The position numbers and the translations under genes were made by a program. Shown piece by piece: positions 1 to 64,000 of a stretch of DNA of 64,000 nt. Within the stretch, counting starts at the first letter, position 1, and every line of letters starts with the position of its first letter. The stretch spans positions 1-64,000 of the forward strand of contig NZ_WOTH01000007.1 in assembly GCF_011516945.1 (NCBI RefSeq). Reading direction: 5' to 3'. Under the pieces are notes generated by a model. The model saw only the letters and a program-made list of their open reading frames with translations, had not been told where the DNA came from and searched no databases. The DNA comes from Acetobacter estunensis. Lineage in GTDB: Bacteria; Pseudomonadota; Alphaproteobacteria; Acetobacterales; Acetobacteraceae.

Positions 1-100
1 CTACGAACGCTGCGCCTCAACACTTGCTGCAATGCACACCATCGCCTTCGCTGGCTTCATGCTCAGAAACGCAGCTAACCTGCTCATGCAAAGTGCATAA
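1..100 (+). pseudogene. C-terminal fragment of an IS5-family-like transposase
   Basis: Reading from base 2, the plus strand encodes about 32 residues beginning YERCASTLAAMHTIAFAG and ending at a TAA at 98-100. The RYxxxA...LAxxxxxxxF/WLR pattern is what is normally seen at the C-terminus of IS5-group (IS427/IS1031-like) DDE transposases. The upstream part lies outside the window, so it cannot be said whether the element is intact or a remnant. No terminal inverted repeat could be identified between the stop and base 250. The identification rests on a short motif and is tentative. Confidence 0.45.
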
Positions 101-372
101 CACCCTCTAGAAACGGATCGGCCATAATGTGTCTCCCACGGTCGCAGCAAAGGGCCAGCTTTGAGGTGGCCGTATCGGCTCAGGTTAGGTGTGGGAGGTG
201 GATTGGATAATGACATCCCGACACAATTTCATGACATCCGGCAACGACGGCGTTTCGGTTAAGAAATGAATTGACAGGGAGAGGATTGCGCCTTCACTTT
301 AAGTGTCTTTCGTTCGCGCAATCCGATGACCGGACGGAGAGTTCCGGCCCGTTGGAAGAGAGGTCTGGCGCA
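101..372. other. Intergenic region without a supported gene
   Basis: This 270-base stretch separates the transposase tail from the AraC-type regulator. A 71-codon minus-strand reading frame crosses it, but it lacks recognisable domains and is antisense to the transposase tail, so it is not called. The region probably holds the insertion-element end and the promoter of the regulator. Confidence 0.4.
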
Positions 373-1422
373 ATGACGCGCATGCCGGTTCATGGACATT
401 TCGGTCCCGCTGCCGCTTCGACAACGGTGCTGGCGTCCGTGGTCTATGGTCTGGACAGCTTCATCGCGCGCTTGGGAGCGCAGCCTGTCAACGTGTTCAG
501 TCGCTGTGGGCTGGAGGGGCGGCGCAGCACGCTTCCATCCGATACCGTGCCTCTGGATGCTTATTGCCGTACGCTGGATTGTGCGGCGCAAGAAACGGGC
601 ACGGAGAATTTTGGCCTGTGGTTCGGTCACCAGTTCGCTCCCCGACGGTTGGGGATGCTGGGTTATGCCGTGCTTTCTTCTTCCGTGCTGGGTGAGGCAC
701 TGGACAATCTGGCGGCTTTCTTTCCGATTCATCAGGACAACAGCGTCGTAAGCCACCGGAAACAAGGCGGAGTGTCTCGGCTGAATTACGATGTGACGGA
801 CCCGCTGATTCATGACCATCGGCATGATGCGGAACTTTCACTGGCTGTATTCTGTAATGTGATTCGTGAAGCCCTCGGGCCGGACTGGGCACCGATGAGG
901 GTGTTGTTTCGCCATAAGGCGCCGGCCTGTGTGGATGACCATGAAAAGGCCTTCGGTTGTCCGGTTCTTTTTGGGCAGCCCACCAACACACTTGTGTTTT
1001 CCGAAGATATCCTCACAGCGGTAATGCCGGACGCGGATGGGATTCTGTTCAGCGCCATTAAAGCCGGACTGCTTCAGATACAAAGGGGAAAGCAGGCTGC
1101 GGATCAAAAGTCTCTGAGGCATGTGCGGCAAGTCATTCTCGATCTTTTGCCACATGGGTACCCTTCTATCGCTCAGGTGGCGGAACGCCTTGGCTGCCCT
1201 TACTGGACATTTCAGCGTCGCTTGGCGGACGCGGGCATGACCTACCGGAATCTGGTCGAGGATGTGCGGCGGCATTATGCGTTGAAATATCTGCGGGAAG
1301 CGGAACATTCCGTGGCGCAGACGGCTTTTCGGCTTGGCTATAGCGAGGGAAGCGCTTTTACGCGTGCCTTTACGCGCTGGTATGGGTGTTCGCCGCGTGT
1401 ATGGATAAGTAGCAATAGTTGA
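373..1422 (+). CDS. AraC family transcriptional regulator
   Basis: A DNA-binding regulator of about 349 residues. The N-terminal two thirds resembles the arabinose-binding-type sensory domain (PF12625) of OruR/ArgR-like AraC proteins. The last about 90 residues form the double helix-turn-helix: the first helix pair lies near SIAQVAERLGCPYWTFQRRL and the second near SVAQTAFRLGYSEGSAFTRAF, ending in the usual W.G.SPR motif. The frame is open further upstream, but the ATG at 373 is preferred because a GAGAGG-like ribosome site lies 10-15 bases before it and the preceding 34 residues look untemplated. It runs tail-to-tail with the DUF3325 gene. Its target is unknown; control of the neighbouring iron-type operon is possible but only inferred from position. 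Confidence 0.9.
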   Translation: MTRMPVHGHFGPAAASTTVLASVVYGLDSFIARLGAQPVNVFSRCGLEGRRSTLPSDTVPLDAYCRTLDCAAQETGTENFGLWFGHQFAPRRLGMLGYAVLSSSVLGEALDNLAAFFPIHQDNSVVSHRKQGGVSRLNYDVTDPLIHDHRHDAELSLAVFCNVIREALGPDWAPMRVLFRHKAPACVDDHEKAFGCPVLFGQPTNTLVFSEDILTAVMPDADGILFSAIKAGLLQIQRGKQAADQKSLRHVRQVILDLLPHGYPSIAQVAERLGCPYWTFQRRLADAGMTYRNLVEDVRRHYALKYLREAEHSVAQTAFRLGYSEGSAFTRAFTRWYGCSPRVWISSNS

Positions 1423-1443
1423 AAGCCATGGAAGAGAAGGTTC

Positions 1444-1755
1444 TCAGGTTCTCTGCCGATCGCGTGTCGTCAGCGCTGCGAGACTGGTCGGATGCACGGC
1501 CAGCCATGTCGCAGTGAAAAGACTGTTGACGGACAGAAGCATGATCCAGATGGCAATACCAGCAGCGTATCTCCATGAAACAAGGCAGCCAAGAGCCCCA
1601 CATTGTGCGAGCAGGCCGACACCTTGTTTGCGCATGTGTGTTTGCAGTCTGCGTAAGCCAAGGCAGCGACGGGGATAAACAAGCGAGCAGGCCCATAGAA
1701 GGCAGGCTGTCAGGGAGAGGAGTTCCGCACCGATGAGGATGAGAGAGGGCATCAT
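1444..1755 (-). CDS. DUF3325-type small membrane protein
   Basis: A 103-residue protein with hydrophobic stretches near residues 2-20, 45-60 and 62-85, consistent with three membrane segments. Its size and place after a PepSY protein match DUF3325 proteins of iron-uptake clusters. The start ATG at 1755 overlaps the stop of the PepSY gene in an ATGA arrangement, which supports translational coupling. A longer open frame reaches 1977 but runs antisense-like through the PepSY gene and has no membrane character, so the shorter start is used. The exact function is not known; family members accompany TonB-dependent siderophore receptors. Confidence 0.75.
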   Translation of the reverse strand: MMPSLILIGAELLSLTACLLWACSLVYPRRCLGLRRLQTHMRKQGVGLLAQCGALGCLVSWRYAAGIAIWIMLLSVNSLFTATWLAVHPTSLAALTTRDRQRT

Positions 1756-3176
1756 GTGCGGGGTCTCATCCAGAGAGCGCCGGACAGGGCGGCTAGACCT
1801 GTCAGAGCGCAAACGGCATCGACAGACAGGAACAGGGAATGGCGCCAAAGATGCGAGGGGCCGGTGAGCAAATCGAGGAGCGGGATGCCTAAGCCTGCGA
1901 GGGCCGTGAGAGCGAGTGGAACGGACCATAGGACGGCGCGTGGAAGACCGAACGCGAGTAAGGCGGTACTCCCCCAAAGAACGAAAAGCGTTGTAATTTC
2001 CAGCATCGAACGATCTTTCCAGTCGTAGGGAATCAGTCGATTGGTCCAGAGATAGGCCAGTGACGCAAAGACCAGACCGCTCATGATACCGGCATTCAGT
2101 CGTTCGAGGCGCGGGGATGTAAGCTGGCGCGCACTCGCACGCCGTCGTGCTGTGTGAAACACAAGGCCGCTGGCGACCATTACGGTCGCGGCCAGTCCGC
2201 CGAGGAACCAGAGCCAGCGCAGAACCGGTCCCATGGTGTGGGCCATATGCAGCCCCGTGAGGAGGGCTTCCGCGCGTTCCACTCTGTCAGGTGGAGGAGG
2301 CGCCACAGCTTGTCCTGTCACATTGTCGAATGTCATCGGTGTGTCGTGAATGCTCAGACTGTCGGGTCGCAACGAATAGATCGCGATATGCTCAGCAGAA
2401 AACAGGATGTACGTGACAGCATTGCCGGTCAGTCGTTCCGTTTTGTGGACGAGAGGCGCGAGCAGGAATGTTGGGAGGTGATGGTGCTCTACGACGGCAG
2501 GAGGTAAGGGAGCAGCGTCATGCGAAATAAGTGGAAAGGCGATGTTCCCAAGAAGAAAAAGCCCTGTCCATGTAATCATAATGTGGAAAGGCAGCATGGC
2601 GGTGCCAGTCAACACATGAAGATCGAGAAGGCAACGTGGGGTGGCCGCATGAAGACGCAGGGTGAAATAGTCCGGTATCAGGCGAGAAAGATGCAGGAGA
2701 ACGCCTGACAGGATAAGGAGAGAAAGGAAGAACGTCGTCAGAGCGACGAGATATTCTCCCCATGGTGAGGGAAGGCGCAGAGTGTAGTGAAAGTTAAAGA
2801 AAAACGCGCCGCCTTCCGTCTGGCGTGTCGCAATGAGGCGACCGTCGCGCGGATTGAGGGCCGGACCGATCAGAGCGTGTCCATCGTAGCGAAAAATATG
2901 CAGTAGAGGATCGCGTGCGGAGGGCAGGGAGAGGAAAGCCGATGGTTTTCCCTGCCGTTCATCGTCACGGAGAATCTGCATGGCGTGTTCGAGGGCCTGA
3001 TCGGACAGAGGCTGTTCCGGCAGGATTTCGGCGCTTTCCGGTTGCATCCAGCGCGTCAGTTCAGCATCGAAAAGAGAAAGGGTACCGGTGAAAAAGATGG
3101 CGAACACGATCCATCCGGCCACAAGGGCTGTCCAGCGATGAAGCCAGCTTAGTCGTGCACGCAGCACGGGTGTCAT
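1752..3176 (-). CDS. PepSY-associated transmembrane protein (siderophore/iron utilisation type)
   Basis: A 474-residue inner-membrane protein. An N-terminal segment (LHRWTALVAGWIVFAIFFTGTLSLF) is the hallmark first helix of PepSY_TM proteins. Further helices lie near residues 140-165, 190-215, 325-345 and in a block at 365-470. PepSY_TM proteins such as FhuF/PiuB-like members are thought to act in reduction or handling of ferric siderophores at the inner membrane. It is the middle gene of three overlapping minus-strand genes (DUF3649-like, PepSY, DUF3325). Both junctions are ATGA overlaps, so the set is one operon. No TonB-dependent receptor, which normally accompanies these genes, is present nearby. 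Confidence 0.85.
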   Translation of the reverse strand: MTPVLRARLSWLHRWTALVAGWIVFAIFFTGTLSLFDAELTRWMQPESAEILPEQPLSDQALEHAMQILRDDERQGKPSAFLSLPSARDPLLHIFRYDGHALIGPALNPRDGRLIATRQTEGGAFFFNFHYTLRLPSPWGEYLVALTTFFLSLLILSGVLLHLSRLIPDYFTLRLHAATPRCLLDLHVLTGTAMLPFHIMITWTGLFLLGNIAFPLISHDAAPLPPAVVEHHHLPTFLLAPLVHKTERLTGNAVTYILFSAEHIAIYSLRPDSLSIHDTPMTFDNVTGQAVAPPPPDRVERAEALLTGLHMAHTMGPVLRWLWFLGGLAATVMVASGLVFHTARRRASARQLTSPRLERLNAGIMSGLVFASLAYLWTNRLIPYDWKDRSMLEITTLFVLWGSTALLAFGLPRAVLWSVPLALTALAGLGIPLLDLLTGPSHLWRHSLFLSVDAVCALTGLAALSGALWMRPRT

Positions 3177-3421
3177 GGAGCGAAATGGAGCATCAGCGCC
3201 CCGCTCAGGACGAGCGCCAGAGGAACCCCAAGGGCCAATTGCGGTTTTTTCGTAAGAAAGGGCCAGATGAGAACGGGAGCGGCAATGATCGTGGCCAGAA
3301 AGCGGTAGGAACGGCTGGAGACGAGGGCGAGATCACACGCGAAGGATCCCCACAGCACAAAAGCCCCCCACAGGAGTACGATGCCCATGGAGCGGCAGGT
3401 TCTGTCCTGACTGGTGGTCAT
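3173..3421 (-). CDS. DUF3649-like small membrane protein
   Basis: An 82-residue protein with two to three hydrophobic segments (VLLWGAFVLWGSFACDLAL, FLATIIAAPVLIWPFL, LALGVPLALVLSGALML). Position, size and topology fit DUF3649, the usual first gene before PepSY and DUF3325 in iron-uptake clusters. It ends in a four-base overlap with the PepSY gene. The ribosome site before the ATG at 3421 is weak. A 35-codon frame beginning near 3526 ends exactly in an ATGA overlap with this start and could be a coupled leader, but it has no recognisable features. A Fur-like dyad lies about 150 bases upstream. Confidence 0.7.
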   Translation of the reverse strand: MTTSQDRTCRSMGIVLLWGAFVLWGSFACDLALVSSRSYRFLATIIAAPVLIWPFLTKKPQLALGVPLALVLSGALMLHFAP

Positions 3422-3571
3422 GAGGCAAGTGTAAGGGAAGACATGAGCGTGCGTGGGGCATCTTCCATGAGGTTGATGGCGTTGGGAACGATCGATCCGA
3501 AACCGTGGAGAGGGCAGGGCGACATGGTGGAAGCACCCGTTCTGGGCAATGGAAAGGAAAGGGTCTTGTTA

Positions 3572-3588
3572 GTGAGAATGACTCGCAC
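3572..3588 (-). promoter_or_regulatory. Candidate Fur box upstream of the DUF3649-PepSY-DUF3325 operon
   Basis: On the minus strand the sequence reads GTGCGAGTCATTCTCAC, an interrupted dyad (GTGCGA / TCTCAC, five of six positions complementary) around an A+T core. It resembles alphaproteobacterial Fur sites of the TGCGAATCATTCTCA type. It sits about 150 bases upstream of the first gene of an iron-type operon and downstream of the glucose dehydrogenase terminator, which is where a promoter is expected. This is a visual match only. Confidence 0.5.
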
Positions 3589-3664
3589 GCGCAAGGTTGC
3601 GTCTGAGGGGGTTCGTCCGTCGCTTTGCGCGAAAATGACACACGTTGCGAAGGCTGAATGCGAA

Positions 3665-3697
3665 ACGGGCGCCGTTCCCAAAAGGAACAACGCCCGT
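3665..3697 (-). terminator. Hairpin terminator downstream of glucose dehydrogenase
   Basis: ACGGGCG and CGCCCGT arms enclose a second GTTCC/GGAAC stem with a two-base internal loop and a CAAAA loop. It begins about 60 bases after the dehydrogenase stop. The T tract is short on both strands, so efficiency is uncertain. Confidence 0.6.
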
Positions 3698-3757
3698 CTT
3701 TGCATGTATGTCCGTTCAGTCGAAATCGGACATATCACTCATCGATAAATGGTCAGC

Positions 3758-6226
3758 CTATTTCCGGTTCGATCCTTCCGGAACGCCCGGCATGGCTCCC
3801 GCCGTGTCGGGCAGGGCATAGGCGATGATGTCATCACCTATATCGGGCGAGTGGCTCATACCGCCAGCGGAGATCACGACATATTCCTTGCCTGTCCGAG
3901 GCGAGCGATAGATGAGAGGCGCCGCAACCGCACCGACGGGCAGGCGACCCTGCCACACGATTTTGCCGGATTTCGCGTCCAGCGCACGGAGGTAATAGTC
4001 CTGCGTGCCCGCAAAGAACACCAGCCCGGAGGCGGTCGCTGTCGGACCGCCGAGGGTGGGCATGCCGAGCGGCACGGACATGTGTGTTTTGATGCCCATC
4101 GGCCCCGTATCCTGCACGGTGCCCAGCGGCACCTGCCACACCAGTTTCTTGGTGCGTAGATCGATGGCACTCATCGTGCCGAAGGGCGGTGTGTTGCAGG
4201 GCACCTGAAGCGGTGACTGAAGGATGTCGATCTTCACGCCGCCATAGGGACCGGCCACCTGTGGACGAATGGTGCCCATGAAACCGGGAACCTCATCCGT
4301 CGAGACCTTGAATTTCTTTGCGTTCTCCCGTGTCTCCAGCGTCATCTGGAGCGGAATGCGCATGTCGTTGACGAACATCAGCCCGCGCGATTCATCGATT
4401 GCAACGCCGCCCCAGTTCATGCCGCCCAGAAGGCTCGGCCACTCGATGTAGGGTTTCTCGCCCGGCGGCGTGAACGGACCCGTATAGACCGACTGCTTGA
4501 ACTTGATGCGGCAGTAAAGCTGATCGAACGTACTCACACCCCACATTGAGCGCTCGCTCAGCGGATCGGCTCCGATGAGAGGCATGCCGACGGAAGTGGG
4601 CTGGGTTTTCGACAGGTGCTCGCCCTGTCCCGCGGGAGACGTGGCGACATCGCGTTCTTCGACGGCTGTGATCGGTGTGCCGGTGCGCCGATCGAGCACG
4701 AAGATGTTGCCGGTTTTGGTCGTCTGGATCAGGGCGGGAACTTTTTCGCCCTTCTCATTCGTCACATCCTGCAGGACGGGCTGGGAGGGCAGATCATAGT
4801 CCCAGACATCGTGGTGCACAGTCTGGAACACCCATTTCGTCTTGCCCGTGCTGGCATCGACCGCCACCACCGCAGCGCCGAACTTCTCTTTCAACGCGTC
4901 CCGGTCGCCGCCCCAGTAGTCCGGGGGACCGTTCCCGGTCGGGAGATAAACGAGGTTCAGCGCCCGGTCGTAGGTGGGCACCGTCCACATGTTGGGCGTT
5001 TCGAGTGTGTAGGTTTCCCCTTCTGGCGGGGCACCGGTGCGATCCGGGGCGCCGACATCCCATGCCCAGACGAGGGCGCCGTTGCGCACGTCATAGGCAC
5101 GGACCACGCCGGAGGGTTCGCCGTGCACGATGTCGCGTACCCACCCGCCGATGACGGCGATATGCCCGGCAATCAGAGGCACGGCGCTCGGATGATAGCG
5201 TTTGCCGCCTTCTGTCGGTCCCATCTGTGGCTTGAGATCGACAAATCCGTCCTGTCCGAAGCCGGGGCAGAGTGTGCCGGTATGCGCGTCCAGCGCGAAG
5301 AGACGAGCGTCCACCGTCGAGACGACGATGCGCTGGCGGCAGGGTTGCGCCGGATCGGTGGCTTTGTCGTCAGCGGTCAGGGAGTCGTCATGATCGATAT
5401 CGTGATAGCCCACACCGCGACAGGAAACGTGTTCTGCCGTGCGGGCATTAGGGTCGAACTTCCAGATGCGCTGTCCGGTATCGCCGTCGATGGCGGTGAC
5501 GATGCTCTCAGGCGAGCAGGAATAAAGGACATTGCCGATCTGCTGCGGGGTGTTCTCGTCCACGCCGATGGCGGCACCCGTCAGGCGGCGTCCGGTGTGG
5601 TAGGTCCACGCGACTTTCAGTTTTTCGACATTCTGGGGCGTGATCTGGGTGTAGGGCACGAAGCGTGTGCCATTGGCATTGCGCCCGAAGAACTCCCAGT
5701 TGTCTCCTATGTCGTCCTGTGCAACGTCCAAGCCCTCCGACCCGACCATCGCTTCGGGATGATGGATTTCGCCATGAGGGAAGAAGGCTTCCACCAGAGT
5801 GACCAGCAGGGCGGCAGTGACGGCAAGACCACCACCTGTCAGCGTCCGTCGTGTGCTTGTGCTGAGCGCGGGAAGGCTGGCCGCGCAGGTCCACAGACCG
5901 AATGTGAAAAGGATGGCGGGCAGCACGAGGCGCGGCAGTAGCGGCCAGTAGCCGATCTCGGGCGTATCGAGAACTGCCCAGACGCAGGTGGCAGCGAAGA
6001 TCAGTACGGTGACAGGCAAGGCGATGCGACTGCGGGCGACAAACAGGATGCCAAGCTGGACATAGGCCAGTCCCGCCAGAACGTAGTAAAGAGACCCTCC
6101 CAGCGTGGCGAGTTCAAAACCCTCCCATGCCAGCCACAGTCCGACGAGACCGGTCAGGGCGGCCACAGTAAGACGAAAGACGGTGGCCGCGCCGGATCGT
6201 CGTCTCTGATTACTTATATCGTTCAT
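3758..6226 (-). CDS. gcd: Membrane-bound quinoprotein glucose dehydrogenase (PQQ-dependent)
   Basis: An 822-residue enzyme that oxidises D-glucose to gluconolactone on the periplasmic face and passes electrons to ubiquinone (EC 1.1.5.2). Residues about 15-150 hold five membrane helices; the remainder is the PQQ beta-propeller. VHHDVWDYDLP around residues 470-480 and TTKTGNIFVLDRRTG around 502-516 contain the equivalents of the E. coli catalytic Asp466 and Lys493 (here Asp476 and Lys504). GGMNWGGVA is a further typical motif. Length matches Gluconobacter and E. coli enzymes (about 800). It is monocistronic, flanked by a hairpin terminator. No PQQ synthesis genes are nearby, so the cofactor comes from another locus. 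A related polyol or quinate quinoprotein is less likely given the glucose-dehydrogenase-type topology. Confidence 0.93.
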   Translation of the reverse strand: MNDISNQRRRSGAATVFRLTVAALTGLVGLWLAWEGFELATLGGSLYYVLAGLAYVQLGILFVARSRIALPVTVLIFAATCVWAVLDTPEIGYWPLLPRLVLPAILFTFGLWTCAASLPALSTSTRRTLTGGGLAVTAALLVTLVEAFFPHGEIHHPEAMVGSEGLDVAQDDIGDNWEFFGRNANGTRFVPYTQITPQNVEKLKVAWTYHTGRRLTGAAIGVDENTPQQIGNVLYSCSPESIVTAIDGDTGQRIWKFDPNARTAEHVSCRGVGYHDIDHDDSLTADDKATDPAQPCRQRIVVSTVDARLFALDAHTGTLCPGFGQDGFVDLKPQMGPTEGGKRYHPSAVPLIAGHIAVIGGWVRDIVHGEPSGVVRAYDVRNGALVWAWDVGAPDRTGAPPEGETYTLETPNMWTVPTYDRALNLVYLPTGNGPPDYWGGDRDALKEKFGAAVVAVDASTGKTKWVFQTVHHDVWDYDLPSQPVLQDVTNEKGEKVPALIQTTKTGNIFVLDRRTGTPITAVEERDVATSPAGQGEHLSKTQPTSVGMPLIGADPLSERSMWGVSTFDQLYCRIKFKQSVYTGPFTPPGEKPYIEWPSLLGGMNWGGVAIDESRGLMFVNDMRIPLQMTLETRENAKKFKVSTDEVPGFMGTIRPQVAGPYGGVKIDILQSPLQVPCNTPPFGTMSAIDLRTKKLVWQVPLGTVQDTGPMGIKTHMSVPLGMPTLGGPTATASGLVFFAGTQDYYLRALDAKSGKIVWQGRLPVGAVAAPLIYRSPRTGKEYVVISAGGMSHSPDIGDDIIAYALPDTAGAMPGVPEGSNRK

Positions 6227-6470
6227 GAAATATCGTCCGTCATGACGGGTGAATCATCACCGGGGCCGCCTGTGTGGCGGAAAGTGACGGACCATACAAA
6301 TTGAATGCATGAGAGCCATCAGAAAAGTGTTGAGACGGGGCGTGATGCTTTTTCATGGGACACGTCCGTTTACCGCATCTCTGCTTTCCGTGTGGAAGGC
6401 TGTATGTAGAACGCGACGCTAGGACGCAGGGCAACATTCGGCCGTCTGGTCCGTTGCCTCCACAAGGCGA

Positions 6471-6487
6471 CGCTCCCTGTGGGAGCG
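6471..6487 (+). other. Perfect 7-bp inverted repeat upstream of the DUF2934 gene
   Basis: CGCTCCC and GGGAGCG arms with a three-base loop lie about 30 bases before the start codon, just upstream of the AAGGAG ribosome site. It may be a 5'-UTR hairpin or an operator; there is no T tract. The rest of 6227-6470 shows no gene and presumably contains the divergent promoters. Confidence 0.4.
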
Positions 6488-6515
6488 GGCGAACAGAAAA
6501 GTAAGGAGCTTTGAG

Positions 6516-6851
6516 ATGGTGGATAATCCGCTGGAAGACTCACCCAAGCGTGACGCGCAGATCAAGGCGAAAGCCCGTGAGATGTGGATTGCCGATGGCA
6601 AGCCCACATGCGGTCCCGAGGGCTACATGGAGGCCGCGACGGATCTGGTGGGCATGACCATCAACCCGGACGCGGGCGAAATCCCGGTGGAGCCGGAAGT
6701 GCCCATCGGCCCGGAAGGCGAGCCGATCGAGGACGCACGGATTCAGGAAAATCTGGGCAATCTCGGTGGCAGCATGGACGAACAGGACGACCGGCAGGAA
6801 GTGCCGTTCGGCACGCGCGAGGAAGAGGCGAAGGCCCTGCGCGACTCCTGA
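6516..6851 (+). CDS. DUF2934 domain-containing protein
   Basis: A 111-residue acidic soluble protein. Residues about 12-48 (RDAQIKAKAREMWIADGKPTC) fit the DUF2934 pattern I-x-x-x-A-x-x-x-W-x-x-x-G-x-P found in small proteins of Alphaproteobacteria. The second half is a low-complexity stretch rich in Glu, Pro and Gly. An AAGGAG ribosome site at about 6502 supports the start. The gene stands alone between divergent glucose dehydrogenase and oligopeptidase B. The role of the family is unknown; some members are linked with stress responses. Confidence 0.8.
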   Translation: MVDNPLEDSPKRDAQIKAKAREMWIADGKPTCGPEGYMEAATDLVGMTINPDAGEIPVEPEVPIGPEGEPIEDARIQENLGNLGGSMDEQDDRQEVPFGTREEEAKALRDS

Positions 6852-6968
6852 TCCGTTCCGCCTCCATCGACACGATGGAGAGCCTGCCGCCGATATGCAC
6901 TCAGCACGGTGGCAGGCGGCCCATCCTGTGGCACAATGCACGGCGTGTGCTCACAGGAAAGGCCTTTC

Positions 6969-9074
6969 ATGTCCCAGCTTCCTTCACCTCCCGTCGCCCG
7001 CAAGGAACCGCGTCGCATCGAGCAACTCGGGCGTGTGCGTGAGGACGATTATGGCTGGATGAAGGATGACAACTGGCAGGCGGTCCTGCGCGAGCCGGGA
7101 CTTCTGCGCGCCGACATCGCCACGCATCTGCGCGCCGAGAACGCTTATTCGGACGCTGTGCTGGCCTCGACCCGCACGTTGCAGACCGACATCGTGGCGG
7201 AGATGAAGGGGCGTCTGCAGGAAGACGAGTCCTGGCCATTCCTGCCGCACGGTCCCTGGCGCTACGGCGTGCGCTACGAAGCCGGCGCGCAATATCCTCG
7301 CTATGTGCGTCACCGCGAAGGACGCCCCAATGAGGAAGAGGTGCTTCTCGACACGGATGCCCGCGCGAAGGATCAGGCGTTCTACGCCGCGCGGAGTGCT
7401 GCGCACAGCCCCGATCACCGGTTGTTTGCATGGGCCGAGGACACGCAGGGCTCCGAGATCTACACGATCCGCGTCCGCGATCTGGCCAGCGGCGAGATGT
7501 TGCCGGTACAGATCGACAACTGCTCGGGAAACTTTACCTTTTCGCCGGACGCCACCCATATTTTCTGGACATGGCGCGATGAGAACGGTCGCCCGATGCG
7601 GGTGTATCGTCGTGCGCTTGCGGGCGGCGAAGACGTCGTGGTGTACGAGGAGCCGGATCCCGGTTTCTTTGTCGGTGTGAGTGCTGCGCGTTCGGGGAAA
7701 TGGGTGGTGATTTCCACCAATGACCACGACACTTCGGAAGCGTGGCTGGTGCCCGGCAATCAGCCCGAAGCACCCGCGGTCTGTCTCGCCCGGCGCGAGA
7801 AAGGGATAATGTACGATCTCGCGCACTGGGGGGACCGGTTCGTGGTTCACACCAATGCGGACGGGGCCACCGATTTCGCTCTGATGACGGTAGCAGATGA
7901 AGCTGTGGGCGAGCGCGCCAACTGGCAGCCGCTCGTGGCGCATCGGCCGGGGCATTACATTACGGGCTGCCAGTGTCTGGCGGACTATGTGGTCTGGACA
8001 GAGCGGGTGAACGCCAACACCGTAATCGAGATCATGGACCGCAAGGGTGTGCGACAGAGTGTGGGGGTGGGGGAGGAGGCCTACACGCTTTCTCTGGACG
8101 GTGGCTACGAGTTCGAGACGACTGAGCTGCGCTACTCCTTTCAGTCTCCCACCACACCGCGCCAATGGTTCGCGTTGGATCTGGCCACGCGCCAGCGGCA
8201 TCTGCTCAAGGAGCAGCTCGTGCCTTCGGGTCATGATCCGGCCAATTATCGCACGCGCCGCCTGATGGCCCGGGCGCCGGACGGGGAAGAGGTGCCGGTC
8301 ACGCTGCTGTTCCATCGTGACACGCCCGAAGGGCAACCCGCGCCGCTGCTGCTTTATGGCTATGGCTCTTATGGCCACGCCATTGAGCCGACCTTCTCCA
8401 CCCGCACGTTGAGCCTCGTCGATCGGGGGTGGGTCTATGCCATCGCGCATGTGCGCGGTGGTTCAGAGAAGGGGTGGAACTGGTTCCTCGGTGGGCGAGG
8501 GATGCACAAGACCAACACGTTCACGGACTTCATTGCCTGCGCCGATCACCTGATCGCTCAGGGTTGGACGGAAGCGGGTCGAATTGTTGCGGATGGCCGC
8601 TCAGCCGGTGGAATGCTCATGGGGGCGATTGCCAACATGCGGCCCGAACTGTTTGCGGGCATCGTCGCTGTGGTGCCGTTTGTGGATGTGCTCAACACCA
8701 TGTCTGATGACAGCCTGCCGCTGACTCCGCCCGAATGGCCCGAGTGGGGCAATCCCCTGAAGGACGAGGCGGCTTATGATTATATCGCCGGTTACTCGCC
8801 CTACGATCGGATCGGGAAAAAGCCCTATCCGGCGATCTTTGCCATTGGTGGCCTGACCGATCCGCGCGTGACCTATTGGGAACCGGCCAAGTGGATCGCG
8901 AAGTTGCGGGACTACAGCACGTCGGAGAATCCGCTGCTGTTGAGGATCAACATGGAGGCCGGTCATGGCGGCGCGTCGGGACGGTTCCGCGCACTGGACG
9001 AGGCGGCGCTGATCCAGGCTTTCGCCATCTGGGCGGAAAGTCGGGATCGCGATACGGGTGGTTCGTGTGACTGA
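6969..9074 (+). CDS. ptrB: Oligopeptidase B (S9 family serine peptidase)
   Basis: A 701-residue cytosolic peptidase that would cleave short peptides after Arg or Lys. The N-terminal 410 residues form the beta-propeller gate and the C-terminal part the alpha/beta-hydrolase domain. The triad is visible: Ser545 in GRSAGGM, Asp631 in GLTDPRV and His666 in EAGHGGASGR. HVRGGSEKGWNW and YGSYG are typical family motifs. Length agrees with oligopeptidase B (about 690). The start at 6969 follows AGGAAAGG; the frame is open 20 codons further upstream without a ribosome site. A prolyl oligopeptidase is less likely because the motifs follow the ptrB pattern. Confidence 0.93.
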   Translation: MSQLPSPPVARKEPRRIEQLGRVREDDYGWMKDDNWQAVLREPGLLRADIATHLRAENAYSDAVLASTRTLQTDIVAEMKGRLQEDESWPFLPHGPWRYGVRYEAGAQYPRYVRHREGRPNEEEVLLDTDARAKDQAFYAARSAAHSPDHRLFAWAEDTQGSEIYTIRVRDLASGEMLPVQIDNCSGNFTFSPDATHIFWTWRDENGRPMRVYRRALAGGEDVVVYEEPDPGFFVGVSAARSGKWVVISTNDHDTSEAWLVPGNQPEAPAVCLARREKGIMYDLAHWGDRFVVHTNADGATDFALMTVADEAVGERANWQPLVAHRPGHYITGCQCLADYVVWTERVNANTVIEIMDRKGVRQSVGVGEEAYTLSLDGGYEFETTELRYSFQSPTTPRQWFALDLATRQRHLLKEQLVPSGHDPANYRTRRLMARAPDGEEVPVTLLFHRDTPEGQPAPLLLYGYGSYGHAIEPTFSTRTLSLVDRGWVYAIAHVRGGSEKGWNWFLGGRGMHKTNTFTDFIACADHLIAQGWTEAGRIVADGRSAGGMLMGAIANMRPELFAGIVAVVPFVDVLNTMSDDSLPLTPPEWPEWGNPLKDEAAYDYIAGYSPYDRIGKKPYPAIFAIGGLTDPRVTYWEPAKWIAKLRDYSTSENPLLLRINMEAGHGGASGRFRALDEAALIQAFAIWAESRDRDTGGSCD

Positions 9075-9140
9075 TCTGCGAGTGAAGATGACAGCATGTG
9101 TAACCGCCGCGGTGACATCGCGCATGGGAAGGGCAGGGTG

Positions 9141-10286
9141 ATGCCCCATACCGGTCCACAGGCTTCGTCCGTGAAGGAGGGGGCTGAACCGCTCACGCCC
9201 CATCTGGTGGAAATGGACACGATGGTCCAGCGGACAGCGGCGCGAAAAGCGCAGTGGCGGGCGCGTGAAGTGCTGACGGCGTTTATCGTCGCCATCGCGC
9301 TCTATACGATCCACGGCTTTCTTTCGGCTCTTGCGTGGGGCGGCGTGTTCGCCGTCGCCACATGGCCGCTTTTCCGGCGCATGCAGGAACGCTGGCCGCG
9401 CCATGCCGACGGCGTGCTGCTTCCGGCTGTATGTACGGCGGCCATGGCGCTTCTGTTTCTCGTGCCTATGCTGTTCGTCGGGCTGGAAGCGGCGAACGAG
9501 GCGCAGAACGTGCTGCTTCTGATGAAGGATGCGCGCCACGAAGGTGTGCCGGTGCCATCATGGGCTGGGCGTATTCCCTTTGGCAGCAAGACGCTGGTCA
9601 ACTGGTGGAGGACACATCTCTCCGATCCAGAGGCGGCGGGCGAGTTTTTCAGTTCCTTCGACAGCCGTGGGCTGGCCATGACCCGCACGCTGGGTTCCCA
9701 ACTGGCGCATCGGGGAACGCTGTTCTTCTTCTCAATCCTGACGCTGTTCTTTCTCTACAAGGACGGTAACGCCATCATGCGTCAGTGCACGGTGGCTTCC
9801 CGCAGAGCCTTTGGCCGTAGGGGAGAGTTGATCGGTCAGCAGATCATCGCCTCCATTCACGGCACGGTGGCCGGTCTCGTGCTGGTGGGCGTGGGCGAGG
9901 GGTTGGTGATGGGTGTAGCCTATTTCATCGCGGGCACGCCGCATCCGGCCCTACTGGGAGGTGCGACCGCCATTGCGGCGATGATTCCGTTCTGCGCCAT
10001 GATTCCGGTCGGACTCGCCTCAACCTTGCTACTGGTCAGTAGCGGGACGATGAGTGCTGTGGTCATCTTTTGTCTGGGCGCCGTAGTGATTTTTGTGGCC
10101 GACCATCTTGTGCGTCCCACCTTGATTGGCGGCAGTACGAAGCTGCCGTTTCTGTGGGTTCTGCTTGGCATTATCGGCGGCGCGGAGACATGGGGATTGC
10201 TGGGACTGTTCGTAGGACCGGCGGCCATGGCGACGCTCCATTTGCTATGGCGCAACTGGTCACGGGAACGCGGAGACGCGGCTTGA
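9141..10286 (+). CDS. AI-2E family transporter (permease PerM/YdiK type)
   Basis: A 381-residue inner-membrane protein of the AI-2E transporter family (PF01594). Hydrophobic segments near the N-terminus (about 45-75 and 95-118), a mid segment with the FFFSILTLFFLYKDG motif, and four closely spaced C-terminal helices match the family. The start at 9141 follows GGGAAGGGCAGGG; an alternative ATG at 9213 would remove only polar residues. Despite the family name, the substrate is usually unknown, and some members act in Na+/H+ exchange or stress tolerance. It lies 66 bases after ptrB and may be co-transcribed. Confidence 0.85.
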   Translation: MPHTGPQASSVKEGAEPLTPHLVEMDTMVQRTAARKAQWRAREVLTAFIVAIALYTIHGFLSALAWGGVFAVATWPLFRRMQERWPRHADGVLLPAVCTAAMALLFLVPMLFVGLEAANEAQNVLLLMKDARHEGVPVPSWAGRIPFGSKTLVNWWRTHLSDPEAAGEFFSSFDSRGLAMTRTLGSQLAHRGTLFFFSILTLFFLYKDGNAIMRQCTVASRRAFGRRGELIGQQIIASIHGTVAGLVLVGVGEGLVMGVAYFIAGTPHPALLGGATAIAAMIPFCAMIPVGLASTLLLVSSGTMSAVVIFCLGAVVIFVADHLVRPTLIGGSTKLPFLWVLLGIIGGAETWGLLGLFVGPAAMATLHLLWRNWSRERGDAA

Positions 10287-10373
10287 GCGCTGATGCGGGC
10301 TTTTTCACGACGTCGTGCGGTTGATTTTCTGTATGTAAAAAATAAAGACGAAAACTTTTGTAAAATTTCTTTT

Positions 10374-10403
10374 GCCACGTTCGCAGAGTGCCGGGAACGT
10401 GGC
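10374..10403. promoter_or_regulatory. Perfect 9-bp inverted repeat upstream of the MATE gene
   Basis: GCCACGTTC and GAACGTGGC arms are separated by 12 bases in the 168-base gap before the MATE exporter. No T tract follows on either strand, so an operator or 5'-UTR hairpin is more likely than a terminator. The A+T-rich block just upstream (10325-10370) is a plausible promoter zone. Confidence 0.5.
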
Positions 10404-10454
10404 ATACCTTGAGAAACGGGAGGCTGGACAAGGCCAGCGCGGACAAGGAGCCGG

Positions 10455-11960
10455 ATGAAGGCAAGAGCATCAGCAGCGAGCCGTGCCTGCTTCGTGACAG
10501 GCAGCATCATGCGGCATGTGCTGGTCATGGCAGGGACAGGTGCCATCGGCCTTATGGCGGTGTTCTCCGTGGACATGCTGAACATGATCTACATTGCTCA
10601 TCTGGGTGACCCGGCCTTGACGGCGGCTATTGGCTTTGCCGGTGCGGTGGGCGGTATTCAGATCGCGGTCTCCATCGGCCTGACGATCGGACTTGGCGCA
10701 TCGGTCGGGCGTGAAATCGGGGCGGGTCATTGTCCGCTTGCCCGCCGGATTGCGTCTTCCGTTTTTCTGGCGACCTTTGGCGTGACGTTGGCTCTTGGGC
10801 TGCTCACGGCTTTGCTCGCGCGGCCGGTTCTGGAAATGCTGGGGGCTTCCGGCGCAGCGCTCGATCAGGCGGCGTTCTATCTCCAGATCACTTCGCCGTT
10901 CCTGCCCTTTGTGTCCCTTGGCATGGCCAGTTCCGCTCTGATGCGGGCTGTGGGTGATGCGCGTGGTTCAATGCACGTCACGCTGGTGGGGGCCATGCTG
11001 ACCGCAGTGCTGGACCCGGTGCTCATTCTTGGAATGCATGAAGGGCTGATGGGCGCGGCCGCCAGTCTGGTTCTCTCGCGTCTCGCCGTGCTGGGGCTGG
11101 GTGTACGAGGGGCCACCGCCCATCACATGCTGACATGGCCACGGCTGTCGGCCTTCTTTCCCGATGTGCGGCGTGTGGGCGCCATTGCGCTGCCGGCCAT
11201 TCTGACCAATCTCGCGACGCCCATCGGTGGTGCTTATGTAACAGCTCATATGGCCCGGTTCGGGCTGGACGCGGTAGGTGGACAGGCGTCTGTGGAGCGG
11301 ATCGTGGTCGTGGCGTTTTCGTTTGTCTTCGCGCTCACCGGAGCTGTGGGGCCGATCATGTCCCAGAATCTTGGAGCGGGGCAGTTCGATCGCGTGCGCG
11401 AGGTGCTTCTGGCGTCATTGAAAGCCGTCGGTGCATGTGTGGTCGTGACGTGGATCGTGCTGATGTTGTGCCAGAATGTTTTGGTGACGGGGTTCCATGC
11501 GGTGGGAGAGGGAGCTGTCCTGATCCATCTGTTCTGCTCGTGGACGGTGCTGAGTTATCTCTTCATCGGCATGTTGTTCGTGGCCAATACAGCGTTCAAT
11601 AATCTTGGACACCCACTGTATTCCACGCTGTTCAACTGGGGCCGTGCCACGCTGGGGACCGTGCCGTTTGTCGCCTTCGGTGCGCGTTTCGGGGCGCCGG
11701 GTGTGCAAATCGGTCAGGCATTGGGGTGCGTGGTGTTCGGAAGTGTCGCGATTATGTGCGCTTTTCGTGTCGTGGGAACGCTGGCGAGCCGGACCGGGGC
11801 GCAGATGGCGCGTACAGAAAAACCGGTCATGGCCTCCGATGTTCCGACTCTCAGTGCTGAGGCGGCCATGGCCGATCTTGATGGTATGGATGAGGAGGAA
11901 TGCGAGGAAACGGCTTTGTCTGCGGAGAGGAAAGTGAATAGGCTCACGCATTCCGGCTGA
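10455..11960 (+). CDS. MATE family efflux transporter
   Basis: A 501-residue inner-membrane multidrug/toxin exporter driven by a cation gradient. Twelve hydrophobic segments are arranged in two halves of six (NorM/DinF type), with typical features such as GLGASVGREIGAG after helix 2 and GPIMSQNLGAGQFDRV in the second half, the internal repeat of the same motif. The last about 50 residues form an unusual acidic cytosolic tail (DLDGMDEEECEE) not needed in MATE proteins. The start lies after GGAGCCGG. A 9-bp inverted repeat 50 bases upstream may be a control site; no regulator gene adjoins. The substrate cannot be read from the sequence. Confidence 0.9.
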   Translation: MKARASAASRACFVTGSIMRHVLVMAGTGAIGLMAVFSVDMLNMIYIAHLGDPALTAAIGFAGAVGGIQIAVSIGLTIGLGASVGREIGAGHCPLARRIASSVFLATFGVTLALGLLTALLARPVLEMLGASGAALDQAAFYLQITSPFLPFVSLGMASSALMRAVGDARGSMHVTLVGAMLTAVLDPVLILGMHEGLMGAAASLVLSRLAVLGLGVRGATAHHMLTWPRLSAFFPDVRRVGAIALPAILTNLATPIGGAYVTAHMARFGLDAVGGQASVERIVVVAFSFVFALTGAVGPIMSQNLGAGQFDRVREVLLASLKAVGACVVVTWIVLMLCQNVLVTGFHAVGEGAVLIHLFCSWTVLSYLFIGMLFVANTAFNNLGHPLYSTLFNWGRATLGTVPFVAFGARFGAPGVQIGQALGCVVFGSVAIMCAFRVVGTLASRTGAQMARTEKPVMASDVPTLSAEAAMADLDGMDEEECEETALSAERKVNRLTHSG

Positions 11961-11987
11961 TCTGTCGGAGCCAGAGGGAGACCCCTT

Positions 11988-12191
11988 ATGTCGAAATTGA
12001 CTGCGGCTGAACGCAACGCCCTTCCTGACAGCGCCTTTGCCTTGCCCGGACGGCGCTATCCTATTCCCGATGCGACCCATGCGCGTGATGCGCTTGCGCG
12101 GGCGAGCGAGTTCTACAATCGGGGGGAGTTGACCGACGAGGAATATGAGACAGTGGTGCGCCGAGCCAAGGCGGTCCTCGGTGAGGACTGA
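11988..12191 (+). CDS. Small DUF6582-like conserved protein
   Basis: A 67-residue soluble protein preceded by GGGAGACC. The pattern KLTAAERNALPDSAFALP, then R-YPIPDATHARDALARA, matches the small DUF6582 family, whose shared core is an LPDSxFA motif followed by a P-I-x-D-x-x-H-x-R-x-A-L motif. Family members occur in phages and bacteria; the molecular role is not established. It follows the MATE gene by 27 bases on the same strand and is convergent with flgH. Confidence 0.7.
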   Translation: MSKLTAAERNALPDSAFALPGRRYPIPDATHARDALARASEFYNRGELTDEEYETVVRRAKAVLGED

Positions 12192-12229
12192 TTTTTCGTA
12201 AAATACCTTGGAATTGAATAAAGAAACGC

Positions 12230-12253
12230 AGCGCCTTCGTTCAGAAGGGCGCT
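12230..12253 (-). terminator. Hairpin terminator overlapping the flgH stop codon
   Basis: AGCGCCTTC pairs with GAAGGGCGCT (one bulged G) around a GTTCA loop. On the minus strand the hairpin is followed by GCGTTTCTTTATTC, a modest T-rich run, so it probably ends the flagellar transcript. It also lies downstream of the DUF6582-like gene. Confidence 0.6.
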
Positions 12254-12966
12254 ATGGCGTCAATGAGTTGCTGCCCATAACGCGGAGCCTGCAGGACGGA
12301 AAGCTGGCCGCGGCCACCATAAGAAATGCGGGCTTCGGCCATACGGTCGTGGGTCACCGTGTTGTCGGCCGTGATGTCCTGTGGTCGTACGACACCTGTG
12401 ACCTGCAATTCACGCAGTTCGTTATTCACACGCACTTCCTGCCGCGCCACGACCATGAAGTTGCCGTTGGGCAGCACCTGCGTAATGGTGCCCGCCACGC
12501 GCACGGTGACGGTTTCGTTGCGGCTGATGCGCCCGGCGGCGGTGTTGCTGCTGTCGCTGGATGTGGCGAGCGCCCCTGATCCAAGAACATGGGAAATGGC
12601 TTTGCCGTGGAAGCCGAACAGACTGGGGATACCCATGCTCTCGCTGCCCGTGCCGCTTGCGCTGGTGTTGTCAACAATGGTCGCATTGTCGGTGATATCC
12701 ACGATGACAGTTACAAGATCCCCCACCTGGGCTGCTCGCTGATCCTTGAAGAACGCACGGCTGCCCGGTCGCCAGAGGCTGGCGACTTCGGCCGGAGGCG
12801 GCTGAAGCGGCGGCATGGGCATGGTGACGGGACGATACGATGTGTCGCGCGTGGGGTCCTGCGTGCGTGTCATTGCAGGTGGGTGTCCTATCTCACTCAG
12901 GTGTCCGATACCGCCATTGCAGGCGGTCAGGGCAAGGAGACTGAGCAGGGAAAGGGCGCGTTTCAT
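12241..12966 (-). CDS. flgH: Flagellar L-ring protein FlgH
   Basis: A 241-residue lipoprotein forming the outer-membrane bushing of the flagellar basal body. The signal peptide MKRALSLLSLLALTAC ends in a lipobox (LTAC). The family core is present: SLWRPGSRAFFKDQRAAQVGDLVTV, then NxxAxGRI-type and R-x-E-x-x-V-x-V-A-G-T-V-like segments, and GVVRPQDI near the end. The ATG at 12966 is chosen because it starts the signal peptide directly; a TTG seven codons upstream is also possible. It follows flgA by 30 bases. Length equals typical FlgH (about 230-250). Confidence 0.95.
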   Translation of the reverse strand: MKRALSLLSLLALTACNGGIGHLSEIGHPPAMTRTQDPTRDTSYRPVTMPMPPLQPPPAEVASLWRPGSRAFFKDQRAAQVGDLVTVIVDITDNATIVDNTSASGTGSESMGIPSLFGFHGKAISHVLGSGALATSSDSSNTAAGRISRNETVTVRVAGTITQVLPNGNFMVVARQEVRVNNELRELQVTGVVRPQDITADNTVTHDRMAEARISYGGRGQLSVLQAPRYGQQLIDAIAPF

Positions 12967-12996
12967 ATAAAAGGCAGTATCCGACAAGAAGAATAA

Positions 12997-13995
12997 TCAA
13001 ATGTTTCGGTGAGAACGTTGACCGCTCGAATGCAATTCATGTGCGTCCGCCGGCATGGGGGTCGTGCCCGGTGTGACTTCGACGCGGGTCCGGTCAATGA
13101 CGGATCCCACCACGACCATGCGGGAGACGGGGTTAAGGACATGGATGTGTTCGCCACGGGCGCCTGAATCCAGGGCCACACCGGACGCAGTCAGGTGCAG
13201 GCCGGTGGAGGAGACATCCAGCACGACGGGAGCCCCTTTTTCCACCAGAAGCACATGGTCAAGGAGGGCTGTGGTGAGTGTCGTGTGCGCCCGAATGTCG
13301 TGTTTGCTGAGCATATCCACGGCATCGTCCGGATCGAGGATCGCACCGGGGGGCAGAGCACGGGAATCGATCGTGGCTGTCGTCAAATCCGAGGCCGCGA
13401 GAACCTGTCCGGCGACGAGGTCGTGACTGGCCACGACAACGTCCATACGGGAACTGACTGTGCCGTCTGCCCGAAAAGAGACAGGCGCGCTGCCCTGCTG
13501 TGGAATGGAAAAGAAAGCGGAGAAATGTCCGTGTGTCGCGTCATAGACGATGTTGGTCAGGCGCAATGTGGGCGTGGGGTCCGCCGCAACCGTTGGTCCA
13601 ATGAAATCGGCAAGGTCGATGGTGGCGGTGTCGCTTACGCCCCGATCCTTCAGGCCGGAGAGAACGAACGGCATGACCTCGTCTTCGGTAATGGTGTGAC
13701 TGGCGCGGGTCAGGGTCGTCTGGGCCAGTTCGGAAGCATCCGGCCAGTCAACGCCAAACTGTTGTGCGATGGCTTCGAGTTGCGGACCGCCGATGACGAG
13801 AGTCTGTCCCACCGCAGGAGCGGGGCCAAGGTCGCAGTCCTGCCCCGGATCGAGCCCGTCGAAAAGATCGGACAGATGGACCTGAGCATTGTGAAGTGTT
13901 GCAGTCCTGCGCAGCGTCGCTGCGTTGAGTGGCGACGAGGCAAGGCACACCCCCATTCCGAGGATGAGGAAAAGACGATGTGCCGTCAGGATCAT
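12997..13995 (-). CDS. flgA: Flagellar basal body P-ring formation protein FlgA
   Basis: A 332-residue periplasmic chaperone for P-ring assembly. An N-terminal signal peptide ends around LNA-ATL. The C-terminal region from about residue 190 is the SAF/FlgA domain: RMDVVVASHDLVAGQVLAASDLT, then ALPPGAIL, and ASGVALDSGARGEHIHVLNPVSR with the conserved G-x-x-G-x-x-I-x-V-x-N pattern. It overlaps flgG by four bases and precedes flgH, the usual alphaproteobacterial flgG-flgA-flgH order. The extra N-terminal domain makes it longer than the E. coli protein, as in related Alphaproteobacteria. Confidence 0.93.
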   Translation of the reverse strand: MILTAHRLFLILGMGVCLASSPLNAATLRRTATLHNAQVHLSDLFDGLDPGQDCDLGPAPAVGQTLVIGGPQLEAIAQQFGVDWPDASELAQTTLTRASHTITEDEVMPFVLSGLKDRGVSDTATIDLADFIGPTVAADPTPTLRLTNIVYDATHGHFSAFFSIPQQGSAPVSFRADGTVSSRMDVVVASHDLVAGQVLAASDLTTATIDSRALPPGAILDPDDAVDMLSKHDIRAHTTLTTALLDHVLLVEKGAPVVLDVSSTGLHLTASGVALDSGARGEHIHVLNPVSRMVVVGSVIDRTRVEVTPGTTPMPADAHELHSSGQRSHRNI

Positions 13996-14780
13996 TTCAG
14001 GGCAGACAGGGTCTGGAGCATCTCATCGGATGCTGTGATGACCTTGCTGTTCATCTCGTACGCGCGTTGGGCGGTGATGAGATCGGTGATTTCCGTCACC
14101 ACATTGACATTGGATTCTTCCACATAGCCCTGCCGCACGCTGCCGAAACCCACACTCTGGCCAGTACCGGTGATGGCGTTGCCCGAGGACTGTGTTTCGG
14201 TGAACAGGTTCTGACCCATAGCGGCCAGACCGTTTTCGTTCTGGAAGGTGGCCATCTGCAACTGGCCGACAACCGTGGATTGTGTCTGACCCGAGATCGT
14301 GACCTGTACCTGACCGGTCTGGTCGATGGTGATGGTTTGAGCGTTGTTGGGAATGGTGATGCCCGGACTGACCGGGTAGCCATCCGCGGTGACGACCATG
14401 CCCGTGTCGGACAGGGAGAATGTGCCGTCGCGGGTGTAGGCATATTCACCGGAGGGGAGTGTGACCTGAAAGTAGCCCGGTCCCTCTATGGAAAGATCGA
14501 GGCTGTTGTTGGTCTGCTCCAGAGTTCCCTGCTCGTTGATACGGTAGATGCCCGCCGTGCGGACACCCAGACCCACCTGCGCACCGGCGGGAACCAGCGT
14601 GCCGCTGTCCGAACTCATGGTGCCGACACGTCGCAGATCCTGATAGATGAGATCCTGGAACTCGGGACGACGGCGCTTGAAGCCCGTCGTCGTCATGTTG
14701 GCGATGTTGTTGGCGATGACCTCAACATTCGTCTGCTGGGCCTGCATGCCGGTGCCGGCGATGTCGAGGGAACGCATCAT
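13992..14780 (-). CDS. flgG: Flagellar distal rod protein FlgG
   Basis: A 262-residue protein building the distal rod. The N-terminal Flg_bb_rod motif ANNIANMTTTGFKRRR and the C-terminal EESNVNVVTEITDLITAQRAYEMN motif are nearly canonical, and GVRTAGIYRINEQGTLEQTNN is the FlgG-type segment. Length equals E. coli FlgG (260). The gene lies 27 bases after flgF and overlaps flgA by ATGA. Confidence 0.97.
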   Translation of the reverse strand: MMRSLDIAGTGMQAQQTNVEVIANNIANMTTTGFKRRRPEFQDLIYQDLRRVGTMSSDSGTLVPAGAQVGLGVRTAGIYRINEQGTLEQTNNSLDLSIEGPGYFQVTLPSGEYAYTRDGTFSLSDTGMVVTADGYPVSPGITIPNNAQTITIDQTGQVQVTISGQTQSTVVGQLQMATFQNENGLAAMGQNLFTETQSSGNAITGTGQSVGFGSVRQGYVEESNVNVVTEITDLITAQRAYEMNSKVITASDEMLQTLSALK

Positions 14781-14807
14781 GTCAGTGGGTTTCCATTTTC
14801 AGATAAT

Positions 14808-15548
14808 TCAGGACTGGGTCTGGATGATCTTGTCGATCGCATTCTGGCGTCGTGTGGACTCGCTATCGACGAGATTGGCGGTGATCTGGAAATCACGTTG
14901 CAACTGAACGAGGTTTGTCATTTCCGTCATGGTGTTGACGTTGCTGCCCTCGATCATGCCCTGCCGGAACTCCTTGACCTCCATCTGCGTGGTGGGGGTC
15001 TTGGCGCGGAAAAGCTGATCGCCTTCCTCCGAGAGATCGTGCGGATTGGCCACGTTCACGAGACCGAGTTCGGCCACCACGCGGCTTTCCGTCGAAATGG
15101 TGCCGTCAGCTGAAATGTTGATCGTGCGGTCTTCAGGGCGCAGGACAATGGGCTGTCCCGTCCGGTCGAGCAGGGCGTTGCCCGCCGCATCCGTGACGCT
15201 TCCATCCGAAAGTTTCTGGAAACGGCCATTACGGGTGAGACGCACGCCGTTTGCGGTCATCACAGAGAAATAGCCCTCTCCAGAAATGGCCAGATCGAGC
15301 GGATTTCCGGTCTGCTGCAGGGCGCCCTGCGAGAAGTCGCGCCATGTCGCGCGGTCCTGCGTGTAGGTGTCGGGAGATTCGCCCGGGGCGGGAGTGCCTC
15401 CCTTCGCCTTCACGAGATAATCGGAAAACTGGAGATGACCGGCCTTGAATCCGGGCGTGGAACCATTGGCCAGATTGTTGGCCAGCACGCTCATGGCCCG
15501 CGTTTCGGCGTCCATGCGTGACAGCGCGATATAGGTCGTGTTGTCCAT
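14808..15548 (-). CDS. flgF: Flagellar proximal rod protein FlgF
   Basis: A 246-residue rod subunit. SVLANNLANGSTPGFKAG is the basal-body rod motif, NPLDLAISGEGYFSV is the FlgEFG core, and IEGSNVNTMTEMTNLVQLQRDF is the C-terminal assembly motif. The ATG at 15548 follows AAAGGAGAGCC and is preferred over a start nine codons upstream. It is the first gene of the flgF-flgG-flgA-flgH set, whose promoter must lie in the about 80 bases before it or upstream of the hydroxylase gene. Confidence 0.95.
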   Translation of the reverse strand: MDNTTYIALSRMDAETRAMSVLANNLANGSTPGFKAGHLQFSDYLVKAKGGTPAPGESPDTYTQDRATWRDFSQGALQQTGNPLDLAISGEGYFSVMTANGVRLTRNGRFQKLSDGSVTDAAGNALLDRTGQPIVLRPEDRTINISADGTISTESRVVAELGLVNVANPHDLSEEGDQLFRAKTPTTQMEVKEFRQGMIEGSNVNTMTEMTNLVQLQRDFQITANLVDSESTRRQNAIDKIIQTQS

Positions 15549-15629
15549 GCGGGGCGGCTCTCCTTTGGAGGCCACCCTGACTGTGAAAGATTTACAAAGA
15601 GTTGTTCCGTGCCGATTCCACTGGTGTCT

Positions 15630-16841
15630 TCAGCCGGAGAAAGAGGACGGCCCCCGATCCATCAACATGGCTGTTACCGCTGATTTGAAAGGAGGTAGCG
15701 CGTCGGCAACACGCAGTCCCATGGCGCGAAGAGCCCGAAACGGCGCGGCGTCGCGGGTGTAGAGCGTGGCGATACCGTTCGTGGCCGCAAACATCGGCAT
15801 GGTGGCGGCGCGGTGCTGTCGCTCGAAACGGCGAAGGACTGACGTCGCACCGATATCCTGTCCCTTCCTGAAGGCAGCCCCGACGTCTTGGGCGAGCGTT
15901 TCCGCCCCGCGCAGACCCAGATTGAAGCCGTGCGCGGTGATGGGGTGCATGCCCACGGCCGCATCCCCGATCAGGGCCAGCCGGCGTCCCGCGAAGCGGT
16001 GAGCGTAAACCGCCTTGAGTGGATAGGCATGGCGCGTGCTGACAAGACGCAGTGTGCCGAGGCGATTGCCAACGCGCTGCATGATTTCGGCGTTGAAGGC
16101 TCCTTGCTCGGCGTGCATCAGGCGCCCGATATCGGCGGGCGGCAGGGTCAGCACCAGCGAAGAGGCGTTACCGTTCACGGGCAGGAGCGCGATGGTCTGG
16201 CCGCGATCGAACCATTGCAGGGCGACGTTGTGATGCGGCAGGTCATGCGTCATGCGACAGACCATCATCATGCGCTGGAAATCATGAACGACGGCCCCGA
16301 TGCCCGCGCGGCGTCGGGTGGGGGAGAATCGTCCATCCGCTGCGATGACCAGACGGGCCGGGAGGCGTCCGTTGCGCTCCCCGCCATGGTGGATGACGGC
16401 TTCGTTCGTATTCTGTCGAACGGTGTCCACCGTCACGTCGGGCATGAGCGTGATGCCGGCGCGTTCTTCCGCTTCCGCATGCAGTGCGCGACGGATCATG
16501 TTGTTGGAGACAAGCCACCCCAGCGGGTTTTCCGTAGTCCCCTGTCCGTTCTCGAAGATCAGCGGATGGTTCTGTCGCCCTGTCTCCACGCGTGCCTCGG
16601 CCAAAGGGCAGATGACGCTGTGGGGGATATGTTTCCACGCGCCGAGACGTTCCAGCATCTCGCGGGCATGATGCGTCAGTGCGATCTCGCGCCCATCGAA
16701 ATGTGGTTGCGCCCAGATATGTGCGTCCGCCCGTTCCAGAACCACCACAGATAGCCCCGCCGCCTCCAGCGAGAGAGCTGCGGCGAGTCCCACGGGGCCT
16801 CCTCCGATGATGGCGACATCATGTGCGGCGGGATGAGTCAT
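15630..16841 (-). CDS. UbiH/COQ6 family FAD-dependent hydroxylase
   Basis: A 403-residue flavoprotein monooxygenase, probably acting on a ring position during ubiquinone synthesis at the inner membrane. The dinucleotide fold GGGPVGLAAALSLEAAG is near the start, RLVIAADGRFSPTRRRAG is the DG motif, and RLALIGDAAVGMHPITAHG with FNLGLRGAETLA is the second FAD motif with the UbiH signature. The ATG at 16841 begins directly before the Rossmann fold; the open frame to 17078 is antisense-like shadow. It follows the nitroreductase gene by 10 bases and is probably co-transcribed. Which hydroxylation (C1, C5 or C6) it performs cannot be told; UbiM is one option. Confidence 0.85.
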   Translation of the reverse strand: MTHPAAHDVAIIGGGPVGLAAALSLEAAGLSVVVLERADAHIWAQPHFDGREIALTHHAREMLERLGAWKHIPHSVICPLAEARVETGRQNHPLIFENGQGTTENPLGWLVSNNMIRRALHAEAEERAGITLMPDVTVDTVRQNTNEAVIHHGGERNGRLPARLVIAADGRFSPTRRRAGIGAVVHDFQRMMMVCRMTHDLPHHNVALQWFDRGQTIALLPVNGNASSLVLTLPPADIGRLMHAEQGAFNAEIMQRVGNRLGTLRLVSTRHAYPLKAVYAHRFAGRRLALIGDAAVGMHPITAHGFNLGLRGAETLAQDVGAAFRKGQDIGATSVLRRFERQHRAATMPMFAATNGIATLYTRDAAPFRALRAMGLRVADALPPFKSAVTAMLMDRGPSSFSG

Positions 16842-16851
16842 ATCGGCAGCC

Positions 16852-17457
16852 TTAGTCCTTGTCGGCCGCGAAGGTGACGGGCGCGCCCATCCATTCCGCG
16901 ACATAGGGAGCAACGGGGCGGCGCTTTGTCTCGTGGTCCGGCTTTTTGGGCGTGCCGACGAAGAAGAATCCGGCCAGCGCATGAGGGGGCGGGAAGCCGA
17001 GTTCGGTCGCCAGCACAGGATCGTAGGTGATATCGCCCGAAACCCAGACCGCGCCATAGCCTGTTGCGTGCAGGGCATTGAGCAGGTTCATTCCGGCCGC
17101 GCCCACGGCGAGTTCCTGCTCGATCAGGGGGATCTTCTTGTCTTCAGGCCGCAGATGCATGCCCAGTACGATGGTCAGAGGCATGTTCGCCATCCGGTCA
17201 TGGCGCTTGGCGATTTTTTTCTCAGGAACGTCCGGATCGAGCCGTTTCATGCTGGCGACAACTTTCTCCGCCAGTTTCTGGCGGGCGTCACCACGGACAA
17301 GTAGCAAACGCCATGGACGCAGCTTGCCATGATCGGGTGCACGCATGACGGCGGAGAGGATGGTTTCCAGTTCCTCACCCGTCGGTGCGGGTGCTTCGAG
17401 ATCATCGGTGGATGCACGTGACAGCAGCACATCAAGGGCCGAAATATCGTGCTTCAT
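16852..17457 (-). CDS. Nitroreductase family protein (YdjA type)
   Basis: A 201-residue FMN-dependent oxidoreductase. The N-terminal ALDVLLSRAS segment, RAPDHGKLRPWRLLLVRGDARQKL, and AVGAAGMNLLNALHATGYGAVWVSG are typical of small YdjA-like nitroreductases. The ATG at 17457 follows AGGAGACCGG; the open frame continues 69 codons upstream but with no family homology visible. The adjacent UbiH-family gene suggests a shared transcript, though a shared pathway is not implied. The physiological electron acceptor is unknown. Confidence 0.88.
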   Translation of the reverse strand: MKHDISALDVLLSRASTDDLEAPAPTGEELETILSAVMRAPDHGKLRPWRLLLVRGDARQKLAEKVVASMKRLDPDVPEKKIAKRHDRMANMPLTIVLGMHLRPEDKKIPLIEQELAVGAAGMNLLNALHATGYGAVWVSGDITYDPVLATELGFPPPHALAGFFFVGTPKKPDHETKRRPVAPYVAEWMGAPVTFAADKD

Positions 17458-17702
17458 GGGGCCGGTCTCCTGCTGGGGTGAAACGTGGGCGCACCATGAC
17501 GCAATCGCAGGGGCCAGTGCAATGCCGCTGACATGAGGCGTTGCACGGGCTGATGGGAGAGTGTCGTCTTGCGTTGCCTGAAACGGCTGGCGGATCTTGC
17601 CAATCTGGACCGTGAGGCTGTCCCGATGGATCTGGATTACAGGGTGTGGATTTTGCTCGCTCATTTTGAGAGGCGGCGGACATGACGCAAACGGTGGAGA
17701 GA

Positions 17703-17734
17703 CTGGCCGAACGGCTAAAGCGCCGATCGGCCAG
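17703..17734 (-). terminator. Hairpin downstream of the porin gene
   Basis: CTGGCCG and CGGCCAG are perfect 7-bp arms about 55 bases beyond the porin stop. No T tract follows, so it may act with Rho or be a processing site. The remainder of 17458-17787 holds no convincing gene. Confidence 0.4.
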
Positions 17735-17787
17735 TGAAGTGATAGGGGCGAGTTAGAAACCGGCCCTATTCTCGGATTGCGCTGCTT

Positions 17788-19548
17788 TCAGAACGTCAGT
17801 TCGAGGTTGCTCTGCACATAGGCGCCCGAGGATGCGCCGGCGTTGATCATTGATTTGGATGCAAAGATGTATTCGCCGTCGATGCTGAATGTGATGTGGC
17901 GCGTGGCGCGCCATGTGAAGCTTGCCTGAGGAAGAGTGGCTGTGTAGCCGCCATGTGGGCGCAGCCCGTAGGCGGCCGTGCCGGAAGCATAGAGCGCGTC
18001 ATTGGTGCTGGCGCGCCATACGACCGGCACTTTCATGATGAGCGTGGTGTTGGGCGTGGGTGTGAGTGTCACCATCGGGCCGACATCGATCAGGTTCTGG
18101 TCGCCCAGATAGGTGCTTATGTCGAGGTAGTAGGCGCTGGGCACGAAAGGCGTCATGAAGCTGCCCCAGCTTCCCGTGGAGCTTTTGTTGTAGTTGCCGC
18201 CAGAGAAAATATCGGCCTGCATGCCAAGAGACGGACGTCCCCACCATTTGGCGAAGCGCCATGCGACCTGAGAGGTGAAAGCATAGGCGCTGACGGGGCG
18301 CGAGGGGCCGTTTTTGGCCGTGTTGAAATAACCGCCCTGCCACGCGCCACCGAGTGAGAACTCGATCGGGCCTGCATTGCCCCATACGCGCATGCCCGGC
18401 ATGTCGCGGCGCGTCGATCCGGCAATGGTGCCGGTTTGTCCCGCGATGGGTGCCGAGGCCAGCAGAAAGCCGATGTAGTAGGTGTCGATGAAGACCTGAC
18501 TCTTCTTGCCGAGGAACTTGAAGGACGGCACGGCATAGGAGGTGGTGGCACCGAACATGCGGGTTTTGTAGCCCACCTGATTGTGGAACGGCACATTGGC
18601 CGTTGACCAGTTGGTGAGTGTCAGATCGAAGAAATCCGCGCGGAAATTCTTCCAGAAGGAATAGGCGCGGATACCGTTCCATGAGAACGGGATGGAGGGA
18701 TAGACCGATCCGGCCGTGAACCACGGTGGGGCATCGAGAAAGGTCATGCGCCCGACCATCACGCCCATATTGGCGTGCAGCAACCGCCCTTTGAACTCGA
18801 CGAACGCCTGCTGCGCGTCGAGATTGTTGCGCCACCGTCCATTGTTGTAACCGTAATAGTTCACGCCGCCCGCCTGACCGCTCATCAGTTCACCATATAG
18901 GCGCACGTGTTGGCCCAGATGCAGATCAGCGCCGAGATTCCAGCGTAGGTTCTGGCGATAGGCCGGGTCTTTCTTGGTTTGTCCGAAGCCGGCGCGCTGA
19001 TCGTAGAAATTGTGCTGACGGAAGTTGCCGCTGAACGTCAGATAGATCGAACCGCTGTCGTTGAGCGGGATGTATTTGACGGGGTCCATGATGTCGATGC
19101 GGTTCTTGGGATCGCGCAGGTTGGACCAGTCTTCCGCCCACCGCGAGACGGCGTAATAGCCGACCGTTCCCCAGCCGGAGGCCGCTCCGGTGTTGGAGTT
19201 GAAGATACCCCATTGCCCCTGATGGAGAAGCGATGCGGGCGTTTGGGCCGGTAGCGCGAGGTTTTGCGGCTGGGCATACGATTCCGGACGGGATTCCAGT
19301 GGCGGAAGCAGTCGGGTGTTGTCCCAGAACCCTTTTCTGGGTGGTTTCACGGGTGAGGAAGCCGTAGCTGCGGAGGAACGGTATTCCTCCGGCGTCTGCG
19401 GATAGTGATGAATGTTGGCATTCGGCGCGGTGTCGGCACGGGCGGGTGCGTCCAGAAGCAGGACGGGCAGACCGGCGATGACACTGGAGAGAAGGAACGG
19501 ACGGACGGAACGGCGGCAGGAGAAAGCCACTGGGGACGACGTGTTCAT
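17788..19548 (-). CDS. Alginate-export-type outer membrane porin
   Basis: A 586-residue outer-membrane beta-barrel protein. It has an N-terminal signal (FLLSSVIAGLPVLLLDAPARA) and about 100 residues of periplasmic, proline-rich sequence. A long barrel region follows with alternating aromatic strands (for example LYGELMSGQAGGVNYYGYNNGRWRN type segments), ending in a C-terminal Phe (LELTF) as needed for BAM recognition. The pattern FVEFKGRLLHANMGVMVGRM is typical of the alginate export family (PF13372), which in acetic acid bacteria acts as a general or carbohydrate porin. It is monocistronic. The solute is unknown; there is no alginate gene nearby. Confidence 0.8.
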   Translation of the reverse strand: MNTSSPVAFSCRRSVRPFLLSSVIAGLPVLLLDAPARADTAPNANIHHYPQTPEEYRSSAATASSPVKPPRKGFWDNTRLLPPLESRPESYAQPQNLALPAQTPASLLHQGQWGIFNSNTGAASGWGTVGYYAVSRWAEDWSNLRDPKNRIDIMDPVKYIPLNDSGSIYLTFSGNFRQHNFYDQRAGFGQTKKDPAYRQNLRWNLGADLHLGQHVRLYGELMSGQAGGVNYYGYNNGRWRNNLDAQQAFVEFKGRLLHANMGVMVGRMTFLDAPPWFTAGSVYPSIPFSWNGIRAYSFWKNFRADFFDLTLTNWSTANVPFHNQVGYKTRMFGATTSYAVPSFKFLGKKSQVFIDTYYIGFLLASAPIAGQTGTIAGSTRRDMPGMRVWGNAGPIEFSLGGAWQGGYFNTAKNGPSRPVSAYAFTSQVAWRFAKWWGRPSLGMQADIFSGGNYNKSSTGSWGSFMTPFVPSAYYLDISTYLGDQNLIDVGPMVTLTPTPNTTLIMKVPVVWRASTNDALYASGTAAYGLRPHGGYTATLPQASFTWRATRHITFSIDGEYIFASKSMINAGASSGAYVQSNLELTF

Positions 19549-19926
19549 GCGATCGGTCTCTGTTCTTTTTGTTGGTGGAGGCCGGACATGCGCCTGACTT
19601 ATTCATTCATGGCATATCAGTTAATCATTATTTTGCTTCTATTTCATGATTCGTCACTTCGCAAAAGCGTGTGGTGAAGGGCCATTCGCTCAACGTGACG
19701 GATCGGTCACAGTTCGGGCTCACTCCCACTCTTTTCTCCTGTGTTACCGCCACGCCACAGAGAAGAACGGCCTCTTTCCAGACAGCGGGAAGCAGACAAA
19801 GGAGAAAGGCCCATTCACGTCTTTTGACGGACGCCTCTTGTCTCATGCCCGCTCCTGTCGGATGAGCACGCGGCGGCCATGCGGCGGATTGCCCATGGCC
19901 AGAGTAGGACAGGACGACGGCGGCGC
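19549..19926. promoter_or_regulatory. Divergent intergenic region between porin and rmuC
   Basis: This 378-base stretch separates two divergent genes. The half near the porin is A+T-rich (19600-19650) and probably carries its promoter. Short reading frames here show no domain, signal or good ribosome site, so no gene is called. Confidence 0.4.
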
Positions 19927-21174
19927 ATGAACGGCATGACATCCTTCGAAAGCATCATTCTGTTTGTGGGGCTTGCGGTTGTGATCGGCCTGCTTGTGCT
20001 GCTTCTTCTGCGCCGTTCGGGTGGAGGCAGCGCCGATGACAGCGATCTGCTCGCGCGGCTGTATGTGTTGGTCGAGCGCGAGGGCAGCCTGAGACAGTCG
20101 GAACTGGACCGTCAGCAGGCGCGGCAGGTCGAGATGGAGCGTGCGCTGATCGGGCGTGTCGAGCAGATGCGCGTGGAGATGTCCGAGCGGCTGGGGCAGA
20201 TGTCAGGGCAGATCGGGCGTGAACAGGCAGAATCCCGGGCCGCGCAGTCCGAGGCGTTGCGGGAAATGGCGACGACTTCAGCCCAGCAGCTTGCCGCCAT
20301 CCGTGGCGCCGTGACCGAGCAGCTTCACGCGGCGGTGGAAAAGCAGATGCAGACCTCGTTCCAGCGGGTTCTGGAACAGTTTTCCGCCATGCAGAAAGCC
20401 ATGGGCGAGGTGTCGGCCATGACGGCGCAGATCGGTGATCTCAAGCGGCTGTTCGGCAATGTGAAAACCCGTGGCGGTTGGGGCGAGGCGCAGTTGCGCG
20501 CCATTCTGGAGGATGTGCTGCCGCCGGGAACGTGGGAGACGAACTGTCGTCTCGGGCGCGGTGGCGAGGTGGTCGAGTTTGCCGTGAAGATGCCTGTGCG
20601 CGGATCGCATCCGCCTGTGCTGGCCATCGACAGTAAGTTTCCGACCGAAGCCTATGAGCGCCTTCTCGACGCCTGCGCCAATGATGACAAGGACGGTGAG
20701 AAAGCGGCGCGGAGGGCGTTGGAGACCGCCTTGCGGATGGAGGCGCGCAAGATCGCGTCCAAATATATCGTGCCGCCGGAGACAGTGGAGTTTGCCGTTC
20801 TCTATCTGCCCACCGATGGCCTCTATACCGAGATTGCCCGTGCGCCGGGGCTGATCGATGAGATCGGGCGGACGTGTCGCGTGCTCATCATGGGGCCGTC
20901 GCTCATGCCCGCGCTGCTACGTACCATTCATCTGGGCTATGTCACGCTCTCGCTTGAGGAGCGCACGGACACCATCGCGCGGCTTCTGGGGGCGACACGT
21001 CAGGAAATGCTCAAGATGGACGGCGTGCTCGATAAGCTCTCACGCAACGCGCACGCCATGTCCACGACCATTGAGGATGCCCGTCGCCGTACCCGCGTGA
21101 TGGCGCGGCAGTTGCGTAGTCTGGACTCCGGTGAGCCTGCGGAAGAAACCAGCGACCCGGAGACGCTGCTATAG
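19927..21174 (+). CDS. rmuC: DNA recombination protein RmuC
   Basis: A 415-residue membrane-anchored protein that limits inversions at repeats. One N-terminal helix (IILFVGLAVVIGLLVLLLL) is followed by a coiled coil (about 55-165, rich in QxxxE heptads) and the conserved PD-(D/E)XK-like RmuC domain: KTRGGWGEAQLRAILEDVLPPG, AIDSKFPTEAYERL and FAVLYLPTDGLY. The start at 19927 places the helix near the N-terminus; the frame is open upstream but basic and non-homologous. Length is typical. It stands 77 bases before ypfJ on the same strand. Confidence 0.94.
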   Translation: MNGMTSFESIILFVGLAVVIGLLVLLLLRRSGGGSADDSDLLARLYVLVEREGSLRQSELDRQQARQVEMERALIGRVEQMRVEMSERLGQMSGQIGREQAESRAAQSEALREMATTSAQQLAAIRGAVTEQLHAAVEKQMQTSFQRVLEQFSAMQKAMGEVSAMTAQIGDLKRLFGNVKTRGGWGEAQLRAILEDVLPPGTWETNCRLGRGGEVVEFAVKMPVRGSHPPVLAIDSKFPTEAYERLLDACANDDKDGEKAARRALETALRMEARKIASKYIVPPETVEFAVLYLPTDGLYTEIARAPGLIDEIGRTCRVLIMGPSLMPALLRTIHLGYVTLSLEERTDTIARLLGATRQEMLKMDGVLDKLSRNAHAMSTTIEDARRRTRVMARQLRSLDSGEPAEETSDPETLL

Positions 21175-21251
21175 CGGCCCGGAACCATATTTCTTGTCGT
21201 GCATGAGCGTGATACGCACACTGAAAGAAACATGACACGGAAGCCCTCACG

Positions 21252-22112
21252 ATGCGCCTGAATGACGAACGCGAAAGCTCCAATATAGAGGATCGGCGCG
21301 GCTCGGGAGGAGGTGGCGGACGTCCTCTGAAGATTGGCGGCATCGGGGGCGTGCTGCTCATTCTCGGCGCACTGTATTTCGGCGTCGATCCTCAGGTGGT
21401 GTTCAGCCTGCTTGAAGGGGGCGAGGGTACTTCGCCGCAGGTGACGGCGCAGGCTCCCACCGCACAGGACGATGCGGGTAAGCAGTTCATCGGCCGCGTG
21501 CTGGCGTCCACCGAGGATGTCTGGACAACCTACTTTCAGGCTATGGGGCGGACATATCACGAGCCGCATCTGGTGCTGTTCAGTGGTGGCGTGAATTCCG
21601 CCTGCGGTTACGCCCAGACATCCGTTGGGCCGTTCTACTGTCCGACGGATCAGAAAGTGTATCTCGATCTTGCGTTCTTTCAGGAGCTTCAGAATCGTCT
21701 GGGCGCAGGGGGAGATTTCGCGCGGGCCTATGTGATCGCGCATGAGGTTGGGCATCATGTCCAGAACGAATTGGGCATCATGGATCGGGTGGCGCATCTG
21801 CGGACGCAGGAAGCCGAGAATGGTGCAGGCGGCCTGTCAGTGCGCACCGAACTTCAGGCGGATTGTTTCGCGGGTGTGTGGGCCAAGCGCGCCGATGATG
21901 CCAAACGTATCCTTGAGACAGGCGATATCGAGGAAGGCATCAATGCCGCCGCCGCCGTAGGCGATGACCGGCTGCAGAAGGAGATGCAGGGGCGGGTGGT
22001 GCCGGACAGCTTCACACATGGTACCTCGGCCCAGCGTGTGGGCTGGTTCCGGCGTGGACTGGCATCCGGCGACATTCACCAGTGCGATACGTTCTCCGCC
22101 TCCCAACTCTGA
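21252..22112 (+). CDS. ypfJ: YpfJ-type neutral zinc metallopeptidase
   Basis: A 286-residue membrane-anchored putative protease (PF04228). The start MRLNDERESSNIEDRRG, a single helix near residues 33-52, and the zinc site HEVGHHVQ with a downstream RTELQADCFAGVWA segment that supplies the third ligand are all canonical. CGYAQTSVGPFYCP with two cysteines is also conserved. The active domain would face the periplasm. No substrate is known. It is probably co-transcribed with rmuC. Confidence 0.92.
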   Translation: MRLNDERESSNIEDRRGSGGGGGRPLKIGGIGGVLLILGALYFGVDPQVVFSLLEGGEGTSPQVTAQAPTAQDDAGKQFIGRVLASTEDVWTTYFQAMGRTYHEPHLVLFSGGVNSACGYAQTSVGPFYCPTDQKVYLDLAFFQELQNRLGAGGDFARAYVIAHEVGHHVQNELGIMDRVAHLRTQEAENGAGGLSVRTELQADCFAGVWAKRADDAKRILETGDIEEGINAAAAVGDDRLQKEMQGRVVPDSFTHGTSAQRVGWFRRGLASGDIHQCDTFSASQL

Positions 22113-22126
22113 AGAGCGTGCTTACT

Positions 22127-22495
22127 TCATTTTGTGCGGCTGAGGTGTGAGCGTAGCCAATCGGCCAGCACGATGGCTTCATTGTGCTGCGTGTCGCGAG
22201 CGCCGAACAGCAGCGTCACACACCCCTCTCGCGCACGGGCGAGCAGTTCGTCCACGGCCTGTGTGTTCGCGGCAAGTTCTGTGCGGTAGCGTGAGATGAA
22301 CTCTCCCCATTTTGCCGGATCGTGCGCAAACCACTGCCGCAGATCGGTGGAAGGGGCGATCTCCTTGTCCCATGCGGTGAGAGCGGCTTTTTCGCGGCTG
22401 AGGCCACGCGGCCAGAGACGATCCACAAGAATGCGCTGTCCGTCATCGGGAGACGCCGGGTCGTACACACGTTTTACATGGATGTCGGGTGTCAC
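22127..22495 (-). CDS. DUF488 family protein
   Basis: A 122-residue soluble protein. KRVYDP, RILVDRLWPRGLSREKA, WDKEIAPSTDLRQWFAHDPAKWGEF and a final VTLLFGARDTQHNEAIVLA segment are the full DUF488 pattern (YeaO-like). The function is unestablished; a Ser/Cys-free Rossmann-like fold is reported for the family. It converges with ypfJ, leaving 14 bases between stops, and is divergent from the RND operon, with which it shares a 194-base control region. Confidence 0.9.
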   Translation of the reverse strand: MTPDIHVKRVYDPASPDDGQRILVDRLWPRGLSREKAALTAWDKEIAPSTDLRQWFAHDPAKWGEFISRYRTELAANTQAVDELLARAREGCVTLLFGARDTQHNEAIVLADWLRSHLSRTK

Positions 22496-22537
22496 GATGG
22501 AGGACTCCTGTGCTGGGAGATGGGAAGAAAAACGCCA

Positions 22538-22554
22538 TGTAACGAACAGTTACA
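22538..22554. promoter_or_regulatory. Operator-like inverted repeat between DUF488 and RND operon
   Basis: TGTAAC-N5-GTTACA, a perfect 6-bp dyad of 17 bases, lies in the divergent promoter region 43 bases before DUF488 and about 140 bases before the RND permease. TetR/MarR-type repressors use sites of this form, but no regulator gene is adjacent. Confidence 0.45.
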
Positions 22555-22689
22555 CGATGTTGAATGTTTCAAAACTTGTGATTTTCATGCCGGTTTCAGG
22601 TTGGCTTGTCGCCCATTCCCTGTTTAGACAGGTCGCATGACTGTCATGTTCCTGTTGCTTTCGTGTGACCGGCCAGAGGTCGGTCCCGT

Positions 22690-25600
22690 ATGAATGAGAT
22701 CGTCCTTGTAGCCCTCAAGCGGCCCTACACATTTGTGGTCCTGTCGATCCTCATCGTGGTGTTTGGCATAAAAGCCATCGTGTCCACGCCGACAGACGTA
22801 TTCCCCAGCATCAAGATTCCCGTCGTCGCGGCCATCTGGACCTATGACGGGCTGATGCCCGAGGACATGTCGGGCCGCGTGATCTATTATTACGAGCGCG
22901 CGCTGACAGCCACCGTCAGCAACATCGAACATATCGAAAGCCAGTCCTATTACGGACGCGGGCTGGTAAAAGTGTTCTTCCAGCCCGGCACCGATCCATC
23001 GGTCGCGCAGACGCAGATCACCTCGGTTTCCCAGACGGTCATCAAGCAGATGCCCACCGGCAGTACGCCGCCGTTGATCCTGACTTATGATGCCTCGTCC
23101 GTGCCGGTGCTGACGCTTCAGGTGTCGTCAAACAACATGACGGCGTCTCAGATCTATGACATGGCCTCCAACCTTGTCCGACCGGCGCTGGTGTCGGTGG
23201 CGGGCGCGGCCATTCCCAACCCGTATGGCGGTCAGCTCGGTAACGTGATGGTCGATCTCGACCCAACCAAGCTGCTGGCTCACAAGCTTTCGCCCTCGGA
23301 TGTTTCGGCAGCACTCGGGCGGCAGAACATCGTGTTGCCAGCTGGTGACCAGCGTATCGGCACGTTCGACTGGATGGTGCAGACCAACGCATCTCCGCGC
23401 GAGATCGATAGTTTCAACAGTATTCCGATCAAGCAGGTGGGCAATTCCGTCATCTATCTGCGCGATGTCGCGTGGGTGCATCAGGGCGGCCCTCCACAGA
23501 CCAACCTTGTGCTTGTGAAAGGGCAACAGGGCGTCCTGATCGTCATTCTCAAGGCCGGTAACGCTTCCACCCTCGACGTGGTCGCGGGTGTGAAGAAGGT
23601 GCTGCCCAATGTGGTGAAAACACTCCCCGATGGTGTGGACATCAAGATCATCGGGGATGCGTCCGGCTTCGTGAAGGAATCCGTGCGCGATGTGGTGCAG
23701 GAGATGGCCACGGCGGCGTGTCTGACGGGACTCGTGGTGCTGCTGTTCCTTGGCTCGTGGCGTTCGACCGTCATCATCGCCACCTCGATTCCGCTGGCCA
23801 TGCTGTGCTCGATCATCGGACTCGGCTGGGCCGGGCAGACCATCAACGTGATGACACTGGGCGGTCTGGCGCTGGCGGTGGGTATTCTCGTCGATGACGC
23901 CACGGTCATGATCGAGAACATCGACGCCCATCTGGCGATGGAGAAGGATCTGGAGCAGGCGATCATCGACGCTGCGAATCAGATCGTCACCGCTACGTTT
24001 GTCTCCACGCTGTGCATCTGCATCGTGTGGATGCCGCTGTTCCAGTTGAGCGGTGTGGCGGGTTGGCTGTTCCGCCCCATGGCGGAGGCCATCATCTTCG
24101 CGATGATCGCGTCCTTCGTCCTGTCGCGGACATTGGTGCCCACCATGGCGAAATACATGCTGGCGGCTCAGGTGCATGGACATGGCGGAGAGCCGAAATC
24201 GTTCTTCGGCCGGTTCCAGCGCGGTTTCGAGGCGAAGTTCGAGCGTTTCCGTCACGCTTACCGCGGAGTGCTGGATCGTTTCATCGGTATGCGGGGCGCT
24301 TTTATCGGTGCCTTCCTGCTGGCGGCGGTGAGTTCACTCGGTCTGCTGTTCTTTGTGGGACAGGATTTCTTTCCCGAGATCAACTCCGATGCGCTGGCGC
24401 TGCATATGCGCGCGCCCATCGGCACGCGGCTGGAGGAATCCGGCAAGATCACCCAGCTTGTCGAGCGCCGGATCCATCAGCTTCTTCCCGGAGAAGTGGA
24501 ATCGGTGGTGGCCAACTGCGGTCTGCCGGTCAGCACCCTCAATCAGGCGTTCATCCCTACGCCTACAGTGGGGACGGAAGATTGCGATCTGACGATTTCG
24601 CTCAAGAACGCGGCGGCACCGGTGGCGAAGTTCCGTCACATTCTCCGCAAGGGGTTGGCCCTGAGCTTTCCGGGCACGCAGATCACGTTCCAGCCAGCTG
24701 ACCTCACGGCCAAGATCCTGAACTTCGGCAGCCCGGCGCCTCTGGATGTTCAGGTGATCGGGCGCGACCTCAAGGACAATTTCGCTTTTGCCAACCGGTT
24801 GGTTTCGCGGTTGCGTCGTGTGCCGGGCATTGCCGATGTGGTGGTGCAGGAGCCCATGACCGCGCCGACGTTGACGGTCACGACCGGACGTAGCTTCGCG
24901 CTGGGCACAGGCATTACGGAATCCGATGTCGCGGGCAACATGCTGGTCGCCCTTTCGGGCAGTTCGCAGGTAGGGCAGGTGTACTGGCTCGACACCAAGA
25001 CGGGCGTGTCCCATCTGGTCGATATCCAGACGCCAGCTTATTACCTTCAGACGCTCAACAATCTTGAGACGCTGCCCATCGACAAGGGTGACGGCAACCC
25101 GACCGGGCAGATCCCGCAGCTTCTGGGGGGCTTAAGCAAGATTGGTGCGGTGGGAACGCCTGCCGAGATTTCGCACTACAATATCATGCCCGCCTTCAAC
25201 ATCTACGCCATGAACGAGGGCATTGATCTTGGCACCGTGGCGCGTCAGGTCGGGCGCATCGTGGATGAGGAACGGGGCAATCTGCCGCACGGCACCTCCA
25301 TGGCGGTGCGCGGGCAGGGCGTGACCATGAACACGGCCTATGCCGAGTTGATCGGTGGGCTTGCGATGTCGGTCCTGCTGGTCTTCCTGCTGATCGTGGT
25401 CAACTTCCAGTCGTGGCTGGACCCGTTCATCATCATTACGGCGCTGCCGGGCGCGTTGGGCGGCATTGCCTGGGCACTGTTCCTGACGCACACGGCGCTG
25501 TCGGTGCCGGCACTCACGGGTGCCATCATGTGCATGGGCACAGCGACGGCGAATTCCATTCTGGTCGTGTCGTTTGCGCGGGATGAACTGGCGCGGCATG

Positions 25601-25848
25601 GCGATGCCGTGCGCGCCGCGTTGGATGCGGGATTCGAACGTATCCGTCCCGTGCTGATGACGGCCTCTGCCATGATTGTGGGCATGCTGCCGATGTCGAT
25701 GAGCAACTCGCAGAATGCGCCGCTGGGCCGGGCTGTCATGGGCGGCCTGTTGGTGGCAACCGTCGCCACGCTGCTGTTCGTGCCCTGTGTGTTTGCGATG
25801 ATTCATGGCCGCAAGGCGCGCCATGCCAACGAAGGAGAAGCTTCATGA
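22690..25848 (+). CDS. RND efflux transporter permease subunit (HAE1-like)
   Basis: A 1052-residue inner-membrane proton/drug antiporter. The first helix (PYTFVVLSILIVVFGI), two large periplasmic loops and a central block of helices repeat in both halves. GILVDDATVMIENI carries the Asp pair of helix 4 needed for proton relay in AcrB-type pumps, so the pump should be active. The second-half motifs ALPGALGGIAWALF and PVLMTASAMIVGMLPM are typical. The heavy-metal (CusA) subfamily is less likely because the Asp-Asp pair and length fit the hydrophobe/amphiphile class. Its end overlaps the adaptor gene by ATGA, forming a three-gene tripartite pump operon. Confidence 0.93.
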   Translation: MNEIVLVALKRPYTFVVLSILIVVFGIKAIVSTPTDVFPSIKIPVVAAIWTYDGLMPEDMSGRVIYYYERALTATVSNIEHIESQSYYGRGLVKVFFQPGTDPSVAQTQITSVSQTVIKQMPTGSTPPLILTYDASSVPVLTLQVSSNNMTASQIYDMASNLVRPALVSVAGAAIPNPYGGQLGNVMVDLDPTKLLAHKLSPSDVSAALGRQNIVLPAGDQRIGTFDWMVQTNASPREIDSFNSIPIKQVGNSVIYLRDVAWVHQGGPPQTNLVLVKGQQGVLIVILKAGNASTLDVVAGVKKVLPNVVKTLPDGVDIKIIGDASGFVKESVRDVVQEMATAACLTGLVVLLFLGSWRSTVIIATSIPLAMLCSIIGLGWAGQTINVMTLGGLALAVGILVDDATVMIENIDAHLAMEKDLEQAIIDAANQIVTATFVSTLCICIVWMPLFQLSGVAGWLFRPMAEAIIFAMIASFVLSRTLVPTMAKYMLAAQVHGHGGEPKSFFGRFQRGFEAKFERFRHAYRGVLDRFIGMRGAFIGAFLLAAVSSLGLLFFVGQDFFPEINSDALALHMRAPIGTRLEESGKITQLVERRIHQLLPGEVESVVANCGLPVSTLNQAFIPTPTVGTEDCDLTISLKNAAAPVAKFRHILRKGLALSFPGTQITFQPADLTAKILNFGSPAPLDVQVIGRDLKDNFAFANRLVSRLRRVPGIADVVVQEPMTAPTLTVTTGRSFALGTGITESDVAGNMLVALSGSSQVGQVYWLDTKTGVSHLVDIQTPAYYLQTLNNLETLPIDKGDGNPTGQIPQLLGGLSKIGAVGTPAEISHYNIMPAFNIYAMNEGIDLGTVARQVGRIVDEERGNLPHGTSMAVRGQGVTMNTAYAELIGGLAMSVLLVFLLIVVNFQSWLDPFIIITALPGALGGIAWALFLTHTALSVPALTGAIMCMGTATANSILVVSFARDELARHGDAVRAALDAGFERIRPVLMTASAMIVGMLPMSMSNSQNAPLGRAVMGGLLVATVATLLFVPCVFAMIHGRKARHANEGEAS

Positions 25849-27209
25849 ACGGCGAGATGACAGAGCGTCCAGCCGCTCATGGAACCGTGGGCGGACAGGA
25901 CGGGCAGCCGCCGCACAGGAGCAGTTCGCGCTTTCGGTTGATCACCACGATCGTTGTGATCGGGGCGGTTGGTCTTGCGGCATGGGGCATCATCGAGCGC
26001 AAGGCGCATTATGTGCATCTGGCGCGTCAGACCACCGAAGCGGCCATGCCGCATGTACAGGTCATCACTCCGGCACCCGGCCCGGCGCGCCGTACACTGG
26101 ATCTGCCCGCCAATATCTCGGCATGGTATCTCGCGCCGATCTACGCGCAGGTCTCGGGCTACGTGAAGATGTGGTACAAGGACATCGGCGCGCAGGTCCA
26201 TGCGGGCGATGTTCTGGCCGAAATCGACACACCGGGACTGGACGCGCAATACGCCGCGGCCAAGGCCAATCTCGATGTCGCCGTAGCCCGCTACAAGCTG
26301 GCGCGTATCACCGCCAAACGCTGGAAAGCGCTGGAGGGCACGCAGGCCGTTTCACAGCAGGAAGTGGATGTGCAGGCAGCCAATGCTGAGGCCGAGCAGG
26401 CGCAGGTGGAGGCCGCCCGCCATGAGATGGAGCGGTTTCAGGCGCTGGAAGGCTTCAAGCGGATCATCGCTCCTTTCGATGGCGTGGTCACGGCCCGCAT
26501 GGCAGATGTGGGCGACTACGTGAACGCAGGGCGCGGTGACGTTGGCTCCCGTGGGAACGCGACGGAATTGTTCAGCGTGGCCGACACGCACGCCATGCGC
26601 GTGTTCGTCTCGGTTCCGCAGGACTATTCCGACATCATCGCGCCCGACCTCAAGGCCACGCTTTCGCTGCCGCAATTCCCATCCCGGACGTTCAAGGCGC
26701 GATATCTGGCAACGGCAAGCGCCTTCAACCCGGACACGCGCACGGTCACGACCGAGTTGATGGTGGACAATCCGACCGGCGAGTTGTGGCCGAACTCGTT
26801 CGCCATCGCGCATTTCGAGGCGGCGGGCGATCCCAACATCCTGATCCTGCCGCAGGGCGCCATCATCTTCCGCGCGGAGGGCACGGAGGTGGCTGTGGTG
26901 GATTCCACCAATCACGTTCATCTTGTGCCGGTGAAGGTGGGCACGCTTCTGGGCAAGACGCTCCAGATCCTTTCAGGTGTGAAGCCCACGGATCGGATCA
27001 TCAACAACCCCTCCGCCGGTCTGCTGGATGGGGATGAGGTTCGGATCGTGAAGGGAACGCCCGGCTACAACATGCCGTCCGAACACGCAGCGAAAGCCAA
27101 GACCGGCGCGGCGCGTGATGGGCACAGCGGCGCTACTGACAATGATGATGTGCGCGCCATGCCCGAAGGAGGGAACGCCCCCGTGGCCGATCCCGGTGGT
27201 CATTCATGA
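25845..27209 (+). CDS. RND periplasmic adaptor subunit (membrane fusion protein)
   Basis: A 454-residue adaptor linking the inner-membrane pump to the outer-membrane channel. A single N-terminal helix (about 32-50) is followed by the barrel-sandwich half motif YAQVSGYVKMWYKDIGAQVHAGDVLAEID, an alpha-helical hairpin (about 120-200, with QQEVDVQAANAEAEQAQVEAAR), then GFKRIIAPFDGVVTARMADVGDYVNAG as the second lipoyl half. The C-terminal about 50 residues are polar and rich in Gly and Asp, longer than usual. It overlaps the genes on both sides by ATGA. Confidence 0.92.
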   Translation: MNGEMTERPAAHGTVGGQDGQPPHRSSSRFRLITTIVVIGAVGLAAWGIIERKAHYVHLARQTTEAAMPHVQVITPAPGPARRTLDLPANISAWYLAPIYAQVSGYVKMWYKDIGAQVHAGDVLAEIDTPGLDAQYAAAKANLDVAVARYKLARITAKRWKALEGTQAVSQQEVDVQAANAEAEQAQVEAARHEMERFQALEGFKRIIAPFDGVVTARMADVGDYVNAGRGDVGSRGNATELFSVADTHAMRVFVSVPQDYSDIIAPDLKATLSLPQFPSRTFKARYLATASAFNPDTRTVTTELMVDNPTGELWPNSFAIAHFEAAGDPNILILPQGAIIFRAEGTEVAVVDSTNHVHLVPVKVGTLLGKTLQILSGVKPTDRIINNPSAGLLDGDEVRIVKGTPGYNMPSEHAAKAKTGAARDGHSGATDNDDVRAMPEGGNAPVADPGGHS

Positions 27210-28819
27210 AGGGCGTTCATCGCGTTCTTCATGGGGCTGCGGCGCTGTGCCTTTCCGTAGCCCTTGTCGGCTGCGACATGGCGCCGCGTTACAAACCGGC
27301 GCAGTTTGCCTTCCCGCCTGACTGGAAAGGGCAGGGCGTCATTCGCTACGGGCATCCTGATGACGCCGCTCCACGCGCGGACTGGTGGAAGGATTTCCAT
27401 GATCCGCAACTGGACGCGCTGGAAGACAAGGCTCTCGCGTCCAATCCCGACCTTCAGGCAACAGCCGAATCCTTCACGCAGGCGCGGGATGTTGCGGCCC
27501 AGATAGCGGCGCATCTCTACCCGCAGATCAACGGTCAGGCGGGCGGGGAGAAATACAAATCTTCCGCGCATCGCCTGTGGCGTGGAGCGGGTTCGACCGG
27601 CCCGATGTACATGTCGTCCGAGCAGTATCAGGCGGCGGCCACGTGGGAGCCGGATTTCTGGGACGCCATCCGTAACCGCACGCGCATGGCCAAGCAGTCG
27701 GCCCAGCAGAGTGCTGCGGAATATGCCGTGGCCCGACTGTCGCTGGAATCGGAAGTGGCGCGGGATTACATCGCGCTGCGGGGCTTTGACGAACAGGATG
27801 CGGTCTATCGGGATTCGATCCGCTACTATGAACTGGCGGTCCACATCACACAGATGCGGCTGGCCGGGGCCATCTCGGCTGGGATCGACGTGTCGCGCGC
27901 TGAAGCCCAGCTTGAAGCGACGCGGGCGAAAGAGACCCAGATTCTTGCCAGTCGCGATGTGATGGAGCACGCGCTCGCTGCCCTGACGAACACCGCACCG
28001 GCCGCTTTTCACATTGCACCCCGGCAAGCGTTCGGAATGGCGGATGTGCAGCCTGCTGCGGGTCTGCCGTCCACACTGCTGGAGCGTCGTCCCGATATCG
28101 CGGCGTCCGAGCGCGCGATGGCGCAGGCCAACCGGGCCATCGGTGTGTCGCGCGCGGCGTTCTATCCGCATGTGACATTCAATGCCGCGACCGGCTTCAT
28201 GGACAACGGGTTCGATCTCGCCTCTCTCTACAACTCGCTCTACCAGTTCGGCGCGCAGGCAGCGCTCCCGCTCTTTCAGGCAGGCATACGTCGCGCCGAG
28301 CTTCAACGATCATGGTCTCAGTATCGAGAGGCCGAGGATCATTATCGGTCCACGGTGTTGTCCGCCTTTCAGGAAGTGGAAGACGGTCTGACGAATGTAA
28401 ATCGTCTGCGCACGGCTTCGGCGCAGGAGAAAGCGGCTGTGGACGCGGCTCTGCGAACGCAGACCATGACGATGGAACTCTATACAGGCGGTCTGACGAA
28501 CTATCTCGATGTCGTGGTGGCGCAGGAAGCGGCGCTGACGGCACGGATTGCCTATGTGCAGGTCGTGACGCAGCAGAAGCAGTCGGTCGTGGAACTGGTC
28601 ACAGCACTCGGGGGTGGGTGGTCGCAAACGCAACTTCCGCGCGAAAAGGATATCCGGCCCTTCAAGCCGTTGCAGTATGAGGGACTGCGTCATCCCAAGC
28701 CGGTGGGCGGCATCGATACGACGCCACATCCCTCAGATGTGGATCTGACGCGGATGCCGGCACCGTCCCTGTCGAGCACGACCACCCCAGCCGTTTCTGG
28801 AAACGTCCTCACGCGCTGA
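27206..28819 (+). CDS. RND outer membrane efflux lipoprotein (NodT/OprM type)
   Basis: A 537-residue outer-membrane channel protein. The signal peptide ends in a lipobox (ALVGC-D), so the mature N-terminus is lipidated. MAPRYKPAQFAFP and DWWKDFHDPQLDALEDKAL are the standard OprM/NodT start. The duplicated OEP domains contain the long helices; LLERRPDIAASERAMAQANRAIGVSRAAFYP is the family signature. The last 50 residues are a proline/threonine-rich extension. With its two upstream genes it completes one tripartite pump. Confidence 0.92.
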   Translation: MKGVHRVLHGAAALCLSVALVGCDMAPRYKPAQFAFPPDWKGQGVIRYGHPDDAAPRADWWKDFHDPQLDALEDKALASNPDLQATAESFTQARDVAAQIAAHLYPQINGQAGGEKYKSSAHRLWRGAGSTGPMYMSSEQYQAAATWEPDFWDAIRNRTRMAKQSAQQSAAEYAVARLSLESEVARDYIALRGFDEQDAVYRDSIRYYELAVHITQMRLAGAISAGIDVSRAEAQLEATRAKETQILASRDVMEHALAALTNTAPAAFHIAPRQAFGMADVQPAAGLPSTLLERRPDIAASERAMAQANRAIGVSRAAFYPHVTFNAATGFMDNGFDLASLYNSLYQFGAQAALPLFQAGIRRAELQRSWSQYREAEDHYRSTVLSAFQEVEDGLTNVNRLRTASAQEKAAVDAALRTQTMTMELYTGGLTNYLDVVVAQEAALTARIAYVQVVTQQKQSVVELVTALGGGWSQTQLPREKDIRPFKPLQYEGLRHPKPVGGIDTTPHPSDVDLTRMPAPSLSSTTTPAVSGNVLTR

Positions 28820-28834
28820 TTGAGGCGCCTCAGG

Positions 28835-28843
28835 TTATCCACA
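28835..28843 (+). other. Single DnaA-box match in the intergenic gap before nth
   Basis: The 9-mer TTATCCACA equals the DnaA-box consensus. It lies in the 153-base gap between the RND channel gene and nth, next to a GAGGCGCCTC palindrome (28822-28831). No cluster of boxes or A+T-rich unwinding element accompanies it, so it does not indicate an origin. Confidence 0.3.
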
Positions 28844-28972
28844 ATTTTGTGAGCACTTCCGTGGACAATCCTGTGGGGCGCGTGCGGACATCTCGGACGA
28901 TGTGAGGACGCAGGCCGCCTGAAAGCGGGGATGGGATGATTTTCAGCCCCACCCTTTGACCTTGAGGCGGGC

Positions 28973-29722
28973 ATGGAGGACAGTCCCTTCATGACCTCTT
29001 CCGCTTCTCGTGTGGACGGCGATATTCCGCGCCTTCCCAATGGCACGGCCATTGCGCCGCGTGACATGACAAAACCTGAAATCCGGCGGTTTCTCTCCGA
29101 TCTGGCCCGCTCATGGCCCGATGCCGAGACAGAGCTTGTCTTCAGCACGCCTTATCAGCTTCTGGTGGCGACCGCGCTTGCCGCACAGGCGACCGATGCG
29201 TCAGTCAACAAGGTGACGCCCGCGCTGTTCAAGGCAGCGCCCGGTCCGGCGGAAATGGCGGCGCTGGGCGAGGAAAAAGTGGCGGAGTACATTCGCACCA
29301 TCGGTTTGTGGCGGAACAAGGCCCGCAATCTCGTGGCGATGTCACAGGCTCTCGTGGAGCGGCATGGAGGCGAAGTGCCTGCGGACCGGGAGGCGCTGGA
29401 AGCGCTGCCGGGGGTGGGGCGCAAGACGGCCAATGTGATCCTCAACGTTGCGTTCCGGCGACCTGCCGTGCCGGTGGACACACATTGCTTTCGGCTGGCC
29501 AACCGGACGGGACTGGCACGGGGAAAGAATGTAATTGCCGTCGAGCATGCGCTGGAGGCGCGCGTTCCCAAGGACATGCTGCGGGAGTCCCATCACTGGT
29601 TGATTCTGCAGGGGCGCTATGTGTGCAAGGCGCGCCGTCCCGAATGCTGGCGGTGCGCGGCCGTGCAGGACTGTCTCTACCCCGAAAAGGAACTGATTCC
29701 GCCCCGCCGTGCCAAGGGTTAA
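28973..29722 (+). CDS. nth: Endonuclease III
   Basis: A 249-residue bifunctional DNA glycosylase/AP lyase for oxidised pyrimidines. The helix-hairpin-helix LPGVGRKTANVILN includes the catalytic Lys, VPVDTHCFRLANRTGL the catalytic Asp, and the C-terminal Cys-X6-Cys-X2-Cys-X5-Cys cluster (CKARRPECWRCAAVQDC) binds the [4Fe-4S] centre. The N-terminus carries about 35 residues more than E. coli Nth. A second ATG at 28991 with GGAGG before it is an alternative start. Confidence 0.95.
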   Translation: MEDSPFMTSSASRVDGDIPRLPNGTAIAPRDMTKPEIRRFLSDLARSWPDAETELVFSTPYQLLVATALAAQATDASVNKVTPALFKAAPGPAEMAALGEEKVAEYIRTIGLWRNKARNLVAMSQALVERHGGEVPADREALEALPGVGRKTANVILNVAFRRPAVPVDTHCFRLANRTGLARGKNVIAVEHALEARVPKDMLRESHHWLILQGRYVCKARRPECWRCAAVQDCLYPEKELIPPRRAKG

Positions 29723-29885
29723 TGTTGCGCGAGAAGAGCCTCGTTCCCAATTGTAGGGAAAAGGACTCCTCTCCCGGATTGCTCCAAGAGGCGAGGCCGC
29801 AGGTTTGTATTCATGTTCCCCTGCGCTAGACCGGAGAGAGATTCCGGTTCGGTGCGGACGGGCACATAAGGCAGGATTTCAGACA

Positions 29886-30836
29886 ATGGACTACATGATC
29901 GGCCAGAAACCTCCCGCACAGCCCGGAAGTGGGGCAGTAAGCGGTGACATCGTCATGGACGGCAGCGAAGCCAACTTTGTGCAGGCGGTGATCGAGACCA
30001 GTCGCAAGGTTCCGGTGCTCGTAGATTTCTGGGCGGACTGGTGCGGTCCCTGCAAGCAGCTTGCGCCCGTTCTGGAACGGGTGGTGAACGCGGCCAAAGG
30101 GCGGGTGCGTCTGGTCAAGATCGACATCGAAGCGAACCGCGCGCTGGCAGCGCAGCTTGTGCAGGCCGGTCTGCCGCTTCAGTCCATCCCGATGGTGGCG
30201 GCTTTCTGGAAGGGACAGATTCTGGATCTGTTTCAAGGGGCGCAACCGGAAAGCCAGATAAAGCAGTTCGTGGAGAGAGTGCTTAAGGCAGCGGGCAGTG
30301 GTGCGATGCCGAGCGCCGACATGCTGGCGGAAGCGCATGTGGCCATGGAGACGCAGCAGCCGGCGCGTGCCGCCGAGTTGTGCTCGGCCGTGCTGGAGGA
30401 TGAGCCGGAGAATCCGGCGGCATGGGGCGGTCTGATTCGCGCCATGTTGGCACTCGACAACGAAGAAGCGGCAGCCGATGCGCTGGCCGATGTGCCCAAG
30501 GCGATTGCGACGCATCCCGAAGTCGAGGGAGCCCGTGCCGCTGTGGAACTCAAGCGCGAAGGTCGGCAGGTGGCGGGTGAGGCGGACGCACTGCGTCATC
30601 GCATCAAAGCCAATCCTGAGGATTTTCAGGCTCGTTACGATCTGGCCAATGCGCTCAATGTGGCCGGGCATCATGAGGAAGCGGCGAACGAGCTTCTGGC
30701 CATCATCAAGAAGGACCAGAGCTGGAACGAAGGTGCGGCGAAGCAGCTTCTGTTCAAGTTCTTCGAGGCATGGGGCCATGACGATCCGGCGACAGTGCAG
30801 GCGCGTCGTCGCCTGTCGTCTTTTCTGTTCGCCTGA
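29886..30836 (+). CDS. Thioredoxin-domain co-chaperone with TPR tail (CnoX/YbbN type)
   Basis: A 316-residue cytosolic protein. Residues about 25-130 are a thioredoxin fold with the redox motif WCGPCKQ; the rest are TPR-like repeats (AELCSAVLEDEPENPAAWGGLIRAML and RYDLANALNVAGHHEEAANELL). This is the CnoX/YbbN arrangement of a holdase that hands clients to GroEL. Unlike E. coli CnoX, which has SXXC, this one keeps both cysteines, as in Caulobacter. The ATG at 29886 is preferred to the upstream frame. It is followed after six bases by the LON-domain gene. Confidence 0.9.
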   Translation: MDYMIGQKPPAQPGSGAVSGDIVMDGSEANFVQAVIETSRKVPVLVDFWADWCGPCKQLAPVLERVVNAAKGRVRLVKIDIEANRALAAQLVQAGLPLQSIPMVAAFWKGQILDLFQGAQPESQIKQFVERVLKAAGSGAMPSADMLAEAHVAMETQQPARAAELCSAVLEDEPENPAAWGGLIRAMLALDNEEAAADALADVPKAIATHPEVEGARAAVELKREGRQVAGEADALRHRIKANPEDFQARYDLANALNVAGHHEEAANELLAIIKKDQSWNEGAAKQLLFKFFEAWGHDDPATVQARRRLSSFLFA

Positions 30837-30842
30837 GGCGAG

Positions 30843-31553
30843 ATGAGTCTGACCCAAGCCTTTTTTGAAGATGATGTTCCGCGTCTGGTGCCCCGTCTTG
30901 CCGATGTGACGCTGGCCGATCTGCCGGCGGAGGTGGGGCTGTTTCCACTGGTGGGAACTTTACTCCTTCCGCGGGGGAAGCTGCCGCTCAACGTGTTCGA
31001 GCCGCGCTACGTCGCGCTGGTGGAGGACGCGCTGGCGGGGGAGCGGTTGATCGGCGTTATCCAGCCCTTCGGAGACGGTGAAGAGGACGAGGAGGAGACA
31101 GGGCCTCTTCCACTTTTTGAGGTGGGCACGCTGGGGCGAATCACGTCCTTTTCGGAACGGATGGACGGGACGTTTGCCATCACGCTTACGGGTATTTCCC
31201 GTTTTCGCTATCTCCGCGAGAGCGGGGAGCGGAGGGGCTATCGACGGGCGCGGATCGATGCGTCGGCCTATGCGGGCGATCTGAGCGAACTTCCTCCGGC
31301 GCCGTTCGATCGCGAGCATATGATGACCTCGTTGCGGGCATATTTTCAGCTGCGTGGGATGGGAGTGCGCTGGGAAGTGATCGATCGGCTGGAAGATGAC
31401 GCGCTTCTGATTGCTCTTCCCATGATCTGTCCCTTTCCCTCACCGGAAAAACAGGCGCTTCTGGAGGCGGATACGCTGACGGATCGTGCCCGTGTGCTGC
31501 AATCGCTGCTCGATCTGTCTGATCCGACGCTGGACGATGGACCACCTTCGTGA
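30843..31553 (+). CDS. LON peptidase substrate-binding domain protein
   Basis: A 236-residue stand-alone LON N-terminal domain protein (PF02190) without ATPase or protease parts. The domain signature is [32 protein letters not shown] followed by LIGVIQPFG and [10 protein letters not shown]. Such proteins are common in Alphaproteobacteria next to a thioredoxin-like gene and a Trm112-like gene, as here. The genes are spaced six and 52 bases apart and are probably one operon. The biochemical role is unproven. Confidence 0.9.
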
Positions 31554-31605
31554 GCATGAAGCGTCTTCCTTTTCTTCTCTCCTCCTTCTGCCGGAGCAAA
31601 GACCA

Positions 31606-31788
31606 ATGACTTCAGCCCCCCTCGATCCGCGTCTGCTTTCCCTTCTGGTGTGTCCGGTAACGAAAGGGCCGCTGATCTACGATCGTGAGGCACAGGAACT
31701 CATCAGTGAGCGGGCAGCGCTGGCGTTCCCGATTCGCGATGGCATTCCGGTCATGCTGCCCGAGGAAGCGCGCTCTCTCGCGGGCTGA
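31606..31788 (+). CDS. Trm112-like zinc-binding protein (YcaR type)
   Basis: A 60-residue protein. [21 protein letters not shown] and [18 protein letters not shown] are the Trm112/YcaR core. Only the first cysteine of the usual zinc site is present (the motif CPVTKG replaces C-P-x-C), so zinc may not be bound. The ATG at 31606 follows a weak GGAGC; the longer open frame is not homologous. It probably belongs to the thioredoxin-LON operon. Confidence 0.85.
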
Positions 31789-31796
31789 AGAGAAAG

Positions 31797-32168
31797 GTGG
31801 TGCCGGACGTGCGCCGTGGATCGGCGCGTGGAGTCGTGTTTGTCACCATTGCGGCGCTGGAACTGACGGCGTGCGGCATGTCGGGCACTGATCCACGCGC
31901 TGGGGACAATATCGATGTTCCGTATGAGCGCCCGGGTCGCAATTTTCCCGAAGCGGCGGAAGCTGAAGCGCGACGCGAGCGGGATGCGGATTACAGCAAG
32001 CCGCCCGGTAAGGATGTCGCGGCCGGCTATGAACCCGCGCCGCGTACGGATAATGCGCTTCCCAAGCCGGGGTCGAATGTTACTCCGGATACGGAGGTGT
32101 CCTATGGAAAAGCGTCCCCGAAGGCGGCTCATGCGCCCGAGGCCGGTACTGGCCTCGGTGGGGAATAG
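31797..32168 (+). CDS. Hypothetical lipoprotein
   Basis: A 123-residue protein starting at GTG (31797 or 31800) after AAGAGAAAG. An N-terminal hydrophobic stretch ends in a lipobox (LTAC-G), so it should be lipidated. The mature part is hydrophilic, charged and low in hydrophobic core residues, suggesting a disordered periplasmic protein. It starts eight bases after the Trm112-like stop. No family was recognised. Confidence 0.65.
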   Translation: MVPDVRRGSARGVVFVTIAALELTACGMSGTDPRAGDNIDVPYERPGRNFPEAAEAEARRERDADYSKPPGKDVAAGYEPAPRTDNALPKPGSNVTPDTEVSYGKASPKAAHAPEAGTGLGGE

Positions 32169-32255
32169 GTGCCATCCGGTGAAAATGGGTGACATGTGCG
32201 CCGACCCTTGTAGGTTGGGCAGTCATTTTTCGAGATCGTTTGACGGGGTAATGCA

Positions 32256-33797
32256 ATGAAACTCCTGGCCGTGCATCCGAGCGCGCTGATGTACACAAAG
32301 GTGTTCCTGCGACTGGAGCCTTTGGGGCTCGAACTTGTCGCGGGTGCGGCGCGTGATGCGGGTCATGACGTGCGACTCATCGATCTTCAGGTCGAGACCC
32401 ACAAGGACTACTGGGAGATCGTTCAGGAATTTCGCCCCGACGCCATCTGCTTCTCGGGCAATTATCTGGCAAACGTCCCCGAGATCGTGGATCTGTGCAA
32501 GGAGACCAAGCAGCGTCTTCCGGGTTGCCTGACGATTGTTGGCGGTCATTCGGTGTCTTTCATCGCCAAGGACGTTCTGACGCTTGGCGACGGGGCAATT
32601 GACTGCATCCTGCGCGGTGAGGGTGAGCCCAGCATCGGCCCGCTTCTGAACGGCTGGCAGGATGGCGACATCTCGAAGGTGCCGGGCGTGGTCACGATGG
32701 ACTTCGAGGGGCCGGAGCCCGAGTTCGTCAAGAGCCTCGATAAGGTGCGTCCGGCGCGCGACCTGCTCCGTCATCGCAATAAATACTTCATCGGCACGCT
32801 GGACCCGGCGGCGTCCATCGAGTTTGCGCGTGGCTGTCCATGGGATTGCACGTTCTGCAGCGCTTGGACGTTTTATGGTCGCTCCTATCGCACGGCGAGT
32901 GCTGAGACCATTGCGGATGAACTGGAGGCGCTCAAGGAGCCGGGCATCTTCATTGTCGATGATGTGGCCTTCGTTCACGCTGAGCACGGCATGGCCATTG
33001 CGCGGGAAATCCGCAAGCGCGGCATCAAGAAGGAATATTACCTTGAGACCCGCGCGGATGTGCTGATGCGCAACAAGGAGGTCTTCAAGGAGTGGAGCGA
33101 AATCGGGCTGAGCTACATCTTCATCGGTCTTGAGGCTGTGGATGAAGAGGGGCTGAAGCAGTTCCGCAAGCGTGTATCGCTGGACAAGAATTTCGAGGCG
33201 CTGGAATACGCTCGCTCGCTGGGGTTGATGGTGGCGATCAACATCATCGCCGATCCTTCATGGAGCAAGGAGCGCTTCGAGGCGGTGCGGCAGTGGTGTC
33301 TGGAGATTCCGGACATCGTCAATATTTCGGTGACGACGCCTTATCCGGGTACCGAGATATGGCACAAGGAAGCTCGGCGCCTGACGACGCGCGATTATCG
33401 CCTGTTCGATATCCAGCATGCGGTGTTGCCGACCAAGCTTTCGCTTCCCGAGTTTTATGAAGAACTGGTGAAGACTCAGCAGGTACTCAACACCAAGCAC
33501 ATGGGGCTGCGGGCGCTGTGGGACACGGTGGGCATCTCGACTCGTCTGCTGATGAAAGGGCAGACGAACTTTGTGAAAATGCTCTGGAAATTCAACTCGG
33601 TTTTCAATCCCAAGCTGCAGCTTGACGACCATATGCGTCGGCCAAAATATGAGATGCCGATTCAGCCGGACGCTGTGGACAAGATCAACGCGCGTGATCT
33701 TTACGTGCATGATCCCAAGGGGCGTCGCTCCCGTGCGCTGGACGATGCCACTGAGAAGTTCGTGGACGAGACACGTATGGGGGTTGAGGCGTCCTGA
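32256..33797 (+). CDS. hpnR: Hopanoid C-3 methylase HpnR (B12-dependent radical SAM)
   Basis: A 513-residue enzyme that adds the C-3 methyl group to bacteriohopanepolyols, a lipid trait of acetic acid bacteria. The N-terminal about 150 residues form a cobalamin-binding domain starting MKLLAVHPSALMYTKVFLRL, which is characteristic of HpnR. Cys194, Cys198 and Cys201 (CPWDCTFC) are the CX3CX2C cluster ligands of radical SAM. An AAxx-type SAM-binding fold with FIVDDVAFV and YYLETRAD follows. The gene is alone; the shc/hpn hopanoid genes are elsewhere. A weak hairpin with a T7 run follows its stop. Other B12-radical-SAM methylases share the fold, but the opening segment argues for HpnR. Confidence 0.88.
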   Translation: MKLLAVHPSALMYTKVFLRLEPLGLELVAGAARDAGHDVRLIDLQVETHKDYWEIVQEFRPDAICFSGNYLANVPEIVDLCKETKQRLPGCLTIVGGHSVSFIAKDVLTLGDGAIDCILRGEGEPSIGPLLNGWQDGDISKVPGVVTMDFEGPEPEFVKSLDKVRPARDLLRHRNKYFIGTLDPAASIEFARGCPWDCTFCSAWTFYGRSYRTASAETIADELEALKEPGIFIVDDVAFVHAEHGMAIAREIRKRGIKKEYYLETRADVLMRNKEVFKEWSEIGLSYIFIGLEAVDEEGLKQFRKRVSLDKNFEALEYARSLGLMVAINIIADPSWSKERFEAVRQWCLEIPDIVNISVTTPYPGTEIWHKEARRLTTRDYRLFDIQHAVLPTKLSLPEFYEELVKTQQVLNTKHMGLRALWDTVGISTRLLMKGQTNFVKMLWKFNSVFNPKLQLDDHMRRPKYEMPIQPDAVDKINARDLYVHDPKGRRSRALDDATEKFVDETRMGVEAS

Positions 33798-33855
33798 TCG
33801 TCTGAAAAAATGGAATTGTACCCGATGGTTGCATGACAGCCATCGAAACGCGGAG

Positions 33856-33891
33856 AAGCCGGGTTTCCCATCGGGGATTCCTGGTTTTTTT
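33856..33891 (+). terminator. Rho-independent terminator-like element after hpnR
   Basis: An imperfect hairpin (GGGTTTCCC region against GGGGATTCCTGG) is followed by a T7 run at 33885-33891, about 60 bases after the hpnR stop. The stem has several mismatches, so the call rests largely on the T run. Confidence 0.5.
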
Positions 33892-34018
33892 ATGATCTGG
33901 GTTCTCGACTGGTTCGCAATTGGGCGTTTATCATGTCTTAACCAAATGTGCCGCGCGGTTCCGGGTACCGAGCGGCGGGAAGAGTGTAAAAAATCTCTTC
34001 CGTTTTGTGATGGGACGT

Positions 34019-34030
34019 GGCCACGTGGCC
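34019..34030. promoter_or_regulatory. 12-bp perfect palindrome upstream of the EPS cluster
   Basis: GGCCACGTGGCC lies 80 bases before the first EPS gene, inside a 313-base gap (33798-34110) that otherwise shows no gene. It could be an operator for the cluster. Palindromes of this size occur by chance, so the call is speculative. Confidence 0.3.
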
Positions 34031-34110
34031 GCATCAACGAGATTCCCTTGTATGCGTGGGCAGGGAACGGACGGTGGCTGGACGCGCCGAACGTGGTGGA
34101 GAGTGTAAGC

Positions 34111-35619
34111 ATGATCGACCGGTCTGGGGCCACCGGACATACCCACGAGGAACTGTTGGCCGAGAGCGGCCAGATGGGTCTGCTTATGCAGCCCGTGCGG
34201 CGGCAATTGCTGCAGGAACCCTATCCTTATCTTCACACTCTGCTGGCTGCGATTATTGCCTGGATGGATCTGGCAAGCGTGGCATTGGGGAGCGGGTTCG
34301 CCCATTTTCTGGAATGCCCCGCATTGACGAGGCAGATGGCAGAAGTGATAGGCGCCGCCGATCTTGTGGCGGTGCTGGTTTTCCTGCTGTTTCCCAAGAA
34401 GCGCACTTTGCTTGCTTTCCCGAAGGTGCGCCGACTGAAAGCTCAGTGTCGCTATCTCGTGACGCCCGTTTTGGCGGCAGCTTGTGCACATGCCTTTTTG
34501 TGCGTGCTGCTTGAAATGCCGGTGATCCAATCCGTGCGGTTGACGGGAATATGGTTGCTGGCGGTCATTGTGCCGCTTCTGATTGCGCGAGGGGTGTTAA
34601 CTTTCTTTTTGTATCAGCCTGCCGTGATTGCCGGTTTGCGTCGCAAGATCGCCATAGTGGGAGAGGGGGATCTTGCTTCTGAACTGGCTGAGCGCATTTC
34701 GCACGATGCGGGGCACACCTATGGTCTGTTCGGTGTCTTTCCGGACAGCGAGGCTTCTGCCGATGACGCGGTGAAAGGGTCTCTTCAGACTCTGGTGGAG
34801 AGAAGTCGCCATGAATCTCTTCATGCCATTATCCTCGCTTTTCCCGAGGCAACGGTTCAGGAAGATGTAGTGCGCCGTACCTGTTTTGCCTTGCGTTCGG
34901 TAGCCTGTGATATCTATGTGACGCCGAATATGGTGACAGGCATCGATCAGGCTCTGCCGCAGGAATTTCTGGGGCCAAACACGTTGCTGGTGCTCCAGAG
35001 ACGTCCACTGACGGAAACGCAAAACTTTGAAAAGCGGGTGCTGGATATCGTTCTTGGGATATTCGCCCTGATCTTTCTGTCTCCTTTCCTGATAGTGGTT
35101 GCGCTGCTCATCCGACTGGATTCACGTGGGCCTGTGTTCTTTCGTCAGCCACGTATCGGCAAGAATGGGCGGGAGTTTCTCGTCTATAAATTCCGTTCGA
35201 TGTATGCGAATCAGGCTGATCTGGGTGCGGCCAAGCAAACCAGTCGGGACGATCCACGGGTTACGCGGGTGGGAAAATGGCTTCGTAAACTCAGCATCGA
35301 TGAAATTCCACAGTTGTTTAATGTGCTTAAGGGCGAAATGTCGCTTGTCGGACCGCGCCCCCATGCGCCGCAGACGCGGGCTGGGGGTCTTCTTCTGGAT
35401 GACGCGCTTGCAGAATATGTGCTGCGTTATCACGTAAAGCCGGGGATCACGGGCTGGGCTCAGATCAATGGAGCGCGCGGTGAACTGGTGACGCTTGAAG
35501 ATCTTGAGAAGCGCGTGAATCTGGATCTCGAATACATTCGTCGCTGGTCCATTCTGTTCGATCTCAAGATCATGATTCTGACCGTGGTGAGAGAGGTATT
35601 CAGCCGCCATGCATTCTGA
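34111..35619 (+). CDS. gumD: EPS initiating polyprenyl glycosylphosphotransferase (GumD/AceA-like)
   Basis: A 502-residue inner-membrane enzyme that starts repeat-unit assembly by moving hexose-1-phosphate (glucose in GumD/AceA) to undecaprenyl phosphate. Four to five N-terminal helices and a CoA-binding-like soluble region (GLRRKIAIVGEGDLASELAERI) are followed by the catalytic WcaJ domain after a further helix: FEKRVLDIVLGIFALIFLSPFL, GPVFFRQPRIGKNGREFLVYKFRSM, and LSIDEIPQLFNVLKGEMSLVGPRP. The ATG at 34111 follows GGAGAGTG; the frame stays open far upstream into hpnR and is not used. It overlaps the next gene by 11 bases. Confidence 0.9.
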   Translation: MIDRSGATGHTHEELLAESGQMGLLMQPVRRQLLQEPYPYLHTLLAAIIAWMDLASVALGSGFAHFLECPALTRQMAEVIGAADLVAVLVFLLFPKKRTLLAFPKVRRLKAQCRYLVTPVLAAACAHAFLCVLLEMPVIQSVRLTGIWLLAVIVPLLIARGVLTFFLYQPAVIAGLRRKIAIVGEGDLASELAERISHDAGHTYGLFGVFPDSEASADDAVKGSLQTLVERSRHESLHAIILAFPEATVQEDVVRRTCFALRSVACDIYVTPNMVTGIDQALPQEFLGPNTLLVLQRRPLTETQNFEKRVLDIVLGIFALIFLSPFLIVVALLIRLDSRGPVFFRQPRIGKNGREFLVYKFRSMYANQADLGAAKQTSRDDPRVTRVGKWLRKLSIDEIPQLFNVLKGEMSLVGPRPHAPQTRAGGLLLDDALAEYVLRYHVKPGITGWAQINGARGELVTLEDLEKRVNLDLEYIRRWSILFDLKIMILTVVREVFSRHAF

Positions 35620-36424
35620 CGACAAGGCGCAGACGTTTGCCCGTGAGGTGGATGGATATTCATTTCCTGTGGTTAACGTTATGGGGCTGCCGCTTCTCGA
35701 TATTCCGCGCGAAGAGATCGTCCGGATTCTGGTCGATCTGGTAAGGGCTGGAAAAGGCGCACGCGTGATTAATGCGAATGCGCACTGCGTCACACTATCT
35801 CAGAGATTGCCATGGCTGCGGATGTTGTTTCGACAGGCGGAGATCGCTTTCTGCGATGGTGCGGGCGTGCAGCTTGCATCGCGTTTTCTGACGGGCCGCT
35901 CACTGCATCGCACGACGCCTCCCGAATGGGTCGGAAACGTTCTGGAGGCTCTGGGAAAAGAGGCTTCGGTTTTCTGGCTTGGAGGTGCGGATGGCGTGGT
36001 GCAGGAGGCGGCCGAGGCGTTTTCTGTCAAGTACGGTTGTCGGACGGCAGGCTGTCAGCACGGCTTCTTCGATGCCACGGCTGGATCGCCGGAATCGGAA
36101 GCCGTGATCGAGGCTATCGTAAAAGCACGTCCTTCGGTCCTGCTGCTTAATATGGGTATGCCGCGGCAGGAACGCTGGTTGTGGGACAACTGGAATCGGC
36201 TGCCGCCTGTCGTGGCGATTACGGCGGGGGCGCTGGTCGATCACGCTGCGGGGCGTGTCAGTCGTCCACCGATGTGGGTGGCAAACGCCGGACTGGAATG
36301 GCTTGTGCGACTAAGTCGTGAGCCGCAGCGTTTGTGGAAGCGCTATCTGCTTGGTTTGCCGCTTTTTGGGCTGTATGTGCTGCGCTGGAAACTGGGAATG
36401 CTGCTGGGAAGGAAGGCGCGTTGA
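35609..36424 (+). CDS. gumM: WecG/TagA/CpsF family glycosyltransferase (GumM/AceB-like)
   Basis: A 271-residue GT26 transferase that would add the second sugar to the lipid-linked intermediate on the cytosolic membrane face. INANAHCVTLSQRLPWLR, AEIAFCDGAGVQLASR and NMGMPRQERWLWDNWNRLPPVV are the family motifs, with the conserved Asp and the PxQE signature. In acetan and xanthan synthesis the same family makes the beta-1,4-glucosyl link. A membrane-proximal basic and hydrophobic C-terminus (about 230-265) is present. The position between GumD and GumC types supports the assignment. Confidence 0.88.
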   Translation: MHSDDKAQTFAREVDGYSFPVVNVMGLPLLDIPREEIVRILVDLVRAGKGARVINANAHCVTLSQRLPWLRMLFRQAEIAFCDGAGVQLASRFLTGRSLHRTTPPEWVGNVLEALGKEASVFWLGGADGVVQEAAEAFSVKYGCRTAGCQHGFFDATAGSPESEAVIEAIVKARPSVLLLNMGMPRQERWLWDNWNRLPPVVAITAGALVDHAAGRVSRPPMWVANAGLEWLVRLSREPQRLWKRYLLGLPLFGLYVLRWKLGMLLGRKAR

Positions 36425-36466
36425 TGCCAATGGGAATGCAGCGTTCTCCGATGGGAGAGAGCGGAA

Positions 36467-38650
36467 ATGTCTGATCATGCTCTGGACGTTCCCATAAACA
36501 GGATGGCGCCCTCGCCTCCACCTGAAACGGGCGCATATGTTCTGGTTCGACGCTATCTGGGAATCGGCTTGAGATATCGCAAGCTGTTCCTGGTCGTATC
36601 GCTTCTGGTTCTCGTTTTGGGAACCGCGATGGTGATGACGCTGAAACGCTCTTTCATGGCGACGGCCACGGTGGTCGTGACGACTCATATGGTCGATCCG
36701 CTAAGTCAGTCGTCAGACAGCAATACGGCGCTTGAAGACGATGAACTTGCGACACAGGCGGAACTCATGACCTCACGCGATGTCGCGGCCCGTGTGCTCA
36801 GGCAATATCCACCACCTCCATCGCCTCCGCATGGGCAGGGGTGGCGGCGTTTTCTGTGTGAACACGGGGTGCACTCAGTATGCCCCGTGGCATCGGAGGC
36901 AGCGAGCAACAGCGCCGGAGAACTCGACCGGCAGATTGATGCCCTTCTTGGGAGCGTGACGGCGGAACCTCAGCCCCATTCGCGGATTATCACCTTGAGC
37001 GTAAAGGCCGACACCGGTGAGCGTGCGGCTGCGCTGACGAATGCCCTTGTGACAAATTATCAGGCGGTTGCTCTCGCGCAGCAGCGTAGCAATCTGCAGA
37101 AAGAAGCCGACTGGCTCGATGAACGGACGGCTGCTCTTCGTGAGCGGTGGCTGGACGCTGAACGCACCACGAGTGGTTACAATGTTCAGCATGGACTGAC
37201 CAACACGGAAGGTGGATCGCCGCTGGTGGAGCGGCAGATTGCCGATATGGCGACCAGTCTTGGGCAGGCCCAGAGCCGTTATGCTTCGGCGCAGGCAAAG
37301 GCCATGGCGTTGAAAGCGGCCATGCAGGCAGGCGATGCATCGGCTATGATCTCGCTTGCCGAACAGCCTCTTCTTGTTGCTGCAGCGAGTAGCCTGATGC
37401 AGGCGGAAACGCAGCGAGCCGAGAAGCTTGGATCTCTTGGTCCCAATCATCCTGATGTGCGGTCGCTGAATCAGCAGATATCTCAAGCTCGCACGACATT
37501 GAATATTGAGACACGACGAGCTCTGACCTCCATGAGTGGTGAGGTTGTGGCGGCCCGAGCAGATGTGGATGCCCTGACGGCGCAACTCAATCGTCTTCGT
37601 GGACAGTCGGCCGGTCAGAGCGGCGCGCAGGCGGAATATCGGACGCTGGAGCAGGAATCGCAAAGTGCCCGGAGTGTGTATGAGGCGTTTCTGGATCGTG
37701 CCAAACAACTGACGGATCGCGTGGCATTGCTACAGCCGCCCGTAACATTTGTTTCCCATGCGGCCGTGCCGGCAGCGCCCACGTTCCCCAACCGTAAAAA
37801 ACTGATGATGGGTGTCATCGTGTTGGCGATGGTCGCCGGTGTATCGGCCATAGTCATGAAGGTGGCCTTGTCGCCAAGTTTCGTGGATATGGATGAACTG
37901 CGCAATTTTGATGGATTGCCACTTCTTGCGGTGCTGCCGCATTTCGGCCAACTGGGGAAAGGCGTAATCAATCCTGTCATGGCGCAGCCGTTTTCGCAGA
38001 TAGCGGAAACAGTAAGAGGAATCTCTGCGCAATTGGCGCTGTTGCCGGGTGATCGGCGCTATGGGGAAACGGGCGTTGTGAGTCTTGTCTCGGCGGCGCC
38101 GGGCGATGGGAAAATGACACTTGCGGCGTTGCTGGGTGGCTCTTTGGATGCCTGCGGTCAGAAGACGCTCATCATCAATGTCGATCCTCGGCGGCATGAC
38201 GCGCGAGAAAAGAATGTACGCGGATTTTCCGATGTGCTGGCGCGGAGGGCCATGGCGCGGGATGTCATTGAGCGTGACCCGGCTTTGGGGGTGGACGTGA
38301 TGGGAGCTGGAGAGGCACGGGTTAGCGCTTTCGATGCTGCGGAAGTTCTCCAGATCCGCGATCTTCTGCGCGATCTCTCTCAAGAATATCGCATGATCTT
38401 GTTTGTCACGCCGCCATTGGCCCTTGCCTTGGACGGGTTGGTGATGGCGTCGGTTTCCGATCAGACGGTGTTTGTGTGCCGATGGGGGCGTACGTCTCGT
38501 ACCATTATGGCGGCCTGTCTGGAGCGTCTGCGTGTTTATGGCGCTCGGATGGCGGGGATCGTGGTGACGGGCGCTGAAGTGAAATCTGCAAACCTGTTGG
38601 GCGGTGTTCCTCTGACGCGCAGCGAGACACACCTTCTGACCAAGCAATGA
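36467..38650 (+). CDS. Polysaccharide co-polymerase with degenerate P-loop domain (GumC/Wzz-BY-kinase type)
   Basis: A 727-residue inner-membrane protein. A Wzz-type architecture is seen: first helix at about 42-60, a long periplasmic coiled coil (about 170-420), PxxP-type motif near FPNRKK and a second helix at about 445-465. A cytosolic C-terminal domain follows that resembles bacterial tyrosine kinases. Its Walker A region is APGDGKMT (Lys549 followed by Met550, where kinases have S/T), its Walker A' is INVDPRR rather than a D-x-D, and no C-terminal tyrosine cluster exists, so kinase activity is doubtful. GumC/AceE proteins are usually shorter (about 450 residues) and lack this part. It likely controls chain length or export together with the GumB-type protein. 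Confidence 0.85.
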   Translation: MSDHALDVPINRMAPSPPPETGAYVLVRRYLGIGLRYRKLFLVVSLLVLVLGTAMVMTLKRSFMATATVVVTTHMVDPLSQSSDSNTALEDDELATQAELMTSRDVAARVLRQYPPPPSPPHGQGWRRFLCEHGVHSVCPVASEAASNSAGELDRQIDALLGSVTAEPQPHSRIITLSVKADTGERAAALTNALVTNYQAVALAQQRSNLQKEADWLDERTAALRERWLDAERTTSGYNVQHGLTNTEGGSPLVERQIADMATSLGQAQSRYASAQAKAMALKAAMQAGDASAMISLAEQPLLVAAASSLMQAETQRAEKLGSLGPNHPDVRSLNQQISQARTTLNIETRRALTSMSGEVVAARADVDALTAQLNRLRGQSAGQSGAQAEYRTLEQESQSARSVYEAFLDRAKQLTDRVALLQPPVTFVSHAAVPAAPTFPNRKKLMMGVIVLAMVAGVSAIVMKVALSPSFVDMDELRNFDGLPLLAVLPHFGQLGKGVINPVMAQPFSQIAETVRGISAQLALLPGDRRYGETGVVSLVSAAPGDGKMTLAALLGGSLDACGQKTLIINVDPRRHDAREKNVRGFSDVLARRAMARDVIERDPALGVDVMGAGEARVSAFDAAEVLQIRDLLRDLSQEYRMILFVTPPLALALDGLVMASVSDQTVFVCRWGRTSRTIMAACLERLRVYGARMAGIVVTGAEVKSANLLGGVPLTRSETHLLTKQ

Positions 38651-39793
38651 ATGAGTGAAAAAGGTGCTCGCGTGAATATCGTCCATGTGGTGAGGCAGTT
38701 CAGCCCTTCGGTTGGGGGGCTGGAGGATTCTGTCCTGAATCTGGCCTTGGAGCAAAGGCGGCAATGCGGATTAAATGCGCGGGTTGTCACGCTCAATCGT
38801 GTGTTCAATCGCGAGGGCATTCTGCCGCCTCGTGATGCTGTCGAAGGTATTCCTGTGACACGTCTGCCATGGCGTGGGTCCACACGTTACCCTCTGGCCC
38901 CCTCCGTTCTGTGGCATTGTCGGGATGCGGACCTGATTCATGTCCATGCCATCGACTTTTTTTTCGATTACCTGGCGTGGACGAAGCCTCTTCATCATAA
39001 GCCGCTGATCGTCTCGACACATGGAGGGTTTTTCCACAGTGGGGCGTATTCAGAGCTTAAGAAGGTATGGTTTTCCACAATCACGCGCGCGAGCATCCGC
39101 GCGTATGCCAAAGTTGTGGCATGCAGTGAAAATGACGCGAAGCTGTTTGCGGACGTGGCGCATGGGAAACTGGTAACGATCGAGAATGGGATCAATCAGG
39201 ACAAGTTTCTGGATGCGTCATCATTGCGTCCTTGTCGTACATTGATTTCTTTTGGACGGTTTTCTCCACATAAAAGGCTGGATCTTCTGTTTCCGCTTCT
39301 CGCGGCTCTTCGGAAATGTAATCCGGAATGGCGCCTTATTATTGCTGGTCGTCCGGCTGAAATTTCTGTCGCTGAATTACAGAAGCAGGCACATCATTTC
39401 GGTATGGAGAGTGCTGTTACATTTCTGGTCGAGCCTTCGGATGGTCAACTTCGTGATGCGATGAGTCAGGCTTCGTGGTTCGCAAGCCTGTCTGAACATG
39501 AAGGCTTCGGGCTTGCCGCCGTGGAAGGTATGTCGGCGGGATTGGTGCCGGTGCTCTCCACCATTCCGCCTTTCCGCCGTCTTGTGGCTCAGACGGGTGT
39601 TGGGTTGCTGAGTGAGGACGGTGATCTGGCACAAACGGCATCTCGGATGGAAGCCTTGCAGGAAGCGGGTTTGACCGGTCTTCGGAAGCAGGCGGCGCAG
39701 GGTGCGCGCATTTACGATTGGAAAGATGTCGCTGGACGCTATGTGCAGGTGTACGATGAAGTTCTGCATGACAGGGAAAGAGCCATCCCATGA
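38651..39793 (+). CDS. gumH: GT4 glycosyltransferase (GumH/AceC-like mannosyltransferase)
   Basis: A 380-residue GT-B transferase, the same length as xanthan GumH. VNIVHVVRQFSPSVGGLEDSVLNLA is the N-terminal GumH-type start; SFGRFSPHKRLDLLFPLLA and SEHEGFGLAAVEGMSAGLVPV (the E-x7-E motif) form the nucleotide-sugar site. In xanthan and acetan synthesis this enzyme adds alpha-1,3-mannose from GDP-mannose to the cellobiosyl lipid. The start codon directly follows the stop of the preceding gene. The donor is inferred from the family, not read from sequence. Confidence 0.85.
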   Translation: MSEKGARVNIVHVVRQFSPSVGGLEDSVLNLALEQRRQCGLNARVVTLNRVFNREGILPPRDAVEGIPVTRLPWRGSTRYPLAPSVLWHCRDADLIHVHAIDFFFDYLAWTKPLHHKPLIVSTHGGFFHSGAYSELKKVWFSTITRASIRAYAKVVACSENDAKLFADVAHGKLVTIENGINQDKFLDASSLRPCRTLISFGRFSPHKRLDLLFPLLAALRKCNPEWRLIIAGRPAEISVAELQKQAHHFGMESAVTFLVEPSDGQLRDAMSQASWFASLSEHEGFGLAAVEGMSAGLVPVLSTIPPFRRLVAQTGVGLLSEDGDLAQTASRMEALQEAGLTGLRKQAAQGARIYDWKDVAGRYVQVYDEVLHDRERAIP

Positions 39794-39812
39794 ATGGTGA
39801 CTTCGCGTGACC

Positions 39813-41192
39813 ATGAAAAGTGGGAAGCCATTTCTTGATCTAAGGAGAGAAAAGGCGCGACTATTTCTGATGTTCTGTGGTGTGGTCGGCTCAGGGGAAC
39901 TTGGATCGCCTGCTTATGCGCAGCTGATTACCCAGTCTTTCCCGAGCGAACTTCCAGGGTATTCAGCCGACTCTACGGGCATTGTGTCATTGCGTGAGGT
40001 ATTGCGGCAGCCTCATGCTGGAATAAATGTAGGGTCTTTTATTTTTCATCCAAGTGTTTCCCAGAAGGTTGGGTATAATGGCAGTATCCTTGGAGCTAGC
40101 CATACTGGAGGTCTCGAGCTTGATTCGATGGCCGGATTGGGTCTGAATTCAAATTGGAGTCGACATTCTTTTGGTGTGTCGGCATCTGTAAAAAATACTG
40201 CCTATCCAATAAATAATAAATATTATCCATCTTTGTCCGAAGCTGGCTACACAGATTGGAATGTTGCAGCCGGAGGAGGGTTGAACCTCGGACATGATAC
40301 GCTGTCCGCAGGCTATAGCCATGCGGTCAAGCATCTATCTGCGACTCAATTAGGAAATTTCGGAGTTGGATACCCAGTTCCTTATGCTGTAGATGATGCG
40401 CGATTAAGTTATCGAAAGAATTGGACGCGGATAGCGCTGATACCGAGCGTCGCCTACGACGATTTTTCTTTTGGTGAGGCCGCAGGTTCCATTCCTACTG
40501 CTGGGCGTAATACGCATTCTTTGAGCCATCAGTTGGAAACCCAGATGCTTCAACTCCGATACGAGATATCCAAGGGAAACGCATTGCTTGGCATTATCCG
40601 CACTTCGGAAGCTCAATTTGTCAGCGTTAGCGATGGCCATCCAGCCGATTATATCTCGGGTGGTGGATTTGTTGGCTTGGATTTGCGAGCTGATGCCGTG
40701 TGGCAATATCGGGCACTTATAGGAGCAGAAACGCGTCATTTCGTGCGTGGAGGTGGGCGTACATTGACCACGCCAACGGCAGAACTGGAAGTGATCTGGA
40801 TGCCGGATAAACTGGATACGTTTACGCTGACCGGCCAACGTGGACTGTTCGATCCAACATCTGCCTTTTCACGTAATCAGATTGTCTCCACGGTACAGCT
40901 TGAGGAAGAGCGCGAATTATTACGAGATGTTTTTTTTAGTGGCCAGGTTGGGTTTGCCCGTACGGATTCGTTTGGAGCATCGGCGGGGAGTGCAGGTCAT
41001 CAGCAGGTGCAATTCAGGGGAGGAGCTGGTGTGGACTGGCAGTTTAATCGTGATTTCAAGCTGACATTGAAATATATGTATACCAAAAGTAAATCTAAGT
41101 TAACTGGAAGCGAAGAAGGTAATGAGACGGGTATTGGTAGTGGAACGTATACTAATCAGACAGTAAGCTTGGGGGTTGCATTCACGCGATGA
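39813..41192 (+). CDS. Outer membrane beta-barrel protein of the EPS cluster
   Basis: A 459-residue protein with a basic start, a hydrophobic segment ending near SPAYAQ (signal peptide), and a region of alternating polar and aromatic strands of the putative beta-barrel porin 2 kind (PF10082-like). Such proteins sit next to GumB/GumC genes in acetic acid bacteria and probably assist export through the outer membrane. The gene is more A+T-rich than its neighbours (for example 40200-40230), indicating different ancestry. A GTG two codons upstream is an alternative start. It overlaps the GumB-type gene by four bases. Confidence 0.72.
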   Translation: MKSGKPFLDLRREKARLFLMFCGVVGSGELGSPAYAQLITQSFPSELPGYSADSTGIVSLREVLRQPHAGINVGSFIFHPSVSQKVGYNGSILGASHTGGLELDSMAGLGLNSNWSRHSFGVSASVKNTAYPINNKYYPSLSEAGYTDWNVAAGGGLNLGHDTLSAGYSHAVKHLSATQLGNFGVGYPVPYAVDDARLSYRKNWTRIALIPSVAYDDFSFGEAAGSIPTAGRNTHSLSHQLETQMLQLRYEISKGNALLGIIRTSEAQFVSVSDGHPADYISGGGFVGLDLRADAVWQYRALIGAETRHFVRGGGRTLTTPTAELEVIWMPDKLDTFTLTGQRGLFDPTSAFSRNQIVSTVQLEEERELLRDVFFSGQVGFARTDSFGASAGSAGHQQVQFRGGAGVDWQFNRDFKLTLKYMYTKSKSKLTGSEEGNETGIGSGTYTNQTVSLGVAFTR

Positions 41193-41821
41193 TGCGACGG
41201 TCAGGATATGAAAATCGTGGTAATAACCGTGAGCGGCAAGGAAAACAGGGCGTGAAAAAGTGGAATGAACGTATTGCTGTGGGTGCTGCCTTGACAATAC
41301 TTGTTGCTTGCTCACCAACGCATGGCCTCAAGCCCATACCGCCTGTTGATGGCTCCTACAGACTGGGGGCAGGTGATCAGATTCGCGTTATCGCCTATAA
41401 CGAGCCTCAATTAACCAACACGTTTACAGTCAGCGATGCCGGAATGATTGCTTTTCCGCTGCTCGGCAGGGTGCCGACAGCAGGTAAGACGCCCGGGGAA
41501 CTGGCACAAGAAATCGGGACAGATCTTTCGCAGCAGGGGCTATTGCATAAGCCGAGCATCTCTGTGGAAGTGACACAATACCGACCGGTGTTCATTCTGG
41601 GTGAAGTGCAGAAGCCGGGGCAGTATAATTATCTTCCTGGCATGACCATGCAGACGCTGGCAGCTCTTGCCGGTGGCTATACCTACCGTGCCATTACGAA
41701 CACGGCGAGTGTCGTGCGAACGGAAGGCACGCATGATGAGCATCCTGTTGAAGGCAAGATCAAACCGGATAGCCTTCTTGCGCCAGGCGATGTCGTCACA
41801 GTGTACGAGCGGTTCTTCTAA
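41189..41821 (+). CDS. gumB: Polysaccharide export lipoprotein (GumB/Wza type)
   Basis: A 210-residue outer-membrane polysaccharide export protein. The lipobox LVAC-S is near residue 41 from this start; GSYRLGAGDQIRVIAYNEPQLTNTFTVSDAGMIAFPLLGRV is the Poly_export domain, followed by a SLBB domain (RPVFILGEVQKPGQYNYLPGMTMQTLAALAGGY). A GTG at 41252 after AAGGAAAA gives a more usual short signal peptide and is an equally good start. The end VTVYERFF is typical of GumB. It is shorter than Wza and lacks its C-terminal helix, as in xanthan GumB. Confidence 0.88.
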   Translation: MMRRSGYENRGNNRERQGKQGVKKWNERIAVGAALTILVACSPTHGLKPIPPVDGSYRLGAGDQIRVIAYNEPQLTNTFTVSDAGMIAFPLLGRVPTAGKTPGELAQEIGTDLSQQGLLHKPSISVEVTQYRPVFILGEVQKPGQYNYLPGMTMQTLAALAGGYTYRAITNTASVVRTEGTHDEHPVEGKIKPDSLLAPGDVVTVYERFF

Positions 41822-41874
41822 GCGGCCTTACTCTATTATTGCGCGAGATTTACGGAGCACGTGGTGGCATTTCG

Positions 41875-42072
41875 TCAGCGATGAAACCACCACGCGACAC
41901 CGGCCCAGAACGGCAGGCAAAGAAGCGCGCCGAACGCCATGCCGCGGAAAGCTGAAAATTCACGCTTTTCCGTCAAAGGTGGCGGAGGAGCGTGAGATAG
42001 AGCGGAAGACGGCGACACGCGGGTAGGCGAAGCGATATGTTGAATAACCTGTGACACGACGGTTGATCCCAT
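41875..42072 (-). CDS. Small single-pass membrane protein
   Basis: A 65-residue protein, predicted to be cytosolic for the first about 40 residues (with a PPPPL stretch) and to end in one membrane helix (FGALLCLPFWAGVAWWF) closing with HR. It is transcribed away from the EPS genes, converging on gumB and divergent from purB. A stop codon lies five codons upstream, which fixes the ATG, although no clear ribosome site is seen. No family was recognised; it is reported because the tail-anchor-like topology is unlikely by chance. Confidence 0.55.
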   Translation of the reverse strand: MGSTVVSQVIQHIASPTRVSPSSALSHAPPPPLTEKREFSAFRGMAFGALLCLPFWAGVAWWFHR

Positions 42073-42268
42073 CCAGCACGAGTTTCAGTTGTCGTATCAT
42101 TAAAGAGAAAAAGATTTAGAAGAGTTAATGGGCCAAACGGATCCAATCCGTTTCTATCCAAGGCAGCGCGGCAGGGAGAAATATTTCATCCAGCCGCAAA
42201 ATGGTCTACGAGCAGCGCCATGTTCCGGCCTGTCGGTCGAATGCCACATGGAAAGAGAGGGCTTCTTC

Positions 42269-43621
42269 ATGGTGCCGCGCTATACGAGACCTGCGATGTT
42301 GGCCATCTGGGCCCCCGAAAATCGTTATCGCATCTGGTTCAATATCGAGGCTCTTGCTTGTGAGGCCATGGCGGAACTCGGTGAGATCCCCAAGGAAGCG
42401 GCCAAGACAATTCGTGAGCGTGGCGATGCTGCGATGGCGGCATTTTCTCAGGCCGATCTCGATCGTATCGATGAAATCGAGGCCGAGACCCGTCATGACG
42501 TCATTGCCTTTCTGACGTGGCTGGCGGAAAAAGTCGGTCCTGACAGCCGTTTCGTGCATCTGGGTATGACGTCCTCTGACGTGCTGGACACCTGTCTGGC
42601 CGTTCAGCTTGTGCAGGCGACCGATCTGCTGCTCACGGATCTCGATGCGGTTCTGGCGGCGTTGAAGAAGCTGGCCTTCACCCATAAGCACACTCTCACC
42701 ATTGGCCGTAGCCATGGAATCCACGCCGAGCCGACGTCTTTCGGCCTGAAAATGGCGGGGCATTATGCCGAGTTCCAGCGCAACCGTGAGCGACTGGTGA
42801 CGGCGCGAGCGGAAATCGCCACCTGCGCCATTTCGGGTGCTGTCGGTACGTTTGCCCATCTCGATCCACGTGTTGAAACCTATGTCGCTGAAAAACTGGG
42901 GCTGAAACCCGAGCCGGTTTCCACGCAGATCATCCCGCGTGACCGTCATGCCGCCTATTTCTGTGCGCTGGCTGTCATTGCCAGCGGCATCGAGCGTATC
43001 GCGACCGAAGTGCGCCATCTTCAGCGTTCGGAAGTGCGCGAGGCGGAAGAATTCTTCCATCCGGGCCAAAAGGGCTCATCGGCTATGCCGCATAAGCGCA
43101 ATCCGGTTCTTTCGGAGAATCTCACGGGACTGGCCCGTCTTGTGCGTGCGGCTGTGGTGCCGGCGCTGGAGAACGTGGCGTTGTGGCATGAGCGCGACAT
43201 CAGTCACTCGTCCGTTGAGCGCAACATCTGTCCGGATGCGACGATCGGGCTGGATTTTGCGCTCGCGCGCCTTGCTGGCATGATGGACAAACTCGTGGTC
43301 TATCCCGAGCAGATGGCGGCCAATATCGAGAGTCTCGGTGGTGTGGTGCATTCCGGTGAGGTGCTGCTTGCTCTGGCGCGTGCTGGCGTGCTGCGTGAGG
43401 ACGCCTACCGCATCGTGCAGCGCTGCGCGATGGACACGTGGCGTAACCTTGGAAAGCCGGATGGCCGCACTTTCCGCGAGAATCTCGATGCCGATCCTGA
43501 GATTGCGGGCCGGATTGCGAAAGAGATTCTGGACGCAGCTCTCGACAGCCGGTCGCATCTCAAGGCGATCGACAATCGCTATGAACTCGTTTTCGGGGAA
43601 AAGGGACCGTCTGCTCCCTGA
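42269..43621 (+). CDS. purB: Adenylosuccinate lyase
   Basis: A 450-residue enzyme that acts twice in purine synthesis: on SAICAR and on adenylosuccinate. [41 protein letters not shown] (with the general acid His) and the fumarase-superfamily signature [13 protein letters not shown] are present. The ATG at 42269 follows AGAGAGG; the upstream frame is non-homologous. It heads a purine cluster purB-purC-purS-x-purQ-purL. The region 42073-42268 between it and the small membrane protein contains the promoter. Confidence 0.97.
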
Positions 43622-43633
43622 TCCGCTTGGGAC

Positions 43634-43696
43634 CATCCGCGTGCGGTGCGTCACGCGGATGTATCATCTGAGGCGGAAGGCTGCTAAGAGGCAGCC
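43634..43696 (+). other. Structured spacer between purB and purC (tandem hairpins)
   Basis: The 155-base gap contains a perfect 10-bp hairpin (CATCCGCGTG / CACGCGGATG, 43634-43661) and a perfect 6-bp hairpin (GGCTGC / GCAGCC, 43679-43696), followed by GGCC repeats at about 43708-43722 that can also pair. No T tract follows, so this is not a standard terminator. It may be an mRNA processing or attenuation element of the purC transcript. No known purine riboswitch signature was recognised. Confidence 0.5.
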
Positions 43697-43776
43697 GCAT
43701 GTAGGGCCTGTCAGGGCCAGATCTGTGGACGCTTTGTGCGAGCGTTCGTGCTAGTCAAAGAGAACAAGGGACGATC

Positions 43777-44541
43777 ATGGCCCGTCGCCGTCAGCTGTAC
43801 GAAGGTAAAGCCAAGATTCTGTTCGAGGGACCCGAACCCGGGACGCTCGTGCAGTATTTCAAGGACGATGCCACAGCCGGAAACGGCGCGAAAACCGGTG
43901 TCATCACAGGCAAGGGCGTGCTGAACAACCGCATCAGCGAATACGTCATGTTGCGGCTTCAGGAGGTGGGGATTCCCACCCACTTCATCCGTCGTATCAA
44001 CATGCGGGAGCAGTTGATCCGTGAAGTGGAAATCATCCCGCTTGAGATCGTGGTGCGCAATGTTGCTGCGGGTAGCATTGCCAAGCGGTTGGGCATTCCC
44101 GAGGGTACGCGCCTGCCGCGCTCCATAGTGGAATATTATTACAAGAACGACGCGCTGGGCGATCCGATGGTGGCTGAAGAGCACATCACGGCGTTCGGCT
44201 GGGCGTGCCCGCACGATATGGATGACATGGTGGCCATGTCCCTGCGTGTGAATGATTTCCTGTGTGGCCTGTTCGCAGGCGTTGGCATCACGCTGGTGGA
44301 CTTCAAGCTGGAGTTCGGGCGGCTGTGGGAAGGTGAGGATATGCGCATTATCCTTGCTGACGAGATTTCGCCTGACAATTGCCGTCTGTGGGATGCTCGT
44401 ACGAACGAGAAGCTCGATAAGGACCGCTTCCGTCGGGATATGGGCAATGTCGAGGAAGCCTATCAGGAAGTGGCCCGGCGCCTTGGCATCCTTCCCGAGA
44501 CGGCAAATGGTGATCCGAAGAGTTCGGATCTGATGCACTGA
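43777..44541 (+). CDS. purC: Phosphoribosylaminoimidazole-succinocarboxamide synthase
   Basis: A 254-residue ATP-dependent ligase joining CAIR and aspartate. [28 protein letters not shown] is the N-terminal ATP-binding segment; [22 protein letters not shown] and [34 protein letters not shown] are the two PurC signatures. An AAGGGA site precedes the ATG. The length fits the bacterial family. Confidence 0.97.
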
Positions 44542-44589
44542 AACGCACGAAACGGTGCGGTGAAATAAATTCTGTTGGCAGGTGGCGGC

Positions 44590-44832
44590 ATGAAAGTACG
44601 TGTGACGGTGTCCCTCAAGGAGGGCGTTCTCGATCCGCAGGGCAAGGCGATCGGACATGCCTTGCACGTGCTTGGCTTTGACGAAGTCGGTGAAGTGCGC
44701 GTCGGCAAGGTGATCGAACTTGATCTGGCCGATGAGGATGCTGCGAAGGCCGAGGCGCGCGCGCGCGCAATGGCCGAGCAGCTTCTGGCCAATCAGGTGA
44801 TTGAGGATTTTGCGGTCGAGGTGGTGAAATGA
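44590..44832 (+). CDS. purS: Phosphoribosylformylglycinamidine synthase subunit PurS
   Basis: An 80-residue subunit needed to couple PurQ and PurL. MKVRVTVSLKEGVLDPQGKAIGHALHVLGFDEVGEVRVGKVIELDL is the PurS pattern, followed by LANQVIEDFAVEV. The ATG at 44590 follows AGGTGG; a TTG at 44575 is not needed. It overlaps the Rap1a-like gene by four bases, which is unusual: PurS normally precedes PurQ directly. Confidence 0.95.
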   Translation: MKVRVTVSLKEGVLDPQGKAIGHALHVLGFDEVGEVRVGKVIELDLADEDAAKAEARARAMAEQLLANQVIEDFAVEVVK

Positions 44833-45236
44833 AGCGCACGGCTCTTCTGATTGCAGCACTTGGCCTGTTCGGTGCGGAAGCAGCTCATGCTCAGCGTGTG
44901 TCTCCTCTGACGGCTGGCAGTTTTGGCCGCATCTGCACCCGTGGGGCGGCGGCGGGCAACGAGATTTGCGATGCCTATATTTCCGGCATGGCGGATGCGG
45001 TCGCGCTGGCCAAGATCAATGATCGAAATGAGGGCGATCCCAATGCGCCGGCGGGTTTCTGTGTGCCGGCTTCCGAGACGGGGCCTTCCATGCGGGGCAA
45101 GGTGATCGCGTGGCTCAGAGCGCATCGGGACGTGCTTCAGAAGCCGGTGGGCGAGGGCGTGTTCATGGCGCTGCATGATGCTTATCCGTGTGCTGCCAAG
45201 ATGACGGCTCCCAAGACCGAGAGCGCTCCGAAATGA
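44829..45236 (+). CDS. Rap1a/Tai family protein inserted between purS and purQ
   Basis: A 135-residue exported protein. The signal peptide runs to about AHA-QR, and the mature part has the Rap1a/Tai pattern (PF18602): [30 protein letters not shown], and [12 protein letters not shown] with four cysteines likely in two disulfides. Rap1a and Tai4 are periplasmic immunity proteins against type VI effectors, but many family members stand far from T6SS genes and their role is unknown. Both ends overlap neighbours by ATGA (purS and purQ), so it is translated as part of the purine operon. No toxin gene is present in the window. Confidence 0.82.
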
Positions 45237-45934
45237 AGGCGGCTGTCGTCCTCTTTCCGGGAACCAACCGCGAGCGTGACATGATGATCGCGCTGAAGGC
45301 TGTGACGGGGCAATCGCCAAGTCTTCTGTGGCATGGCGAGACATCGTTGCCGGATCTGGATCTGGTCGTGTTGCCGGGTGGCTTCAGCTATGGCGACTAC
45401 CTGCGTTGTGGCGCGATGGCCGCTCATTCGCCCATCATGCGTGAGGTCCGCGCGTTTGCGGAGCGCGGTGGTCATGTGCTCGGGGTGTGCAACGGGTTCC
45501 AGATTCTGACGGAAACCGGGCTGCTGCCGGGTGCTTTGCTGCGTAATGCAGGGTTGCGCTTTCTTTCGCAGGATTGTCACCTGCGTGTTGAAAACGCGCA
45601 GACGCCGTTTACGAGTAAATGGGCCAAGGGTGATGTGTTCCGCACGCCGCTTGCGCATGGCGACGGCAATTATGTAGCCGATTCAAAGACGCTCGATACG
45701 CTGGAAGGCGACGGCCGGGTGGCGTTTCGCTATGCCGGAATGGATGGCACAGTCGATGCCGCCGATCGGACGATCAATCCGAATGGTAGCGTGAACGCAA
45801 TCGCCGGTATCCTGAGCGCCAACGGTCGGGTGTGCGGGATGATGCCGCATCCTGAGGATCTGGTGGATCCGCTGATGGGCGGTGAGGACGGCAAGCCCCT
45901 GTTCGAGAGTCTGGTGGAGGCATTGAGCCGGTGA
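45233..45934 (+). CDS. purQ: Phosphoribosylformylglycinamidine synthase subunit PurQ
   Basis: A 233-residue glutaminase subunit delivering ammonia to Pur[21 protein letters not shown] and [21 protein letters not shown] contain the nucleophile elbow with the catalytic Cys; [11 protein letters not shown] carries the catalytic His and a following acid. The ATG at 45233 overlaps the preceding stop by four bases, and its end overlaps purL with GTGA, so translation is coupled on both sides. Confidence 0.97.
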
Positions 45935-48141
45935 GCACGAAGCACAAGACGGTCGACGCCGATCTCGCACGCGAGTTTGGGCTGTCGGCGGAAGAATACG
46001 ACCGCGTTCTTTCCATCATGGGACGCACGCCAAGCCTGACGGAACTGGGCGTGTTCTCGGTCATGTGGTCCGAGCACTGCTCGTACAAATCCTCCCGCAA
46101 GTGGCTGAAGACTCTCCCGACAACGGCGCCTTGGGTGATTCACGGGCCGGGCGAGAACGCGGGTGTGGTGGATGTCGGGGAAGGCTTGGCGGCCATCTTC
46201 AAGATGGAAAGCCACAACCATCCTTCTTTTATTGAGCCGTATCAGGGGGCGGCCACTGGTGTTGGCGGCATCCTGCGCGACGTGTTCACGATGGGCGCGC
46301 GTCCAGTGGCCAACCTGAACGCGCTGCGTTTTGGTGCGCCCGAGACGCTGCGTACCCGCGAGATCGTGGACGGCGTCGTCCGCGGCGTTGGTGGATACGG
46401 CAATTGCGTGGGTGTGCCGACAGTTGGTGGCGAGGTGAACTTTCACCGTGCTTATGACGGAAACCCACTCGTCAATGCGATGACAGTGGGTGTAGCGCGG
46501 CAGGATCGCATCTTTCTTTCCGCTGCTGCCGGTATTGGCAACCCGGTGGTGTATGTCGGCTCCAAGACGGGCCGTGATGGCATCCATGGCGCGACCATGT
46601 CGTCGGCCGAGTTTGACGAAAATGCTCTCGCCAAGCGTCCGACTGTGCAGGTGGGCGATCCGTTCGTTGAAAAACTATTGATCGAGGCTTGTCTCGAACT
46701 GATGGCGACGGACGCGATTGTCGCTATTCAGGACATGGGCGCTGCGGGGCTGACGTCCTCTTCCGTCGAGATGGCGGGCAAGGGGGGCGTGGGCATCGAT
46801 CTCGATCTTGACGCCGTGCCGCAGCGTGAGCCGGGCATGACGGCCTATGAAATGATGCTCTCCGAGAGTCAGGAGCGCATGCTCATCGTGCTCAAGCCCG
46901 AGCGCACCGAGCAGGCCCGTGCGATTTTCGAAAAGTGGGAGCTGGATTTCGCGGTCGTGGGGCATCTGACCGATACCGGTCACATCGTGGTGCGCCATCG
47001 CGGCGAAGTGGAAGCGGATATTCCTCTGGATCCGTTGGCGGATCAGGCTCCGATCTATGACCGTCCGACGGCACCATTGCCTGCGCCTGAGCCGGTGGGT
47101 GACATTCACGATCCGTTGGGTCTGGAAAAGACGTTGACCACATTGCTCGGTTGTCCGGATCTGGCGTCCCGTGCGTGGATCTGGAACCAGTATGACAGCA
47201 CTGTCGGTGGCCAGACCGCACAGCGTCCCGGTGGCGCGGATGCCGCGATTGTGAAGGTGGATGACACCACCATTGGTCTTGCCCTGACAACGGATTGCAC
47301 GCCGCGCTACTGCAAGGCGAATCCACGTGCCGGTGGAGCGCAGGCCGTGGCGGAAGCGTGGCGTAACATCACGGCCACAGGTGCCACGCCGCTGGCCGTG
47401 ACGGATAACCTGAACTTCGGCAATCCCGAAAAACCCGAAATCATGGCGCAGTTCGTCGCTGCGATTGAGGGTATGGGAGAGGCGTGTCGAACGCTCGATT
47501 TCCCGGTCGTGAGCGGCAATGTCTCGCTCTACAACGAGACGCGGGATCCGGATGGCACGACGCAGGCCATTCTGCCGACTCCCGCTATTGGCGCGCTGGG
47601 CGTGCTCAAGGATGTGCGTCAGCACATCGGATTGGCCATGCCCGAGAAAGGAACACTTCTGCTTGTGGGCGAGACGAAAGGCCATCTCGGTCAGTCGCTC
47701 TGGCTGCGCGAGGTGCTCGGTCGCGAAACGGGTGATGCTCCGGAGGTCGATCTGCAGGCCGAGCGCCGCAATGGCGATTTTGTGCGCGAGCAGATTCTGG
47801 CTGGTAACGTGTTGGCCTGTCATGATGTGTCCGATGGCGGCGTGCTGATTGCCGTGGCGGAGATGGTCATGGCGAGCGGCCATGGCTGCGAACTGGAGCC
47901 GCCTCAGTCTGGAATGCGTCCCGAAGCATTCTGGTTTGGTGAGGATCAGGCGCGTTATCTGGTGGCTGTTTCCGGTGATGGGACAGGCTTCGCGGCCACG
48001 GCGAAGGCGGCAGGTGTTCCGGTCCGCGTGATGGGGCGCATCGGTGGTGACAGTTTGACGTTGCCCAGTGGTGCCATATTGGCAGCCGCGCGTTTGCGTG
48101 CTGTCAACGAAGCGTTTTTCCCTGCGTTGATGGATCGCTGA
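45931..48141 (+). CDS. purL: Phosphoribosylformylglycinamidine synthase subunit PurL
   Basis: A 736-residue ATP-dependent amidotransferase subunit of the small (non-fused) type. It starts at GTG, overlapping the purQ stop. [58 protein letters not shown], and the C-terminal [11 protein letters not shown] and [16 protein letters not shown] segments are the AIRS-type motifs of both halves. Length is as expected for PurS/PurQ-dependent PurL. Confidence 0.97.
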
Positions 48142-48158
48142 GTGAGAGGACACACATC

Positions 48159-48389
48159 ATGGCGATGACAGCCTCAGAACTGGAAAACTATATTCGTGAG
48201 GCATTTCCCGATGCGCAGATCGCCATTGATGATCTGGCAGGCGACGGGGATCATTATGCGTGTACTGTGGTCAGCGAGGCATTCCGGGGTGTTTCACGGG
48301 TGAAGCAGCACCAAATGGTGTATAATGCGCTTCAGGGACACATGGGTGGCACGCTGCATGCGTTGGCGCTGAAAACTTCGGCGCCCTGA
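48159..48389 (+). CDS. BolA family protein
   Basis: A 76-residue BolA/IbaG-type protein. The domain covers nearly all of it: ELENYIREAFPDAQIAIDDLAGDGDHYACTVVSEAFRGVSRVKQHQMVYNALQ, with the conserved V-x-R/K-H-x-x-V-Y-x-A-L helix and a His that helps bind a shared [2Fe-2S] cluster. It stands directly before grxD, the usual partner, so the pair probably acts in iron-sulfur trafficking. Confidence 0.95.
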   Translation: MAMTASELENYIREAFPDAQIAIDDLAGDGDHYACTVVSEAFRGVSRVKQHQMVYNALQGHMGGTLHALALKTSAP

Positions 48390-48460
48390 GCGGATTTCAC
48401 AGGAATTACGAAGGCAGCCTCATTCATCATGAGGATGTCCGCAGAATGGAGTCGAAAAAT

Positions 48461-48796
48461 ATGTCCACATCTGTTGGCCAGCGCATTCAGGCGCTGATTG
48501 AAGAGAACCCGGTTGTTCTGTTCATGAAAGGCACTCCGGATTTTCCGCAGTGCGGCTTCTCTGCGCGCGTGGTGCAGATTCTCAATCATCTGAATGTTCC
48601 TTTCCGGGGTGAGAATGTTCTGGCCGATCCGGAAATCCGGGAAGGTATCAAGATTTTCTCCGATTGGCCCACGATCCCGCAGCTCTACGTCAAAGGAGAG
48701 TTCATCGGTGGGTGTGACATCGTGACCGAGATGGCCAAATCCGGTGAGTTGCAGACGCTGCTGACCGAGAAGGGTGTTACGGTCAACGCAGCCTGA
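48461..48796 (+). CDS. grxD: Monothiol glutaredoxin (Grx4/GrxD type)
   Basis: A 111-residue CGFS glutaredoxin that carries [2Fe-2S] clusters with BolA. VVLFMKGTPDFPQCGFSARVVQ contains the active site (Cys31), and WPTIPQLYVKGEFIGGCDI the glutathione-binding TVP-like loop (TIP) and GGCD motif. The ATG at 48461 follows GGAG with eight-base spacing; another ATG five codons upstream is possible. Confidence 0.95.
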   Translation: MSTSVGQRIQALIEENPVVLFMKGTPDFPQCGFSARVVQILNHLNVPFRGENVLADPEIREGIKIFSDWPTIPQLYVKGEFIGGCDIVTEMAKSGELQTLLTEKGVTVNAA

Positions 48797-48926
48797 AATA
48801 TTCGACTGCGTTTAACGGCGTGATAAGGAAAAACTCCGGTTTTCGGCCAGAAACTGTCTGCTCGCGGGTTGCGGCGAGAGGCAGAGCTGGTAAGGTCGGA
48901 AAAACAGATACGGCGCGAGAGACGAG

Positions 48927-49244
48927 ATGATCAGGACGGTGGTGCGGAAACTGACAGTTGTAACGGCTGGTATCGGTCTTATGACATGTGTGGCAGGTGC
49001 CAAGTCAGCTCATGCAGAGCGCATCATCTCCGATTTTGAAGCCAGTAAGCTGACGCTGGAATCGTTGACCGCAGTGCCCGTTTATCATCCGGTTTCCCAT
49101 CACGTTGCAGCGCGTCATGCGGGCAGCCTTCATATGGCGGTTGCCAGCCGCCGTGGAAGCAATATGCACGGGTTGGTGCATCTGGCGTCCTACCGGACGG
49201 TAAAACGCTCGACTGCTGTGGCGCATGTTCGTCATCGCACCTGA
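48927..49244 (+). CDS. Hypothetical exported histidine-rich protein
   Basis: A 105-residue protein with a signal peptide (LTVVTAGIGLMTCVAGAKSAHAE, cleavage after AHA). The mature part is basic, with at least ten histidines in 80 residues (HPVSHHVAARHAGSLH and VAHVRHRT). It is not a recognised family; metal binding is possible but not shown. A GAGAGACGAG ribosome site precedes the ATG and a strong bidirectional terminator follows. Confidence 0.65.
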   Translation: MIRTVVRKLTVVTAGIGLMTCVAGAKSAHAERIISDFEASKLTLESLTAVPVYHPVSHHVAARHAGSLHMAVASRRGSNMHGLVHLASYRTVKRSTAVAHVRHRT

Positions 49245-49269
49245 TTTCAGGCAGTTGATATGATCTAGA

Positions 49270-49300
49270 AAAGGCTTCCAGAAATGGGAGCCTTTTTCTT
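49270..49300. terminator. Bidirectional Rho-independent terminator
   Basis: A 10-bp stem (AAAGGCTTCC / GGGAGCCTTT with one wobble pair) with a six-base loop is followed by TTTTTCTTT on the plus strand and by TTTTC on the minus strand. It lies between the convergent genes for the histidine-rich protein and YraN and can stop both. Confidence 0.85.
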
Positions 49301-49304
49301 TGGG

Positions 49305-49694
49305 TTATTCCTGCCTGAAAGCGTCCCGGATGTGACGCAAGCTGCCGGTTGACGCTATGGCAATCACATCGAAACTGATGCCTTCATAAGTCCACTCGGG
49401 ATGGGCTGTGAGCAATAGTTCGGCAGCGGCCATCAGGCGACGGCGCTGTCGCATCGTGATGGCTTCGGACGCGGTTTGGCAATTCGCACGTTTCTTGACT
49501 TCAATAAAAGCGAGATGATCGTTTTTGCTCGCGACCAGATCGATTTCACCGCAGGGCGTGCGAGCGCGGTGAAGCAGAATGTGCCAGCCATCGGCCAGCA
49601 GATGTTGTCGTGCAATGTCTTCCCCGCGCAGACCGTCCGCATGCGCGAGAGATCCGCGTGTCTGGCGAGAGGGTGATGGTGACGGCTTCTGCAT
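49305..49694 (-). CDS. yraN: YraN family putative nuclease (UPF0102)
   Basis: A 129-residue protein with a Holliday-junction-resolvase-like fold. GLRGEDIARQHLLADGWHILLHRARTPCGEIDLVASKNDHLAFIEVKKRAN contains the conserved GE-ID-...-F-E-V-K core of UPF0102. The ATG at 49694 gives a normal length; the upstream continuation to 49847 is not homologous. RsmI, a frequent partner, is absent here. The function in the cell is not established. Confidence 0.9.
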   Translation of the reverse strand: MQKPSPSPSRQTRGSLAHADGLRGEDIARQHLLADGWHILLHRARTPCGEIDLVASKNDHLAFIEVKKRANCQTASEAITMRQRRRLMAAAELLLTAHPEWTYEGISFDVIAIASTGSLRHIRDAFRQE

Positions 49695-49869
49695 AGGGCC
49701 AGCATGGGAGCGATGGATGAAGGCAAGGTGAACATGCGTCCTGTCTGCATTGAAGCTGTACGATAAAATCCGTAGGAAAGTGACGCGCTGTTTGTCACGA
49801 ACATGCGTGATGGAATTGTGTCGGTGGACACGATCCATCTCTTTCATTCATCAGGGGCCGGACAGCGCG

Positions 49870-50676
49870 ATGACCAGCACTCCTCTTCGTATTGGCATAG
49901 CAGGCATTTCGGGCCGCATGGGGCAGGGACTCGTGCGCAGCACGGCCGAGGCTGGCTGTGTCGTGGCTGGGGGCACTTGTCGCACACCTCCTATGGACGC
50001 AGCGGCACGGGCGAGGCTTACGAACAATGGGGCAATCGTCCTGTGTGACGGTCTGGGCGAGCTTGCAAAAATATCTGATGTGGTCATCGATTTTACGCAT
50101 GTCACAACGGTGCAGTCTCATGCGGAACTCTTGGCGGATGCTGGCGTGCCATGGGTGCTGGGCACAACGGGTCTGACGGAAGCCGATCAGACGGCCGTGG
50201 ATGCGGCAGCGCTGCGGATTCCCATCGTTCAGGCCGCAAATTTCTCCACCGGTGTAACGGTACTTCTTCGGCTTGCTCGCGAAATGGGGGCGGTACTGCC
50301 CGCTGAGCGTTTCGACGCGGAAATCGTCGAAATGCATCACCGGCAGAAAGTCGATGCACCCTCAGGTACGGCGCTGGCCATTGGTGAAGCCGTGGCTGAG
50401 GGGCGCGGAACGCGACTGGCCGATGTGCGGGCGCCTGTGCGCGAAGGGCTGTGCGGTCCACGCAAGACCGGAGAGATCGGTTTTGCCGCCCTGCGCGGGG
50501 GACAGATCGTGGGCGAGCATGAGCTTTTGTTCACGTCCGGCACGGAGCAGATTACCATTGGGCATCGGGCCTTTGACCGCCGCGTGTTTGCCGATGGCGC
50601 GGTACAGGCGGCGCAGTGGCTGGCGGGGCGCAAGCCGGGTCATTACGACATGGAAGATGTGCTCGGGATGAAATGA
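49870..50676 (+). CDS. dapB: 4-hydroxy-tetrahydrodipicolinate reductase
   Basis: A 268-residue enzyme of lysine and meso-diaminopimelate synthesis. [17 protein letters not shown] is the NAD(P)-binding site and [19 protein letters not shown] the substrate site with the catalytic His-His-x-x-K. The ATG at 49870 places the glycine loop at residue 10; the open frame upstream is antisense-like. It precedes metK by 133 bases. Confidence 0.96.
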
Positions 50677-50809
50677 GGGGCAGCGTAGGGCTGTTTCCCG
50701 CGCTTCCCGCTTGACCGGACCGCAACTCTCGGCCAAACGACAAGTCCCTTTCTGCGTGAGGGCCGCGATCGCGGTCGTTCCATTTTCTAGCGAGGCAGTC
50801 GGCACAATC

Positions 50810-51997
50810 ATGCTCAAGCACGGCGAGTTCCTGTTTACCTCGGAATCGGTGTCCGAAGGCCACCCGGACAAGGTTGCGGACCGGATCAGCGACACGGTTC
50901 TGGATGCCTATCTTGCGGCCGACCCGGAAGCGCGCGTGGCGTGCGAGACGCTGGTGACCACCAATCGCGTGGTTCTGGCCGGCGAGGTCCGCGGTCCTTC
51001 CTCCATTACGTCCGACCGCCTTATTGAGGCGGCTCGTGAGGCCATTCGCGATATTGGCTACGATCAGGCAGGCTTCTCCTGGAAGAATGCCGAGATCAGC
51101 AACTACCTGCATGCGCAGTCGGCCGATATTGCCGTGGGCGTGGACAGCGCGGGCGATAAGGACGAGGGTGCGGGCGATCAGGGCATCATGTTCGGTTTCG
51201 CGACCAATGAGACCGACAGCCTGATGCCGGCTCCGCTGTATTATTCGCACAAGATCCTCAAGACGATGCGCGATCTGCGTCGTGCGAACGATCCGCGCGC
51301 GAAGGGTCTGCAGCCGGATGCCAAGAGCCAGGTCACGCTGCGGTATCTCAACGGCAAGCCGGTTGAAGCTACGTCTGTTGTGATCTCCACGCAGCATGAT
51401 GAGGGCATGAATCAAGAGGCGATCCGTCATGAACTGCACAAGATCGTCAAGGACGTGCTGCCGGAAGGCTGGATGCCAGCTGACAAGGAATTCTACGTCA
51501 ATCCGACCGGTATCTTCGTGATCGGCGGACCGGACGGAGACGCTGGCCTGACGGGTCGTAAGATCATCGTGGACACCTATGGCGGTGCGGCACCGCATGG
51601 CGGCGGTGCGTTCTCGGGCAAGGATCCCACGAAGGTTGATCGCTCGGCGGCCTATGCCGCGCGCTATCTGGCGAAGAACGTGGTGGCCGCCGGTCTGGCG
51701 GATCGCTGCACGCTTCAGCTTTCTTACGCTATCGGCGTATCGCATCCTCTGTCGGTCTATGTCGATCTCGATGGCACAGGCAAAGACGTGGATGAGGCGA
51801 AGCTGGGAAGCGTCCTGCGTGAGGTGATGAATCTTTCGCCGCGCGGTATTCGTCAGCACCTGCGTCTGAACCGCCCAATCTACACTGAGACCTCGGCTTA
51901 CGGTCACTTTGGCCGCACGCCCGACGAGGTGCGTGATACGTTCCCGTGGGAGCGCACGGATCTTGTGGACGCGCTGCGTAACGCCTTCAACCGCTGA
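50810..51997 (+). CDS. metK: S-adenosylmethionine synthetase
   Basis: A 395-residue enzyme producing [36 protein letters not shown] and [19 protein letters not shown] (the P-loop-like signature) are canonical. The upstream leader (50677-50809) was checked for SAM riboswitch-like elements; none was recognised. Followed after nine bases by trmB, so the two are probably co-transcribed. Confidence 0.98.
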
Positions 51998-52006
51998 GGT
52001 TGATGC

Positions 52007-52735
52007 GTGACGGTCGATACGTCTGATCTGACGCCGGGCAAGGTGAAACCACCTGCCCGGCGTTTGTATGGTCGTCAGCGCGGTCATCCACTGCGTCCGC
52101 GCCAGCAGCGTCTGATGGATGAGACGTTGCCGCGTCTGCGTCTGTCGGAGCAAGCCGCTTCCGATCCCTTGTCGGCGTTTGGTCGCCGACCCGAGCAACT
52201 CTGGCTGGAAGTCGGCTTTGGGGGAGGCGAGCATGTTCTGGCGCAGATCGAGGCGCATCCCGAGGTAGGATACATCGCCTCGGAAGTGTTTGAGAACGGC
52301 CTGTGTTCGCTTCTCTCGCGTCTGGTTCCCGAGGATGAGGAAGCAACAGCCCCGGTGCCGCCGCTGCTGCGTATCTGGGATGAGGATGCGCGGCTGCTTT
52401 TAGAGAAGCTGCCGGAAGCCTCGCTGGATCGTATATTTCTGATGTTTCCCGACCCATGGCCGAAAGCGCGTCATGCCAAACGACGCTTCGTGCATCCGGG
52501 GAATCTTCCGCTTGTGGCGCGTGCGCTCAAACCGGGAGCGCAGTGGCGGATAGCCAGCGACGATCCAACTTATCAGGCATGGGTCACTGAGGTGATGACC
52601 GCTCAGCCGTTTTTCGTGGCTGGTGAGCCCAGCATGGAACGGCCAGGGGGGTGGCCCGGAACGCGGTATGAAGCCAAAGCGCTCAAAGCGGGTCGTCAGC
52701 CGTTTTACTGGACATTTATAAGAAAACCTAACTGA
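52007..52735 (+). CDS. trmB: tRNA (guanine-N7)-methyltransferase
   Basis: A 242-residue SAM-dependent methyltransferase acting on G46 of tRNA. It starts at GTG. LWLEVGFGGGEHVLAQIEAHP is the SAM-binding motif I, LDRIFLMFPDPWPKARHAKRRFVHP the PDPWPK signature of TrmB. The proximity to metK (cofactor supply) is common in Alphaproteobacteria. Its last 31 bases overlap the convergent broken hydrolase gene. Confidence 0.96.
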   Translation: MTVDTSDLTPGKVKPPARRLYGRQRGHPLRPRQQRLMDETLPRLRLSEQAASDPLSAFGRRPEQLWLEVGFGGGEHVLAQIEAHPEVGYIASEVFENGLCSLLSRLVPEDEEATAPVPPLLRIWDEDARLLLEKLPEASLDRIFLMFPDPWPKARHAKRRFVHPGNLPLVARALKPGAQWRIASDDPTYQAWVTEVMTAQPFFVAGEPSMERPGGWPGTRYEAKALKAGRQPFYWTFIRKPN

Positions 52736-54162
52736 GGGTTGTGTGCAGACAGGCAGGGCGCCATCTCTTCAGGATAAGAGAGAGTGTCCTGCACAGGAGT
52801 ATGTGCCTGTATTTGCACTGGAATAAGAGCAAAAGCTTCCCATTGCAGACAATTTGGTGAATCCATAACGACAACATGATCGGGATGTGCGCACAGATTG
52901 CCTTGTCTGGTCTGCACAGACAGAAAAGAATCACTCGTGTCGGAAATGGTGCGGAGTAACTGTCTGTTCTGAAAGGATGTAAAGGCCAAATTGGCTGCAT
53001 CTTCCGGGTTGTTTGTGAGGCGTAGTCCGGAATCTGTTTCCGCGAAATAGAAGAGAATTCCATATCTTTCGATACACAAGAGATATCGGTCCGTGGAGGT
53101 GTCACACAACACGGGTATGGCTGCGTTATCTGCAATGATCAGGGATTGGCAGAGAAATCCTTTCTGTTCCGGGGCGTAAGCCAGAATGGTTCCATGCCAC
53201 GTAATGATTCGGGGCAGTTTTCCCGGTGAGGTGAAGGGAAAAATATATCCAGAAGGTTGATGTTCTCCTGTCAGATGCCGGTTGATAAGATTGGTTAGAA
53301 GATCGAACGCATTTGTCCAGTATCGATAACGGCAAAGAGCCGCGATGACACGTATTATCAAAGGTTCGTCTTCAATGACCGCACGAGAAAGTTCATCGTT
53401 TTGGCATAGACATCTCTGTAGAATCTGGCTGCAGAGAAGGGGATGAGACGCATATCCACTTTCCAGACGGCATTGAATGTTACGACTGTTATGGCGACGC
53501 GCCCGCGAAAGTACGGCTGGCACGCGCCTTGTGGAATCTTCGCTTCGTAAGGCATCCACGAGTGCCTTTATATTGGCTGAGCCACGAATGTGGTCGAAAA
53601 TCAAATGCCCAGTGTAAAATGTTGGAACAAGTTGGGATTCTGGGACGATTTCAGCAATCTTGTGGGCATGAATATTGTCGATGTGGTCTCCTGGATCATA
53701 GGGAATGAAGATTTTACCTTGGACTTGTGAAGCCCGGAGGCCCATGCCTTCCATGCCGGGGCGTAAATTGTTGTCCACATAATGCTGCGGGATCTCGATT
53801 TCTGCGGGATCAAGAGACCATTTGGGAACAGCAGCGAGTACAGCGTCTGCGTTCAGACGACGTGAAAACGCCAGAGCGGCGTAAGCGCCCATGGAAAAAC
53901 CGATCAGAATGATCTGTCAGTAAGGGCGACTGAGCGTGGTGATGAGTGAGAGGACATACTCGGTATCGGACGACAAATACCAATGATCGACTTTGCTGGT
54001 AACACCGATGGCACTGATATTGTTTTTCTGGAAAGGATGTTCGGCAAAGAAAGTCTGGGTCGCGATATGAGTGCGATGCGCGCCCTGAAAGGTAATGACA
54101 ACATAATCTGTCGTACCGTTGGCATGATGGACGACCAGTTCTTCGCCTTCATACACGATCAT
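52705..54162 (-). pseudogene. Alpha/beta-hydrolase-like gene interrupted by one in-frame TGA
   Basis: An ATG at 54162 (after GAGG) opens 81 codons that stop at TGA (53919-53917). The same frame then continues without further stops for about 400 codons to 52705. Across the stop the sequence reads ...TTLSRPY-stop-QIILIGFSMGAYAAL, so the stop sits just before the nucleophile elbow GFSMG, with no base gained or lost. The intact product would be about 485 residues: an N-terminal alpha/beta-hydrolase fold (GFSMG, later DPGDHID and HL) and a long C-terminal part of unknown kind. The gene is more A+T-rich than its neighbours, suggesting transfer. A TGG or CGA to TGA change is the simplest cause. A 395-codon remainder could start at the ATG at 53892 but would lack the fold's beginning. 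Confidence 0.72.
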
Positions 54163-54334
54163 AATATATGTGCCTCAACACGTGTAAACGCAAACAGGAG
54201 AGATTTTCTTTTCTCTATTGGTGTGTTCTTTATTTGATTTTGTTATGCGTATTGAATGAATAAAACGTCAAATTAAGCATCAATAGGTTCTGGAAATAGT
54301 TTGTCGTAAAGAGAGCGGTTTGACAGAAGGAAGA

Positions 54335-54360
54335 AAAACAAAAGGGGGCACGAAGCCCCC
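54335..54360 (-). terminator. Rho-independent terminator after the exported hypothetical gene
   Basis: GGGGGC and GCCCCC arms with a five-base loop (54344-54360) are followed on the minus strand by TTTTGTTTTTC. It lies six bases after the stop of the 54366-55085 gene. Confidence 0.88.
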
Positions 54361-54365
54361 ATTTT

Positions 54366-55085
54366 TCAGCGCGCTTCCGCCGACGCTGCGGATGGAATGA
54401 AGTCATAACCCGGCGAACCCGGTGGTGGTCCGGGTGGAGGGACATCATCGGCAGCCAGAGAGGACAACTGTGCCGCGCTTGGGCCAACCTGATGGGCGTA
54501 GATGGAGGTTCCGAATTCACCTGTGGAGCCGGGGCCTGCTGCAAAGATCGTTGTTCCCGGCCGAAGCTGTGGCAACAGACGGGTGGCGGCACGGCTGGGC
54601 ATCTGCACGACCGTCCGATCTTTGAGAATGACACCAGCGGGCACGCCGTGAACATCGTAGAGCGTTTGCGCCACGATCCCGTGAACCATAATGTCCGGCC
54701 CCGTGACCATTTCGGGCGCATGCTGCGGCATGGTGATGCCTGTGTCTTCCGCCCGCTTGCCACGCGGACCTGCGAGCGTATAGGCGCGGATCAGCGGAAG
54801 CTGGCGACCTTTCAGGCCGGTGCCGGTCAGACGCTCGCCCGGTTTGACGATTTTGGAGACATCCCACGCCAGATCGGGTGAGACCAACACTTCCGTGCCA
54901 TCGGTGAACAGCACGCCACTGACGCCGCCTGCCGGGGAGGGAAGATATTGCGCAACCGTTCCGCTGAAAGAGGGCAGCATGGACACATCATAGACCGAGA
55001 CGGTCGGTGGCGAGCCTGCGGCGAAAGCTGGGGTGATCGTAGCCGTACCGAAGGCTACGACTGCAAGACGAAGAAACTGACGCAT
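54366..55085 (-). CDS. Hypothetical exported protein
   Basis: A 239-residue protein with a signal peptide ([20 protein letters not shown]). The mature part has two similar beta-rich halves ([21 protein letters not shown] and [22 protein letters not shown]), each preceded by a stretch with GTV/GIV. This suggests an internal duplication of an OB-like or SH3-like unit. The last 30 residues are proline-rich ([14 protein letters not shown]). The ATG at 55085 begins the signal peptide directly. A terminator follows. No family was recognised. Confidence 0.75.
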
Positions 55086-55149
55086 GACCGATCCATCATT
55101 GGCTACGCCCATCTGGAGGGGGAATAGCGGGCAGAATACGCAAGTGTGT

Positions 55150-55178
55150 CCCGACAACGCCACGAGTGGCGCGTCGGG
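55150..55178 (-). terminator. Strong hairpin downstream of purH
   Basis: CCCGAC-AA-CGCCAC pairs with GTGGCG-C-GTCGGG around a two-base loop, giving a 12-bp interrupted stem about 20 bases beyond the purH stop. No T tract follows, so it may act as a Rho-aided or stabilising 3' hairpin. Confidence 0.55.
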
Positions 55179-55199
55179 GCAAGTGGGTCTGTGTGCGGA

Positions 55200-56780
55200 T
55201 CAGTGCCGGAAGTGGCGCATACCGGTGAAGACCATGGCGATTCCGGCCTTGTCGGCGGCGGCGATCACTTCATCGTCGCGGATGGAGCCTCCGGGCTGAA
55301 TGACGGCGGTGGCACCGGCTTCGACCAGCGTTTCGAGACCGTCCGCAAAGGGGAAGAACGCATCGGAAGCGGCGACGCTGCCGCGCGTTAGAGGCTCGCT
55401 CTGACCGCAGGCACGAGCGGCCTCGGCGCTCTTGCTGACGGCGATGCGTGCGGAATCCACACGGCTCATCTGACCGGCGCCAATGCCCACCGTCGCGCCA
55501 TCCTTGGCGTAGACGATGGCGTTGGATTTGACGTGCTTGGCCACCCGGAAGGCGAACATCAGGTCGCGCAATTCTGCTGGAGTGGGTGCGCGTTTGGTCA
55601 CGACCTTGAGGGAGGATTCCTCGACGCGGCCATTATCTCGGGTCTGGGCGAGGAAACCACCGGCGAGTGAGCGCACGATCACCCCGCCTGCGGTCGGGTC
55701 AGGAAGTTCACCCGTGAGCAGAAGACGCAGATTTTTCTTGGCGGCGAGGACGGCCTTGGCGGCGTTGGTGGCGTCGGGTGCGACGATCACTTCCGTAAAA
55801 ATGGTCGCGATCTTTTTCGCCGTTTCCTCGTCCAGTGTGCCGTTCAGGGCCACGATGCCTCCGAAAGCCGAGACCGGATCGCAGCGCAAAGCGTGATCCC
55901 AAGCCGAGGAAAGGCTGTTGGCTGTCGCCACGCCGCAAGGGTTGGCGTGTTTGACGATGACGACAGCCGGATCGGTGAATTCCGCCACCGCCTCGAACGC
56001 GGCGTCCGTGTCGTTGAGGTTGTTGTAGGAAAGAGCCTTGCCCTGAATCTGACGCGCAGTGGCCACGCCGGGACGGGTACTGCCATCGGTGTAGAAGGCG
56101 GCCTTCTGGTGCGGGTTCTCGCCATAACGCAGCTCTTCGCGGCGCTGACCGGCGAGCGTGAAGCGCTCGGGAAGCAGATCGCCACGTTTCTGGGCGAACC
56201 ATGTTGCAATCGCGGCATCGTAGGCTGCCGTGCGGGCATAGGCAGCACCTGCCAGTGCGCGGCGAGCTTCCAGAGTGGTGCCTCCTGCCTTCAAGGCGTC
56301 GATGACGCTGTCATATTGCGCCGGGTCCGTCAGGATCGTGACGTGGGGATGATTTTTGGCAGCGGCGCGGATCAGCGCCGGTCCGCCGATGTCGATGTTC
56401 TCGATACAATCCTCGTCACCCGCGCCGGAGGCGACTGTGGCTTCAAACGGGTAGAGATTGACCGCTACCAGATCAATGGGCGCGATCTTGTGCTCTTCCA
56501 TCTGGGCAACATGCGCGGGGAGATCACGGCGTCCAAGGATGCCACCATGGATATGCGGCACCAATGTCTTGACGCGCCCATCGAGGATTTCGGGAAAGCC
56601 TGTGTGATCGGACACTTCCGTGACCGGCAGTCCGGCATCGCGCAAAGCCTTGGCTGAACCGCCTGTGGAGAGCAGTTCCGCGCCCTGAGCGACCAGCGCG
56701 CGACCGAGTTCGATCAGTCCGGTTTTGTCCGAGACGGAGAGAAGGGCGCGGCGCACGGGCTGCAGGGAGGGCTGGCTCAT
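55200..56780 (-). CDS. purH: Bifunctional AICAR formyltransferase/IMP cyclohydrolase
   Basis: A 526-residue enzyme for the last two steps of IMP synthesis. The N-terminal cyclohydrolase part has [22 protein letters not shown] and [15 protein letters not shown]. The C-terminal formyltransferase part has [15 protein letters not shown] (substrate site), [13 protein letters not shown] with the catalytic Lys-His, and the final [31 protein letters not shown]. It is separated from the main pur cluster by 7 kb and on the opposite strand. Confidence 0.97.
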
Positions 56781-56940
56781 TGGGAAAGCTCTTTCGATAC
56801 GCAGGGAATGTGACGGCGGTTGCGTGACCGGAGATCGCCGGAAGTGGCGGTCATCCGCCGCTCAATAGCGCTGCGGCGTCCTTGCGACAACAGCCGGAAA
56901 GAAGAAGGGCGCAGACCGTTCGATCCGCGCCCTCTGTGGC
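56781..56940. other. Gap between purH and accC, no gene
   Basis: This 160-base gap on the minus strand holds the purH promoter region and, next to accC, the terminator at 56906-56933. No reading frame with coding features was seen. Confidence 0.45.
56906..56933 (-). terminator. Rho-independent terminator downstream of accC
   Basis: AGGGCGC and GCGCCCT arms enclose a 14-base loop with further partial pairing. On the minus strand the stem is followed by TCTTCTTTCC, eight bases beyond the accC stop. Confidence 0.75.
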
Positions 56941-58287
56941 TCATGTGTTACGTGCGGTGAAGTTTTCTAGCCAATGGATGGTGTAGTCTCCTCGCTGGAA
57001 TTCCGGATCGGCCAGAATGCGCCGGTGGAGCGGGATGACGGTCTTCACACCTTCGACCACGATTTCATCAAGTGCGCGCTGCATGCGGGCGATGGCCGCT
57101 GCACGGGTGGGAGCATGGACGATCAGTTTGGCGATCATGCTGTCGTAGAATGGCGGCACGCGGTAGCCCGAATACAGCGCGCTATCGACACGAACCCCGA
57201 GCCCACCCGGCGCATGGAACACGTCCACGGTGCCGGGGCAGGGGATGAAGGTGTCCGGGTCTTCCGCGTTGATACGGCATTCGATCGCGTGACCGGAGAA
57301 GGTGATGTCGGACTGGCCGTAACCCAGTTTCTCGCCGGCAGCGATTCGGATCTGCTCGCGCACGAGATCCACGTCGCTCACCATTTCCGTGACGGGGTGT
57401 TCCACCTGAAGACGGGTGTTCATCTCAATGAAGCAGAATTGACCGTCCTGATAAAGGAACTCCAGCGTGCCCGCGTTGCGGTAGCCCATTTTGGAGAGGG
57501 CCGCTGTGGCTGTCGCACCGATGGCGTCGCGTTCCTCGACGGAGAGAACGGGCGAGCCTGCTTCTTCCAGCAGCTTCTGGTGGCGGCGTTGGAGCGAGCA
57601 GTCACGTTCACCGAAATGCACGACATTGCCGTACATGTCGCCGAGAATCTGAAGCTCGATATGACGCGGGCGATCGAGATATTTTTCCAGATAGACCGCG
57701 TCGTTACCGAAAGCCGCCAGCGCTTCCGTGCGGGCAACGCTCCACGCTTCCGCCAGTTCGCCCTCGCTATGGGCCACCTTCATGCCGCGACCACCGCCAC
57801 CGGCGGCGGCCTTGATGAGCACGGGATACCCCACACGAGCCGCGACTTCGCGGGCCTCATCGATATTGGCGAGTTCTCCGTCCGATCCGGGAACCAGCGG
57901 CACGCCAAGAGCCTCCATCGTGGTCTTGGCCGTAATCTTGTCGCCCATGGTGCGGATGTGTTCCGCGGTTGGGCCGATGAAGGCCAGACCGTGCGCTTCC
58001 ACCGTCTCGGCGAAATCCGCGTTTTCGGAGAGGAAGCCATAGCCCGGATGGATGGCTTCCGCGCCGGTGATGGTGGCGGCGGAGAGGATCGCGGCCACGT
58101 TAAGATAGGACTCGCGGGCTGCGGGCGGGCCGATGCATACGGCCTCGTCCGCGAGGCGCACATGCATGGCGTCCGCGTCGGCCGTGGAGTGCACGGCGAC
58201 GGTGCGGATGCCCATTTCACGGCAGGCGCGGAGCACCCGCAGGGCGATTTCGCCGCGATTGGCGATGAGGATCTTGGAAAACATCAC
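56941..58287 (-). CDS. accC: Acetyl-CoA carboxylase biotin carboxylase subunit
   Basis: A 448-residue ATP-grasp enzyme that carboxylates the biotin of AccB for fatty acid synthesis. [36 protein letters not shown] and [18 protein letters not shown] are the biotin-carboxylase and ATP-grasp motifs; [18 protein letters not shown] is the active site signature. Its ATG overlaps the accB stop by four bases in an aroQ-accB-accC operon, a conserved alphaproteobacterial order. Confidence 0.98.
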
Positions 58288-58736
58288 TCAACAATGACGA
58301 GAGGTTGACCGAACTCGACCGGATCGCCGGAGGCCACGAGAATCTGCTTCACGGTGCCGGCTTTGGGCGCTTTGATCTGGTTGAAGGTCTTCATTGCCTC
58401 GATCAGCATCAGGGTCTGACCGGCAGTCACGCTCTGGCCTTCCGTTACGAACGGCGGAGACGATGGATCGGGTGCCAGATAGGCCACACCGACCATCGGA
58501 CTGTTCACGGCGCCGGGGTGGCGCGACAGGTCCGCAGGTGCGGCCGCCACGGGCGGGGTTGCAACAGGGGCTGCGACTACAGCCTGCGGAGCGGGTGCTA
58601 CGGCGGCGGTGGAGACGGCCCGCACGACGCGGATACGGCTGTCCTTCTCGGCGATTTCGATCTCGGTCAGACCGGTGTCCGTCAGGATGTCGGCGAGTGC
58701 CCGTATGGCATCTGCGTCTACGAGCAGTCGGCTCAT
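58284..58736 (-). CDS. accB: Acetyl-CoA carboxylase biotin carboxyl carrier protein
   Basis: A 150-residue carrier protein. The N-terminal about 40 residues precede an Ala/Pro/Val linker (about 45-75); the lipoyl-like domain carries the biotin site [10 protein letters not shown] with Lys116. EAMKT instead of the common EAMKM is a minor variant. It overlaps aroQ by ATGA at its start and accC at its end. The upstream open frame is antisense shadow of aroQ. Confidence 0.96.
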
Positions 58737-59188
58737 TGCGTGTCCTCGTTGAGAATGATGTCGGCCATGGCCTGAAGTGCGAGGGCATAGCCCTGCACAC
58801 CCAGACCGCAGATCACGCCGAGCGCGCCCTTCGACACATAAGAGTGGTGTCGGAACGACTCGCGGCGATGAATGTTGGAGATATGCACTTCGATCACGGG
58901 CAGATCGACGGCCAGCAGGGCATCGAGCAGCGCGATGGAGGTGTGGGAATAGCCGGCGGGATTGATGATGATGCCCTGCGCCCGGCCTCGGCATTCCTGC
59001 ACCCAGGAAATCAGTTCACCCTCACCGTTGGTCTGGCGGAAGTCGATGCCGACTTCCAGCTTCTCGGCCACCTGCGCGCACAACTGCTCGACATCGTCGA
59101 GCGTCGTTGTGCCGTAGACTTCCGGTTGGCGCAGACCGAGCATGTTGAGGTTGGGGCCGTTGAGAACGGCAATCAGCGGAAGATCCAT
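58733..59188 (-). CDS. aroQ: 3-dehydroquinate dehydratase, type II
   Basis: A 151-residue shikimate-pathway enzyme. IAVLNGPNLNMLGLRQPEVYG contains the Asn-Tyr active site, FRQTNGEGELISWVQ and INPAGYSHTSIALLDAL the flexible loop and substrate site, and IEVHISNIHRRESFRHHSY the catalytic His region. It leads the aroQ-accB-accC operon, whose promoter is in the 161-base divergent gap with the RlpA-like gene. Confidence 0.97.
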   Translation of the reverse strand: MDLPLIAVLNGPNLNMLGLRQPEVYGTTTLDDVEQLCAQVAEKLEVGIDFRQTNGEGELISWVQECRGRAQGIIINPAGYSHTSIALLDALLAVDLPVIEVHISNIHRRESFRHHSYVSKGALGVICGLGVQGYALALQAMADIILNEDTQ

Positions 59189-59349
59189 GATGGCGGGCCG
59201 TTAGCACGACCGGAGGATGGCTCCAAGTGTCGTGTGATGAAATGATGTCAGTCGTGCAAGGTGTTACGGAGTGTTTCTGTCCGTTATTTGCCTTTTGTTT
59301 GCCATGATCGTCTAATGAATGGGACTGTAAACAGCAGTGGGATGAACGG

Positions 59350-59880
59350 GTGAGCTTTTTGCGAAGAATGTGGGTTTCAGGATTCGCTGTGGCTGCCATG
59401 CTGGGATGCGGTGGTGCCGCCGTCGAGGCACAGGCTGCTGAAACCAGCACGATGGATACTTCCTCCACGCTTTCTTCGCATACATCATGGGCGGCATCCG
59501 TTCGCGCAGCACTTACCCGGCGGGCCGAAGGTGTCGCCACCATGACCCGGCGTGTTCAGCATGGGATGGCCAGTTGGTACGGCGGGCGATTCGCGCATCG
59601 GCGCACAGCATCGGGCAACCGTTTCGATCCCACAGAGCTTACGGCCGCCCATCCGTCGGCACCTCTTGGTTCACGACTGCTGGTTCGGTCGGAAGATACG
59701 GGACGAGCGGTTGTCGTGACGGTGCGGGACCGTGGGCCTTATTCGCATGGCCGCATCATCGATCTTTCCCATGCCGCGGCGGAGCAACTTGGCATGCTGC
59801 ACAGTGGGGTCGCGCATGTGAGCGTGCATCCTTTGACGGAAAGTGAGGCCGTCGAAGTGGCTGAGGCGCCGGAGCGCTGA
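59350..59880 (+). CDS. rlpA: RlpA family septal-ring lytic transglycosylase-like lipoprotein/exported protein
   Basis: A 176-residue exported protein starting at GTG. The signal region (FAVAAMLGCGGAAVEAQA) has LGC-G that could serve as a lipobox, although the surrounding residues also allow signal peptidase I cleavage. The double-psi barrel domain spans about 70-165: GMASWYGGRFAHRRTASGNRFDP, TAAHPSAPLGSRLLV and VTVRDRGPYSHGRIIDLSHAAAEQLGM, with the active-site Asp. It lacks the SPOR domain of E. coli RlpA. It acts in cell-wall separation in other bacteria. Confidence 0.88.
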   Translation: MSFLRRMWVSGFAVAAMLGCGGAAVEAQAAETSTMDTSSTLSSHTSWAASVRAALTRRAEGVATMTRRVQHGMASWYGGRFAHRRTASGNRFDPTELTAAHPSAPLGSRLLVRSEDTGRAVVVTVRDRGPYSHGRIIDLSHAAAEQLGMLHSGVAHVSVHPLTESEAVEVAEAPER

Positions 59881-59888
59881 AGCGCGCT

Positions 59889-60881
59889 TCAGACGTGCAG
59901 GATTTCTCGTTTGACGCCTTTGGCTAGAGCTTCGATTTCCGCGTTGAATTCCGCTCCCAGTAATACCACCCACGCGCTGACGAAAAACCACATCATGATG
60001 GCGACGACCGCTCCCAGAGGGCCGTAGGTCGAGCCGTAGCTCGCGATGTTGGCGACATAATACGAAAAACCCGACGCTGCGGCGAGCCAGATGACCGTGG
60101 CGGTGATCGCACCCGGCACGACCCACCGCCATTCGGTGTGGTGGCCGCACGGGCCGAAGCGGTAGAGAATCATATAAGCGAAGACCATCAGCACCGACAT
60201 GATGCTGAGGCCGGCCATGCGGATGGCCAACTCCATTGACCCCGGCGGCGGTTCCACATGCAGCAGGATCGGGAGATAGGCAAACAGGATCGGCACGGCG
60301 ACCATGAACGCAAGTCCGAGGCACGCTTCCAGCGTGGCGGCCAAGGTCAGTGTCATCGCAAGTGCCTGAAACTTCACGAAATTACGGGTCTCGGTCTTTC
60401 CGTAGGCAATGTTGAGCGCCGAGAGAATGGATTTGATGCTCGCAGAAGCTGACCACAAGGCAATCGTTGTGGCGATGGCCAGATTGAAGGTCAGGGAGCT
60501 GTGGGAGACAGAGACAAGCTGCTGCACCCGTTCCTGAATGATGGTGTAGGCCGCGGGCGGCAGAAGGTTGCGCAACGTTTCCAGTTGCGGACCGACGCTC
60601 TGCACATCGAACGCCAGACCATAGATCGAGATCAATGTGCTGATGGCGGGGAAAAGCGCCAGCGTGGCGTAGAACGCGCAGCCAGCGGCCACCAGTGTCG
60701 TCGGTCCCGCGATGAGGGCCCCGATTGTGGAGCGACATACAGCCCGCCAGTCAGCTGCTGTGAGCTGCTGGGGAGAGGTCAGGCGACGCTCAGTCGCGTT
60801 TTTGGAAACGTCGGCATGCTTGCCATTCTCCATATTGAGAGTGGGGGGCGTGGTGGGGGCGTTTGACAAGGATGAGCTCAT
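59889..60881 (-). CDS. YihY/virulence factor BrkB family membrane protein
   Basis: A 330-residue inner-membrane protein with six predicted helices, beginning with LIAGPTTLVAAGCAFYATLALFPAISTLISIYGLAF (the family-specific start). YGKTETRNFVKFQALAMTL and YGPLGAVVAIMMWFFVSAWVVLLGAEFNAEIE are further family motifs (PF03631). The start at 60881 is preferred; the frame continues to 60992 without homology. The function of the family is unsettled. It converges with the RlpA-like gene with eight bases between. Confidence 0.9.
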   Translation of the reverse strand: MSSSLSNAPTTPPTLNMENGKHADVSKNATERRLTSPQQLTAADWRAVCRSTIGALIAGPTTLVAAGCAFYATLALFPAISTLISIYGLAFDVQSVGPQLETLRNLLPPAAYTIIQERVQQLVSVSHSSLTFNLAIATTIALWSASASIKSILSALNIAYGKTETRNFVKFQALAMTLTLAATLEACLGLAFMVAVPILFAYLPILLHVEPPPGSMELAIRMAGLSIMSVLMVFAYMILYRFGPCGHHTEWRWVVPGAITATVIWLAAASGFSYYVANIASYGSTYGPLGAVVAIMMWFFVSAWVVLLGAEFNAEIEALAKGVKREILHV

Positions 60882-61336
60882 CTCGGTCGGAACCTCGGGA
60901 ACGATGGGTGCGTCTCGGGGGAACCTGACGCCGGACGGGCCATGAGGAATTTCGGCCACAAATTGCACAAGCTGGGCGTAATGCCGGAGCATCAGGCCCT
61001 CTCGCTGTCCGGGAAAGGGACAGGGCAGGAGCGCGGTCTTGACCGCGTGATGGAGTGATAATGCACCGTCCTTAAAGGAAAGTGGTTCTGCAATTCCACT
61101 CTTTTCGGTGCGATGAAAGTTTTCTGTTGCGTGAGTGTGTCTTCAGGAGCATAAGCGGCTCCCTACGCAGCAACGCACGTGCCACTGGCCCACTGAGGTT
61201 ACGCAACGACGTCAAGCGTTCTGGCAACTGGGATCCCATGCGGGATTCAGTCTTGGTCGCTGGTCCGTTAGACCGTTTCGCAACACAGCCTGCCATGGCT
61301 TTTCCTTTCTGGCAGGCGCAGAAGGTTTCAAGTGCG
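60882..61336 (+). promoter_or_regulatory. Structured leader region upstream of the PLP decarboxylase (speF-leader-like candidate)
   Basis: This 455-base region lacks a gene but has several dyads: CTGTCC/GGACAG at about 61010-61025, CGCGGTC/GACCGCG near 61036-61052, AGTGG/CCACT followed by CTTTT at 61081-61105, GGTC/GACC at 61262-61274, and a perfect 8-bp stem GCCTGCCA/TGGCAGGC at 61288-61317 ending 19 bases before the start codon. Alphaproteobacterial ornithine decarboxylase genes are known to carry a speF leader RNA; membership here is inferred from position and structure only. The promoter of the BrkB-type gene also lies here. Confidence 0.45.
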
Positions 61337-62467
61337 ATGACTCCCAAAATCTCGCAGTTCCTCGCGGAGAAGCAGCCGGCTACACCCTGTCTTGTGGTGG
61401 ATGTCGATGCTGTCGAAGAGCGGTATCGCGCGCTTCAGGCCGCTCTGCCGCTTGCCCGTATCTATTACGCCGTAAAGGCGAATCCTGCCCGTCCGATTCT
61501 GGATCGGCTCGTGTCGCTCGGCTCTTCATTTGACGCAGCGTCATGGGAAGAGATCGAAATGTGCCTTGATGCCGGTGCGCGCGGCGAAGACATTTCGTTC
61601 GGCAATACCGTCAAGAAAGTATCCGCTATCCGTTGCGCGTGGGAGGCGGGCGTGCGTCTGTTCGTCTTCGACTCTGAGGAAGAGCTGGACAAGATCGCCC
61701 GTCATGCGCCGGGTTCGCGAGTGTATTGCCGCCTTCTGGTGGACAATTATGGCGCGGAATGGCCGCTGTCGCGCAAATTTGGCACCACGGTGGAAAGCGC
61801 GCGCGAACTGATGCTGCGTGCCCGTGATCTGGGTCTCGATCCCTACGGTCTGTCTTTTCATGTCGGCAGTCAGCAGATCGAGACGGACAGCTACGAGATG
61901 GCGATCAGCCGGGTGGCAGCGCTTGTGAGCGATCTGTCCGCGGCAGGGCTGGACCTGCGCATGGTCAATCTGGGTGGCGGTTTTCCCATTCGCTACCGTG
62001 AAGACGTGCCGGATATCGACACGTTCGGAGAGGCCATTTCGGTAGCGATGCGTAAGCATTTCGGCAACGCTTTGCCGGAGATGCTGGTCGAGCCGGGACG
62101 TTTCATCGCCGGTGCGGCAGGCGTCGTGTCGGCTGAAGTCGTGTTGGTGAGCAAGCGTGGCCGCGAGGACGGTCCGCGCTGGGTCTATCTCGACATCGGG
62201 CGTTTCGGCGGCCTTGCCGAGACGGAGGGCGAGGCCATCCGTTATGCCATCCGCACGGCGCGCGATGGGGAAGAGACGGGCCCGGTGGCGCTGGCTGGCC
62301 CTACCTGCGATGGCGCGGACATTCTCTATGAGCGTTCGCCCTACGCGTTGCCTCTGTCACTGGAATCCGGCGATCGTATCGAACTGCTCAATGCAGGCGC
62401 ATATGTCTCAACCTATTGCTCGACCCGCTTCAATGGGTTCGCGCCACTGGCCGAGCATTACATCTGA
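61337..62467 (+). CDS. Type III PLP-dependent decarboxylase (ornithine/lysine decarboxylase)
   Basis: A 376-residue alanine-racemase-fold enzyme making polyamine precursors (putrescine, perhaps cadaverine). IYYAVKANPARPILDRL holds the PLP Lys; DGLSFHVGSQ-like HVGSQQ, MVNLGGGFPIRY and EPGRFIAGAAG are the phosphate and ring sites, and GPTCDGADIL carries the catalytic Cys of ODC. The length and short N-terminus match alphaproteobacterial ODC/LDC. The ATG at 61337 lies after GAAGG; an 85-codon in-frame upstream extension is not homologous. Diaminopimelate decarboxylase is less likely because of the GPTCDGAD and size. Confidence 0.92.
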   Translation: MTPKISQFLAEKQPATPCLVVDVDAVEERYRALQAALPLARIYYAVKANPARPILDRLVSLGSSFDAASWEEIEMCLDAGARGEDISFGNTVKKVSAIRCAWEAGVRLFVFDSEEELDKIARHAPGSRVYCRLLVDNYGAEWPLSRKFGTTVESARELMLRARDLGLDPYGLSFHVGSQQIETDSYEMAISRVAALVSDLSAAGLDLRMVNLGGGFPIRYREDVPDIDTFGEAISVAMRKHFGNALPEMLVEPGRFIAGAAGVVSAEVVLVSKRGREDGPRWVYLDIGRFGGLAETEGEAIRYAIRTARDGEETGPVALAGPTCDGADILYERSPYALPLSLESGDRIELLNAGAYVSTYCSTRFNGFAPLAEHYI

Positions 62468-62474
62468 AACGAAA

Positions 62475-62500
62475 TGTCCCCTCCGGTATGGGAGGGGACA
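62475..62500 (+). terminator. Perfect 10-bp hairpin after the decarboxylase gene
   Basis: TGTCCCCTCC and GGAGGGGACA with a six-base loop begin eight bases after the stop codon. There is no T tract, so it may partly terminate or protect the transcript; moaB starts 52 bases further on. Confidence 0.55.
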
Positions 62501-62551
62501 TGTGCGGGATGGTGGCTTTTCGATCGCCGAAGGTCGGAATATGCTGCTCCT

Positions 62552-63082
62552 ATGACACGCATCGATACCTCTCGCCCTTTTCTGCCGGTCCGCATCGCCG
62601 TGATGACGGTTTCGGACACGCGCACTCTCGAAACCGACACATCGGGACAGGCGTTGGTCGAGCGTATCGAAGGGGTCGGGCATGTCGTCGCTGCGCGAGC
62701 CATCGAGCGCGATGATGTCGAGGGCATCACGACGCGGTTGCTCGACTGGATTGCCGATCCTGAAATCGATGTGGTCATCACGAACGGCGGGACGGGTGTG
62801 ACTGGACGCGACGTGACGCCGGAAGCGTTTGAGAAGGTGATCGAGAAGCGCATCGAAGGCTTCGGTGAACTGTTTCGGATGCTGTCGTACCAGAAGATCG
62901 GCACGTCCACGATTCAGTCACGGGCACTGGCAGGTGTGGCGGGCGGCACATATCTCTTCGCGCTGCCCGGCTCGACAGGGGCCGTGAAGGATGGATGGGA
63001 CGATATTCTCGTGTTCCAGCTCGATAACCGTCATCGTCCTTGCAACTTCGTAGAACTGATGCCGCGCCTGAAAGAACGATAA
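62552..63082 (+). CDS. moaB: Molybdenum cofactor biosynthesis protein B
   Basis: A 176-residue MoaB/MogA-type protein that adenylylates or binds molybdopterin. [42 protein letters not shown] and [19 protein letters not shown] are the family motifs. The ATG at 62552 precedes a short polar head. No other molybdenum genes are in the window. Confidence 0.95.
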
Positions 63083-63093
63083 GGAGACCCACC

Positions 63094-63672
63094 ATGGCCG
63101 ACGAGATCAAGCTGCTGATGCTGGCGGGCGATTATGTCGAAGATTACGAGATCATGGTGCCGTATCAGGCGCTGACCATGGTGGGTTACACCGTCGATGT
63201 GGTTTCACCGGGAAAAAAGAAGGGTGAGACGGTCATCACGGCTATTCATGATTTCGAGGGCGCCCAGACATACAGCGAGAAGCCGGGTCATCATTTTGCC
63301 CTGACAGCGAATTTCGATGGTCTGAATCTGGACGATTACATCGGTCTGGTCGTGCCGGGTGGCCGCATGCCGGAATATCTGCGCCTCGATTCCAAGGTGC
63401 TTGAGATCGTGAAGGCGTTTTCCGACCGCCCGATTGCCTGCATCTGCCACGGTATTCAGATTTTGACGGCGGCCGGGTTGGTGAAGGGCCGCAAGGTCTC
63501 TGCCTATCCGGCGTGCCGTCCGGAGGTGGAGATGGCCGGCGGCACCTATATGGACATTCCGGTGACGGAGGCCGTGACGGACGACCAACTGGTCACCGCG
63601 CCAGCTTGGCCTGCCCATCCCGCATGGCTGGCGCAGTTTTTGAAGGTTCTGGGCGCCAGCGTTTCGCCCTGA
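63094..63672 (+). CDS. DJ-1/PfpI family protein
   Basis: A 192-residue glutamine-amidotransferase-like protein. The fold start [22 protein letters not shown] and [37 protein letters not shown] contain the reactive Cys-His (CHG). An AAGGAG site lies before the ATG, 11 bases after moaB. Members include deglycases, chaperones and peptidases (PfpI, YhbO); the activity here is unproven. Confidence 0.92.
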
Positions 63673-63679
63673 TCTGGAA

Positions 63680-63709
63680 AAGGCGTGACACGGTGAAGTG
63701 TCACGCCTT
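63680..63709. terminator. Bidirectional Rho-independent terminator
   Basis: A perfect 12-bp stem (AAGGCGTGACAC / GTGTCACGCCTT) with a six-base loop is followed by CTTCTTC on the plus strand. It sits between the convergent DJ-1 and SIMPL genes. Confidence 0.8.
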
Positions 63710-63714
63710 CTTCT

Positions 63715-64000
63715 TCAATGGCCGAGGATCACGCTTGCGTGGACATTGGCGCTGACCGTCTGCTCTTCCGGTGTGGCCTCGGGGCTGGCCGCCGCCATGC
63801 GCGCCATCATCACCATCGGGCGGTAGACCATCGGTTCGTTGACGGACAGTTCGGCGAAGGACACCACCTTCAGCCCCAGATTCCCAGCCACGTCATTGGC
63901 GCGTTGACGCATATCGTCCAGCGCCTTCTTCTCGGCCTGACGTTGCAGGTCGCGGGTGTGTTCGGGTGAGAGCGTCCAGTTCACGCCTTCCAGAACCAGT
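63715..64000 (-). CDS. SIMPL domain-containing protein (C-terminal part)
   Basis: The last 95 residues of a SIMPL/DUF541 (Omp26-like) protein; the N-terminal part lies beyond the right edge. The segment GVNWTLSPEHTRDLQRQAEKKALDDMRQRANDVAGNLGLKVVSFAEL is the characteristic C-terminal helix of the family, followed by VSANVHASVIL. Full-length members are exported and about 230 residues. Their role is poorly defined. Confidence 0.85.
   Translation of the reverse strand, partial: LVLEGVNWTLSPEHTRDLQRQAEKKALDDMRQRANDVAGNLGLKVVSFAELSVNEPMVYRPMVMMARMAAASPEATPEEQTVSANVHASVILGH

Follow-up and report, generated by a model that had tools for sequence, protein, structure and literature searches.

A single in-frame TGA, probably a recent nonsense allele, in an accessory alpha/beta-hydrolase-like gene of an Acetobacter genome

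Introduction

What does a single stop codon mean when it interrupts a reading frame that is otherwise open? This question is raised by a gene in the stretch of 64,000 nucleotides analysed here (referred to as the window), which corresponds to contig C7 of a 3.45 Mb draft genome of 120 contigs. The original prediction described a large alpha/beta-hydrolase gene split by one TGA just before the catalytic serine, for which a nonsense change, a sequencing error or recoding were considered, with two separate genes as a further alternative. The titles and abstract openings listed for publications on pseudogenes and nonsense mutation in Acetobacter, on read-through of UGA and on the genomes of A. estunensis do not name the gene.

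Results

The stop codon and the frame around it

The frame on the reverse strand (Table 1) has exactly one internal stop, the TGA at codon 82, and is otherwise open over its 485 codons, as had been claimed; each of the other five frames of the 52705..54162 stretch has 12 to 22 stops. The TGA is eight codons upstream of Ser90, the presumed nucleophile, in agreement with its predicted position just ahead of the catalytic serine, and no further stop is found in the 403 codons past it. The join between TTLSRPY and QIILIGFSMG across the stop is continuous, as predicted, and this continuity is not a matter of chance, because an intact, colinear homologue of 485 amino acids exists in A. estunensis. 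The G+C fraction is about 0.47–0.51 across the hydrolase gene versus 0.59–0.65 over the flanking genes (500-base windows), such that the gene is indeed more A+T-rich than its surroundings. A Pfam search of both gene pieces gives no match at E ≤ 1. A promoter-like match that overlaps the start codon is no commoner than in shuffled sequences and has been set aside. At its 3' end, the hydrolase gene overlaps the 3' end of its convergent neighbour (52007–52735, forward strand) by 31 bases (52705–52735).

Table 1. Features of the interrupted gene, with their positions in the window
Feature	Coordinates	Strand	Remarks
Broken alpha/beta-hydrolase-like gene	52705..54162	-	485 codons + stop; one in-frame TGA; intact colinear homologue in L031
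In-frame TGA, codon 82	53917..53919	-	Arg codon in A. estunensis AV380
N-terminal piece, residues 1–81	53920..54162	-	Terminates ahead of Ser90
Ser90 of GFSMG, presumed nucleophile	53893..53895	-	Ser in 38/39 aligned rows
395-aa ORF after the stop	52705..53892	-	ATG is Met91; restarted product would lack Ser90
Asp156, presumed triad acid	53695..53697	-	39/39 rows
His186, presumed triad base	53605..53607	-	39/39 rows
TPR/PPR-like helical stretch, ~residues 265–297	53272..53370	-	Mapped by eye on the family profile consensus
Tail, residues 451–485 + stop	52705..52812	-	Absent from most aligned homologues

The sister gene and the residue at codon 82

Among named relatives, the closest one found is Acetobacter estunensis AV380 (the sister), whose DNA is 95.2% and 95.7% identical to the window in two blocks that span most of it. 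At window positions 17525–17784, the sister contig has about 3.4 kb extra, with ORFs of 857 and 199 amino acids that are absent from the window. In the same place as the window gene, and flanked by the same neighbours, the sister has one intact frame of 485 codons, which is 93% identical and aligns without gaps. Its codon 82 encodes Arg and differs from TGA by one transition. Among 38 aligned homologues, including the sister, the residue at this site is Arg (16), Lys (6), Ser (4), Gly (3), Glu (2), Asp (2) or, in one homologue each, Asn, Ala and Pro, with a gap in the other two; Arg or Lys is thus found in 22 of 38, and Trp and Cys are found in none. Trp or Arg had been expected here, and it is Arg that occurs in the sister and is commonest among the homologues; a one-base nonsense change or an error is therefore favoured. 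When compared with its intact homologues, the window gene carries a disabling change, as is characteristic of a pseudogene.

The aligned rows are stop-free frames spanning the codon-82 site, for which 38 of the 51 matching loci were kept. The 13 dropped loci are the window itself (L001), the duplicate L032 (the same sister sequence as L031, reached twice and counted once) and 11 that are partial, broken or overlapping (L015, L029, L035, L041, L044, L045, L047, L048, L049, L050 and L051). Such a choice of rows cannot by itself exclude homologues with a stop at this site, for which the genome searches and three loci have been used. Besides the window, these searches, in which stops are read through, list matches with stops in L015 (a single TAA), in L041 (four) and in two fragments of genome G085. 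The stops of L015 and L041 are located elsewhere than at the codon-82 site, and the G085 fragments match residues 189–277 and 2–71, leaving this site uncovered.

The same frames bear on the proposal that the locus consists of two separate genes, the second beginning at the internal ATG, where a mechanically called ORF of 395 amino acids starts (position 53892). This start is Met91, however, which is inside the nucleophile elbow, and 38 homologous frames, in rows selected to span the site, run through codon 82. The dropped frames that begin past the site are the second piece of the window gene, L035 and one L044 frame, both of which lie at the start of a contig, L045, which is some 105 bases away from a contig end, and, in L069, one frame of the frame-shifted copy; no complete homologue that begins at the internal Met is seen among the matching loci. 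The arrangement as two genes is opposed by these observations and is scarcely credible.

Substitutions on the two sides of the stop

When compared with the sister gene, residues 1–81 have 8 synonymous and 2 nonsynonymous differences, residues 83–210 have 18 and 0, and residues 211–485 have 31 and 30. The C-terminal half evolves faster than the hydrolase-like part, and the last 35 residues are the fastest-evolving (dN/dS of about 0.76 on 11 changes). As judged from these counts, the hydrolase-like part past the stop has been under strong purifying selection in both lineages for nearly the whole time since their split. About 28–34 amino-acid changes would be expected in residues 83–210 on the window branch if it had been unconstrained throughout. 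The unconstrained share of this branch is at most about 0.09–0.11 at 95%, an estimate that presumes equal branches and a constraint that ends with the stop; with 18 synonymous and no amino-acid changes in these residues, an inactivating stop can therefore account for only about a tenth of the branch. The 31 amino-acid differences are assigned to the window (3), to the sister (1) or to neither (27), most of them not being assigned because the outgroup, at 46%, is too distant. A base-call error, or functional read-through, would equally leave the residues past the stop without amino-acid changes.

The main rival reading, possible but rather unlikely, is that the draft assembly has a base-call or consensus error at the TGA and that the gene is intact. 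Only one substitution in a draft of 120 contigs would be involved, and the frame has no other decay and is strongly conserved past the stop, in agreement with such an error. On the other hand, the genome is scored as 100% complete with 0.19% contamination, and substitution errors would be rare if the consensus is deep. Also, no other clear broken gene is found among 60 sister ORFs, a few of which are doubtful, the comparison being limited to ORFs of at least 100 amino acids. Besides the hydrolase, eight of these 60 ORFs have a stop in the window: four differ mostly at codon position 1, as shadow frames would, one is interrupted close to its beginning (residue 11), one is uncounted (unequal lengths) and two are short (140 and 147 amino acids) and ambiguous. 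The pairs win24 (misaligned) and sis6 (unequal lengths) were left out of the codon-position counts.

Decoding of the TGA

The conserved frame downstream of the TGA would also be understood if the codon were decoded, by recoding or by physiological read-through, with some full-length protein still being made. The base following the TGA is a C, and UGA-C is a weakly terminating context. Nevertheless, the sister has a sense codon at this site, and the other stops in the family (L015, L041 and the two G085 fragments) are at other places. The machinery found in the genome does not point to recoding either. RF2 is present (520.6 bits versus a cut-off of 370), and the best match to SelB reaches 179 bits versus a cut-off of 242.25, over profile positions 2–264 of 581. 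The best match to tRNA-Sec reaches 44.6 bits versus a gathering score of 47; all 11 candidate places for this tRNA also match the general tRNA family, and the three best are read by ARAGORN as tRNA-Ser, tRNA-Ser and tRNA-Leu. No UCA anticodon is read by ARAGORN among all 41 tRNA matches found, a list that is incomplete, because it has no tRNA-Ile. The 67 nucleotides past the stop fold no better than shuffled sequences (z of -0.56). A selenoprotein was rejected, with SelB and tRNA-Sec below their cut-offs and Cys at the site in none of the 38 homologues. The recoding option thus finds no support in the checks of RF2, SelB, tRNA-Sec, anticodons and folding, and decoding of the TGA is very unlikely. 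Even more doubtful is the variant in which the TGA is tolerated via near-cognate read-through at a useful rate in the UGA-C context, such that small amounts of the full-length enzyme arise and the downstream part stays under selection.

Distribution, broken copies and neighbourhoods

The hydrolase gene is dispensable and patchy in its distribution: matches (E ≤ 0.001) are found in 13 of the 49 genus genomes and in 63 of the 200 family genomes, its own genome being included in both, and other copies are broken too. Many of the 63 family-level matches cover the N-terminal part only. The copy in L041 has several stops. In genome G231, residues 1–106 and 102–450 are split between two contigs, both parts lying some 105 bases from a contig end, which may reflect an insertion or a mere assembly gap. 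The copy in L015 (genome G180, of another genus of the family) has its single TAA in an otherwise open frame, at a position where L016 and L017 have Glu. L069 (genome G215) has two tandem copies, the first being spread over several reading frames and the second, which runs to the contig end, not being counted as broken.

The genes that flank the hydrolase in the window have no match among the 18 other loci, and no common neighbourhood is found among these loci, except for groups of two or three that have common neighbours. The copy in L064 is followed by a glycosyltransferase gene and an O-antigen-ligase-like gene, and the same neighbour clusters occur in L065 and L070; glycosyltransferases are also found near the relatives in two Sinorhizobium records and in a Loktanella record. 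The ten scanned neighbours also include a FemAB-like protein and a lytic transglycosylase, but unrelated genes are present as well, for example uvrB and those for a globin, a symporter and a histidine kinase; two of the ten are without a match. A role of this hydrolase family in surface polysaccharide is taken as a lead only.

The neighbouring gene of 265 amino acids has a match in all 49 genus genomes, and among the 30 of these 49 loci that were examined, the hydrolase adjoins it only in the window and in the sister. The gene that flanks the spot opposite to it codes for a tRNA methyltransferase, which we take to be trmB, and is found within the flank in 11 of the remaining 28 loci, with a spacing between the neighbour matches of 170 to 688 bases in nine loci and of 1147 and 1233 bases in two; in the other 17 it is not within the 1.5 kb flank. 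The spot between these two neighbours may be a small variable insertion site, and the low G+C together with these neighbour arrangements suggests that the hydrolase is a small acquired gene at this spot. In the 1147-base case (L156, another Acetobacter), a different ORF of 270 amino acids is present between the same two neighbours (bases 891–1703). For the gene at 54366–55163 of the window, the mechanical start is probably too early: in 42 of the 49 matches, the aligned part starts no earlier than residue 18. An internal TGA is counted in five matches, as would be expected of sequence that precedes the true start.

Conserved residues and fold

The G-x-S-x-G nucleophile elbow is present in nearly all aligned rows (G88 in 39/39, S90 in 38/39, G92 in 38/39), and an acid and a His, D156 and H186, follow the nucleophile in all 39, with presumed triad roles. 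Past this region, the original prediction of a C-terminal part without a recognised family holds, the C-terminal half having no clear Pfam family. Among 33 aligned members, the only Pfam matches are weak ones to hydrolase and TPR models, and no TPR model matches more than four of them. A profile search of the PDB finds helical repeats of a generic kind, esterases (E 0.006 and above) and, weakly, designed beta-trefoils; the matches to designed PPR/TPR proteins sum sub-threshold repeats and show only a generic helical hairpin. A C-terminal beta-trefoil was rejected, the designed-protein matches being weak (E 0.018 and worse) and not recovered with a profile of the C-terminal part only. Single-sequence searches of the PDB and searches of PHROGs give nothing, and among phage records there are two distant matches, both in Acinetobacter phage MD-2021a. 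A structure model obtained from two sequences, the sister and the window protein, has a mean pLDDT of 30.9.

Discussion

The stop is most probably due to a nonsense mutation that arose recently in an accessory hydrolase-like gene, of which the sister has an intact copy. Among the options raised originally, a nonsense change or an error is favoured, and recoding is left without support. A single transition would have converted the Arg codon at position 82 of a protein of 485 residues into TGA, and the peptide released by RF2 would be 81 residues long. Translation could restart at Met91 at the earliest, just past the presumed nucleophile; the conserved Ser90, Asp156 and His186 are all encoded downstream of the stop. 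As this restart lies after Ser90, neither piece alone should be a working hydrolase. That the base is real, that the change went in this direction and that there is no useful read-through is what we infer, from a comparison of one genome per species in which the base of codon 82 is taken from the assembly alone.

The intact protein would consist of an alpha/beta-hydrolase-like part (residues ~1–210), a helical stretch resembling TPRs and a C-terminal end without a family name, and it is a putative Ser hydrolase or acyl transferase, possibly acting on surface polysaccharide. Taken by itself, the stop codon is of little consequence, as an ordinary and probably fresh case of a nonsense allele in an acetic acid bacterium, in a gene that is accessory. 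Of broader interest is the protein family, which occurs across the bacterial family, with relatives in other alphaproteobacteria, and in which a copy has been broken on more than one occasion; it keeps the hydrolase-like Ser, Asp and His, and its C-terminal half clearly belongs to no Pfam family that we could name.

When this family is compared with known proteins, the Sinorhizobium megaplasmid proteins annotated as 'hypothetical protein' have, among the matches listed, 27–31% identity over residues 1–260 or 1–211. These are from another lineage and context, and their coding sequences, of 954 and 978 bases in two records, are without a matching C-terminal half. A weak local match of about 40 residues around the nucleophile is found with Asp2 of the accessory Sec system (PF16929, E 0.0055 in Pfam; TIGR03712, E 0.0025 in NCBIfam), and membership was rejected at 17 versus 210.75 bits for TIGR03712 and 16.3 versus 28 for Pfam, the likeness being that of the elbow only. 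The matches to Hydrolase_4 (6 of 33 aligned members) and Abhydrolase_6 (5 of 33) of Pfam are also weak; the intact sister protein scores 17.2 bits with Abhydrolase_6, below the curated cut-off of 26.3, and it is therefore called hydrolase-like and not filed under this family. With the alpha/beta-hydrolase superfamily as a whole, the family described here has in common the G-F-S-M-G elbow, followed as expected by the conserved Asp and then the His, and it differs by its long C-terminal half with a TPR-like stretch.
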